DNA from: Deltaproteobacteria bacterium
GTDB lineage: Bacteria > Desulfobacterota > Syntrophia > Syntrophales > UBA5619
Assembly (NCBI GenBank): GCA_021372415.1
Contig: JAJFUM010000404.1
Location: 1 to 39,640, forward strand
Length of the DNA stretch: 39,640 nt
Direction: 5' to 3'
Shown: one piece after another, positions 1 to 39,640 of the stretch
How the letters are laid out: every line of letters starts with the position of its first letter
How positions within the stretch are numbered: position 1 is the stretch's first letter
Notes under the pieces: model-generated
Database searches by the model: none
What the model was told of the DNA's origin: nothing
The model's input: only the letters and a program-made list of their open reading frames with translations
Made by a program: the position numbers and the translations under genes

Positions 1-145
1 CCCGAATATAACGGTCCGGGGAAAGGCACTCCGTCCAGGCATGAATTTGTGAGGGTGTATACAGACTTGTGCACAGTTCCCTGATCGAAGAAACATGGGT
101 TTGATAAATCCTGGCCGCATCATTCCTCGTTGCTTTCCGAATCAT
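1..145 (-). CDS. GNAT family N-acetyltransferase, N-terminal fragment
   Basis: This gene runs off the left edge; 48 codons are visible, reading leftwards from an ATG at 145. The translation begins MIRKATRNDAARIYQTH and continues through SSIRELC and YTPSQIHAW. That is the typical first strand and helix of GNAT acetyltransferases (an I-R-x-A-T-x-x-D opening, then a helix ending in a Y-T-P-E-Q-I-x-A-W-like stretch). GNAT enzymes transfer an acetyl group from acetyl-CoA to an amine; the substrate here cannot be inferred. An in-frame GTG at about 199, preceded by a GAGGAGG Shine-Dalgarno-like motif, is an alternative start that would add 18 residues. The ATG matches the usual family N-terminus. 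The acetyl-CoA binding motif lies outside the window. Confidence 0.75.
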   Translation of the reverse strand, partial: MIRKATRNDAARIYQTHVSSIRELCTSLYTPSQIHAWTECLSPDRYIR

Positions 146-345
146 GAGCCCATACCTGACCTGATTTCGATTCAATAATCTTAACGTCTTTGGAGATGAC
201 ACGCTCGCCTCCTCAAACGCCAAGTTCGTCATGAGATCGTGCATGATTCTTTCACGGTCTTTTGCTCATAACGGGCCTCCACAATCCAGGATGAAGCAGC
301 GTCCTCGATAAAGGGAATGGCTTCGTCAGCAGTGCTGCAGCTCTC
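146..345. other. Gap between GNAT fragment and MFS gene, possible decayed coding sequence
   Basis: No intact gene is visible. On the minus strand one frame gives a stretch containing RVISKDVKIIESKSGQVW and ending at a stop just inside the GNAT gene. Another frame gives a run containing DEAIPFIEDAASSWIVEA. Both look protein-like but are broken by stops and belong to different frames, so they could be remnants of a small gene. No family was recognised. Confidence 0.25.
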
Positions 346-1524
346 TCAGGTGGAAGGCTGCTCGCGGAGCTTCTTATCTGGGAGGAAGGCGACCAGGCAC
401 AGGCTGGCCAGGGGAACCAGGGCGACGACGAAAAGAGCGGCCCGGATGGAGAAGATGTCGGCCAACTTCCCGACCAGAGGGGTCATCACTCCCCCCATGC
501 CCATCGCGAGCCCCATCATCAGGCTTGAAACCATGGATTTTCCCTGGGGCGCCAGTTTCTGCGCCATGACGAGTCCCAGCGGCAACGTGGCGAACAAGAA
601 GAATCCTCCCAGCGTCGCCCCGAGATAGACCCAGGATCCATGGAGAAAGAGCATCATGATAAGGCAGGGCGCGGCCAGCAGAAAGGTACCTATGAAGATC
701 GGCCGGTAGCCGATCCGGTCGGAGAGATGCCCGGCCAGCAGACCGCTGAGCGAGCCTGCCAAGCTGAAGAGCGAGACCACGAAGCCGATCGAGACCAGTG
801 TTTGGCCATCATGTGCGTAGAGGACGGGAATGAACGCCTGGAAGGCCTGGTTCACGAATGCGTGCAGGACCATGATCACCCAGATCAGGAAGATCGACTT
901 CCAGACATCCCCGAAGGCCGTCCGTAGCGCCCCGGAAAACCCCTGGCCGCGGAGTCCCTCCCCCAACGGCCGAGGAGTAATGCGAAACAGGAGCGCCATC
1001 AGGGCAAGGCCCGGGATCGCCGTCCAGGGGGTTACCTCCAGCCCCCAACGCCCGACCAGGTAGGTGATGAACAGCGGTCCGATGCCAAAGGCGACCATCC
1101 CGCCAATGTTGAAAATAGACAGCGAGAGGCCGAAGTGCCGTCCAGCATAATTGGCGACCATTCCAGCGACGGAAGGATGGAACATCGAGGAGCCGGTTGC
1201 TCCCAGGGCAATGAACAGCAGGAGCCCCCAGAAGGAGTGGGTCCAGCCGACGAGGGAGATGAAGACAATGGACAGCAGAGGCCCCCCCAGGACGAACACC
1301 CTTGACCTGTAGCGATCGGCGAAATAGCCCACGCCGGGCTGGACAACGAAGGCCAGCATGCGCATCATCCCGGCAATCAAGCCGACCTGGGTGAGGGAAA
1401 GGGAAAACTCCTCGACGAATACCGGCAGGAGCGGGTTGACGAAGGAGATGTAGAAATCGCCCGTGAAGTGGATCAGAGTCAGTGCGAAGATGACCTTGAC
1501 GTCGGCATGGTTTTTCTCATTCAT
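346..1524 (-). CDS. MFS transporter, fosmidomycin-resistance (Fsr)-like
   Basis: This 392-residue integral inner-membrane protein has about twelve hydrophobic segments and no signal peptide, the normal size for a 12-TM major facilitator. The N-terminal half carries LTLIHFTGDFYISFVNPLLP, then a G-Y-F-A-D-R-Y-R-S-R loop between helices 2 and 3 (the MFS G-x-x-x-D-R signature). A GATGSSMFHPSVAGMVA stretch resembles the Fsr-type efflux family. The equivalent loop GHLSDRIGYR follows helix 8. Members export small drugs or metabolites by proton antiport; the substrate is unknown here. The ATG at 1524 is chosen over an upstream in-frame TTG at 1536. Neither has a strong Shine-Dalgarno sequence. It is a single-gene unit, and its neighbours give no functional clue. 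Confidence 0.8.
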   Translation of the reverse strand: MNEKNHADVKVIFALTLIHFTGDFYISFVNPLLPVFVEEFSLSLTQVGLIAGMMRMLAFVVQPGVGYFADRYRSRVFVLGGPLLSIVFISLVGWTHSFWGLLLFIALGATGSSMFHPSVAGMVANYAGRHFGLSLSIFNIGGMVAFGIGPLFITYLVGRWGLEVTPWTAIPGLALMALLFRITPRPLGEGLRGQGFSGALRTAFGDVWKSIFLIWVIMVLHAFVNQAFQAFIPVLYAHDGQTLVSIGFVVSLFSLAGSLSGLLAGHLSDRIGYRPIFIGTFLLAAPCLIMMLFLHGSWVYLGATLGGFFLFATLPLGLVMAQKLAPQGKSMVSSLMMGLAMGMGGVMTPLVGKLADIFSIRAALFVVALVPLASLCLVAFLPDKKLREQPST

Positions 1525-1732
1525 AGATGACCACAATTATCACGCTGGCGCCTCAGGGTCAAACGGGAACATCAAGGTACCGGGTTTGACGGTTAATCGT
1601 CGCTGCAATTCCCGAAAAGGGGCGCGACATCCCAGCCTTTCTGCATTCACTATCCCACGCAGTTATTTTAAGAATTAGAGGAAGTATGCTATAAGACTTC
1701 TGTCGCCGATTCGATGTCAAGGCACACGAACT

Positions 1733-1738
1733 TATAAT
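1733..1738 (+). promoter_or_regulatory. Candidate -10 element upstream of rnhA
   Basis: A perfect TATAAT lies in an AT-rich tract. The best -35 at 17-bp spacing (TTCGAT, 1710-1715) is poor, so the promoter is tentative. Transcription from here would run into the terminator-like hairpin at 1806-1832 before reaching rnhA. The rest of the 1525-1860 gap holds no gene. Confidence 0.4.
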
Positions 1739-1805
1739 GATGGAACCATTTTATATCATTATTTTCTCTTGAAAATTTAATTCTATCCCGGCCCACCCTC
1801 TAGGG

Positions 1806-1832
1806 GATTGGCTTCTTGGCCAATCTCTTTTT
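1806..1832 (+). terminator. Intrinsic terminator-like hairpin in the rnhA leader
   Basis: GATTGGC (1806-1812) pairs with GCCAATC (1819-1825) across a 6-nt loop and is followed directly by TCTTTTT. No plus-strand gene lies upstream, so it either terminates a short leader RNA or acts as an attenuator ahead of rnhA. Confidence 0.5.
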
Positions 1833-1860
1833 AGCCGGTTTTCATCTCACGGGGAAGCGC

Positions 1861-2592
1861 ATGGCCCAACGAAAAAAATACTACGCCGTCTCACGGGGAC
1901 TCGCCCCGGGCATCTACGACAGTTGGTCCGGTCCCGGAGGCGCCGAGGAGCAGATCCGCGGTTTCTCCGGGGCCCTCTACCGGGGATTCGCCTCCCTGGC
2001 CGAGGCCCAACAATGGTTGAAGAACCCCCTGCCGGCATCGGCGGCCCCCTCGCCAACAGGATCGACGAGGCCCGCAGCAGCCGTCCGCGAGGCGTTGCAG
2101 GACGGGATCACCGTCTACACCGACGGGGGCTGCCTGGGAAACCCCGGACCAGGGGGGTACGGCGTGGTCCTCATCGAGGGGACGAGACGAACCGAAATGG
2201 CCGGGGGATATCGCTGGACCACCAACAACCGGATGGAGCTCATGGCTTGCATCGAGGCGCTCAAGGCCGTGCCTGCCGGGACCGTCGCAACCCTGTACAG
2301 CGACTCGCGCTACGTGGTCAACGGGATCAACAGGGGATGGGCGCGCCGATGGCGCGCCAACCACTGGATGCGCACGCCAAGCGAGGCTGCCGAGAACAGC
2401 GATCTCTGGGCAGGGCTCCTGGAGCTCTGCGATGAACGCAACGTCCATTTTGTCTGGGTCCACGGCCATTCAGGCCAAAGAGAAAACGAGCGCTGTGATG
2501 CTCTGGCCAAGGCCGCGGCCGAAGGTCCCGATCTCCTGGAGGATCTCGCCTACGCCCGGGGGGACAGGCGCATCGGGGGTAATGTCCCTTAA
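1861..2592 (+). CDS. rnhA: Ribonuclease HI with N-terminal hybrid-binding domain
   Basis: This 243-residue enzyme cleaves the RNA strand of RNA-DNA hybrids (R-loops, Okazaki primers) in the cytoplasm. Residues 1-55 form a caulimovirus-viroplasmin/RNase H1 N-terminal domain (KKYYAVSRGLAPGIY then a G-F-x-G-A-x-Y-R-G-F motif) that binds hybrid duplex. A Pro/Ala/Ser-rich linker (about 56-80) joins it to the catalytic domain. The metal-binding carboxylates are visible: D88 in YTDGGC, E126 in NRMELMA, D148 in YSDSRYV and D213 in NERCDALA. E. coli RnhA (155 aa) lacks the first domain, so this is the longer eukaryote/Bacillus halodurans-like layout. The ATG at 1861, preceded by GGGGAAG, is preferred over an in-frame TTG at 1816 that falls inside the terminator-like hairpin. 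It converges with the LEA14 gene, with two bases between the stop codons. Confidence 0.95.
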   Translation: MAQRKKYYAVSRGLAPGIYDSWSGPGGAEEQIRGFSGALYRGFASLAEAQQWLKNPLPASAAPSPTGSTRPAAAVREALQDGITVYTDGGCLGNPGPGGYGVVLIEGTRRTEMAGGYRWTTNNRMELMACIEALKAVPAGTVATLYSDSRYVVNGINRGWARRWRANHWMRTPSEAAENSDLWAGLLELCDERNVHFVWVHGHSGQRENERCDALAKAAAEGPDLLEDLAYARGDRRIGGNVP

Positions 2593-2594
2593 TG

Positions 2595-3113
2595 TCAGTC
2601 CCCTGTCCGCGGGGGCCCGGGGAACTCGATCCTGCCGCCTTCGTCGAAGTCGAGGCCGCCGAAGGGATCGGTGAACAGGCGGCCCCGGACTCGATAGGTC
2701 ATCGCCTCACGCCTCCCCTGGAGCATCCCATCGATCTGCCCCAGAACCACGGCCAGGCTGGACACCGCCCGGACCTCGAGAATCGCCTCGCCGAGCCGCG
2801 GCACCGTGACCGGCTTGTCGCTAACGCCCTTGGCAAATTCCCGATCATTCAGCTCCACCTCGAAACGCAATCCCCGGATGGGGATCTCCAGGTCGTTAGG
2901 ATTCTGGATTCTCAACCGGAAGAGGAAGTGCTGCTCGAAGAGGTTTACCCCGACGATCTCCACGCCCGCCAGCGTCACCGAAGGAGGGCGGGGGGACCAG
3001 GCGGCACAGCCCGCCAGGATAGAAAGGATCGCCAGGAGGAGCACCGCAGAGGCCAGCCTTCTTCCGGCATCTTGCCAGCCGGCCCATGGACCGGTCCGAT
3101 CAGAGAGTCTCAT
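2595..3113 (-). CDS. LEA14-like (LEA type 2) lipoprotein
   Basis: This 172-residue predicted lipoprotein has a signal segment with hydrophobic core SAVLLLAILSILAGC; the lipobox L-A-G-C puts the lipidated Cys at 36. The mature part reads as one LEA_2/WHy beta-sandwich: an asparagine-rich FRLRIQNPNDLEIPIRGLRFEVELN motif (residues about 65-90) is diagnostic of the family. The role of these proteins in bacteria is poorly defined; desiccation-type LEA function should not be assumed. The ATG overlaps the pspC stop as ATGA, so the two are translationally coupled and probably co-transcribed. Confidence 0.75.
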   Translation of the reverse strand: MRLSDRTGPWAGWQDAGRRLASAVLLLAILSILAGCAAWSPRPPSVTLAGVEIVGVNLFEQHFLFRLRIQNPNDLEIPIRGLRFEVELNDREFAKGVSDKPVTVPRLGEAILEVRAVSSLAVVLGQIDGMLQGRREAMTYRVRGRLFTDPFGGLDFDEGGRIEFPGPPRTGD

Positions 3114-3337
3114 CGTGGCCCGCCTCCGGAGTCCGCTTCGGATGACCCCTTAGGCATGAAGATCCACAGGAGGATATAAAGGAGAAAGCCCGTCCCGAAG
3201 CAGAAGAAGAGCAGGCAGAAGATCACCCGCCAGGCCCAAGAGGGGATCGGCGTGTATTGCCCCAGTCCCCCGCAAACGCCCCCGATCCAGCGGTCATTTT
3301 CAGATCGGGAAAGTCTCCGCAACCAGTTCTCCGACAT
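3110..3337 (-). CDS. PspC-domain membrane protein
   Basis: This short (75 aa) protein is essentially a single PspC domain. It has an N-terminal RSENDRWIGGVCGGLGQY motif (the G-G-V-C-G-G-L-A-x-Y hallmark), then a W-R-V-I-F hinge and a hydrophobic helix FCLLFFCFGTGFLLYILLWI, ending in the usual MPK. In enterobacteria PspC helps signal inner-membrane stress. No pspA, pspB or pspF is nearby, so membership of a Psp response is not supported here. A GGAGGAGG ribosome site lies a few bases before the ATG at 3337. It is the first gene of a two-gene unit with the LEA14-like lipoprotein. Confidence 0.85.
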   Translation of the reverse strand: MSENWLRRLSRSENDRWIGGVCGGLGQYTPIPSWAWRVIFCLLFFCFGTGFLLYILLWIFMPKGSSEADSGGGPR

Positions 3338-3452
3338 ATGGCCTCCTCCGAAGGTCCTTCTCTCCCTCCGCCGGAGTTGCCCTGAACAGCCCCCTCTCCC
3401 GGCGGGGGATTCTGATTTTTACACACAAAGCGGGGCCACGGCAACCCCTTTT

Positions 3453-3491
3453 GCGCAGGGGCGGCATCTCCATCGAGACGCCCCCCTGCGC
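3453..3491. repeat. Long imperfect hairpin between pspC and ctpA
   Basis: GCGCAGGGG (3453-3461) pairs with the CCCCTGCGC arm ending at 3491. Inner pairs GGC/GCC and TCTC/GAGA close on a CATC tetraloop, with one bulge and one mismatch, giving about 16 bp. It lies in the divergent intergenic region, upstream of the ctpA promoter. Its function is unknown. Confidence 0.55.
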
Positions 3492-3535
3492 GGCAGGCCG
3501 GCGGAGAGCCGTCCGGGCAGAAAAAGTGATGGAAT

Positions 3536-3564
3536 TTTAGATGGAAAAAGTGTTAGCCTATAAT
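3536..3564 (+). promoter_or_regulatory. Sigma-70-type promoter for the ctpA unit
   Basis: TTTAGA (3536-3541) lies 17 bp upstream of a perfect TATAAT (3559-3564). Transcription would start near 3571, about 38 bases before the ctpA ATG. It is placed to drive ctpA and the three plus-strand genes after it. Confidence 0.65.
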
Positions 3565-3608
3565 TTGGAATCATCCTTGATCGATGATTCAAACGTGGAG
3601 GAATGGCG

Positions 3609-4913
3609 ATGAATCGATTCACCGGGAAGAGGCTTCTTGTCCTGCTTGTTTTCCTGACCGCCCTGATCCTGCTGGGCCCCTACAGCGACCGCCGCGTATC
3701 GGCCGTCGACCGCAACACCTACCGGAACCTCAAGACCTTCAGCGAGGTCCTGGACATGGTGGAGAAAAACTATGTGGAACCGGTAGATAGCACCAAAATG
3801 ATGCAGGGGGCGATCAACGGGATGATGAAGTCCCTGGACCCTCACAGCAGTTTCATGACGGCGGAGATGTACAAGGACCTGGAGGTGGAGACCCGCGGCA
3901 GTTTCGGGGGGATCGGCATTGAGATCACGATCCTCAAGGACGTCCTGACCGTTGTCTCCCCGATTGAAGACACCCCCGCGTACCACGCCGGGGTCAAGGC
4001 CGGGGACCAGATCATCAAGATCGACGGTAAATCCACCAAGGACATCACGATCACCGAGGCGGTCAAGAAGCTCCGGGGCCCCCGGGACACCCAGGTGACC
4101 ATCACCATCTTCCACGAGGGGATGGCCAAGCCCAGGGACATCGTGATTACCCGCAGCATCATCAAGATCCGCAGCGTCAAATCGAAGACTTTCGAAGACC
4201 ACATCGGCTACATCCGAATCTCGTCGTTTCAGGAGCGGACGGTGGAGGATGCGAAGAAGGCGCTTAGGGAGATCGAGGCCAAGGCCAGTCCCCTCAAAGG
4301 AATCGTCATCGACCTGAGAAACAATCCCGGGGGACTGCTCAACCAGTCCGTGGAGGTTTCCGACCTTTTCCTGAAGTCGGGGGTTATCGTCTCGACGCGC
4401 GGCCGAAGCAAGAGCATGGAGAGCAAATCGGAGGCGAAGGATGACGGGGACGAGCCGACCTGCCCGATCGTCGTCCTGGTCAACGAGGGAACGGCCAGTG
4501 CAGCGGAGATCGTCTCCGGCGCCCTCCAGGACAACGGACGGGCGGTGATTCTCGGGACCCAGACCTTCGGCAAGGGGTCCGTGCAGACGGTCATCCCCCT
4601 GGAGGACGGGGCCGCCCTGAAGTTGACGACGGCCAAATACTACACGCCCAAGGGACGGTCCATCCAGGCAGAGGGGATCACTCCGGACATCGTGGTCAGG
4701 CCCGTCAAGCCTACAGAAGAGAAAAGCCTCGGCGAAGACCAACAGATCCGGGAAAAGGATCTCCAGGGGCACATCCGCTCTCCCAAGGAGGGCGAAGGGA
4801 AACCGGAAGAGGCCAAGAAAGACCTGGACGGCCTGGCCCAGGACAACCAGCTGAAGCATGCGATCGACATCCTCAGGGGCTGGGACATCCTGAAGAAGAA
4901 CATGAGGGGATGA
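3609..4913 (+). CDS. Carboxy-terminal processing protease (S41 family, CtpA-like)
   Basis: This 434-residue serine protease acts in the periplasm and is probably anchored or secreted through its N-terminal hydrophobic segment (residues about 8-25). Order: signal/anchor; N-terminal helical cap (about 38-90); PDZ domain (about 97-172, starting GSFGGIGIEI) that recognises substrate C-termini; S41 core with LRNNPGGLL. The catalytic dyad is Ser297 (in NEGTASAAEIVSGAL) and Lys322 (in TFGKGSVQTV). A Lys/Glu-rich tail follows. Such proteases degrade or mature envelope proteins, including peptidoglycan hydrolases. The start at 3609 leaves GGAGG about 7 bases upstream; the ATG at 3603 would touch it. 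It heads a four-gene unit with its own promoter. Confidence 0.93.
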   Translation: MNRFTGKRLLVLLVFLTALILLGPYSDRRVSAVDRNTYRNLKTFSEVLDMVEKNYVEPVDSTKMMQGAINGMMKSLDPHSSFMTAEMYKDLEVETRGSFGGIGIEITILKDVLTVVSPIEDTPAYHAGVKAGDQIIKIDGKSTKDITITEAVKKLRGPRDTQVTITIFHEGMAKPRDIVITRSIIKIRSVKSKTFEDHIGYIRISSFQERTVEDAKKALREIEAKASPLKGIVIDLRNNPGGLLNQSVEVSDLFLKSGVIVSTRGRSKSMESKSEAKDDGDEPTCPIVVLVNEGTASAAEIVSGALQDNGRAVILGTQTFGKGSVQTVIPLEDGAALKLTTAKYYTPKGRSIQAEGITPDIVVRPVKPTEEKSLGEDQQIREKDLQGHIRSPKEGEGKPEEAKKDLDGLAQDNQLKHAIDILRGWDILKKNMRG

Positions 4914-4932
4914 GGATCGGCAGGCCAAAGGC

Positions 4933-5883
4933 ATGAAGCGCAGATCCGCATCGCGATTCCCCCTGGTGGGCGTGATTATCGCCGCAGCCCTGATTGCGGC
5001 AGTGGTCCTGTTTCTGGAGCGACGCGTTCCTGCCCCCGACCGCCCTCCCCTCCCCGGAGAACGCAGCAGGGAATCGCGGACAGGCACGGCTGAACGGACA
5101 GTGCCGCCCCCACGGACCAAAGCAGTTGAGCAGGAAAAGGCGGTGACGAAACCTCAGCCGACCGAATCGATGGGAAGGCCCATTGCAGTCATCATCGATG
5201 ACATCGGTTACGATCTGGACGTGGTCAAACAGCTCGCCCAGATCGAGGCCCCCCTCGCTTTTGCCGTCCTGCCCTACACCCCTCATGCGGCCGAGGCGGC
5301 CAGACGTCTCCATGCAGCCGGCAAGGAGATCCTCCTCCACCTGCCCATGGAGCCCCGGTCCTACCCGGCGGAGAATCCCGGGCCCGGGGCCCTCATGACC
5401 GACATGGACGACGACGCCATCCGGAGCCGTCTTGCAGAGGCCCTGGCGGCCGTTCCCCATGCCATCGGAGTCAACAACCACATGGGGTCCCGCTTCATGG
5501 AGGACGAGGCGCGGCTGAAAGTCGTGATGGAGGAACTCTCGAAAAGAGGTCTCTTCTTCGTGGACAGCCGGACCACTTCGGCCTCCCGGGGACGGGAGGC
5601 CGCCGCCGGCGCCGGAGTGCCCTTTGCGGCTCGGACCGTCTTCATCGACCACAACCGGGGTTACGAGGCGGCCCTTGCGAACCTCGTCGAGCCGACCGGA
5701 GGCAGAAAAGGCCGGCCGGTGCTCATGATCGGGCACCCCCATCCGGAAACGGTTCGGGCGCTCCGCAAGTTCGCCGCCCTCCGTCGGGAAGGTAAGGCCA
5801 CGGTGATTCCGCCGTCGGCCTATCTGAAGATGCAGGGCGCCGGCGAAAAGCAATACGCAACAGGAAGGAAAACCATGAGATGA
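4933..5883 (+). CDS. Divergent polysaccharide deacetylase family protein (YibQ-like)
   Basis: This 316-residue protein has a single N-terminal hydrophobic segment (residues about 10-30), a Pro/Arg/Glu-rich linker to about 75, and then a divergent polysaccharide deacetylase domain. Visible motifs are AVIIDDIGYD (the catalytic-strand Asp-Asp), LPYTPHA, EILLHLPMEP, GVNNHMGSRF and VLMIGHPHPETV. It is therefore membrane-tethered with the domain in the periplasm. The family (YibQ, formerly DUF610) has a NodB-like fold, but its substrate is not established. It follows the S41 protease by 19 bases, an arrangement common in Gram-negative genomes, which suggests shared envelope work. Its TGA overlaps the start of the TPR gene (ATGA). 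Confidence 0.85.
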   Translation: MKRRSASRFPLVGVIIAAALIAAVVLFLERRVPAPDRPPLPGERSRESRTGTAERTVPPPRTKAVEQEKAVTKPQPTESMGRPIAVIIDDIGYDLDVVKQLAQIEAPLAFAVLPYTPHAAEAARRLHAAGKEILLHLPMEPRSYPAENPGPGALMTDMDDDAIRSRLAEALAAVPHAIGVNNHMGSRFMEDEARLKVVMEELSKRGLFFVDSRTTSASRGREAAAGAGVPFAARTVFIDHNRGYEAALANLVEPTGGRKGRPVLMIGHPHPETVRALRKFAALRREGKATVIPPSAYLKMQGAGEKQYATGRKTMR

Positions 5884-7595
5884 TCTCAGCCCTTTATAAG
5901 ACGGGCCTCGGGGCCCTGATGATCCTCCTGACGGCAGGATGCGCCGTCTATCCCCTTGGGCCTGCCGTCTCCTCCGCATCGCCGGATCGTCCCCAGGAGA
6001 CCTCCGGGGCCACTTACCATTTCCTGCTCGCCACCATTCATTCCCTGAACGACAACCTGGAAGAGGCTGTCCAGGAGATCGAGAAGGCCAGGCGTCTGGA
6101 TCCCGCCTCCCCCGACTTGGCCAAGGAGGCCGCTTCGCTCTACATCGAAAAGGGGGACTTCCAGAAAGCCCTGGAGATCTGCGAAAAGACCCTGGAGGAG
6201 CATCCGGACCACATCGACACCCTTATGCTGCTCGGCGGTCTATACCTGAACCAGAAGGATTACCGAAACGCCGCGCTCCAGTACCGGCGCGTGATCAGCC
6301 TGGATCCGAAAAACACCACGGCCTATTTCTATCTCGGGACGAGCCAGGCGGAACTGAAGCAGTTCAACGATGCCGTCGTCTCGTTACGGGAGCTCGTTCG
6401 CCTCGATCCCGATCACTTCATGGGAAACTATTACCTGGCCAAGCTCCTGGCCGAGATGAATCGTTACGACGAGGCGGAGGAGGGCTTTAAGAAGGCGCTG
6501 GTCTTGAGACCGCAATTCGAATCGGCCCTGATCGATCTGGCCGTCCTGTATGAAAGGCAGAAAAAGATCCCCCAGGCGATCGAGGTCTACAAACAGTATA
6601 TCGACGCCCATCCCATGCGTCTGCAATCCCGGATCAAACTGGGCGAACTGTATCTCAGGGAGCGGCGCTACGACGAAGCGGAGGGGGCCTTCCAAGAGGT
6701 CCTGAAGCAGGAGCCGACCAACCGGGAAGTTCGATTGACCATGGGATTGATCCATCTGGAAAGAGGCCAACATGCCAAGGCCATTGAGACGATCGCCGCA
6801 CTGGTGGCCGAATCCCCGACGGAATACCGTCTCGTCTACCTGCTCGGCACGGCCTACGAGGAGGCCAAAGAGGATCGAAAGGCCCTGGAGACTCTCCGGA
6901 CGATCCCCGTCCAGTCGGACCAGTTCATCGCCGCTCAGGGCCGTATTGCCATGATCCTCAAGAAACTCCAGCGGGAGGACGAGGCCATCGAATCCCTGCT
7001 CGAAGCGATCCGGAAGAAGAGGGACGTCCCTGTCTTTTACACGGCCCTGGCCTCCCTCTACGAGGATCAGAAACGTTTTTCACAGGCCGAGGCCATCCTG
7101 CGGGAGGGCTTCAAGGTTCTGCCCGACCACATCGATCTCCACTACGGCCTCGGCATTCTCTTCGAAAAGACCGGCCGTTTCGAAGAGTGCATCGCCGCGA
7201 TGCGGACGATCCTGCAGCAGGATCCGGACCATGCCGACGCCCTCAATTTCATCGGCTATCTCTATGCGGACAGGGGGATCCACCTCGAAGAGGCGGAGAG
7301 GATGATCAAAAGGGCCCTCGAACTGAAGCCAGGGAACGCCTACATGATCGACTCGCTGGGATGGGTCTACTTCAAGACAAACCGACTGGCCGAGGCGATC
7401 CGGCACCTGAAGGAAGCCTCGGAAGCCCTTCCGGAGGATGCGGCGATCCTCGAGCACCTGGGAGATGCCTACGTCAGGGGGGGACAGATCTCCGAGGCCC
7501 TGGAGGCTTACGGCCGCGCCGCCCGGCTAAACCCAGAGAACGCCGCCCTCAGGAAAAAACTCGATGACCTGTCCAAGAAGAGTAAGACCCCCTGA
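5880..7595 (+). CDS. Tetratricopeptide repeat lipoprotein
   Basis: This 571-residue protein opens with a lipoprotein signal, MISALYKTGLGALMILLTAGC, with lipidation expected at Cys21. The rest is about 14 consecutive TPR units, such as FHFLLATIHSLNDNLEEAV-like helices and repeats ending in L-D-P or L-x-P (RRLDPASPDLAK, ISLDPKNTTAYFYLGTSQ, ELKPGNAYMIDSLGWVYF). TPR arrays are protein-interaction scaffolds; no enzymatic motif is present. The start overlaps the previous stop as ATGA, and an AGGAAGG site lies upstream. Its position before a LolB/DUF4292-like lipoprotein suggests an envelope assembly or transport role, but no specific function can be assigned. Confidence 0.85.
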   Translation: MISALYKTGLGALMILLTAGCAVYPLGPAVSSASPDRPQETSGATYHFLLATIHSLNDNLEEAVQEIEKARRLDPASPDLAKEAASLYIEKGDFQKALEICEKTLEEHPDHIDTLMLLGGLYLNQKDYRNAALQYRRVISLDPKNTTAYFYLGTSQAELKQFNDAVVSLRELVRLDPDHFMGNYYLAKLLAEMNRYDEAEEGFKKALVLRPQFESALIDLAVLYERQKKIPQAIEVYKQYIDAHPMRLQSRIKLGELYLRERRYDEAEGAFQEVLKQEPTNREVRLTMGLIHLERGQHAKAIETIAALVAESPTEYRLVYLLGTAYEEAKEDRKALETLRTIPVQSDQFIAAQGRIAMILKKLQREDEAIESLLEAIRKKRDVPVFYTALASLYEDQKRFSQAEAILREGFKVLPDHIDLHYGLGILFEKTGRFEECIAAMRTILQQDPDHADALNFIGYLYADRGIHLEEAERMIKRALELKPGNAYMIDSLGWVYFKTNRLAEAIRHLKEASEALPEDAAILEHLGDAYVRGGQISEALEAYGRAARLNPENAALRKKLDDLSKKSKTP

Positions 7596-7608
7596 GGGCT
7601 GGTGGCCG

Positions 7609-8487
7609 ATGTTGGACGCAACGATCCCATACGGCCCGGCTACGGACGGCAGGCCTCCAGATCGTGAACCTGTGGAATCTGACCTCTCTCTTGTCAGCGG
7701 CCTCGCTGGCCGCTTCCGGGCCGCCTTTCTGATGACGGCCCTGGCTGGCCTCCTCCTGTCCGGTTGCGCTGCCGTGAAGACCGCCGTGCCGTCCGCCACC
7801 TACGTCTCGCCGGAGGCCGCCCTCGGAGCCCTGACCCTCCCGGTTCCCTCCCCGGCCCTCTCTGCCACGGCCCGGATCGAGATCCTGACCCGTTCCGAAC
7901 GGTACCCCCTCAAGGCCGCCCTGATCCTGAAGGAACCGGCCTCTCTGCGGATGGAATCGATCCCGCTCCTGGGTCCCCCCGATTTCTTCCTCACCGTCCA
8001 CAACGGTCAGTTGCGCGCCTACCTCCCCCAGAAGGGGACCTTCTATGTCGGCCCGGCCACGCCCCGGACCCTCTCGCGCTTCCTCCCCCTTGCCTTGCCT
8101 CCCGCCGAAATCGTCTCCCTGATGCTGGGACACGCTCCGGGGGAAGAGCCTACGTCCGGGATGGTCTTGCAGGGGGGAGCGGACGAGGGGCTCTACCGCG
8201 TGGACCAGATCGTCCTGGGCGCAAAGACCCATTCCCTCTGGATCGATCCGGACGGGGGCCGTCTCATGAAGGTTCGGATCTTCGCGGCAGACGGCGGGAT
8301 CCTCTACACCGCCGAATTCGATGAGCATATACGCATCGGGAACGCCTGGATACCCCGGAGACTGGTGATCGCCGGGCAGGACGGGTCGGTCCGGGTCTCC
8401 TACACAGACATCGCCCCCCTGGACGACGATGCCGACGTCTTCGTCCTCCCCATCCCGGAAGGGATCAGCCCGACCCCCCTGGATTAG
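7609..8487 (+). CDS. LolB/DUF4292-like outer-membrane lipoprotein
   Basis: This protein (about 292 residues) has hydrophobic segment FLMTALAGLLLSGC and predicted lipidated Cys53 if translation starts at the ATG at 7609. The mature part alternates short beta-strand-like stretches (ATARIEILTRSERYPLKAALIL, GPPDFFLTVHNGQLRAYLP, FDEHIRIGNAWIPRRLVI) as in the half-barrel fold of LolB, LolA and DUF4292 proteins that bind lipids or lipoproteins. The similarity is one of pattern, not a firm motif match. The N-terminal 30 residues before the Arg-containing n-region look atypical, so the true start may be further in; no good ribosome site decides it. It follows the TPR gene by 13 bases and ends 15 bases from convergent cpoB. 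Confidence 0.65.
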   Translation: MLDATIPYGPATDGRPPDREPVESDLSLVSGLAGRFRAAFLMTALAGLLLSGCAAVKTAVPSATYVSPEAALGALTLPVPSPALSATARIEILTRSERYPLKAALILKEPASLRMESIPLLGPPDFFLTVHNGQLRAYLPQKGTFYVGPATPRTLSRFLPLALPPAEIVSLMLGHAPGEEPTSGMVLQGGADEGLYRVDQIVLGAKTHSLWIDPDGGRLMKVRIFAADGGILYTAEFDEHIRIGNAWIPRRLVIAGQDGSVRVSYTDIAPLDDDADVFVLPIPEGISPTPLD

Positions 8488-8502
8488 GTTGCAACTGGCA
8501 AT

Positions 8503-9405
8503 CTATTTGATTTCGAGCAGTCTCGCACGAGCGATTCGTGCCTGACTCGTATTGGGAAAATCCTTGATGACCTGCTGAAATAACAGCTTGGCGCTCGCCT
8601 TGTCCCCCAGTTTCAGGAAGGAGAGCCCCTGTTTCAAGAGGGCATAGGGGACCTTGTTTCCCTCGGGGAAGTTCTTGACGAGTTTGTCGTACTCGATGAT
8701 CGCCTTTTCGTACTTCTTCTCGAAGTAGTAGCATTCGCCGATCCAGAACTGGGCGTTGTCGGAAAATTCGGTATCGGGATACTGCTTGAGGAAGTTCTCG
8801 AAGGACTCCCGGGCCCGTTCGTATTTGGCATCCCTGAAGAGCTCATAGGCGGCGGCGTAGAGGGCCTCCTTGTCCGTCTTGGCGCCCTTGGCGGGGGCTT
8901 CCTTGGTGGGCGGCGCGGCCGAAGGCTTGCCGTTCTTCTCGGCGGCCGCGGTCCCGTCGGCCGCTTCATCCTTCTTGCCGACCCCGAGGAAGTTCTCGAT
9001 GAAATTGACCTTGAAAGTCAGGCTGTCCAGCTTCTCCTTGAGGACCTTGTCCTCCTCCTCGCGCCGGTTCGCCTTGGACGCTGTCGAGCCAAGGTCCTTC
9101 TTGAGGCTGTCGATGGACCCGCGGATCTGCTGGAGCTGCGCCCGGATCTCGGTGAGTTCGGCCCGTCCTTCCGCCTGGGAATCCCGGAACGACTGGAGGG
9201 CGCCGCCTGTCTTGCCGATCTCCCCCCGGATGGCGGTGATCTCATCCTTCAGACCGGCTGCGCCCTGCTCGACCTCGGCGATCTTGTCGTTTGCGATCTG
9301 GATCTGCCGGTTCAGATCGCCGCGCACCCTTCCCAGGTCCTCGGTGGTGGCGCAGCCCGCCACGGACAGACAAATCAAAAGAACGGACAGATGATAGACT
9401 CGCAA
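8503..9405 (-). CDS. cpoB: Cell division coordinator CpoB/YbgF (Tol-Pal accessory)
   Basis: This 300-residue periplasmic protein starts at a TTG (9405) with GAGGGAAGG three bases upstream. That gives a compact lipoprotein signal MRVYHLSVLLICLSVAGC (Cys18), much better than longer in-frame starts. After the signal comes a long heptad-like coiled coil (about residues 25-125, rich in Arg/Glu/Gln/Ile), an Ala/Pro/Lys linker, then three TPR units beginning AAYELFRDAKYERARESF, with the family spacing FLKQYPDTEFSDNAQFWIG. CpoB links outer-membrane constriction (TolA) with septal murein synthesis. It is last in the tol-pal unit, as usual. Being a lipoprotein rather than freely periplasmic differs from the E. 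coli protein. Confidence 0.9.
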   Translation of the reverse strand: MRVYHLSVLLICLSVAGCATTEDLGRVRGDLNRQIQIANDKIAEVEQGAAGLKDEITAIRGEIGKTGGALQSFRDSQAEGRAELTEIRAQLQQIRGSIDSLKKDLGSTASKANRREEEDKVLKEKLDSLTFKVNFIENFLGVGKKDEAADGTAAAEKNGKPSAAPPTKEAPAKGAKTDKEALYAAAYELFRDAKYERARESFENFLKQYPDTEFSDNAQFWIGECYYFEKKYEKAIIEYDKLVKNFPEGNKVPYALLKQGLSFLKLGDKASAKLLFQQVIKDFPNTSQARIARARLLEIK

Positions 9406-9474
9406 GACCCTTCCCTCTGCAATCCCAAAGGCCCCGAATAAAGGAGCGGTTTTGCCTCTCACCAAATTGACAAC

Positions 9475-9513
9475 GGTCCTGTGAACCCCGCTTCAGGCGG
9501 GACCCACAGGACC
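9475..9513. repeat. REP-like palindrome between pal and cpoB
   Basis: GGTCCTGTG (9475-9483) is exactly complementary to CACAGGACC (9505-9513). An inner CCCGC/GCGGG stem closes on a short loop. It lies in the 238-bp pal-cpoB gap and has no T-tract, so it is more likely an mRNA-stabilising or attenuating structure than a full terminator. Confidence 0.6.
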
Positions 9514-9643
9514 ATTTCGCACAGACCAGCCGTTCCGAAAGGCACCTTCCTCAAGCCTGCCGGAAGGTTATCCTTTCACGATTTTCCCCGAGCCGGAAAC
9601 CCGGAGACCGGCCTTATCCAAAGGCACCACGGCCGGGAAAAAG

Positions 9644-10276
9644 TTATTTCACCGGCGGGAAGACGACGAAGTGGGCCCTTCTGTTTTTCGCCCAGGCCGC
9701 CTCGTCATGTCCCTTGTCGAGGGGCATCTCTTTGCCGTAGCTGATCGTCTTGATCCGGTCCTTCTCGATACCCAGATCAACCAGGTACTTGGCGGCCTCG
9801 TCGGCACGCTTCTGACCGAGCGCCAAGTTGTACTCCACGGTCCCCCGTTCGTCGCAGTGACCCTCGATGACCAGTTTGTAGTCCTTATACTTCATATAGG
9901 CCGGGGCGCCCGCCTTGAGGGCCGCCTGGGCATCGGGTTTCAGGTTGTACTTGTCGAAATCGAAGTGAATATCCGGGATCTGCAGTTCCTTGAGGATGGC
10001 CGCAGCCTTTTCCGCCGCCTCCTTCTTCGCCCGCTCGGCCGCTTCCCTGGCCGCCTTCTCCGCCGCTTCCTTCGCCGCCTTTTCCCTCAGGGCCTGCTCG
10101 CGAAGCGCCGCTTCCCTGGCCGCCTTATCATCCACCGGGGCCTGGACCACCGGCGGCGCCGGCGCGGTGACCGCTGTTTCCTTCACGGCCGCCTTCTTTG
10201 CGCAACCCGTGAGGAACGCCACGGAGAGACATAAGACCAGGGCAATCAGCCCTACCCATACCCAATTTCTCTTCAT
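9644..10276 (-). CDS. pal: Peptidoglycan-associated lipoprotein Pal
   Basis: This 210-residue outer-membrane lipoprotein has signal MKRNWVWVGLIALVLCLSVAF and lipobox L-T-G-C, with lipidated Cys25. Residues about 50-95 are an uninterrupted Ala/Lys/Glu/Arg helical linker, longer than in typical Pal. The OmpA-like domain (about 100-210) carries HFDFDKYNL, the IEGHCDERGTVEYN murein-binding motif, LGQKRADEA, TISYGKEMP and NRRAHF. It binds meso-DAP peptidoglycan and TolB and anchors the outer membrane. The ATG at 10276 has AGGAG seven bases upstream; an in-frame TTG two codons earlier is rejected. The 273-bp gap to tolB suggests that it may have its own promoter. Confidence 0.97.
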   Translation of the reverse strand: MKRNWVWVGLIALVLCLSVAFLTGCAKKAAVKETAVTAPAPPVVQAPVDDKAAREAALREQALREKAAKEAAEKAAREAAERAKKEAAEKAAAILKELQIPDIHFDFDKYNLKPDAQAALKAGAPAYMKYKDYKLVIEGHCDERGTVEYNLALGQKRADEAAKYLVDLGIEKDRIKTISYGKEMPLDKGHDEAAWAKNRRAHFVVFPPVK

Positions 10277-10335
10277 CACCAATCTCCTTTCTTAAAAGCA
10301 GTAATGTCGGAAATCAATTATGTTTGAGCGGTTCA

Positions 10336-10354
10336 GTTATATAAAGAAAGTATA
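10336..10354 (-). promoter_or_regulatory. AT-rich candidate promoter region of pal-cpoB
   Basis: On the minus strand the hexamers TATACT (10354-10349) and TATAAC (10341-10336) lie 60-80 bases upstream of pal in an AT-rich stretch unlike the surrounding GC-rich sequence. No convincing -35 is found at standard spacing. The remainder of the 10277-10549 gap shows no gene. Confidence 0.3.
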
Positions 10355-10549
10355 AACCACTACCTGCCGTAAAAAGCAACCAAAAAATGGGGGGTTTTTT
10401 TATTCCTTTCCTGAATTCAAATGTTTATAACGTAAACAGGGATTCACATCCACCAGGCCCCGGAAAAGCCGCTGCCACGGGATCGTCCGCCTGCACACGC
10501 CCGCCTTCCTTCCTATGTCCTGGGATTGCGATCCGTCCATCAACAGGAA

Positions 10550-11899
10550 TCAGCGGGGACGGGGGGACCAGAAGGGGGTCAGGCAACCGTCGTTCCCCTC
10601 GTGAAGAACGCGGGGGTTCTGTCCTCCCGCATTGATGACCTCGATCCGGCTGCGGCCGTATCCCCGGACGCTGTAGGCCAGATACCGGCCATCCGGTGAC
10701 CAGACCGGGGATTCATGATCCCCCCCTTCGAAAGTCAGTTGCTGCGGGCTCCCCCCCTCCTCGCCGATGACGAAGATCTGGAAATGGCCGTTGACGGACC
10801 CCTCGTAGGCGATCTTCTTCCCCTTGGGCGACCAGGATGGGGAGGTGTTGTAGTTCCCGTCCTGGGTCAGCCGCCGGACGTTCCCACCGTCTGCATCCAT
10901 GACATAGATCTGGGGGGAACCGCTTCGGTTCGAGACAAAGGCGATCCTCTTTTCGTCCGGGGAACGCACCGGGGAGACATCGATGCTGTAATCGCGGGTG
11001 AGGCGCTGGAGGAGCCGGCTTTCCAGATTCATTTCGTAGATCTCCTGGTTCCCGTCCCGGCTCAGCGTCACCAGCAGCCTCTGGCTATCGCGAGACCAGG
11101 AACCGGGGAGATTGAGTCCCCTGTACGAGACGATCTTCTGGGTCTTGCCGCTGGCCATCTCCCTCAGGTAGATATCGGGGTTGCCGTCCCTATAGGAGGT
11201 GAAGGCCAGATATCTGCCATCGGGGGACCAGCGCGGCGCCAGGGTCAGGGTGTGGTAATCGGTGATCCGGCGGAGATCGGAACCATCGAAATTGACCGTG
11301 TAGAGATCCGTGGCAGAAGGGCCCCTCTTGGCGAAGGCGATCTGGGTGTCGAAGAGCCCCGGCTCGCCTGTGAGGGCCAGGAGGATTTCGTTGACGAACT
11401 GCAGGACCATCCGGTTTCGGTCACCCAGGGCGCCGCTGTACCTCTTGCCGACCACCAACTCCCCCTTCACGACATCGAAGAGCCTGAATTCCGCCACAAG
11501 GTCCCGGCTGTCGGACTGGAAGCCGCCCTTGACCAGATAGTCGGCGCCGATCGTCGACCAGTCCTCGAAGCGCGTGGTCTCGCCCGTGATCCCCGCCTGA
11601 GTGGGATCCTCCAAAAAGGCCCTCTTGTCGATGAGGCTGAAGTAGCCCGTAAGCAAAAGACTCCGTGAAAGGGTGTCGGAAAACCAGGTCGGGAGATCGC
11701 CCTTCTCGGTATCCGGCTGCAGGGGTTTGAAATCGGTGATCGCGATAGGGAACCTGTGAAAGGATGGGGAATCGATGTCGATGTACACCTTGGCAAAAAG
11801 CGGGCTGGGACCGTAAAGGAAACAAGTGACCAGGGCGAACCAGGCCCAGAACCGTTTGATCATCTCCATGCGAAAGCCCCTTTTGGCCTTTTTGTCCAT
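10550..11899 (-). CDS. tolB: Tol-Pal system beta-propeller protein TolB
   Basis: This 449-residue periplasmic protein has a signal peptide (hydrophobic WAWFALVTCFLYGPSPLFA) followed by the TolB N-terminal domain (VYIDIDSPSFHRFPIAITDF ... DTLSRSLLLTGYF). It then has a six-bladed beta-propeller with repeated W-S-P-D/K-G motifs (APRWSPDGRYLAFTS, SPSWSPKGKKIAYEG, SPVWSPDGRYLAYSV) and I-Y-x-M/L strands. TolB docks with Pal at the outer membrane and is released by TolA pulling. The ATG overlaps the tolA-like stop as TGATG. A downstream in-frame ATG (MEMIKRFW) about 11 codons in would give a more compact signal and cannot be excluded. Confidence 0.96.
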   Translation of the reverse strand: MDKKAKRGFRMEMIKRFWAWFALVTCFLYGPSPLFAKVYIDIDSPSFHRFPIAITDFKPLQPDTEKGDLPTWFSDTLSRSLLLTGYFSLIDKRAFLEDPTQAGITGETTRFEDWSTIGADYLVKGGFQSDSRDLVAEFRLFDVVKGELVVGKRYSGALGDRNRMVLQFVNEILLALTGEPGLFDTQIAFAKRGPSATDLYTVNFDGSDLRRITDYHTLTLAPRWSPDGRYLAFTSYRDGNPDIYLREMASGKTQKIVSYRGLNLPGSWSRDSQRLLVTLSRDGNQEIYEMNLESRLLQRLTRDYSIDVSPVRSPDEKRIAFVSNRSGSPQIYVMDADGGNVRRLTQDGNYNTSPSWSPKGKKIAYEGSVNGHFQIFVIGEEGGSPQQLTFEGGDHESPVWSPDGRYLAYSVRGYGRSRIEVINAGGQNPRVLHEGNDGCLTPFWSPRPR

Positions 11900-12645
11900 C
11901 AACGCCTCAACTCCGATGAATGGAACCGGATCCCCACATCGATGCTGCTCTCGCCGATCCCTGCAGGGAGGGGCGGGAGCGGGCTCGCCTTACGGATGGC
12001 CCGGACGGCCGAATCGTCGAAATAGGGATTGCCGGAGCGCTTTTCGTATTTGACCTCCGTGACCGCCCCGCTGCGCAGGATCGTCACGTCGATGACCGCC
12101 TCCAGCGCCTCCGACGTGGCCTGGGCGAGGACCCACCGGCTTTTGATGCGGGACCAGATCGCGGCATAGTAGGCCTGCATCTGGGCGTCGATCTCGGCGC
12201 TGCCGGACTGGGAGGCGGCACCTCCCCTGACCTCGGCAGGGGCCTTCACTTGCGGCTGTTTGACCTCGGCCGGCGCTGCGGCCGCCCTCTTGCGGATCTC
12301 CGCCATTGCCTTCTCAAGATTCGGATCCCGCTTCCGGCTCTTCTCCAGGGTCCGAATCGGAACGGATGGGAGCGTATCGGGCTGCCTCTTCAGGACGGTC
12401 TCGGAACGGCTCGATGGCACCAGTTCCCTGGCGACTGAGGGGGCGCTCCGGGGCGACCGCATCTCGCCGGGCGGGCTGACCAGGGAGACCGTATAGACAG
12501 GCCCGAAGGTCAGTTTCGGCGAGGGGAAGGAAGGGGAGAGGAACAGGAGGATCAGGACCACCGCGTGCAGGAGGACCGAGATGAGGATCATGCCGTTCAG
12601 GCCGAGCCTCTCGCGTCTCCCGCTGACAGGCCCTCCCGATATCAT
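11899..12645 (-). CDS. tolA: TolA-like energy transducer (TonB C-terminal domain)
   Basis: This 248-residue inner-membrane protein has an Arg-rich cytoplasmic N-terminus, one transmembrane helix (about 18-37) starting MILISVLLHAVVLILLFL and containing the S-x-x-x-H motif that engages TolQ/R or ExbB/D, and a basic periplasmic spacer with Lys/Ala/Glu (EKAMAEIRKRAAAAPAEVK). Its C-terminal TonB/TolA domain (about 155-248) includes QAYYAAIWSRIKSRWVL, VTILRSGAVTEVKYEKRSGNPYFDDSAVRAI and PLPPLP. It transmits proton-motive force from TolQR to TolB/Pal. The spacer is much shorter than in E. coli TolA (421 aa), as is common in this group. Start and stop overlap tolR and tolB by 4 and 1 bases. Confidence 0.92.
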   Translation of the reverse strand: MISGGPVSGRRERLGLNGMILISVLLHAVVLILLFLSPSFPSPKLTFGPVYTVSLVSPPGEMRSPRSAPSVARELVPSSRSETVLKRQPDTLPSVPIRTLEKSRKRDPNLEKAMAEIRKRAAAAPAEVKQPQVKAPAEVRGGAASQSGSAEIDAQMQAYYAAIWSRIKSRWVLAQATSEALEAVIDVTILRSGAVTEVKYEKRSGNPYFDDSAVRAIRKASPLPPLPAGIGESSIDVGIRFHSSELRR

Positions 12646-13067
12646 CGCGTTTCCTCAGGTGGCTCGGTGATCATCCCGAGTTTATCGACGCCGGCCTTCC
12701 TCACCTCGGCCATCACCTCCACCACGAACCCGTAGGGGACATTCCTGTCCGCCCGCAGATAGATCTCCCGTTCGATCCGGGAAGTGAAAATGGCTTCCAG
12801 TTTCTTACTCAGATCTGCAAGGGGCAGTTTCGTCTTGTTAAGGAAGATCTCCTTGGCCCCGTTGACGGTCAGAACCAGTTTCTCTTCAGCCACGTCGACA
12901 CTTTTGGCCTTGACGCGGGGAAGATTGACGTCAATGCCCATCTGCAGCATGGGGGCCGTCACCATGAAGATGATAAGCAAAACGAGCATCACGTCCACCA
13001 GGGGGGTGACGTTGATCTCGGCCATCGGCCGGCCGTCGGATGGGTTCGGGCGTCTTCGGGTCTTCAT
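12642..13067 (-). CDS. tolR: Biopolymer transport protein TolR (ExbD family)
   Basis: This 141-residue protein has a short cytoplasmic N-terminus and a single transmembrane helix with [20 protein letters not shown]. Asp25 is the conserved protonatable residue of the TolQR/ExbBD/MotAB proton channel. A periplasmic domain ending in [25 protein letters not shown] follows. With TolQ it converts proton-motive force into movement of TolA. It sits six bases after tolQ and overlaps the tolA start by four (ATGA). Confidence 0.96.
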
Positions 13068-13073
13068 GGCCGT

Positions 13074-13826
13074 CTATCTCTGGACATGGGACCTCTCGAC
13101 GATGTTGAGCAGCTCCGAGGCGAAGCTGTCCATCTCGAGGGTCATGGTCTTGATCCGGTTCAGGTAGTAATTGTAAAAGATGACGGCCGGGATGGCAGCG
13201 GCGAGCCCTGCCGCCGTCGCGATGAGGGCCTCCGAAATCCCCGGTGCCACCACAGCCAGGGTGGCCGATCCCCGGGCGCCGATCCCCTTGAAGGTGTCCA
13301 TGATCCCCCAGACCGTCCCGAACAGGCCGATGAAGGGGCTGGCGCTCCCCGTGGTCGCCAGGAACCCGAGGGCCGTCTCGATCTTCGTGGTTTCCGAACT
13401 GCAGGCGCGGTTCATCGCCCGCTCCACGTTGTCGATCGCGGCGATGTCCCCGACGGGGTTGCCCGCCTCCTGGCCGTCCTTCCCCGTTCCCCCCCCGCGT
13501 ACCGCCTTGGTGAGCCTCGCGAGCTCCGTGTATCCGGCCCGGAAGACCTCCGCCAGAGAGGAGTAGCGGAACCGTTTCGCCTCGGGGAAGACCTCCGAAA
13601 GTTTGGTGCTCTTCATGTAAATCCCCATGAAGGCCTCGTTCTCACGGGTCACCTTCCGGAGATTGAAATACTTCATCAGGATGATCGCCCAGGAGATGAT
13701 CGAGAAGAGGAGCAGAAGCAGCAGGACCAACTGAACGACAAAGCCCGCATGGACGACCATGTCGAACAGACTGCCGTGGAAATTCCCCTTCAAATTCATC
13801 GCGGCGACGGACGATACCTCGTTCAC
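13074..13826 (-). CDS. tolQ: Proton channel protein TolQ (MotA/TolQ/ExbB family)
   Basis: This 250-residue inner-membrane protein has three hydrophobic segments: [22 protein letters not shown] near residue 30, and two C-terminal helices flanking [13 protein letters not shown] and [25 protein letters not shown]. These are the signature TolQ/ExbB channel helices. The cytoplasmic loop contains a Gly/Asp-rich insertion ([17 protein letters not shown]). The GTG at 13826 is selected because AGGAGG ends six bases upstream; a longer in-frame extension would overlap the promoter. It is first in the tolQRAB-pal-cpoB set. Confidence 0.93.
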
Positions 13827-13878
13827 ATTCACCCTCCTTCTCGGGTCAAGATCGGTGAAATCACAAAAGACGGCATTA

Positions 13879-13907
13879 CATCTAATGGAAAAGGGAGGGC
13901 TTGTCAA
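13879..13907 (-). promoter_or_regulatory. Promoter upstream of tolQ
   Basis: On the minus strand a perfect TTGACA (13907-13902) lies 17 bp before TAGATG (13884-13879), about 55 bases upstream of the tolQ GTG. The -35 is strong and the -10 weak (3 of 6). It is the most likely start for the tol-pal transcript. Confidence 0.55.
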
Positions 13908-13932
13908 GGACCGATGAACCGCGGGGAAGAAG

Positions 13933-13950
13933 GGCAGGGACGCCCCTGCC
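13933..13950 (-). terminator. Hairpin downstream of epmA
   Basis: GGCAGGG and CCCTGCC form a 7-bp stem with a 4-nt loop in the 179-bp gap between the end of epmA and tolQ. On the minus strand it is followed by a pyrimidine-rich CTTCTTCCC but no true T-run. It is a plausible weak terminator separating the EF-P unit from tol-pal. Confidence 0.35.
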
Positions 13951-14005
13951 GCGGGCCGGGGGGTTCCGAAGGCGGCGGTTTTTACCTCGTCGCGGTGGAT
14001 AAGGC

Positions 14006-14929
14006 CTAAAGGGTTTCGGGCGTGAAGGCGACCACATCGTCGATCCTGGCCCTGTCGGCCAGGATCATGGCCAGGCGATCCACGCCCAGCGCAATGCCCG
14101 CGGCGGAGGCGGGCATCCGGGGGAGGGCATCCAGGAAGGCCTCTGGCATGGGATAAACGGGACAGCCGCCGAGCCGCCGTTGGAGATTGGCCGCTTCGAA
14201 ACGCCGGCGCTGCTCCCCGGCATCGGTCAGCTCGGAGAAGGCGTTGGCCATTTCCAGACCTGCCATGTAAAGCTCGAAACGTTCCGCCAGGTCCGGCTCA
14301 CCCGCCTTCAGGCGGGCCAGGGCTCCGAGGGGGGCAGGATAGTCATAGAGAAAAACGGGTTTCTCCAGACCCAGGCGGGGTTCGATGTCGGCCATCACCT
14401 CGTCGAAACAGTCCCGGCTCAGGGCCTCCTCCGGGGTCATGGAGGCGTGGCGTGCGAAGGCCTCCCGGACGCTGATCCGCTCCCAGGGCGGGTCCAGGTC
14501 GATCCGGTTCCCCTGCCAGGAGCAGGACCCCGGCAGCCCGAGGTCTGCGGCCACGCGGCCGATCAGGGCCTCGCAGTCCACCATCAGGTCCCGGTAATCG
14601 GCGCCCGAACGGTACCATTCCAGCAACGTGAACTCGGGAAGATGGCGGGTCCCCCGCTCACCGGCGCGGAAACAGCGGCAGATTTGGAATATCCTGGGAT
14701 AGCCCGCTGCCAGGAGCCGCTTCATGCAGAGCTCCGGGGAGGTATGGAGGAACCATTCGCCGGAGATGACGGCATCAATATGGGATTCAGGCGCCGGGGA
14801 CGGAATCCGGTAGGGGGTTTCGATCTCGAGAAAATCCGCGGCCTGAAAAAAACCGCGGATCGAGAGGAGCATGGCGGCCCTGAGCTTCAGGGCATCGGCC
14901 TTGGCGGTCAGTCTCCACGCTTCGTCCAC
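14006..14929 (-). CDS. epmA: EF-P beta-lysine ligase EpmA (GenX/PoxA)
   Basis: This 307-residue class II lysyl-tRNA synthetase paralogue lacks the N-terminal anticodon-binding domain. It activates (beta-)lysine as an adenylate and attaches it to the EF-P lysine. Visible motifs are FLEIETPYRIPSPAPESHIDA, TSPELCMKRLLAAG, class II motif 2 RCFRAGERGTRHLPEFTLLEWYR, YMAGLEMANAFSEL and class II motif 3 GIALGVDRLAMIL. Length and layout match EpmA rather than LysRS (about 500 aa). It directly follows efp (40-base gap), and an aminomutase lies upstream of efp, so substrate synthesis, target and ligase are together. Confidence 0.95.
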   Translation of the reverse strand: MDEAWRLTAKADALKLRAAMLLSIRGFFQAADFLEIETPYRIPSPAPESHIDAVISGEWFLHTSPELCMKRLLAAGYPRIFQICRCFRAGERGTRHLPEFTLLEWYRSGADYRDLMVDCEALIGRVAADLGLPGSCSWQGNRIDLDPPWERISVREAFARHASMTPEEALSRDCFDEVMADIEPRLGLEKPVFLYDYPAPLGALARLKAGEPDLAERFELYMAGLEMANAFSELTDAGEQRRRFEAANLQRRLGGCPVYPMPEAFLDALPRMPASAAGIALGVDRLAMILADRARIDDVVAFTPETL

Positions 14930-14969
14930 GGCGCTCCCCTGGAGGTTCTCGAATCAGGCCGGGAACCCC

Positions 14970-15533
14970 TCACCCCTTGACGCGGGTCAGGTACTCCCCG
15001 CTGCGGGTGTCGATCCGGATCTTCTCCCCCTCCTCGATGAAGGGGGGGACCTGGAGGACGTAGCCCGTCTGGACGGTCACCGGCTTCGTGTTTCCAGAAA
15101 CCGAATCCCCTTTGGCCCAGGGATCCGCCTTGGTCACCGTCACGTCGATGAAGTTGGGCAGGCTGATCCCCAGCGGCTTGTCTTCAAACAGGAGGATCTC
15201 CACCTCGATGTTGTCCAGGAGAAAGTTCTTGGCATCGCCGACCTGATCCTCGGTCAGGAAGACCTGTTCGTAGCTCTGGTTGTCCATGAAGCAGTACTTC
15301 CCCTCCTCCTTGTAGAGGTACTGCATCTTTTTCTCTTGAAGGTCGGCCGCTTCGAAGTTGTCGACGGACCTGAAGGTCCTCTCGAACTGGTTCCCATTGA
15401 CCATGTTCTTCAGTTTGCAGCGGTAGAGGGCCTGCCCCTTGCCTGGCTTGACGAAGTTGAATTCCGTCACGATATAGGGATCGTTCTCGAGCTTGATCCG
15501 CAGTCCCTTCCTCAAATCACTGGCTGAATACAT
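14970..15533 (-). CDS. efp: Elongation factor P
   Basis: This 187-residue translation factor relieves ribosome stalling at polyproline stretches. The KOW-like N-domain contains NFVKPGKGQALYRCKLKN. Lys32 in P-G-K-G is the residue expected to receive beta-lysine from EpmA. The middle OB domain (about 65-125) and C-terminal OB domain (VQTGYVLQVPPFIEEGEKIRIDTRSGEYL) are intact. A Lys at this position, rather than Arg, agrees with the EpmA/EpmB route encoded alongside it. An AGGAG site precedes the ATG. The 102-base leader contains two tandem hairpins, listed separately. Confidence 0.97.
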   Translation of the reverse strand: MYSASDLRKGLRIKLENDPYIVTEFNFVKPGKGQALYRCKLKNMVNGNQFERTFRSVDNFEAADLQEKKMQYLYKEEGKYCFMDNQSYEQVFLTEDQVGDAKNFLLDNIEVEILLFEDKPLGISLPNFIDVTVTKADPWAKGDSVSGNTKPVTVQTGYVLQVPPFIEEGEKIRIDTRSGEYLTRVKG

Positions 15534-15561
15534 AGGTTCCCCTTCTCCTTTTTTGATGACT

Positions 15562-15608
15562 GCGGCCCAAGGCCGCCCCGCTTGTCCCCTCTCCCCGGAA
15601 CGGGGGAG
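15562..15608 (-). promoter_or_regulatory. Tandem hairpins in the efp leader
   Basis: Two stems lie between the aminomutase gene and efp: CTCCCC/GGGGAG (15591-15596 with 15603-15608) and GCGGCC/GGCCGC (15562-15567 with 15571-15576). Neither has a T-tract. They could uncouple efp expression from the upstream gene. Confidence 0.35.
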
Positions 15609-15635
15609 AATATCGAGAGGCTTCTTCGCATTTCT

Positions 15636-16739
15636 CTAATCCATATGCCCGGTCTTGTCAAAAGAATGTTTTCCCTCCCCCCCGCACTCCGGCAGGAGGG
15701 AAAAGGGCTGTAGGGGGATCTTCCCCCGCCCGCCCGGACAGTCGAGCACGTAGCGTGGCAGGCACAACCCCGAGACGTTGCGCCAGAGTTGCTCCATGAT
15801 CCCCAGGCCCGTCCAGAGCTCGGTCCGGAAGTGACCCGTCCCGCGGACAGGATCGCACTGGAAGAGGTAATAGGGCCGTACCGAGATCCGCTCGAGACCG
15901 TAGAGCAGGTCCCGCATCGTCCCGTAGTCGTCGTTGACCCCCCTGAGCAGGACCGACTGGTTGGAGACGGGGATCCCGGCGGACAGGAGCCTCTCGCAGG
16001 CCTCGGCGGCCTCGGCCGTAATCTCCCGGGGGTGGTTGAACTGGGTGTTGAACCAGAGGGGCCGGTGTCTCTTGAGCATCGCGCAGAGGCCGGGCGTGAC
16101 GCGCATCGGCAGAGTGACCGGTACCCGGCTCCCGATGCGCAGGACCTCCACATGGGGGATCGCCCGTAGTGCCCCCAGGAACCAGTCCAGAAGGCCCTCG
16201 GCCAGGAGCAGGGGGTCCCCTCCGGAGACGATCACCTCCCGGATGGCCGGGGTCCCGGCCACGTGATCCACCATGGCTTCGAGTCTCCCGCGGGCCCCGC
16301 CAGACCCCTTGGCGGTCCAAAGACGTTTGCGGTTGCAGTGCCGGCAATGAAGGGCGCAGGTGCTGGTGGCAATCGCCAGGGCGCGGTCGGGATAACGGTG
16401 AATCAACCCCGGAACGGGCATCGCCTCCCCCTCGCCGAGCGGGTCCTCCTCCCCTCCCAGGGCCTGATCCAGCTCCCGCGGATCGGGAAAACACTGCCTG
16501 CGCAGGGGATCCCCCTCATCAGCCAGATCCATCAGCGAGAGGTAATAGGGCGTGATCGCAACGGGGTAGACGCGCATCACCGGTCCCCAGGCGGCCAGGG
16601 ACGCCACGGACCTTCCCATCACCGCCGAGAGTTGCCGAAGGGTGCGGACACGATTCCTGAACTGCCAGCGCCAGTCGCCCCAGGCCTCAGGGGGCACCCC
16701 TTCCCAGGGCCCGCCGCCCTGCCGCGGTCCTTTCGTCAT
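15636..16739 (-). CDS. epmB: KamA-family radical SAM aminomutase, probable EF-P lysine 2,3-aminomutase
   Basis: This 367-residue enzyme isomerises lysine to beta-lysine using S-adenosylmethionine, a [4Fe-4S] cluster and PLP. The cluster Cys residues are C128, C132 and C135 (CALHCRHC). EVIVSGGDPLLL follows, and Lys340 in CPGGRGKIP is the PLP lysine. Unlike E. coli EpmB, it keeps QCDPVRGTGHFR (Asp296) and LDCPGG (Asp333), matching the two Asp residues that hold the lysine amino group in true lysine 2,3-aminomutase. It heads the unit with efp and epmA, so an EF-P role is inferred from context. The ATG at 16739 has GAGG five bases upstream; an in-frame ATG at 16763 and a GTG at 16778 are alternatives. 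Confidence 0.88.
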   Translation of the reverse strand: MTKGPRQGGGPWEGVPPEAWGDWRWQFRNRVRTLRQLSAVMGRSVASLAAWGPVMRVYPVAITPYYLSLMDLADEGDPLRRQCFPDPRELDQALGGEEDPLGEGEAMPVPGLIHRYPDRALAIATSTCALHCRHCNRKRLWTAKGSGGARGRLEAMVDHVAGTPAIREVIVSGGDPLLLAEGLLDWFLGALRAIPHVEVLRIGSRVPVTLPMRVTPGLCAMLKRHRPLWFNTQFNHPREITAEAAEACERLLSAGIPVSNQSVLLRGVNDDYGTMRDLLYGLERISVRPYYLFQCDPVRGTGHFRTELWTGLGIMEQLWRNVSGLCLPRYVLDCPGGRGKIPLQPFSLLPECGGEGKHSFDKTGHMD

Positions 16740-16778
16740 TTTCGCCTCTACCGTCTTGGTCATGCCTGTTCTCACCAC

Positions 16779-17290
16779 CGCGGTCCCGGGGGCCGTTCAG
16801 AACTCCCGGGGCCTTAACCGGGCGCTTCCTATCACACTTTCCCCATCCGGCAAAGGGGAATCTCGAACTTCCCCTGGGAAAGAGCGCCTTGCTTCGTTCT
16901 GATGTCAGAGAGCCCCCATGCCCTCCCAGTGGCCCGCCTCCTCAGGCAGGCGGCTCCCTCCCGACAGGCTGTTGTCATCCGTCGGCCTCGGCACACTTGA
17001 GGTCCCGCCCGTCGACTCACGCCATTTCAGGGCAATTCCCTATGATTTTTCATCTCCCCGGTCAGGCCTCAAAGGCCCTTCCTCTTTTGCGCGACAAGGC
17101 GTCCCGCAAATGCCTCCAGAGGCATGGAGCGATGCGATCTTGCTCAAGAATGTCTCGTGGCGATGGGAAAAGGCTCTGGCAGAAGAGGAACCAATGGGGG
17201 GAGCCCTTGCCCCCCTAGAGCGGCCGACAGGGTCTTCAGCGTCGTAAATGCCCGCCGTCCCGGAGGGATATCCCCGGCAATTCAATTTGC
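16779..17290. other. Gene-free, hairpin-rich gap between epmB and fadD-like gene
   Basis: No plausible protein was found on either strand. Several short perfect stems are present: 16854-16875 (AGGGGAA/TTCCCCT), 16934-16953 (CCGCCT/AGGCGG), 17111-17124 (TGCCT/AGGCA) and 17196-17215 (GGGGGG/CCCCCC). No T-tracts follow them. It separates divergent genes, so promoters for both directions are expected. Confidence 0.5.
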
Positions 17291-17319
17291 TTGACTGAAA
17301 GGACGCCTTTCCGTATCCT
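17291..17319 (+). promoter_or_regulatory. Candidate promoter of the fadD-like gene
   Basis: TTGACT (17291-17296) lies exactly 17 bp from TATCCT (17314-17319). This coincides with the first in-frame TTG of the acyl-CoA ligase reading frame, which argues that translation begins further downstream. Confidence 0.5.
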
Positions 17320-19228
17320 CCCCCCCTGCGCCAAGGCAGGCGCAACGATCAAAAACGAAAGAGAGATTCGTCCCACGTCCGACCACGTTTCCATAGCAAT
17401 CCCCGCGACAACCATCACCGACGCCCCCACCCTGCCGGCCTTGCTGGCCCGGCGCATCTCCCTCAGCCCAGGTCAGGAGGCCTACCGGGCCTTCGACACC
17501 CAGGCGCAGCGTTGGCGTTCGCTGACCTGGGCCCAGGTCGGCGAAGGCGTGGCCCGCTGGTGCGACGCCCTGGCGGCGATGGCCCTGCCGGCGGCGGCGC
17601 GGGTCTCCATCCTGCTTCCCAACGGCCTGGATACGGTGAGCATCGATCAGGCCGCCCTGGCCCTGGGCATGGTCCCGGTACCGCTGCACGCCAACGACAC
17701 CCCGGGCAGCATCGCCCACATCCTGGGCGACTGCGCGGTTTCGCTGCTGGTCGTGGAGCAGCGCCGGAAGTGGGAGGCCATCATCGCCACGGGTGCGGCG
17801 TTGCCCGCCCTGCGGGCCGTGGTGGTCACCGGAGACATGACCTCGGGGAACGAGGACCTCTCCCGTCACCCCTCGGCCGGGGTCCCGGTGCTGGCGCTGG
17901 CCGCCTGGCTGGCCGCTGGTGTGCCCTCGGCCCATTTTCCCGGTCCGGCCGCCGAGGACCTGGCCGCCATCATCTACACCTCGGGGACCACGGGCAAACC
18001 CAAAGGCGTGAAGCTGACCCACCGCAACATATTGGCCAATGTGAACGCCGTGCTGGGCCGGGTATGGGCCGGTCCAGAGGATCTGTTCCTCTCGTTCCTG
18101 CCCCTGTCCCATACCTTCGAACGCACGGCCGGTTACTATGCGCCCATCGCCGTAGGCTGCTGCGTGGCCTATAGCCGATCGGTGCCGCTCCTGGCCGAGG
18201 ACCTGCTCAGCCAGCGACCCACGGTGCTGGTCTCGGTACCGCGCATCTACGAGCGAGTGCATGCCAAGCTGCAGGAGACCCTGGCCACTGCACCGCTGAA
18301 GGCTCGGCTGCTGGCCTGGACCATAACCCTTGGCTGGCGGCGTTTCCGGGCGGCGCAGGGGCTGCCGCCCGACGAATCCGGACGGCCCGGACGGCTGGAC
18401 GGACTGCTGTGGCCGCTGCTGGCGCACTTCGTCGCCAAGCCCGTGCTGGACCGTTTCGGCGGCCGGATACGGGTGGCGGTCAGCGGCGGTGCCGCCATCC
18501 CGCCGGCCGTGGCCCGCACCTTCCTGGGCCTGGGGTTGCCCCTCCTGCAGGGCTACGGCATGACCGAAACCTCGCCTGTGGTGGCCGTCAACAGCCTGGA
18601 GGACAACGATCCCGCCACAGTGGGCCGTCCCCTGCCGGGCCTGGAGGTACGCCTGGGCAAGAGTCAGGAACTGGAGGTGCGCGGCCCTTCGGTCATGCAG
18701 GGCTACTGGAACCGCGATGAAGACACGGCCCGGGTCCTCGGTGCCGACGGCTGGCTCAGGACCGGCGACCAGGCGGAGGTGAGGGACGGGCGTATTTTCA
18801 TCCGCGGCCGCCTCAAGGAGATCATCGTCACCTCCACGGGCGAGAAGGTCCCGCCGGAGGACCTGGAAAGGGCGTTGTGCGAGGATCCCCTGATCGACCA
18901 GGCCTTCGTGGTGGGTGAACGCAAGCCCTTCATCGGCGTCGTGGTGGTCCTCAACACCCAGGAGTGGAGGCAGCTGGCCTCCAGCCTGGGGCTAGACTGC
19001 GCGGATCCTGCAAGCCTGCAGGCCGCCCCGGCCCGCGACGCCGTGTTGGCCCGGTTGAAGGAACGTGCCGCCAATTTTCCCCACTATGCCGTGCCGCGCG
19101 CCGTGGTCCTGACCCTGGAACACTGGACCATCAAGAACCTCATGCTGACCACCACGCTCAAACTCAAGCGGCAGAACCTTTTGGACCGCTTCGCCGCCGA
19201 GCTCGCGGCCATGTATGCCCCCCGCTGA
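17291..19228 (+). CDS. Long-chain fatty acid-CoA ligase (FadD15-like AMP-binding enzyme)
   Basis: This protein has up to 645 residues. It adenylates a fatty acid and forms acyl-CoA in the cytoplasm or at the membrane. The AMP-binding P-loop IIYTSGTTGKPKGVKLTH is followed by LPLSHTFERTAGYY, the adenine motif GYGMTETSPVV, WLRTGDQAEV and RLKEIIVTSTGEKVPPEDLE. The C-terminus contains IKNLMLTTTLKLKRQNL. This layout matches the long-chain (FadD15/FAA1-type) group. The 5' end is provisional: conserved homology begins near PTLPALLARRISLSPGQEAYR, and between the apparent promoter and that point there is no in-frame ATG or GTG. Gly is mostly GGC and Leu mostly CTG, unlike the mixed GGG/GGA/CTC of neighbours, so acquisition from another lineage is possible. 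Confidence 0.88.
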   Translation: MTERTPFRILPPCAKAGATIKNEREIRPTSDHVSIAIPATTITDAPTLPALLARRISLSPGQEAYRAFDTQAQRWRSLTWAQVGEGVARWCDALAAMALPAAARVSILLPNGLDTVSIDQAALALGMVPVPLHANDTPGSIAHILGDCAVSLLVVEQRRKWEAIIATGAALPALRAVVVTGDMTSGNEDLSRHPSAGVPVLALAAWLAAGVPSAHFPGPAAEDLAAIIYTSGTTGKPKGVKLTHRNILANVNAVLGRVWAGPEDLFLSFLPLSHTFERTAGYYAPIAVGCCVAYSRSVPLLAEDLLSQRPTVLVSVPRIYERVHAKLQETLATAPLKARLLAWTITLGWRRFRAAQGLPPDESGRPGRLDGLLWPLLAHFVAKPVLDRFGGRIRVAVSGGAAIPPAVARTFLGLGLPLLQGYGMTETSPVVAVNSLEDNDPATVGRPLPGLEVRLGKSQELEVRGPSVMQGYWNRDEDTARVLGADGWLRTGDQAEVRDGRIFIRGRLKEIIVTSTGEKVPPEDLERALCEDPLIDQAFVVGERKPFIGVVVVLNTQEWRQLASSLGLDCADPASLQAAPARDAVLARLKERAANFPHYAVPRAVVLTLEHWTIKNLMLTTTLKLKRQNLLDRFAAELAAMYAPR

Positions 19229-19702
19229 GGCGTGCTGGGGCTACGCCCTTGCCCGCTTCTTTCCATCAGGAGACCCTTGGCCCGCTCCAGGGGAGGCCTC
19301 CCGTCAAGGCCCTGCGCCTCCCCTGCCCCACTGTCAGGGGCGGGGCAGTCCTCCGGCAGGCCGGCGGCCGGGACAGCCTACGCGCACGGCAGGAATCCGT
19401 TTCCCGAGACCAAGCAACAACCCCCTCTGGAGCTCCTGATCGCAACGCCGGTGGACGGGGCTGTCCAAAACATTGTTCGGGTGCTTCCCCATGACATTGT
19501 CACCCCCTGCAAAGTGGGATCCCAGGGTCTTCCCGGCTAAAAAGGATTTGCTTTGTCTAGGCAGATTCTATATCCTTAACAATAGGATGGGATGGCACTT
19601 CGGCCCCTCCCCGGGGCATTATTCCATGCCTTCCGTCATTGTTGGTCCATCTTCCATAAGACCCTCGCAGGAGGGCGCAACCTGAAGAAGGGAGATTACC
19701 CC
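19229..19702. other. Gene-free gap between fadD-like and baeRF genes
   Basis: No convincing protein or RNA gene was seen. The first 120 bases are GC-rich with inverted repeats; from about 19540 the sequence becomes more AT-rich (GATTTGCTTTGTCTAGG, then CTATATCCTTAAC), a likely promoter zone for the next gene, though no clear -35/-10 pair was found. Confidence 0.4.
19323..19348 (+). terminator. Hairpin downstream of fadD-like gene
   Basis: CTGCCCC (19323-19329) is exactly complementary to GGGGCAG (19342-19348), about 95 bases after the ligase stop. There is no T-tract, so it is at best a weak or Rho-assisted terminator. Confidence 0.3.
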
Positions 19703-20848
19703 ATGAATGGAACGCTGCACGAGGAATTGAAGACCCTGTTGGGCGAACAGCAAGGCCCCTGCCTGTCGCTTTTCATGCCCACCTTCCGCACCGGCACCGA
19801 AAGCCAGCAAAACCAGATCCGCCTGAAGAACCTCCTGCGTGGCGCCGAGGAGAAGGTGCTGGCTGCGGGTCTTCGTCCCCAAGAAGTCAAAGAATTCCTG
19901 GAACCGGCCCTGACGCTTACGACCAACGTCCTGTTCTGGCGGCGGCAGAGCGACGGCCTGGCCCTATTCCGCTCCCGGGACCGCTTCCGCACCTTCACCC
20001 TGCCCGAGGTCTTCGACGAGGCCCTGACCGTGGGCGAACGGTTCCATGTCCGGCCGTTGCTGCCCCTGCTCCAGGAAGACCGCCGCTTTTACATCCTGGC
20101 CCTAAGCCAGAAGGAGCTGCGGCTCTTGGAGGGGACCTGCCAGAACGTGCGGGAGATCGAGATCGAGTCGGTCCCCAAGAGCCTCGCCGAGGCGCTGCAG
20201 TACGACGAGTCTGAAAAGCAGGTCCGCTTCCGCACCGGCTCGCCCGGCGGGGGCGGCATGGCGATGGTTTCCGGACACGGCGGGGTCGCCGAAGATGCGA
20301 AGGACAACCTGCTGAAATACTTCCGCATGATCGACCGCGCCCTGCACGAGTTGATCGAAGACGAACAGGCGCCCCTGGTCCTGGCCGGGGTGGACTATCT
20401 CTTCCCCATCTACCGCGAGGTCAACACCTTCCCCCGCCTGATCGAAGGGGGCATTGCGGGAAACCCCAAGGGAGTCAGCGCCGAGGCCCTTCACCGGTCG
20501 GCCCTGAAGATCGTCACCCCCCTCTTCCAAAGGGCCGAGAACGACGCCGTCGCCCTCTATCGTCAATCCTCGGGAACGGGCCTGACCTCCGCCGACATCG
20601 GGGAGATCGTCCCGGCCTCTGTCCACGGACGGGTCGGATCGCTCTTCGTCGCGGTCGGTCGCCAAAGATGGGGGAAATTCAATCCCGAGACCGGCACCGC
20701 GGCACTGCACCGGCAGGCGGAGGAGGGAAGTGAGGATCTCCTTGAGATCGCGGCCATCCAGACCTTCCTGAACGGCGGATCGGTCTTCATCCTGTCCCCG
20801 GAACGGATGCCCGACGCCAGCGACCTGATCGCCGTTTTCCGCTATTAA
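19703..20848 (+). CDS. Bacterial archaeo-eukaryotic release factor-like protein (baeRF family)
   Basis: This 381-residue cytoplasmic protein has no signal peptide. The opening LKTLLGEQQGPCLSLFMPTFRTG is followed by NQIRLKNLLRGAEEKV, LFWRRQSDGLALFRSRD, FHVRPLLPLLQEDRRFYILALSQKELRLLEG, then LLKYFRMIDRALHELIEDEQAPLVLAGVDYLFPIYRE. This string of motifs is characteristic of bacterial proteins with the eRF1/Pelota-like fold (the baeRF families, probably family 7 or a close relative). A translation-related or ribosome-rescue role has been proposed from fold and context, but no biochemical function is established. The ATG at 19703 has GGGAG about eight bases upstream. It stands alone between a ligase and a convergent nuclease gene. 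Confidence 0.75.
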   Translation: MNGTLHEELKTLLGEQQGPCLSLFMPTFRTGTESQQNQIRLKNLLRGAEEKVLAAGLRPQEVKEFLEPALTLTTNVLFWRRQSDGLALFRSRDRFRTFTLPEVFDEALTVGERFHVRPLLPLLQEDRRFYILALSQKELRLLEGTCQNVREIEIESVPKSLAEALQYDESEKQVRFRTGSPGGGGMAMVSGHGGVAEDAKDNLLKYFRMIDRALHELIEDEQAPLVLAGVDYLFPIYREVNTFPRLIEGGIAGNPKGVSAEALHRSALKIVTPLFQRAENDAVALYRQSSGTGLTSADIGEIVPASVHGRVGSLFVAVGRQRWGKFNPETGTAALHRQAEEGSEDLLEIAAIQTFLNGGSVFILSPERMPDASDLIAVFRY

Positions 20849-20867
20849 TCTGGGGAATCCCGCTCTC

Positions 20868-20947
20868 ATTCCGGGAAGGCCCTCGCCCCACTCGCAGGGC
20901 TTTCCCGGAATCGGGGCGGAGCGGGACCTCCAGAGGGGTCTCTGGAG
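20868..20947. terminator. Tandem hairpins between convergent genes
   Basis: A 16-bp stem runs from ATTCCGGGAAGGCCCT (20868-20883) to its complement at 20896-20911, with one G-T wobble. A second perfect 8-bp stem CTCCAGAG/CTCTGGAG (20928-20947) has a 4-nt loop. It lies between the ends of the baeRF gene and yhaM and probably serves as a bidirectional transcription barrier. Confidence 0.6.
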
Positions 20948-20976
20948 TCCGTGGCCCCGGTCACGACCAGCCCCTT

Positions 20977-22008
20977 TCAGCCCCCCTCGTTCCCGGTCTG
21001 GCCAGGAAGTTCCGCGGGCTCGCCAGGCCTCCTCCCCTCATCCCCGCCCTGGGCCCGTCGTCCCTTGTAGATGTACCGATCGAAGAGTCGGTGGTAGGGG
21101 GTCCAGTCCGACTCGTCGTCGCGGGCCTCCCGGATAGTCTCTTGGAAGGCGTTCACCTTGGCGTCGAGATCATCCATGTAATGGACAATCAGGGCCTCCA
21201 GGGTTTTCGGTCTCTTGGGGGAACCGTACTCCAGGACACCGTGATGGCTCAGGATCAGATGGCGCAGTTCCATGGCCATCTGCTCGGGGAAGTCGGGAAT
21301 GGCCGCGATCTTCCGGTCGATCATCTCCACCCCCATGACGATGTGCCCGATCAGTCTCCCCGCATCGCTGTACTCCACGATCCGATCAAAGGAGAATTCG
21401 TGGATCTTGCCGATGTCGTGGAGGATGCCGCCGGTGATCAGGAGGTCCCGGTCGATCCCCTGGTAATGGGCCGCCGCCCGATCGAGCAACCGGACGACGG
21501 AGAGGGTGTGCTCCAGAAGCCCGCCGATATAAATATGATGGAATCCCTTGGCTGCCGGAGCCCTGCGGAAGAGGGCGGCGATCCCCTCGTCCTCCAGGAA
21601 GGACGCCAGCAGAGCCGCCAGACAGGGGGTCTTGACCTGGGCCGCGTAACCGCGGATCGCGGCAAACATCTCGTCCAGATCCCCCTTGGCCACGGGGAAA
21701 AAGTCCGCCAGTTCGACCTCTCTGTCCGCGACCTTGCCGATCTCGATGATCGAAAGCTGGATCGCGTTTTTAAAGCTCTGCGCCCGTGCCTGGACGCGGA
21801 TCAGGTCGCCCTTCTTGAAGGTCTTGTCCCAGGCCAGGGCATTGTCCCAAACCTTGCCGTCCAACTCTCCGGTCCGGTCCCTGAGCCGCAGATTCAAATA
21901 GGGGGCCCCTTTCTGGGAGTAGGCCAAGTTCTTCTCCGCCGCCAGGAAGACCTCGCTGACCCGGTCACCGGTCCGAATGTCCTTTGCAAAAACAGCCTTT
22001 GATTTCAA
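20977..22008 (-). CDS. 3'-5' exoribonuclease YhaM-like (OB-fold plus HD domain)
   Basis: This 343-residue protein has an N-terminal OB-fold nucleic-acid-binding domain (about 1-100: NLRLRDRTGELDGKVWDN, KGDLIRVQARAQSFKNAIQL) followed by an HD phosphohydrolase domain with LEHTLSVVRLLDRAA, ITGGILHDIGKI (the H-D pair), GHIVMG and LILSHHG. This order is that of Bacillus YhaM and Staphylococcus Cbf1, Mn-dependent 3'-5' exonucleases acting on RNA and single-stranded DNA. The C-terminal 40 residues are a low-complexity Gly/Arg/Glu/Pro tail. Translation starts at a TTG that overlaps the fdhD TGA as TTGA, so it is coupled to fdhD. The link to selenium or formate metabolism is positional only. Confidence 0.85.
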   Translation of the reverse strand: MKSKAVFAKDIRTGDRVSEVFLAAEKNLAYSQKGAPYLNLRLRDRTGELDGKVWDNALAWDKTFKKGDLIRVQARAQSFKNAIQLSIIEIGKVADREVELADFFPVAKGDLDEMFAAIRGYAAQVKTPCLAALLASFLEDEGIAALFRRAPAAKGFHHIYIGGLLEHTLSVVRLLDRAAAHYQGIDRDLLITGGILHDIGKIHEFSFDRIVEYSDAGRLIGHIVMGVEMIDRKIAAIPDFPEQMAMELRHLILSHHGVLEYGSPKRPKTLEALIVHYMDDLDAKVNAFQETIREARDDESDWTPYHRLFDRYIYKGRRAQGGDEGRRPGEPAELPGQTGNEGG

Positions 22009-22796
22009 ATCGTCAACCGCCCTTCATGGGAATAAATTTTCATCCGCCCGCTCCGGACCGAACCGACCAGCGTGATCCCCGCCTCCCGGGCCATCTGGAC
22101 CGCCAGGGTGGTAGGAACGGAGAGGGAGGCGACCAGAGATACGCCCAGGAGCCGGACCTTGTGGACGATCTCCGAAGAGACGCGTCCCGTCCGCAGGATC
22201 ATCGCCCCCCGACAGTCCAGTCCGTTGAGCAGGGCGTATCCACCCAGCATATCGATCGCGTTGTGCCGGCCGATGTCCTGCCGGACGGCCAGAATGTCAC
22301 CGTCCCGCACCAGGGCCGCGGCGTGGGTCCCGCCGGTCTCGTCGTGGAGCGACGCAAGGTCGAGGAAACGCCTCATCAGGTCCTGGATCTGGCCGGGAGA
22401 GATCCGGACCCCGGCCGGGACGGCCCCGACAGGCTCGGCCCGAGGCGCCAAGCCCATGCTGCCGGCGCCGCTGGAGGCTACCGTCCTTTCTGGAGTCACA
22501 GAGGGCTCGGGACGGCCCTCGGCCTCGGCGGTCCGGACCCGGACCTCCCGACCGTCTTCGGAAACCTCCAGGGAAGACAGGTCCGCCCGGTTGCGGAGAA
22601 CCCCCTCCGAGACAAGGAACCCCACGGCCAGTTCCTCCACGTGCATACCGGCACAGGCGATGGTGATCACCCGACGCCCATTGAGGTGCACCTCCAGGGG
22701 GAGCTCCCGGACGATCCGCTCTTCGCTTTCGAGGAGCCTCCTGCCGTCGTACGACAGGGCCCTGAGCGTTTCGCTTCCCAGGCTTTCCCTTCTCAT
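22005..22796 (-). CDS. fdhD: FdhD-like formate dehydrogenase accessory protein lacking the sulfur-transfer Cys
   Basis: This 263-residue cytoplasmic protein is recognised by HVEELAVGFLVSEGVL, QDIGRHNAIDMLGGYAL, RTGRVSSEIVHKV and the C-terminal AGITLVGSVRSGRMKIYS. FdhD passes sulfur from the IscS desulfurase to the molybdenum/tungsten cofactor of formate dehydrogenases. The family loop normally reads T-S-x-C-G-x-C-G or T-S-G-C-G-G-G. Here the same place is V-A-S-S-G-A-G-S-M-G, with Ala111 where Cys is expected, and the only Cys residues (48 and 195) lie elsewhere. Its function may be altered. The ATG at 22796 overlaps the selB stop (ATGA). A long upstream in-frame extension is antisense-like and rejected. 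Confidence 0.88.
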   Translation of the reverse strand: MRRESLGSETLRALSYDGRRLLESEERIVRELPLEVHLNGRRVITIACAGMHVEELAVGFLVSEGVLRNRADLSSLEVSEDGREVRVRTAEAEGRPEPSVTPERTVASSGAGSMGLAPRAEPVGAVPAGVRISPGQIQDLMRRFLDLASLHDETGGTHAAALVRDGDILAVRQDIGRHNAIDMLGGYALLNGLDCRGAMILRTGRVSSEIVHKVRLLGVSLVASLSVPTTLAVQMAREAGITLVGSVRSGRMKIYSHEGRLTI

Positions 22797-24718
22797 CGTT
22801 CCGGCCTTTCCCGGAGGATCCGGCGATCGCCCTGCCGCATGGTCAACTTGGACATGTCGAAGTATTCCATGAGCGGGATGATGAACTTCCGCGACAGCCC
22901 CGTGAGCTCCCTGAAGCTCGCCGGTGTTGCCTGCCCTTCCCGGATGAGGAGCTGGCGGTAATCCTCCCGGAGCTTTGCCAGGACCTCCCGATGGAAGTTC
23001 AGATCCTCGCTGATCCGAACGAGGCACCCCTCCCGGATCAGCACCTCCATGAGGCTGGCGACCTCCCTCTTGCGGTCGGCGAACCGTTCCAGGACTTCCC
23101 GCACCGTTGGCGGTGCGAGGCCGCCGCCGAGATAGAGGGAAGAGAGGCTCTCCCGCAGATCCCCCATCTCCCCTCCGAGTTGGACCCGGTGGCCGGCCAG
23201 CCGGAGCGTCTCCTTCTCCGCGGCGATCTCGCCGCGCTTTTCCAGGTCCCTCAGGGCCATGGCAAAGATCTTCTGGCCCGCCCCATCCGTCATTCCGATC
23301 GTTGTCCGGAGTTCCTCCCGCGACAGGCCCTCCTTCAGAGGGAACCGTTCGTGGTATCCCTTGATCTCCGCGACGATCTCCCCGAGCAACCCCGAGTAAA
23401 CCGTCCCGCTCAGGACCCTCGTCTCCTCGCGATCAACCAGGATGGCCTCCTTGGCGGCGAACATCCCCTCCAGAAGCCTGCGGAGTCCCGCCCGGCGGAT
23501 CCCGGTCCGAGGGATCAGACGGGGTTCCGTGATCCCGCAGATCCCGGCCCTGGCCATCACGACGGCCACCCGCTCAGCCTCGGAGCCGCCGGCCAGAAGC
23601 CGGAACTCCTCAAGGACCGCGGCAGCCGACCGTTTGTGCTTGGCCGGCATGGGGTCGACGACCACGCCGCCCCCGATTGTCGTCACGGGGGAATAGCTCC
23701 TGACCACGAACCGGTCCCCGGCCACTGCAGCCACCGGAGCCTCTAGGACGAGTTGGGCATAGGCCTCGGAACCAGGTTCCAGTTCGTCCCGGTCCAGGAG
23801 GATCAACCGGGCCATGATCTCGTTCGTACCCGTATGGAACCTCACCAGGGTCCGGTTCTTCAGTTTCCGTCCAGGGCCCGGCAGGTAGCGGTAGCGGACG
23901 TCGAGGCGTCCCGCAGCCATGAGGCTGTCCGGTCCGGCCAGGAGATGACCCCGTTCGATCAGGGACCGATCGATCCCCTGGAGGTTGACGGCCGTCCTCT
24001 GCCCTGCCTCGGCGCTCTCGACGGTCCGGTTATGGACCTGGATCCCCCGGACCCGGGCCCGGATCCCGACCGGATAGACCTCGATCTCCTCGCCCACCGA
24101 TACCTTTCCGGAGATCAGGGTCCCCGTAACGACCGTCCCGAACCCCTTCATCGTGAAGACCCGGTCCACGGGCAGACGGAAGAGGCCGATATCGGCCTGC
24201 TCCTCCACCGCATCGGCCACCTTTTCGATCGTGGCGACAAGCTCCGGCAGACCGGCCCCGGTCAGGGAAGAGATCGGGACGATCGGCGCCCCCTCCAGAA
24301 AGGTCCCCTGGAGGAACCCCTGGATTTCATCCCGGACCAGGGTCAGCCACTCCGGCTCCACCATGTCGACCTTCGTCAAGGCGACGAAGCCCTGGCGGAT
24401 CCCCAGGAGGGTGCATATTTGCAAGTGCTCCCGCGTCTGGGGCATGACCCCTTCGTCGGCGGCGATCACCATCACGACCAGATCGATGCCGGCAGCGCCC
24501 GCCACCATATTCCGGACGAACCGCTCATGCCCCGGGACATCGACGATGCCCACCGTCCTGCCGTTGGAAAGGACCAGGGAGGCGAAGCCGAGTTCGATGG
24601 TGATCCCCCGCTCCTTCTCCTCCTTGAGACGGTCCGTATCGACGCCGGTGAGGAGTTTGATCAGCGATGTCTTGCCGTGATCCACATGGCCGGCCGTTCC
24701 CATCACGACATGCTTCAT
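22793..24718 (-). CDS. selB: Selenocysteine-specific elongation factor SelB
   Basis: This 641-residue GTPase delivers Sec-tRNA to UGA codons marked by a SECIS hairpin. The N-terminal GTP-binding domain shows [13 protein letters not shown] (G1), [10 protein letters not shown]-like [13 protein letters not shown] (G3), ALTKVD (G4) and the SelB-typical [17 protein letters not shown]-Tu-like domains 2 and 3 follow ([34 protein letters not shown]). The C-terminal half (about 360-641) comprises winged-helix repeats ending [32 protein letters not shown], which bind the SECIS element. Its presence implies selenoproteins in this organism, with formate dehydrogenase suggested by the adjoining fdhD. selA, selD and selC (tRNA-Sec) are not in the window. 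No Shine-Dalgarno sequence is obvious before the ATG. Confidence 0.97.
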
Positions 24719-24801
24719 GGCTGAAAAATAACAGACTCACAGGCTTTTCACAACTGTAAAAAGGAAGCCGAGCAGCTCCCATGGCAATGCCTCTCCTGAA
24801 G

Positions 24802-24850
24802 ATGGACTTCCTGGGCCGCGATTTGAAGATTTTCCGGGCCCCCCAGCCCG
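24802..24850. repeat. Direct repeat copy A (upstream of EEP gene)
   Basis: This segment of about 50 bp matches 26096-26143. An identical 15-mer GGCCGCGATTTGAAG lies at 24814-24828, followed by the identical 9-mer GGCCCCCCA at 24837-24845, with small indels between. It lies in the selB-EEP divergent gap (24719-24999), which otherwise holds no gene. Confidence 0.7.
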
Positions 24851-24999
24851 CCCGAGGAAAGATCCCGACCCTCCGCAGAGAAAGGCTGGCCTTGCCATTT
24901 CACCGATCATGCTTATCTTAACCGAACGGTCGACTCCCAATGGGAGGGATCGAAAGGGAAGACCGGCCGTGCATCGCAGGACGAGGACACCAAGAACCA

Positions 25000-25986
25000 A
25001 TGAAAGAGCGCGGATTCGCCGAACATCCCCTCCGCCGCATCGGGCGCCGGATCCTGAAGCCCTGGGGATACAAGCGGCACGGGAAAGGACCCAAGGTCCC
25101 GTCGGACGGGACCGACGGCATTCCCGACGACCGCTTGAGCCTGAGGATCATGAGTTTCAACATCCGGCGGGGGACGGCCCGGGATGGGCGGAACCACTGG
25201 ACATTCCGCCGCCATCTCGTGCAGGAGGTCTTGAGGAACCACCGACCGGACCTCCTGGGCCTCCAGGAGGCGATGGATTTTCAGATCGACGACATCTATG
25301 CCATGCTGCCCGGATACGAGGGGATCGGCGTCGGCAGCCTGGGTGGCAGCAAGGGGCTGCACAACGCCATCTTCTACGACACCCGGCGGTTCATCCTGGT
25401 CGAGGCAGAGACCTTCTGGCTCTCGGATACCCCGGACCAGCCAGGGTCGAAGAGCTGGAGGAATATTCTGCCGCGGACCTGCACCTGGGCACGGCTGGTC
25501 GACAGGAAGTCCGGACAGGCGTTCTACTTTTACAACACCCATTTGGACCACATCTCCCCGGGCTCCAGAAAGAAAAGCGTAATCCTTCTGACCCAGCGGA
25601 TCCACACACGCAGATCCCCGGACCCTTTCATTCTGACCGGCGATTTCAACGCCAGGGAAAAGAGCGCGCCCATCGAGTTCCTCAAGGGCAAGATCCACCT
25701 GAAGACTCGGGCCAAAGGCAGGGCGGTCAACCCCTCCCCGCTGACGGACGCCTTCCGGGTCCACCACCCTCACCATCGCAACGTCGTGACCTTTCACGGG
25801 TTCCGAAGGTTCCTGCTCCGTTTTCGCCTGGACTACATTTTCGTCCCCCCTTCCGCCCGCGTCCGGGATGCGACGATCATCCAGTTTCGGCAGAAACACC
25901 GTTACCCCTCGGACCATTTCCCCCTGATGACGCATGTCGACCTGCCGACCGGCGGGACCAGGAATATCCCCCCTCCCCGCCGGTGA
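25000..25986 (+). CDS. Endonuclease/exonuclease/phosphatase (EEP) family protein
   Basis: This metal-dependent phosphoesterase of about 328 residues has the EEP fold (ExoIII, DNase I, sphingomyelinase, inositol phosphatase). The catalytic motifs are in order: RIMSFNIRRG (Asn), RPDLLGLQEA (metal-binding Glu), YFYNTHLDH (His), FILTGDFNA (Asp/Asn), RLDYIFV and the terminal YPSDHFPLM (Asp-His). The N-terminal 40 residues are basic (RRIGRRILKPWGYKRHGKG), with no clear signal peptide. The substrate could be a nucleic acid, a phosphoinositide-like lipid or another phosphodiester; the sequence does not decide. The start is uncertain: ATG at 25000 is preferred over 24940, neither with a strong ribosome site. 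It stands alone between selB (divergent) and ruvX, bracketed by a direct repeat. Confidence 0.85.
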   Translation: MKERGFAEHPLRRIGRRILKPWGYKRHGKGPKVPSDGTDGIPDDRLSLRIMSFNIRRGTARDGRNHWTFRRHLVQEVLRNHRPDLLGLQEAMDFQIDDIYAMLPGYEGIGVGSLGGSKGLHNAIFYDTRRFILVEAETFWLSDTPDQPGSKSWRNILPRTCTWARLVDRKSGQAFYFYNTHLDHISPGSRKKSVILLTQRIHTRRSPDPFILTGDFNAREKSAPIEFLKGKIHLKTRAKGRAVNPSPLTDAFRVHHPHHRNVVTFHGFRRFLLRFRLDYIFVPPSARVRDATIIQFRQKHRYPSDHFPLMTHVDLPTGGTRNIPPPRR

Positions 25987-26095
25987 ACGGGACGGGTCTG
26001 ACAGGAAACCGGCAGGTCCACCTTGCGGCCGGCGGTCCGGACCTCGGGACCTGGAAATTCCGCAGCCCGTCGTGACCCAGTTTGCCCTGCGGCGG

Positions 26096-26143
26096 ATGGA
26101 TTTTGGCCGCGATTTGAAGGTTTATCGAGGCCCCCCAATCCAT
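26096..26143. repeat. Direct repeat copy B (downstream of EEP gene)
   Basis: This is the second copy of the repeat at 24802-24850, with the shared 15-mer at 26105-26119 and GGCCCCCCA at 26129-26137. It lies in the 297-bp gap between the EEP gene and ruvX. An open frame from the ATG at 26096 to the TGA at 26285-26287 overlaps the ruvX start as TTGA but has no recognisable product. Confidence 0.7.
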
Positions 26144-26283
26144 CCCTGGACACAAAATGAGCCGCTACCCTGGGCCCGGCGGGTTGACAGCGGGAGGTTT
26201 TCATGGGAAAAAGGAGCGATGCCGGCAAGGCATGATGCCAGCAGGGAGGGTCCACGGAGGCCGTTATTGATGAGGGAAAAGGC

Positions 26284-26718
26284 TTGAGGGTACTGGGGCT
26301 CGATTACGGAAGCCGGAGGATCGGCGTCGCCCTCTGCGACGAGCTCGGGATGACGGCCCAGGGGGTCACAACCATCACCAGGAAGAACCGCGAGGCGGAT
26401 CTGGCGGCGATCGGCGAGCTGGTGCGGCGTCACGGCGTCGAAAAGATCGTCATCGGCTATCCTCTGCGGCTCGACGGCAGCGAAGGGATCCAGTGCGAGA
26501 AGGTCGACCGGTTCGCCAGGCGCCTGGAATCCTTGCTCTCGGTCCCCGTTGTCCGCTGGGACGAGACCCTGTCCACCAAGGAGGCCGAGGAACTTCTCCG
26601 CCGGGGCGGCCTGCGCCGGGAGAAGATCCGGCAATCCGTCGACCGCGTCGCCGCCTCGATCATCCTCCAGGACTACCTCGACGCGGACCATCGCGGAGAG
26701 AGGGGAGACGCCCCTTGA
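26284..26718 (+). CDS. ruvX: RuvX/YqgF-type Holliday junction resolvase-like protein
   Basis: This 144-residue RNase H-fold protein has the usual family length (about 138). The first strand MRVLGLDYGSRRIGVALCDELG carries the catalytic Asp of D-Y-G. KIVIGYPLRLDGSEG and VVRWDETLSTKEAEELL carry the conserved Glu, and the C-terminal DRVAASIILQDYL supplies the last Asp. In bacteria YqgF is linked to 16S rRNA 5'-end maturation, with nuclease activity on RNA also reported. Translation starts at TTG (26284), preceded by GAGGGAAAAGG. Its TGA overlaps the mltG start, so the two are coupled. Confidence 0.93.
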   Translation: MRVLGLDYGSRRIGVALCDELGMTAQGVTTITRKNREADLAAIGELVRRHGVEKIVIGYPLRLDGSEGIQCEKVDRFARRLESLLSVPVVRWDETLSTKEAEELLRRGGLRREKIRQSVDRVAASIILQDYLDADHRGERGDAP

Positions 26719-27782
26719 AAGGGCCGCTGGAACTCCTCAGGAGGATCTTGAAAGGACACAGAGAACGGGCCGCGGCCCATGGCCGCGTGATGACCCTGCT
26801 GGTGCTCCTGGTCTTTCTGGGGATTGGTCTGGCCTTTTACCGTTTCGCCGTCCTGCCCGTCAATCCTGCTGCCCCCCCGAAGATCGTTGACATCCCCAAA
26901 GGGGCCGGATTCTTCCGGATCACCGAGATCATGAACGAGGCCGGGCTCGTCGCCAACCGCCCCTTTTTCTGGCTCCTCGCCTTAGGAAAAGGGGCGACCC
27001 GCCAGATCCGGGCAGGCGAGTACGAGATCCCAGGAAGCCTTTCTCCCTCCCAGATCATCGAGAAACTGGTCCGGGGGGAGATCAAATCCTACCTGGTAAC
27101 CCTGCCCGAAGACCTCTCGGCGGCCGAGGTGTCCAGGAGGCTGGCCGCCTTGAAGCTTGTCAACGAGAAGGAATTTATGGCCTTGGCCGCCGACCGGGAG
27201 TTCCTGGCTTCCCTCGGGATCGAGGCCAACCACATCGAGGGGTACCTCTTCCCCCAGACCTATCAGTTGGATCGTTCCATGACCACCCGGGAGGTCATCC
27301 GGATCCTCGTGAGACAGTTCTGGAAGAGCGTTACCCCCCAGATGATCAAAAGGGCCGAAGAGATGGGGCTGACCCTCAATGAATGGCTGACCCTGGCCTC
27401 CATCATCGGCAAGGAGTCGGGAAACAGAGAGGAAAAGCCCCTTATCTCGGCAGTCTTCCACAACCGCCTGGTCAAGGGAATGAGGCTGCAGAGCGACCCG
27501 ACAGCTGTCTATTATCTCGAACAGGAGGGGAAGCCCGCCAAGGCCGTCCTGCGCTCCCATCTCCAAAAGGAAACCCCCCACAACACTTACCGGATCTACG
27601 GCCTGCCGCCCGGGCCGATTGCCAACCCCGGTCTTGATTCTCTAAAGGCCGCCCTCTACCCCGCCCATGCCAGCTACTTGTATTTCGTGGCAAAAAATGA
27701 CGGATCCCATCAGTTTTCCGCCAATCTCGCCCAGCACAACCGGGCCGTTTCCAAATACCAGCCTGCTAGACAAAAAAAGTAA
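26715..27782 (+). CDS. mltG: Endolytic murein transglycosylase MltG (YceG)
   Basis: This 355-residue inner-membrane enzyme cleaves nascent glycan strands and helps set their length. A short basic N-terminus precedes one transmembrane helix (VMTLLVLLVFLGIGLAFYRF), followed by a LysM-like subdomain (PKGAGFFRITEIMNEAGL) and the YceG catalytic domain. The latter has NHIEGYLFPQTYQL, then LASIIGKESG with the catalytic Glu, then SAVFHNRLVKGMRLQSDPTAVYYL and YRIYGLPPGPIANPGLDSLKAALYPA. The start is the TTG at 26715 overlapping the ruvX stop as TTGA, with GAGAGGGGAG upstream; longer in-frame extensions lie inside ruvX and are rejected. It sits directly before mraZ, so murein synthesis genes are grouped. 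Confidence 0.95.
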   Translation: MKGPLELLRRILKGHRERAAAHGRVMTLLVLLVFLGIGLAFYRFAVLPVNPAAPPKIVDIPKGAGFFRITEIMNEAGLVANRPFFWLLALGKGATRQIRAGEYEIPGSLSPSQIIEKLVRGEIKSYLVTLPEDLSAAEVSRRLAALKLVNEKEFMALAADREFLASLGIEANHIEGYLFPQTYQLDRSMTTREVIRILVRQFWKSVTPQMIKRAEEMGLTLNEWLTLASIIGKESGNREEKPLISAVFHNRLVKGMRLQSDPTAVYYLEQEGKPAKAVLRSHLQKETPHNTYRIYGLPPGPIANPGLDSLKAALYPAHASYLYFVAKNDGSHQFSANLAQHNRAVSKYQPARQKK

Positions 27783-27790
27783 AAAAAATC

Positions 27791-27819
27791 CTTGACAAAG
27801 CCAAAAGCCTCTTCTATCT
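27791..27819 (+). promoter_or_regulatory. Pmra-type promoter of the dcw cluster
   Basis: Perfect TTGACA (27791-27796), 17-bp spacer and TATCTT (27814-27819). It begins nine bases after the mltG stop and is placed to drive mraZ and the whole division and cell wall cluster. Confidence 0.8.
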
Positions 27820-27828
27820 TTTCACCAA

Positions 27829-27854
27829 AGTGGAGCAAAGTGGATCGTTGTGGA
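27829..27854 (+). promoter_or_regulatory. MraZ operator (three GTGGAG/T repeats)
   Basis: GTGGAG at 27829, GTGGAT at 27839 and GTGGAG at 27849 repeat with exact 10-bp spacing between the -10 element and the mraZ ATG. MraZ is known to bind such helically phased direct repeats in its own promoter region, so autorepression is expected. The third repeat also overlaps the GGAGGG ribosome site. Confidence 0.8.
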
Positions 27855-27867
27855 GGGATAAGCCAAA

Positions 27868-28314
27868 ATGTCGGTCTTCCGGGGGCAGTATCACCACACC
27901 ATCGATGACAAGGGGAGGGTCATCTTCCCCTCGCGTCTGCGCGAGGTGTTCGCCGAGAAGTACGACAACCGTCTGGTCATCACCAACTGGGACGGTTACC
28001 TGATGGTCTTCCCCTACGACGAGTGGCGCGTGATCGAAGAAAAGGTCTCCCACCAGTCCCTCCTGCGCAAGGAGGTGCGCGCCTTCCAGCGGTTCTTCAT
28101 GTCCGGCGCCGTCGACTGCACCCTCGACAGCCAGGGACGGATCCTTATCCCGCCCAATCTCAGGGAATATGCAACGCTGGAGAAGGAGATCGTCATGGCC
28201 GGCATGATCAAGGTGATCGAAATCTGGAGCAAGGATCGGTTCGAGGCTGAGATGAAGGCCAGCGGCGACAACCTGGCCAGCTTCACCGATTACATGGCGG
28301 ATCTGGGGATATAG
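27868..28314 (+). CDS. mraZ: Transcriptional regulator MraZ
   Basis: This 148-residue DNA-binding protein is made of two SpoVT-AbrB-like (swapped-hairpin) domains. The D-x-x-G-R motif occurs once in each: [16 protein letters not shown] (about residues 10-25) and [16 protein letters not shown] (about 88-103). MraZ forms octamer or dodecamer rings that bind phased repeats and regulate the dcw cluster. It is the first gene of the cluster, with its likely operator immediately upstream. GGAGGG about 12 bases before the ATG gives a rather long spacing. Confidence 0.96.
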
Positions 28315-28330
28315 GCTGCAAGAGGAGATA

Positions 28331-29266
28331 ATGGAGTCCTTCCACAGGCCGGTGATGCTCGAAGCCGTCGTCGCATCCCTCGGCTGCCGGAAGGGCGGCA
28401 TCTGGGTGGACGGAACCCTGGGCGGGGCGGGACACGCTGAGGCGATCCTGAAAAGCACGGCCCCGGACGGTCGCCTGATCGGTATCGATGCCGACGCCGA
28501 CGCCCTGGAAGCGGCCCGGAGGCGCCTTGACCCCTTTGGGGAAAGAAAGATCCTGGTGAGAGGAAATTTCGCCGACATGGAAGAGATACTGACCAGTCTC
28601 AATATCGCGAAAATAGACGGAGTTCTCCTGGATCTGGGGGTCTCCTCTCACCAGCTCGACACCGCCTCCCGGGGTTTCAGTTTCGCCCTGGAGGGCCCCC
28701 TGGACATGCGGATGGACCAGGGGCGCGGCCCCAGCGCCTCCGATCTCATCCAGACCCTTCCCGAAGGAGAGATCGAGAGGATCCTCCGCCAGTACGGCGA
28801 GGAACGGATGGCCGGCAGAATCGCCAGGGCCATCGTGGCGCGGAGGGCCTCGGGCCCGATCCGGACAACGACCGATCTGGCCGCGGTGGTTCTCAAGGCC
28901 ATGCCCCGATCCGCTTCACGACAGAAGATTCATCCGGCGACGAGGACCTTCCAGGCCCTCAGGATCGCCGTCAACGGCGAGTTGGAAAACCTCAGGGAGG
29001 CCCTGACCAGCGGGACGGAAAGGCTCAGGACCGGCGGGCGCTTCTCGGTGATCTCCTTCCATTCGCTCGAGGACAGGGTCGTCAAGGCGTTTTTCCGGGA
29101 CGGGGAAAAAGGGTGCCTCTGCCCCCCCACTCTTCCCATCTGTGCCTGTGGCCGCCGACCGACCCTCCGGGTCCTGACCAAGAAACCCGTTACCCCCACC
29201 GAGGCAGAGATCGCCGACAACCCGAGGGCGCGTAGCGCCAAACTCAGAAGCGCTGAGAGGATCTGA
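28331..29266 (+). CDS. rsmH: 16S rRNA (cytosine-N4-)-methyltransferase RsmH
   Basis: This 311-residue SAM-dependent methyltransferase (MraW) acts on C1402 of 16S rRNA. The N-terminus FHRPVMLEAVV is followed by WVDGTLGGAGHAEAIL (SAM-binding, Asp27), GIDADADAL, GVLLDLGVSSHQLD and RGFSFALEGPLDMRMD. Near the C-terminus VISFHSLEDRVVKAFF and TKKPVTPTEAEIADNPRARSAKLR are family signatures. The length is standard. GAGGAG lies just before the ATG. It keeps its canonical place between mraZ and ftsL. Confidence 0.97.
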   Translation: MESFHRPVMLEAVVASLGCRKGGIWVDGTLGGAGHAEAILKSTAPDGRLIGIDADADALEAARRRLDPFGERKILVRGNFADMEEILTSLNIAKIDGVLLDLGVSSHQLDTASRGFSFALEGPLDMRMDQGRGPSASDLIQTLPEGEIERILRQYGEERMAGRIARAIVARRASGPIRTTTDLAAVVLKAMPRSASRQKIHPATRTFQALRIAVNGELENLREALTSGTERLRTGGRFSVISFHSLEDRVVKAFFRDGEKGCLCPPTLPICACGRRPTLRVLTKKPVTPTEAEIADNPRARSAKLRSAERI

Positions 29267-29268
29267 CC

Positions 29269-29589
29269 ATGGAAGCCGTAGAAGTCCTGAAACAGACCGC
29301 CCGTCAAGAGGAAAAGTCGCAGAACGAGGTCGGTTATTCCACCTGGATCTTCATCGCCTCCATCCTGATGGCGGTGGCGCTCATCTACGTCTGGAGCCAC
29401 ATCCACATGACGGAACTGGAGTACCAGATCGCCCGGGAACTGAGCGGCCGGGAACAGCTCACCGAGGAACAGGCCAAATTGAAGGTCGAGCTCGCCACCC
29501 TGAAGTCGCCTCAGAGGATCGAAACCATCGCCAGAGAGAAATTGTCCATGGTCTATCCGGACAGGGAACAGGTGATATCGATCAAATGA
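29269..29589 (+). CDS. ftsL: Cell division protein FtsL
   Basis: This small (106 aa) bitopic inner-membrane protein has a cytoplasmic N-terminus, one transmembrane helix (about 24-42, STWIFIASILMAVALIYVW) and a periplasmic coiled coil rich in Glu/Leu/Lys (ELEYQIARELSGREQLTEEQ). It ends IETIAREKLSMVYPDREQVI, the usual E-x-I-A-R-E-x-L-x-M motif. FtsL forms a complex with FtsB and FtsQ that activates FtsWI. It is recognised by position as well as sequence, since FtsL diverges quickly. It lies two bases after rsmH, and its stop overlaps the ftsI start (ATGA). Confidence 0.9.
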   Translation: MEAVEVLKQTARQEEKSQNEVGYSTWIFIASILMAVALIYVWSHIHMTELEYQIARELSGREQLTEEQAKLKVELATLKSPQRIETIAREKLSMVYPDREQVISIK

Positions 29590-31568
29590 ACGGTGAATCC
29601 AGAAAATGGCTGAGGTTCCGGATCGCCATCATGTTGGCCTTCTTCATGGTGTTGTTTATCGCCCTGGGTTCCCGCGCCTTTCAGCTTCAGATCCTCTCGA
29701 GCAAGGAACTCAAGGGCCTTGCCGAAAGACAGCATACCCAAGTTTTGCTGCTCCAACCCGATCGGGGGGTCATCTTCGACCGCAACGGTGAAAAGATGGC
29801 CGCCACGATCATGGCCGATTCCGTTTGCGCCGATCCCTCCAAGATCGACAGACCCGGCCAAGTGGCCGGGATCCTCGCCTCTACCCTCCACACTGACCGG
29901 GCGGTGATCCAGAAGAAGCTCTCCGGCGCAAAGAACTTCTGCTGGATTGCCCGGCGCATCGCCCCCGAAGACGCCGCCCGGGTACAGGACCTGGGCATCG
30001 AGGGGATCTTCCTCGTGAAGGAGCCCAAACGGTATTACCCCAACGGCGAGTTGGCCGGCCACCTGATCGGGTTCGTCGGCCTGGACGCCACGGGCCTGGA
30101 GGGGCTCGAACTCAAATACGACAAATACCTCAGGAGGCTCCCCGAAAAGCTTCTCTGGACGCGGGACGCCAAAGGGAAAAGGCTCTACCCGCGGGTGGAG
30201 GCGTCCGAGACGGCCCCCCCGGAACACTACAACCTCGTCCTGACCATTGACAGCCGGATCCAGCATCTGGTGGAATCCCAGCTGAAATCGGCCGTCAAGT
30301 CCAAGGGGGCCAAGGGGGGGTTCGCCATCGTCATGGACCCCCGGACCGGGGAGATCCTGGCCCTGGCCAATGAGTTGGGATTCGATCCCAACAACTTCTC
30401 GACGGTGAACCCGGCCCTGGGGAAGAACCGGGCCATTACCGACTGCTTCGACCCCGGATCGACCTTCAAACCCTTCCTGGCAGCAGCCGCTCTCGAGGAA
30501 GGCGTCGTCAAGGAAACGGATATCATCAACTGCGAGAACGGCCACTACGCCGTCGCCGACCGGGTGATCCACGAGGCGAACCGCGCGCGGCACAAGTCCC
30601 TGACCTTCCGGGACGTCCTCAAGTATTCCAGCAATATCGGTTCCGTCAAGGTGGCCGAGCGGCTCGGCAAGGAGAAGTTCTATCGCTACATCAAGGATTT
30701 CGGATTCGGCGCCAAGACGGGGATCGATCTGCCCGGCGAGGCGACGGGGATTCTGAGACCCGTGGAGAACTGGACGCGCGTGGACGCGTCGACCATCGCC
30801 TTCGGCCAGGGGGTCTCCGTGACGGCAATGCAGTTGATCACGGCCCTGTCCACGGTCGCCAACGGAGGGGTCATGATGAAGCCCTTCGTCGTCCGGGCGC
30901 TCATGGATCAGAAGGGACATGTGGTCCAGGCCTTCCGACCCACCGAGGTCCGCCGGGTCGTCTCCCTCGAGACAGCCAAAAGGCTCACCGCCATCCTGAC
31001 CGACGTGGTCGGGACGGAAGACGGGACCGGCAAGCACGCCCAGATCGTGAACGTTTCCGTAGCCGGCAAGACCGGGACTTCGCAAAAGTTTGATTTCGCC
31101 CGGCGGGTCTATTCATCGGAGCGGGTGAAGACCTCCTTCATGGGATTCTTCCCCTCTGAGAACCCACAGTTGGCGATCCTGGTCATCCTCGACGAGCCGC
31201 AACGGGACAAGTGGGGCGGCGTGGCCGCGGCCCCCGTATTCAAGAACATCGGCGAGCAGCTCCTGACCTGTTTCAGGACCAATATCCGGGAAAACCCCGT
31301 GTCGGAGGAAAAGGCGGGCGACGGGATGAAGGTGAAGCTTGTATCCACACCGGCGACCCTGACCGCCCAGGCAGCCGGGGAAGAGGACAAGCCCCTCATC
31401 CCCGACTTCCATGGAATGACGATCCGAGAGGTCCTCAAGCTCTCCAAAGAGAAAGGGTTGGAGGTCGAAATCGTCGGAAGCGGTTGGGCGACGACCCAAC
31501 GGCCGGCGGCCGGCGTTCCCGTGCGAGGGAACCGTTTCTGCACGATCACCTTCAGCACGGGTTCATGA
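29586..31568 (+). CDS. ftsI: Septal peptidoglycan transpeptidase FtsI (PBP3), with PASTA domain
   Basis: This 660-residue class B penicillin-binding protein has an N-terminal membrane anchor (about 11-30) and a dimerisation domain with DRGVIFDRNGEKMA. The transpeptidase domain shows Ser292-Thr-Phe-Lys295 (DPGSTFKPF, the acylated Ser), Ser348-Ser-Asn350 (KYSSNIGS) and Lys495-Thr-Gly-Thr (AGKTGTSQ). Residues about 595-660 form one C-terminal PASTA repeat (IPDFHGMTIREVLKLSKEKGLEVEIVGSG). E. coli PBP3 lacks PASTA; it is seen in many deltaproteobacterial and Gram-positive homologues and may bind murein or lipid II. It crosslinks septal murein with FtsW. Confidence 0.96.
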   Translation: MNGESRKWLRFRIAIMLAFFMVLFIALGSRAFQLQILSSKELKGLAERQHTQVLLLQPDRGVIFDRNGEKMAATIMADSVCADPSKIDRPGQVAGILASTLHTDRAVIQKKLSGAKNFCWIARRIAPEDAARVQDLGIEGIFLVKEPKRYYPNGELAGHLIGFVGLDATGLEGLELKYDKYLRRLPEKLLWTRDAKGKRLYPRVEASETAPPEHYNLVLTIDSRIQHLVESQLKSAVKSKGAKGGFAIVMDPRTGEILALANELGFDPNNFSTVNPALGKNRAITDCFDPGSTFKPFLAAAALEEGVVKETDIINCENGHYAVADRVIHEANRARHKSLTFRDVLKYSSNIGSVKVAERLGKEKFYRYIKDFGFGAKTGIDLPGEATGILRPVENWTRVDASTIAFGQGVSVTAMQLITALSTVANGGVMMKPFVVRALMDQKGHVVQAFRPTEVRRVVSLETAKRLTAILTDVVGTEDGTGKHAQIVNVSVAGKTGTSQKFDFARRVYSSERVKTSFMGFFPSENPQLAILVILDEPQRDKWGGVAAAPVFKNIGEQLLTCFRTNIRENPVSEEKAGDGMKVKLVSTPATLTAQAAGEEDKPLIPDFHGMTIREVLKLSKEKGLEVEIVGSGWATTQRPAAGVPVRGNRFCTITFSTGS

Positions 31569-31577
31569 GGGCTCCCG

Positions 31578-33108
31578 ATGCAACTGTCGTCACTGCTCAA
31601 GGGAATCGGGACGCCGGAGGCCGGCGGGGGACCGGAGGTCGAGGTCGCGTCGGTCTGTTACGATTCCAGGCAATGCCAGAAGGGCAGCCTCTTCGTGGCG
31701 ATCCCGGGCCTCAAGGCGGACGGCCATGTTTTCATCGCCGACGCCCTTGAGCGCGGGGCCGCCGTCGTCGTCCATGAGGAGGAATTCCACCCCCCCCCCG
31801 GGGGTCACGGCCGTCCAGGTCCATGACAGCCGCCGGGCCCTGGGGATCCTCGGGAAAAATTTCTTCGCCGATCCCTCCGCTGCTTTAACCCTGGTCGCCG
31901 TCGTCGGCACCAACGGCAAGACGACCGTCACCTACCTGATCGAGTCGATCCTCCGGGCAGCGGGATGTCCCGTGGGCGTCCTGGGAACGGTCAACTACCG
32001 CTACGGAGGGAAGACCCTCCCCGCGCCGAACACAACTCCGGAATCCTTCGAGATGCAGCGGATTCTCCGCGAGATGGCGGACCACGGTGTCACCCATGTG
32101 GTCGCGGAGGTCTCCTCCCACGCCGTGGACCTCAGAAGGGTCGACGACTGTCTCTTCGATATGGGGGTCTTCACCAACCTCACCCAGGACCACCTTGACT
32201 ACCACGGGACCATGGAGAATTACTTCCAGGCCAAACTGCGGTTCTTTTCCGAGGTGCTTCCCGGAAGCGGCAAGCAGCGGACACACCCGATGATCGTCAA
32301 CATTGACGATCCCTGGGGACAACGGATCCTCCGCGAGGTCCCGGGCGGACGGATCACCTACGGCCTGGACAACCCCTGCGACGTCTCCGCGGATCCCTTT
32401 GAGCTCACCCTCGGCGCCATCCGGGCCACGCTTCGTCTCCGCGGCGAACGGTTGGAGGTCGCCTCGCCGCTCATGGGCCGATTCAACCTCTACAACATCC
32501 TGGCGGCCGCGGCCGCGGCCCTGGCCCTGGGTATCCCCGGAAGGTTCATTCAAGAGGGGATCGCGGCTCTCTCCAGCGTCCCGGGACGCTTGGATAAGGT
32601 CAGCACGGCGGGGCAGCCCGCCGTATTCGTCGATTACGCCCACACCGAGGACGCCCTCCGCAGGGTTCTTCAGAACCTCGCCGTCTTCCGCAAGAAAAGG
32701 ATCATCACCGTATTCGGCTGCGGCGGAGACCGGGACCGGGGAAAAAGGCCGCTCATGGGGGAGGCCGCCACGGCCGCGAGCGATTTGGCCATTGTGACCT
32801 CCGACAACCCGCGGACCGAGGACCCCCTGGAGATCATCCGAGAAATCGAGAGGGGCATCCGGGTGCCGAAGCTCGCGGACGGCGACCCCAAGGGGCCGGA
32901 GAGCCCGCAGGGTTATTGGGTCATCCCCGACCGGCGGTCGGCCATCGAAAGGGCCATCGCCATGGCCGGGGCCGACGACATCGTCCTGATCGCCGGAAAG
33001 GGCCACGAGGATTACCAGATCATCGGCACCCGCAAGTTCCCCTTCGACGATCGGCGGATCGCCTCCGAGGCCCTTTCGCATTGGAGGGGAGGGGAATGCC
33101 GCCCATGA
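31578..33108 (+). CDS. murE: UDP-MurNAc-tripeptide synthetase MurE, interrupted by a +1 frameshift
   Basis: Two overlapping frames together make one MurE of about 509 residues. The first, from the ATG at 31578, gives MQLSSLLKGI through VVVHEEEFHPPPG and would stop near 31826. The second carries the rest to 33108. They join exactly at a run of ten C (31790-31799); with nine C the sequence reads through as EEFHPPPGVTAVQVHDSRRALG, a normal MurE. The central domain has VVGTNGKTTVTYL, TTPESFEMQ and FTNLTQDHLDYHG; the C-terminal domain has DYAHTEDAL, FGCGGDRDRGKRP and DNPRTEDP, the motif associated with meso-diaminopimelate specificity. MurE is essential, so a sequencing indel, slippage or frameshifting is more likely than true loss. 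Confidence 0.92.
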
Positions 33109-34526
33109 CGGATGCACCGACCTTTTCGGCCGCCGAACTCCTTAGAGCGACAGGAGGCGTCCCGCTGCGCGGCGGTGCCGACTGGTCCTGCCACGGCATA
33201 TCCACGGACACTCGGACCCTGGAATCGGGTAACCTCTTCGTCGCCCTTGCAGGGGAGCGTTTCGACGGCCATGACTGCCTGGACGATGCCGTCCGGAAGG
33301 GGGCCGCGGGCCTGATCGTCCGGTCGGACCGCTTCGGGGAAAAGACGATCCAGGGACCACCGGCCATCGGGGTCCCTGATACCCTCGATGCCCTGGGGGC
33401 CATCGCCCGGGCTTGGCGCGAGCGATTCCCCGTTCCCCTGGTCGCGATCACGGGAAGCTCGGGAAAGACGACCACCAAGGAGATGCTCACGGCCATCGCC
33501 TCCCTCTCCCGGAAGGTCCTGGCGACAACCGGCAACCTGAACAACCAGATCGGCCTCCCCCATACCCTCTTCGGCCTTCGCCCGGAGCACGAACTGGCCA
33601 TAGTGGAGATGGGAACCAACAGCCCCGGCGAGATCGCGAAGCTGGCCGCCATCGCCCGTCCGAACATCGGCCTGATCACGAACATCGGCCCGGCCCACCT
33701 GGAAGGTCTGGGATCCCTGGAGGCCGTCCGGGAGGAAAAGGGGAGTCTCTTCTCGTCGATGAACGGGCAGGGGACGGCGATCTTCAACCACGACGACGAG
33801 ATGATCGGCGTCCTGGCCCAGCGCTGGCAGGGCAACGGCATCCGCTTCGGTCTCAGGGCCGGCGCCGATGTCACCGCAACCCGGATCGAATCGGCGTCTC
33901 TGGAGGGGTCCCGCTTCAACCTGATCATCGGCGGGATCGGTATCCCGGTCCGTCTGAGCGTCCCGGGACGGCACAACGTCCTCAACGCCCTGGCGGCGGC
34001 CGCAGCCGCGACGGCAATCGGCTTCGACCGGCACGAGATCGCCGAGGGGCTCGCCCGTTTCCACCCCGTGCCGGGCCGGATGGAGATCCGCGCCCTGGGC
34101 AACGGTGCCTTCCTGATCATCGACACCTACAACGCCAACCCCCTTTCGGTCCAGGAGGCCCTCAGGACCCTCCAGGGTCTGCGGGGGACGGGCCGTGGCG
34201 TCGTAATCCTGGGGGACATGCTGGAGTTGGGTGAAAGGGCCGCGGAGCTGCACGCACGGGTCGGGGCCCAGATTGTGGAGACAGGCGTGGAGACGGTCTT
34301 TCTCAAAGGGGATCTCTCACGGTCCACAGCGGCCGGGGCGACGGCGGCGGGCCTGGCCGGCGAGAGAATCGCTTTTTTCGACGACCCCCAGAGCGTTGTC
34401 CGGTCTCTCCGGGCCCACCTGGACAAGGGGGACTGGATCCTGGTCAAGGGGTCCCGAAGGATGAAAATGGAGGAGGTCGCAGAGGCGATCATCCAGGCAT
34501 TTGACCTGAGCCCTCAAAGGGTGTAA
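33105..34526 (+). CDS. murF: UDP-MurNAc-tripeptide D-alanyl-D-alanine ligase MurF
   Basis: This 473-residue cytoplasmic ligase adds D-Ala-D-Ala to UDP-MurNAc-tripeptide. The N-domain has [22 protein letters not shown]. The central ATPase has [16 protein letters not shown] (P-loop), [15 protein letters not shown] and [12 protein letters not shown]. The C-domain has [22 protein letters not shown] and [12 protein letters not shown]. The ATG at 33105 overlaps the murE TGA (ATGA), with GGAGGGGA upstream; an ATG at 33096 in the same frame is possible but sits on the ribosome site. The C-terminus is followed by a 50-base gap to mraY. Confidence 0.96.
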
Positions 34527-34576
34527 GGGATGCACGCCCGGAAAGAGAACCGGAAGCCCCGAGAAGGAAGAAAAAA

Positions 34577-35656
34577 ATGCTTTTTCATCTTTTATATCCG
34601 TTACATGAAACTTATTCGATCTTCAACGTCTTCCGCTACATCACCTTCCGGACGATCTATGCAGCGATCACGGCCCTGGTGATCTGCTTCGTCATCGGCC
34701 CCTGGCTGATCCGCAAGCTCCAGTCCCTCCAGATCGGTCAGATGATCCGGGAGGACGGGCCGGACAGCCACCTTGCCAAGAAGGGAACGCCTACCATGGG
34801 GGGCATCCTGATCATCTTCGCCGTCACGATCTCGACGCTCCTCTGGGCCAACCTGACGATCGGCTACATCTGGCTGACCGTCATGGTGATGCTCGGGTAT
34901 GGCCTGATCGGTTTTCTGGACGACTACCGGAAGCTGACCCAGAAGAACTCCCGGGGCGTGCCGGGGAAGTACCGGCTGGCCGCGGAGATCGTGATCGCCC
35001 TGTTCGTCAGCGTCGTCCTTTACCTCAAGTCGGGATTCAACTCCAACGTGACGATCCCCTTCTTCAAGACCGTGCTGCCCAACCTGGGCTGGGGATACGT
35101 GCTCCTGTCCACCTTCATCATCGTCGGGGCCGCCAACGCCGTGAACCTCACCGACGGTCTGGACGGGCTGGCCATCGGCCCGGCAATCACCTGCTTCATG
35201 ACCTATCTCCTGTTCGCCTACTTCGCCGGCAACACCCGGATCGCCGCCTACCTCCAGATCCCCTACGTGGCGGGGACCGGTGAACTGTCGATCCTCTGCG
35301 GGGCTGTCGTCGGCGCCGGGATCGGGTTCCTCTGGTACAACACCTACCCCGCCCAGGTTTTCATGGGCGACGTGGGCTCCCTCTCCCTGGGGGGCACCCT
35401 CGGGACCCTCGCCGTCCTGACCAAGCAGGAGATCCTCCTGGCGATCGTCGGAGGGATTTTCGTTCTGGAGACCTTCTCGGTCATCTGCCAGGTCGGCTGG
35501 TTCAAGCTGACCAACGGCCGGAGGATCTTCCGGATGGCGCCGATCCACCACCATTTCGAGCTCAAGGGATGGCCCGAACCCAAGGTGATCGTCCGTTTCT
35601 GGATCATCTCCATCCTCCTGGCCCTGGTGGCGATCAGCACGCTGAAATTGAGGTGA
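34577..35656 (+). CDS. mraY: Phospho-MurNAc-pentapeptide transferase MraY
   Basis: This 359-residue polytopic inner-membrane enzyme makes lipid I from UDP-MurNAc-pentapeptide and undecaprenyl phosphate. It has about ten hydrophobic helices. Signatures in order: [28 protein letters not shown] (catalytic Asp-Asp), [33 protein letters not shown] and [14 protein letters not shown] (the His-rich loop). Its length equals the E. coli enzyme (360). GAAGGAAG precedes the ATG. Confidence 0.98.
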
Positions 35657-35666
35657 AGGATAAGTA

Positions 35667-37019
35667 ATGGATCTCAAGGGTAAAACGGTGGCAGTGATCG
35701 GAATCGGGAAGACGGGGCTGGCGACGGCCCGTTTTCTGGCCGGACAAGGGGCGCGCATCCGCCTGACCGACGGGAAACCCCAATCGACCTGGGGGGAGGC
35801 CCTGGCCGCCATCGAGGCGCTGTCCGCCGATCTGACGCTCACGCCTTACGGCCCCGAGGTCCTGATTGGCGCCGACTGGGTCGTCCCCTCGCCGGGGGTC
35901 TATCCCGCAAACCCGATCCTCTCCGAAGCGATCCGGCGGGGGATCCCCGTCATCAGCGAACTCGAGCTGGCTTGGCGCTTCCTCAGGACGCCGCTTGTGG
36001 CCATTACCGGGACGAACGGGAAGACGACCGTGACGACGCTCATCGGAGAGATCCTCCGCAAGGCCGGCAAAAAGGTGTTCGTCGGCGGCAACATCGGCGC
36101 CCCCCTGATCGGCTACACAGACGGCCCGCAGGAGGCCGACTGGGCCGTCGTGGAGGTCAGCAGCTTCCAGCTCCAATGGGCGATCGAGTTCCATCCCCGC
36201 ATCGCCCTCCTTCTGAACGTCACCCCCGACCACATCGACTACCACAGCAGTCTCGAGGCCTACCGGCGGATCAAGGAGTCGATCTTCGCCCGGCAGGGCC
36301 CCTCGGACCTGGCCGTCCTCAACGCCGACGAGGCCGCATCGGCCCCTCTGGCCGCCCGTCTGGTCCCGCGGGTCGAGTGCTTCAGCTCCTCGAGGCCCCT
36401 CGAATCCGGGATCTTCCTCGATGGGGAGCGGCTCGTCCGGATCGACCCCTCCGGAAAGCGGGAGGAATTTCCCCGTCAGATGATCCGGATCCCGGGACGG
36501 CACAACATCGAAAACGTGATGGCCGCGATCCTGGCGGCCCGCGAGTGTGGCTGCCCGGCAGAGGAGATCGTGCGGGCCGTGGAGGACTTCTCCGGAATCG
36601 CCCACCGAATCGAGTATGCGGGCGAAAAGAACGGCGTTCTCTACTACGACGACTCGAAGGGGACCAACGTGGGGGCCGTGGTCAGGGCGCTTGAAAGCTT
36701 CTCCGCCCCGATCATCCTCCTTCTGGGGGGACGAGACAAGGAGGGGGATTTCGAGACCCTCGTCCCTCTGATCCGCGAGCGGGTGCGGCGATTGGTCCTC
36801 TTCGGCGAGGCGCGGGAGAAGATCCACGCACGGCTCGGTGACCTGGTCCCGACGACGCTCAAGGCCACGTTGAAAGAAGCGGTGGCGACGGCCGCGGCTA
36901 TCGCCGCACAGGGCGATGTGGTCCTGCTCTCCCCGGGTTGTGCGAGCTTCGATGAGTTCACCGATTACAAAGCCCGCGGCAGGATGTTCCAGGAATGGGT
37001 CAGGGAGCTCCAGACATGA
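35667..37019 (+). CDS. murD: UDP-MurNAc-L-alanine-D-glutamate ligase MurD
   Basis: This 450-residue cytoplasmic enzyme adds D-Glu to UDP-MurNAc-L-Ala. The N-terminal Rossmann-like domain starts KTVAVIGIGKTGLATARFLAGQG. The central ATPase has AITGTNGKTTVTTLIGEIL, GGNIGAPL, VVEVSSFQLQW and LNVTPDHIDYH. The C-domain has GIAHRIEYAGEKNGVLYYDDSKGTN and LLSPGCASFDEFTDYKARG. All are typical of MurD. It lies ten bases after mraY, and its stop overlaps the ftsW start (ATGA). Confidence 0.98.
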   Translation: MDLKGKTVAVIGIGKTGLATARFLAGQGARIRLTDGKPQSTWGEALAAIEALSADLTLTPYGPEVLIGADWVVPSPGVYPANPILSEAIRRGIPVISELELAWRFLRTPLVAITGTNGKTTVTTLIGEILRKAGKKVFVGGNIGAPLIGYTDGPQEADWAVVEVSSFQLQWAIEFHPRIALLLNVTPDHIDYHSSLEAYRRIKESIFARQGPSDLAVLNADEAASAPLAARLVPRVECFSSSRPLESGIFLDGERLVRIDPSGKREEFPRQMIRIPGRHNIENVMAAILAARECGCPAEEIVRAVEDFSGIAHRIEYAGEKNGVLYYDDSKGTNVGAVVRALESFSAPIILLLGGRDKEGDFETLVPLIRERVRRLVLFGEAREKIHARLGDLVPTTLKATLKEAVATAAAIAAQGDVVLLSPGCASFDEFTDYKARGRMFQEWVRELQT

Positions 37020-38119
37020 GAAAGGCCTCCAGGGAGACGAAACCGGACCTGATTCTCCTTTTGGTCACGCTCCTTTTGGTGACGATCGGGACGGTGATGA
37101 TCTACAGCTCCAGTTCCATCCTCTCCATGGAGCGTTTCCGCGACGGCCAATACTTTCTCAAGAAGCAAGTCTTCTTTCTGGCCCTGAGCCTTCTGGTGAT
37201 GATCCTGATGACCCGGATCCCCTACTACAAGCTCCGCAAGCTGGCCTGGCCCGCCATCGTGGTCTCGGGGCTCTTCCTGCTGGCGATCTGGATCCCCGGC
37301 CTGGGGATCCGTGCCGGCGGCGCCGCCCGCTGGCTCAACCTCGGGATCTTCTCCTTCCAGGTTTCGGAGATGGCCAAAATCGCCCTCATCCTCTTTCTGG
37401 CGCACCACCTGACCCTAAAAGTCAACCGCATCCGGGAGTTTTCCCAGGGGCTCCTCATCCCCCTGGCTGTTACCGGCGCCCTGGTGGGTTTGATCCTGCT
37501 GCAGCCCGATTTCGGCACGACCGTGATCCTGGCCGTGATCGGCCTTGCGATGATCTTCCTGGCCGGCGGCCGGGTCCTCCACCTGGCGGGAATCGTGGCC
37601 CTCTTCATCCCTGTGGCTGTCTGGCTTCTCTTCCACAAGAGTTACCGGCTGGCCCGCCTGATGACCTTTCTCGATCCCTGGAAAGACCCCCGCCATTCCG
37701 GCTTCCAGATCATCCAGTCCCTGATCTCCTTCGGTTCCGGCGGGGCCTTCGGCGTCGGGATCGGGGACGGAATACAGAAGCTCTTCTATCTCCCGGAGCC
37801 CCATACCGACTTCATCCTCTCGGTGATCGCCGAGGAGAGCGGTTTCATCGGCGTCGGGCTGATCCTGTTTCTCTATATCATCCTGATCGTCCGGGGCTTC
37901 CAAATTTCGCTGAAGGCGCCCGACATGTTCGGCAGCCTCCTGGCCTCGGGACTGACGATGCTGCTGGCCCTGGAGGCTTTCGTCAACATCGCGGGCGTCA
38001 TGGGCCTGATCCCGCTCAAGGGGCTGGCCCTCCCCTTTCTGAGTTACGGCGGGACGTCACTGATGATGTCCCTGGTCGCGGTAGGCATTTTGCTCAACAT
38101 CTCGTCCTATGCAAAATGA
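37016..38119 (+). CDS. ftsW: Lipid II polymerase FtsW (SEDS family)
   Basis: This 367-residue inner-membrane glycosyltransferase has about ten transmembrane helices and polymerises lipid II at the septum with FtsI. Motifs: VTIGTVMIYSSSS in helix 1, GIRAGGAARWLNLGIFSFQVSEMAKIALI, QPDFGTTVIL, FLDPWKDPRHSGFQIIQSL, LPEPHTDFILSVIAEESGFIG (with the catalytic SEDS Asp) and the terminal PFLSYGGTSLMMSLVAVGILLNIS. The start at 37016 overlaps the murD TGA; an upstream in-frame ATG at 36995 would lie further inside murD. Confidence 0.97.
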   Translation: MRKASRETKPDLILLLVTLLLVTIGTVMIYSSSSILSMERFRDGQYFLKKQVFFLALSLLVMILMTRIPYYKLRKLAWPAIVVSGLFLLAIWIPGLGIRAGGAARWLNLGIFSFQVSEMAKIALILFLAHHLTLKVNRIREFSQGLLIPLAVTGALVGLILLQPDFGTTVILAVIGLAMIFLAGGRVLHLAGIVALFIPVAVWLLFHKSYRLARLMTFLDPWKDPRHSGFQIIQSLISFGSGGAFGVGIGDGIQKLFYLPEPHTDFILSVIAEESGFIGVGLILFLYIILIVRGFQISLKAPDMFGSLLASGLTMLLALEAFVNIAGVMGLIPLKGLALPFLSYGGTSLMMSLVAVGILLNISSYAK

Positions 38120-38128
38120 GATGAAGAC

Positions 38129-39292
38129 ATGACCGACCCAAGGCCCACAGCACCCAGCCCCATCGTCCAAGAACCGCCGGCCCCGGCAGGCGGCCTGGGG
38201 ATGGTCGTTGCCGGAGGCGGAACGGGCGGGCACCTCTTCCCGGGAATCGCCGTCGCCGAGGAGTTTCTGCGGAGGGGTTCGACCCACCGCGTCCTATTCA
38301 TCGGCACCGAGAGGGGTATCGAGAAGAGGGTCCTGCCCGAACTGGGCCTCCCCCTCAGGACCCTCCGGGTGGAAGGGATCAAGGGGCGGGGGATCCGCCG
38401 GTCCCTGGGGGCCCTCGTCAAGATTCCGGCGGGGCTGGCCGCCTCCTTCAAGATCATCGGTGAATTCCATCCCGCCATCGTCCTGGGCGTGGGCGGGTAC
38501 GCCTCGGGTCCGGCGGTCCTGGCCGCCCGCCTCATAGGCATCCCGACGGCCGTTGCCGAACAGAACGCCCTTCCGGGGTTGACCAACCGGATCCTCGGCC
38601 GTTTCGCCGACCGGATCTTCCTCACCTTCGAGGCCTCCCGGCGTTGGTTTCCGGAGGCCAGGACCATGGTCACCGGAAACCCGATCCGGTCGGCCTTCCT
38701 CGCCGGAGGGATGGAGAGGCAGAAAGGGGACGCCTTCACGGTCCTCGTCTTCGGGGGAAGCCAGGGGGCCAGTGCGATCAACCGGATCGTCACGGAGGCC
38801 TTGGACGACTTGGCCCCCTTACGGGAAAGGCTACGGTTCATCCACCAATCGGGGGAAAAGGAGCGGGGGGCCGTCGAAGCCGCCTACTGCCGGAAGGGTT
38901 TCACTGCCAAGGTCCTGGCCTTCATCATGGACATGGCCGCCGCTTACCGCGAGGCCGATCTTCTGATCTGCCGGGCCGGGGCCACTTCCATCGCGGAGCT
39001 CACCGCCGCCGGCAAGGCGGCCATTCTCATCCCCTTCCCCCATGCCGTGAACGACCATCAGACGCGAAACGCCGAGGTCCTGGCCGCTGCCGGGGCGGCC
39101 GAGCTGATCGTGGAGAAGGGTTTGACCGGCCGGCATCTGGCCGGGATAATCGAACGGTTCTCCCGCGATCCGGAGTCCGTCCGGAAGATGGAAAGGGCGG
39201 CCGCTGCCCTGGGAAACCGGCACGCGGCCGAAACCATTGTCGATGCCTGCCTGGAACTGATCCGGGATCGGCGACCGAAGGAGCGAGGCTGA
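38129..39292 (+). CDS. murG: MurG, lipid I N-acetylglucosaminyltransferase
   Basis: This 387-residue GT-B glycosyltransferase of the inner membrane's cytoplasmic face converts lipid I to lipid II. The N-terminal G-loop is VVAGGGTGGHLFPGIAVAEE, preceded by an extra 24-residue Pro/Ala-rich tail not usual in E. coli MurG (355 aa). Then come GVGGYASGPAVLAARLIGIPTAVAEQNALPG and TGNPIRSAF. The C-domain has VFGGSQGASAIN, HQSGEKE, ADLLICRAGATSIAELTAAGKAAILIPFPHAVNDHQTRNAEVL. It starts nine bases after ftsW. An in-frame internal start near residue 25 is possible but has no better ribosome site. Confidence 0.97.
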   Translation: MTDPRPTAPSPIVQEPPAPAGGLGMVVAGGGTGGHLFPGIAVAEEFLRRGSTHRVLFIGTERGIEKRVLPELGLPLRTLRVEGIKGRGIRRSLGALVKIPAGLAASFKIIGEFHPAIVLGVGGYASGPAVLAARLIGIPTAVAEQNALPGLTNRILGRFADRIFLTFEASRRWFPEARTMVTGNPIRSAFLAGGMERQKGDAFTVLVFGGSQGASAINRIVTEALDDLAPLRERLRFIHQSGEKERGAVEAAYCRKGFTAKVLAFIMDMAAAYREADLLICRAGATSIAELTAAGKAAILIPFPHAVNDHQTRNAEVLAAAGAAELIVEKGLTGRHLAGIIERFSRDPESVRKMERAAAALGNRHAAETIVDACLELIRDRRPKERG

Positions 39293-39298
39293 GGGGAT

Positions 39299-39640
39299 AT
39301 GGGAGAGACACTCAAACAGAGCAACATGCACCGGAAGATCCGGCGCATCCACTTCGTGGGGATCGGCGGTATCGGCATGAGCGGGATCGCCGAGGTCCTG
39401 CTCAACCTGGGCTACGAGATCAGCGGTTCGGACCTCGGATCGACGGAGATCACCCAGCGCCTGGATGACCTGGGCGCCGCGATCCACCGGGGCCACGACG
39501 CCTCGCACATCGGCCATGCCGAGGTCGTCGTCACCTCCACGGCCGTCCGTCCTGACAACCCGGAGGTGCTGGCGGCGCATGCGCGGGGCATCCCCGTCAT
39601 CCCGCGCGCAGAGATGCTCGCGGAACTCCTCAAGATGAAG
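39299..39640 (+). CDS. murC: UDP-N-acetylmuramate-L-alanine ligase MurC, N-terminal part
   Basis: The first 114 residues are visible before the window ends. After [16 protein letters not shown] comes [20 protein letters not shown], the G-I-G-G-x-G-M-S-G nucleotide-binding opening specific to MurC (and Mpl). Then follow [36 protein letters not shown] and [13 protein letters not shown]. MurC adds L-Ala to UDP-MurNAc. Its place after murG is canonical. The ATG at 39299 has GAGGGG immediately upstream with only two bases of spacing; the ATG of MHRKIRR ten codons on is an alternative. The ATPase domain lies beyond the edge. Confidence 0.95.

Follow-up and report, generated by a model that had tools for sequence, protein, structure and literature searches.

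The gene and its upstream region

The stretch of DNA analysed here (the window) comprises 39,640 nucleotides and carries, at positions 19703–20848 of the forward strand, an open reading frame encoding a protein of 381 amino acids. This is a genuine gene with exact coordinates, named the baeRF or Balon-like gene here from the ORF call and from matches to Pfam, PDB and NCBIfam entries. A ribosome-binding site, GGGAG (19690–19694, +), is situated 8 bases 5' of the ATG, and dN/dS values calculated at the codon level by the Nei–Gojobori method were low, ranging from 0.07 to 0.24 in seven pairs. With the Pfam baeRF matches described below, these features confirm the baeRF-type ORF that a first-pass annotation of the window had placed at this position. 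No internal stops were present in any match listed from a search of 61 related genomes. The genome to which the window belongs is a draft of 477 contigs (completeness 97.02, contamination 6.42). A longer mechanical ORF beginning at 19592 appears in the program-made ORF list; this upstream extension was rejected as unsupported, since an ATG occurs at the aligned place in all 16 loci compared (window included) and the GGGAG stands ahead of the window's own ATG.

The gene is preceded by a gap at 19229–19702, and a second gap (16779–17290) precedes the acyl-CoA ligase ORF described below. These gaps had been described initially as long and structured. They do exist, but 19590–19720, the sole stretch folded, gave a folding z of −0.10 relative to shuffled sequence, and a structured leader at this site was rejected. 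Scans of the window for Rfam families and tRNAs gave nothing. A small hairpin, CCCTC-GCAG-GAGGG (19662–19675, +), is found 5' of the ribosome-binding site and in most of 14 close relatives. In an alignment of 14 of the 15 full-match loci of the window's family (L007, with a short upstream stretch, being left out), its pairing was kept in 94.3% of cells, a value reached by shuffles in 132 of 500 cases, and its covariation score, reached in 93 of 500, was not significant.

Further upstream, at 19540–19574 (+) and about 130–160 bases 5' of the ATG, there is a conserved promoter-like element, AAAAGGATTTGCTTTG-N9-ATTCTATATC, whose general form across loci is GAAATNATTTGCTTTG-N9-ATTNTATAT. The window and 12 of 14 loci of its family have the core TTTGC[AT]T, with matching context by eye; it lies 140–172 bases upstream, except in L007 (64), and L015 has a variant. 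A similar context was recognised by eye in three of 15 further loci of the order (L021, L028, L029). When the full pattern was searched with up to three mismatches, 9 of the 21 genomes sampled had it, each at a single site, and the controls gave no hits; by their coordinates all nine sites are directly upstream of baeRF. In this sample it was not found in five order genomes with a baeRF match (G021, G024, G025, G026, and G028), nor in G001, which has no baeRF at this site. In the window's own genome a shorter pattern is exact at one place, upstream of baeRF, and the four places found at three mismatches equal the control count. The element is assigned to baeRF because the ligase gene stands between it and epmB in the window. 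From its sequence it is a putative promoter; a simple scan of 19200–21000 for sigma-70 promoters and terminators gave nothing.

Gene neighbourhood and distribution

On one side of the baeRF gene, all on the reverse strand, are genes for an OB and HD-domain protein resembling the YhaM 3'-5' exoribonuclease (20977–22008; 176.3 bits on the YhaM model, below its cut-off of 460), FdhD (22005–23027, a listed ORF that overlaps selB and whose true start is probably further in), and the selenocysteine elongation factor SelB (22793–24718, from a domain scan). On the other side are an AMP-binding acyl-CoA ligase ORF on the forward strand (17291–19228; PF00501, 238.5 bits) and, on the reverse strand, genes for a KamA/EpmB-like radical-SAM aminomutase identified by profile matches (15636–16778), elongation factor P (EF-P; 14970–15533) and the EF-P lysine ligase EpmA (14006–14929). 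The aminomutase scored higher as lysine 2,3-aminomutase (396.1 bits) than as EpmB (241.9 bits), both below their cut-offs, with only the general KamA-family model being passed; its gene adjoins those of EF-P and EpmA.

The row selB-yhaM-epmB-efp-epmA-tol is common across the order, with baeRF set into it in the counter orientation. Among 20 order loci with long flanks, two of which (L034, L036) extend no more than about 2 kb on the YhaM side, EF-P was found in 15, the YhaM-like gene in 15 and SelB in 14, each opposite to baeRF. The neighbouring acyl-CoA ligase reported by the first-pass annotation is real, as its PF00501 match attests. It has no counterpart in the loci of 20 relatives and is thus the accessory, window-specific piece. 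The accompanying description of an accessory-looking island was mostly wrong: the baeRF gene has a single location within a core-gene row that many genomes of the order share, though some lack it there.

A baeRF match was obtained in 44 of the 61 related genomes (own genome included), representing 23 of 35 genera, and it is near full-length in 40 of these 61 genomes by a count from the match list. Four genomes (G006, G008, G028, and G060) gave partial matches of 43 to 126 aligned residues, that of G060 at 28% identity. In a phylum sample, 16 of 297 genomes were positive at E 1e-20, three of them in the window's own order; the gene is therefore patchy outside the order. Two genomes of the window's genus have a divergent copy elsewhere (L089, L090; 44–47% identity), and G001, lacking baeRF at the conserved site, carries the divergent type only.

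For the 17 relatives without a baeRF match, EF-P and the YhaM-like gene are at most 5 kb apart in six, on different contigs in seven, and in four at least one of the two was not found. Those six, together with G001 and G008, constitute eight baeRF-less loci, a set selected for its unbroken row. Each of the eight has epmA, efp, epmB and the YhaM-like gene in that sequence, all pointing the same way, and baeRF is missing from the stretch; selB follows the row in seven, and none was found in L117. Between the YhaM-like and epmB matches, six of the eight have 36–335 bases and two have other genes. This junction is a variable site: a cation-efflux gene occupies it in L118 (5250–6416) and MFS, CoA-binding and nitronate-monooxygenase genes occupy it in L119 (3731–7346), both without baeRF, and in L051 (5511–8404) metallo-lactamase-fold, cation-efflux and GMP/NAD-synthase-like genes come after baeRF. 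From these arrangements baeRF appears to be a self-contained gene that was set into the core row and is gained or lost as a unit.

Such conserved surroundings could suggest that the protein is a partner of its neighbours EF-P/EpmAB or SelB, for example one freeing ribosomes stalled at polyproline or UGA, and the adjacency counted above across the 20 order loci speaks for this. Against it, baeRF is opposite in orientation to all of these genes in those loci, and none of the reference neighbours was shared, at the threshold used, by another 20 loci, of which 13 are from outside the order and 7 from within it (one of the 7 being 4.4 kb long). A functional link to EF-P is also weakened because the row exists without baeRF in the eight selected genomes, leaving the adjacency as weak evidence of a common pathway; we regard such a partnership as very improbable. 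The nearby EF-P, YhaM-like RNase and SelB genes could equally be cited for a non-catalytic rescue factor of the Pelota/Dom34 kind, which would enter stalled ribosomes and help to clear them. Relief of stalled ribosomes is one option raised in the available text of the 2019 baeRF paper. Since the row also occurs in eight genomes that have no baeRF in it, it is not in itself a sign of a shared pathway, and the closest relatives of known structure (see below) are hibernation factors, so a rescue role is judged unlikely.

The homologue on a Rubrobacter plasmid (49.3% identity) is directly 3' of a CopG/PIN toxin-antitoxin-like pair (L053, 7171–9134). A conjugative plasmid of Enterobacter hormaechei has a Balon-type homologue, annotated as a hypothetical protein, between two IS1 copies (L056, 4127–5071), an interval that also holds cold-shock and iraM genes. 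Phage records yielded three matches at 21–22% identity, in unannotated records of 20,258, 4,362 and 2,030 bases. Two scans of viral contigs confirmed no relative, and the protein has no match in PHROGs or PADLOC.

Homology to Balon and the baeRF families

A profile search against the baeRF Pfam families, which had been proposed as a check of the initial family call, was run and bears that call out, with five families above cut-off: baeRF_family7 (155.9 bits), family3 (153.9), family6 (119), family8 (77.1) and family11 (69.5). The same five were matched at E 0.001 by all 32 members of alignment A1, from which the motif and conservation counts given below are also taken. The scores for baeRF_family7 (PF18849, cut-off 27.2 bits) and baeRF_family3 (PF18845, cut-off 31.5 bits) are far above both cut-offs and nearly tied; these two models overlap and the window protein does not separate them.

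The best sequence relative of known structure is Balon of Psychrobacter urativorans (8RD8, 8RDV, 8RDW). As a single sequence the protein found Balon in the PDB at 1.4e-15 (phmmer; residues 9–378 against Balon 5–365), and the profile of the 32-member family found it (8RD8) at 5.8e-34 (positions 3–378 against Balon 3–369). Balon was also the best PDB match of each third taken separately. The N third matched it at 0.0019 as a single sequence, the M third at 0.2 alone and 0.001 as a six-sequence profile, and the C third at 0.3 alone and 7.4e-7 as a seven-sequence profile, so that as single sequences the M and C thirds are weak matches. The two proteins are thus alike in length and in colinear three-domain homology, and they share a match to baeRF_family3, on which Balon itself scores 105.6 bits. 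AlphaFold2, run from the window protein and one relative, gave a mean pLDDT of 33 and no usable model. The eRF1-like fold named in the first-pass annotation is nonetheless supported through this relative, as Balon has the domain organisation of aeRF1/Pelota according to its authors (PMC10901736, in the text available). eRF1, Pelota and Vms1 are placed in the same superfamily in the accessible portions of the 2019 and 2024 papers; the window protein, without GGQ or NIKS, is set beside them by this published superfamily.

A wide-sense definition of a Balon-type protein is given in the available text of the Balon paper (PMC10901736), namely HMM homology to Balon and a length of at least 300 amino acids so that the three domains are present. 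The window protein falls within this definition with its 381 amino acids and its full-length match in the profile search of the PDB. The NCBIfam Balon-type model (NF052287, the AOC03_06830 family) was matched at E 0.001 by all 32 aligned proteins. As an equivalog this model has a cut-off of 330 bits, and the window protein, at 145.1 bits, falls short of it. The second PDB match of the full profile, at 1.7e-6, was Msmeg1130 (8V9J; further structures 8V9K, 8V9L), the protein of the Msmeg1130/Rv2629 type (NF052288); the PDB codes of both matches agree with the depositions listed in the Balon paper (PMC10901736). Here the homology is detectable and the match to the window family is mainly in the N domain; NF052288 was reached at E 0.001 by 13 of the 32 aligned proteins. 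That the protein is a new Balon-type member is well supported; most probably, then, its kind is already known and only the example is new.

Motifs, position in the family and proposed role

Balon has been shown experimentally to be an A-site hibernation factor of bacteria under stress; its A-site binding is described as independent of mRNA, with a contact to EF-Tu(GDP) and no GGQ, and two mycobacterial homologues (Msmeg1130/Rv2629) were seen on the ribosome by cryo-EM and inhibit translation in vitro (PMC10901736, in the text available). The first-pass annotation had assigned the protein no known function and had stated that the family lacks experimental roles. Given the full-length match to Balon and the cryo-EM structures of Balon and both mycobacterial homologues on the ribosome, neither statement is up to date; the annotation named the correct family but erred on the lack of a role and on the island.

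The decoding-centre loop of the N domain corresponds to residues 27–43 (19781–19831, +), TFRTGTESQQNQIRLKN, and aligns with Balon THREHPANDQDPIALKN, where the HP of Balon is GT in the window protein. At residues 31–32 all 32 rows have G followed by A (16), V (12), T (2), P (1) or S (1), and HP occurs in none. The sole HP dipeptide within Balon residues 3–369 is at residue 27 and is presumably the HP motif of the Balon paper, the available text of which gives no residue number. In a set of 29 chosen rows, HP is present at that place in Balon and L085 alone, with gaps in L056 and L080. Msmeg1130 also has no HP at the aligned place, and as it is an A-site binder, HP is not essential for A-site binding in the wider family.

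The M domain has a G-H-G loop at residues 191–193 (20273–20281, +), which reads GHG in 29, GQG in two and GGG in one of the 32 rows, G191 and G193 being invariant. This constancy is of note since the loop region is reported as poorly conserved in the broadly spread baeRF families in the 2019 baeRF paper, as far as its available text goes. The loop may be the counterpart of the GGQ loop of eRF1 and of the lasso of Balon, which, like Balon's bL27 trap, is described without residue numbers in the text available (PMC10901736). The Balon counterpart is insecurely aligned, the letters facing the loop being TGDGG in one alignment and gaps in two others. GGQ and NIKS are absent from all 32 aligned rows, an absence also reported for Balon in the text available. 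In the tree row L090, GGQ is present in the C domain (GGQ-AWG), outside the M-domain loop. An active peptidyl-tRNA hydrolase of the eRF1 or Vms1 kind would belong to the same superfamily, and the invariant G191 and G193, with Gln between them in two rows, might be taken as its trace. The catalytic glutamine (GGQ or GxuQ) of aeRF1/VLRF1 is lacking here and Gln is rare around the loop, occurring among the four residues after G193 in one row of 32. In the accessible text of the 2019 paper, a conserved Gln is linked to activity and family 10 is named as the best baeRF candidate; on baeRF_family10 the window protein scores 16.6 bits, below the cut-off of 27.1, and the family has no match in its own genome. 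Such a hydrolase is extremely improbable. In the C domain, a stretch at about residues 319–345 (20657–20737, +) aligns with that of Balon and may hold the beta-hairpin insertion meeting EF-Tu, such an insertion in the Balon C domain being described as contacting EF-Tu (PMC10901736, in the text available).

The 29 rows were also used for a midpoint-rooted tree, with many open inner forks and four long rows of uncertain position. Balon pairs with a Moraxella plasmid protein (support 100/100), and its side consists of nine rows: this pair, plasmid proteins of Nitrobacter, Paracoccus, Mesorhizobium, Enterobacter and Enterococcus, and two phylum loci. The window protein is in the opposite branch of 20 rows (support 97/98), which holds the Nostoc, Rubrobacter, Spirosoma, Acetoanaerobium and Roseinatronobacter rows and seven of the nine phylum loci used. 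It differs from Balon, across this supported branch, in lacking HP, in its lower score on the equivalog, in its constant G-H-G loop and in its gene neighbours. Because HP is missing in all 32 rows and the score is below the NCBI cut-off for Balon proper, the sequence comparison places the protein in a sister branch of Balon proper.

Overall, the gene probably encodes a Balon-like ribosome hibernation factor, with A-site binding, EF-Tu contact and inhibition being proposed for it by homology. Under starvation or stress the gene's own putative promoter would be used, and the three-domain protein would enter the A site without a codon. Its N domain would rest on the decoding centre and its G-H-G loop beside the peptidyl-transferase centre, with no peptide release as GGQ is missing, while the C domain would meet EF-Tu(GDP). 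The ribosome would then be held inactive yet intact until growth resumes, alongside the genome's single long HPF (178 amino acids, both domains); with this protein in the same genome, two hibernation routes could act together. Counting against the hibernation reading are the absence of HP, the shortfall on the equivalog, the position of Balon outside the 20-row branch, the weak matches of the single M and C thirds and the negative result for stress neighbours in the window given next.

HPF/RaiA is the neighbour most often reported for Balon by its authors (PMC10901736, in the text available). Neither RaiA nor a known stress gene was found among the scanned neighbours in the window. A Spirosoma plasmid homologue (29.8% identity) is directly after an HPF/RaiA gene; for the Nitrobacter homologue the next gene is of the Dps type, and a Usp gene stands two genes ahead of the homologue. 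Members of one ORF cluster lie within 7 kb in 6 of 27 loci, and the single member scanned is a universal stress protein. Other plasmid homologues, that of Mesorhizobium among them, have no RaiA or stress neighbour in the stretch listed.

No paper containing both 'Balon' and 'baeRF' was found in the literature searched, and 'baeRF' is not used in the main text of the Balon paper (PMC10901736). The baeRF families are still labelled as without a role while Balon is a shown hibernation factor, and the present gene joins both names. As it links the baeRF families to Balon, it allows Pfam families 3 and 7 to be interpreted as Balon-type proteins. The order also has a branch whose decoding loop is changed, and this makes it suitable for testing whether the HP motif is needed. 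A further, speculative proposal, with some chance of being correct but doubtful at present, is that the order has an old second branch of Balon-type factors whose reading of the A site is unlike that of Balon: Gly and a small residue would replace HP in the decoding loop, the tip at the peptidyl-transferase centre would be a constant G-[H/Q]-G, and the promoter element would be a dedicated one. If this is true, the state in which that branch keeps ribosomes, or the signal to which it responds, could be one that has yet to be described for Balon.
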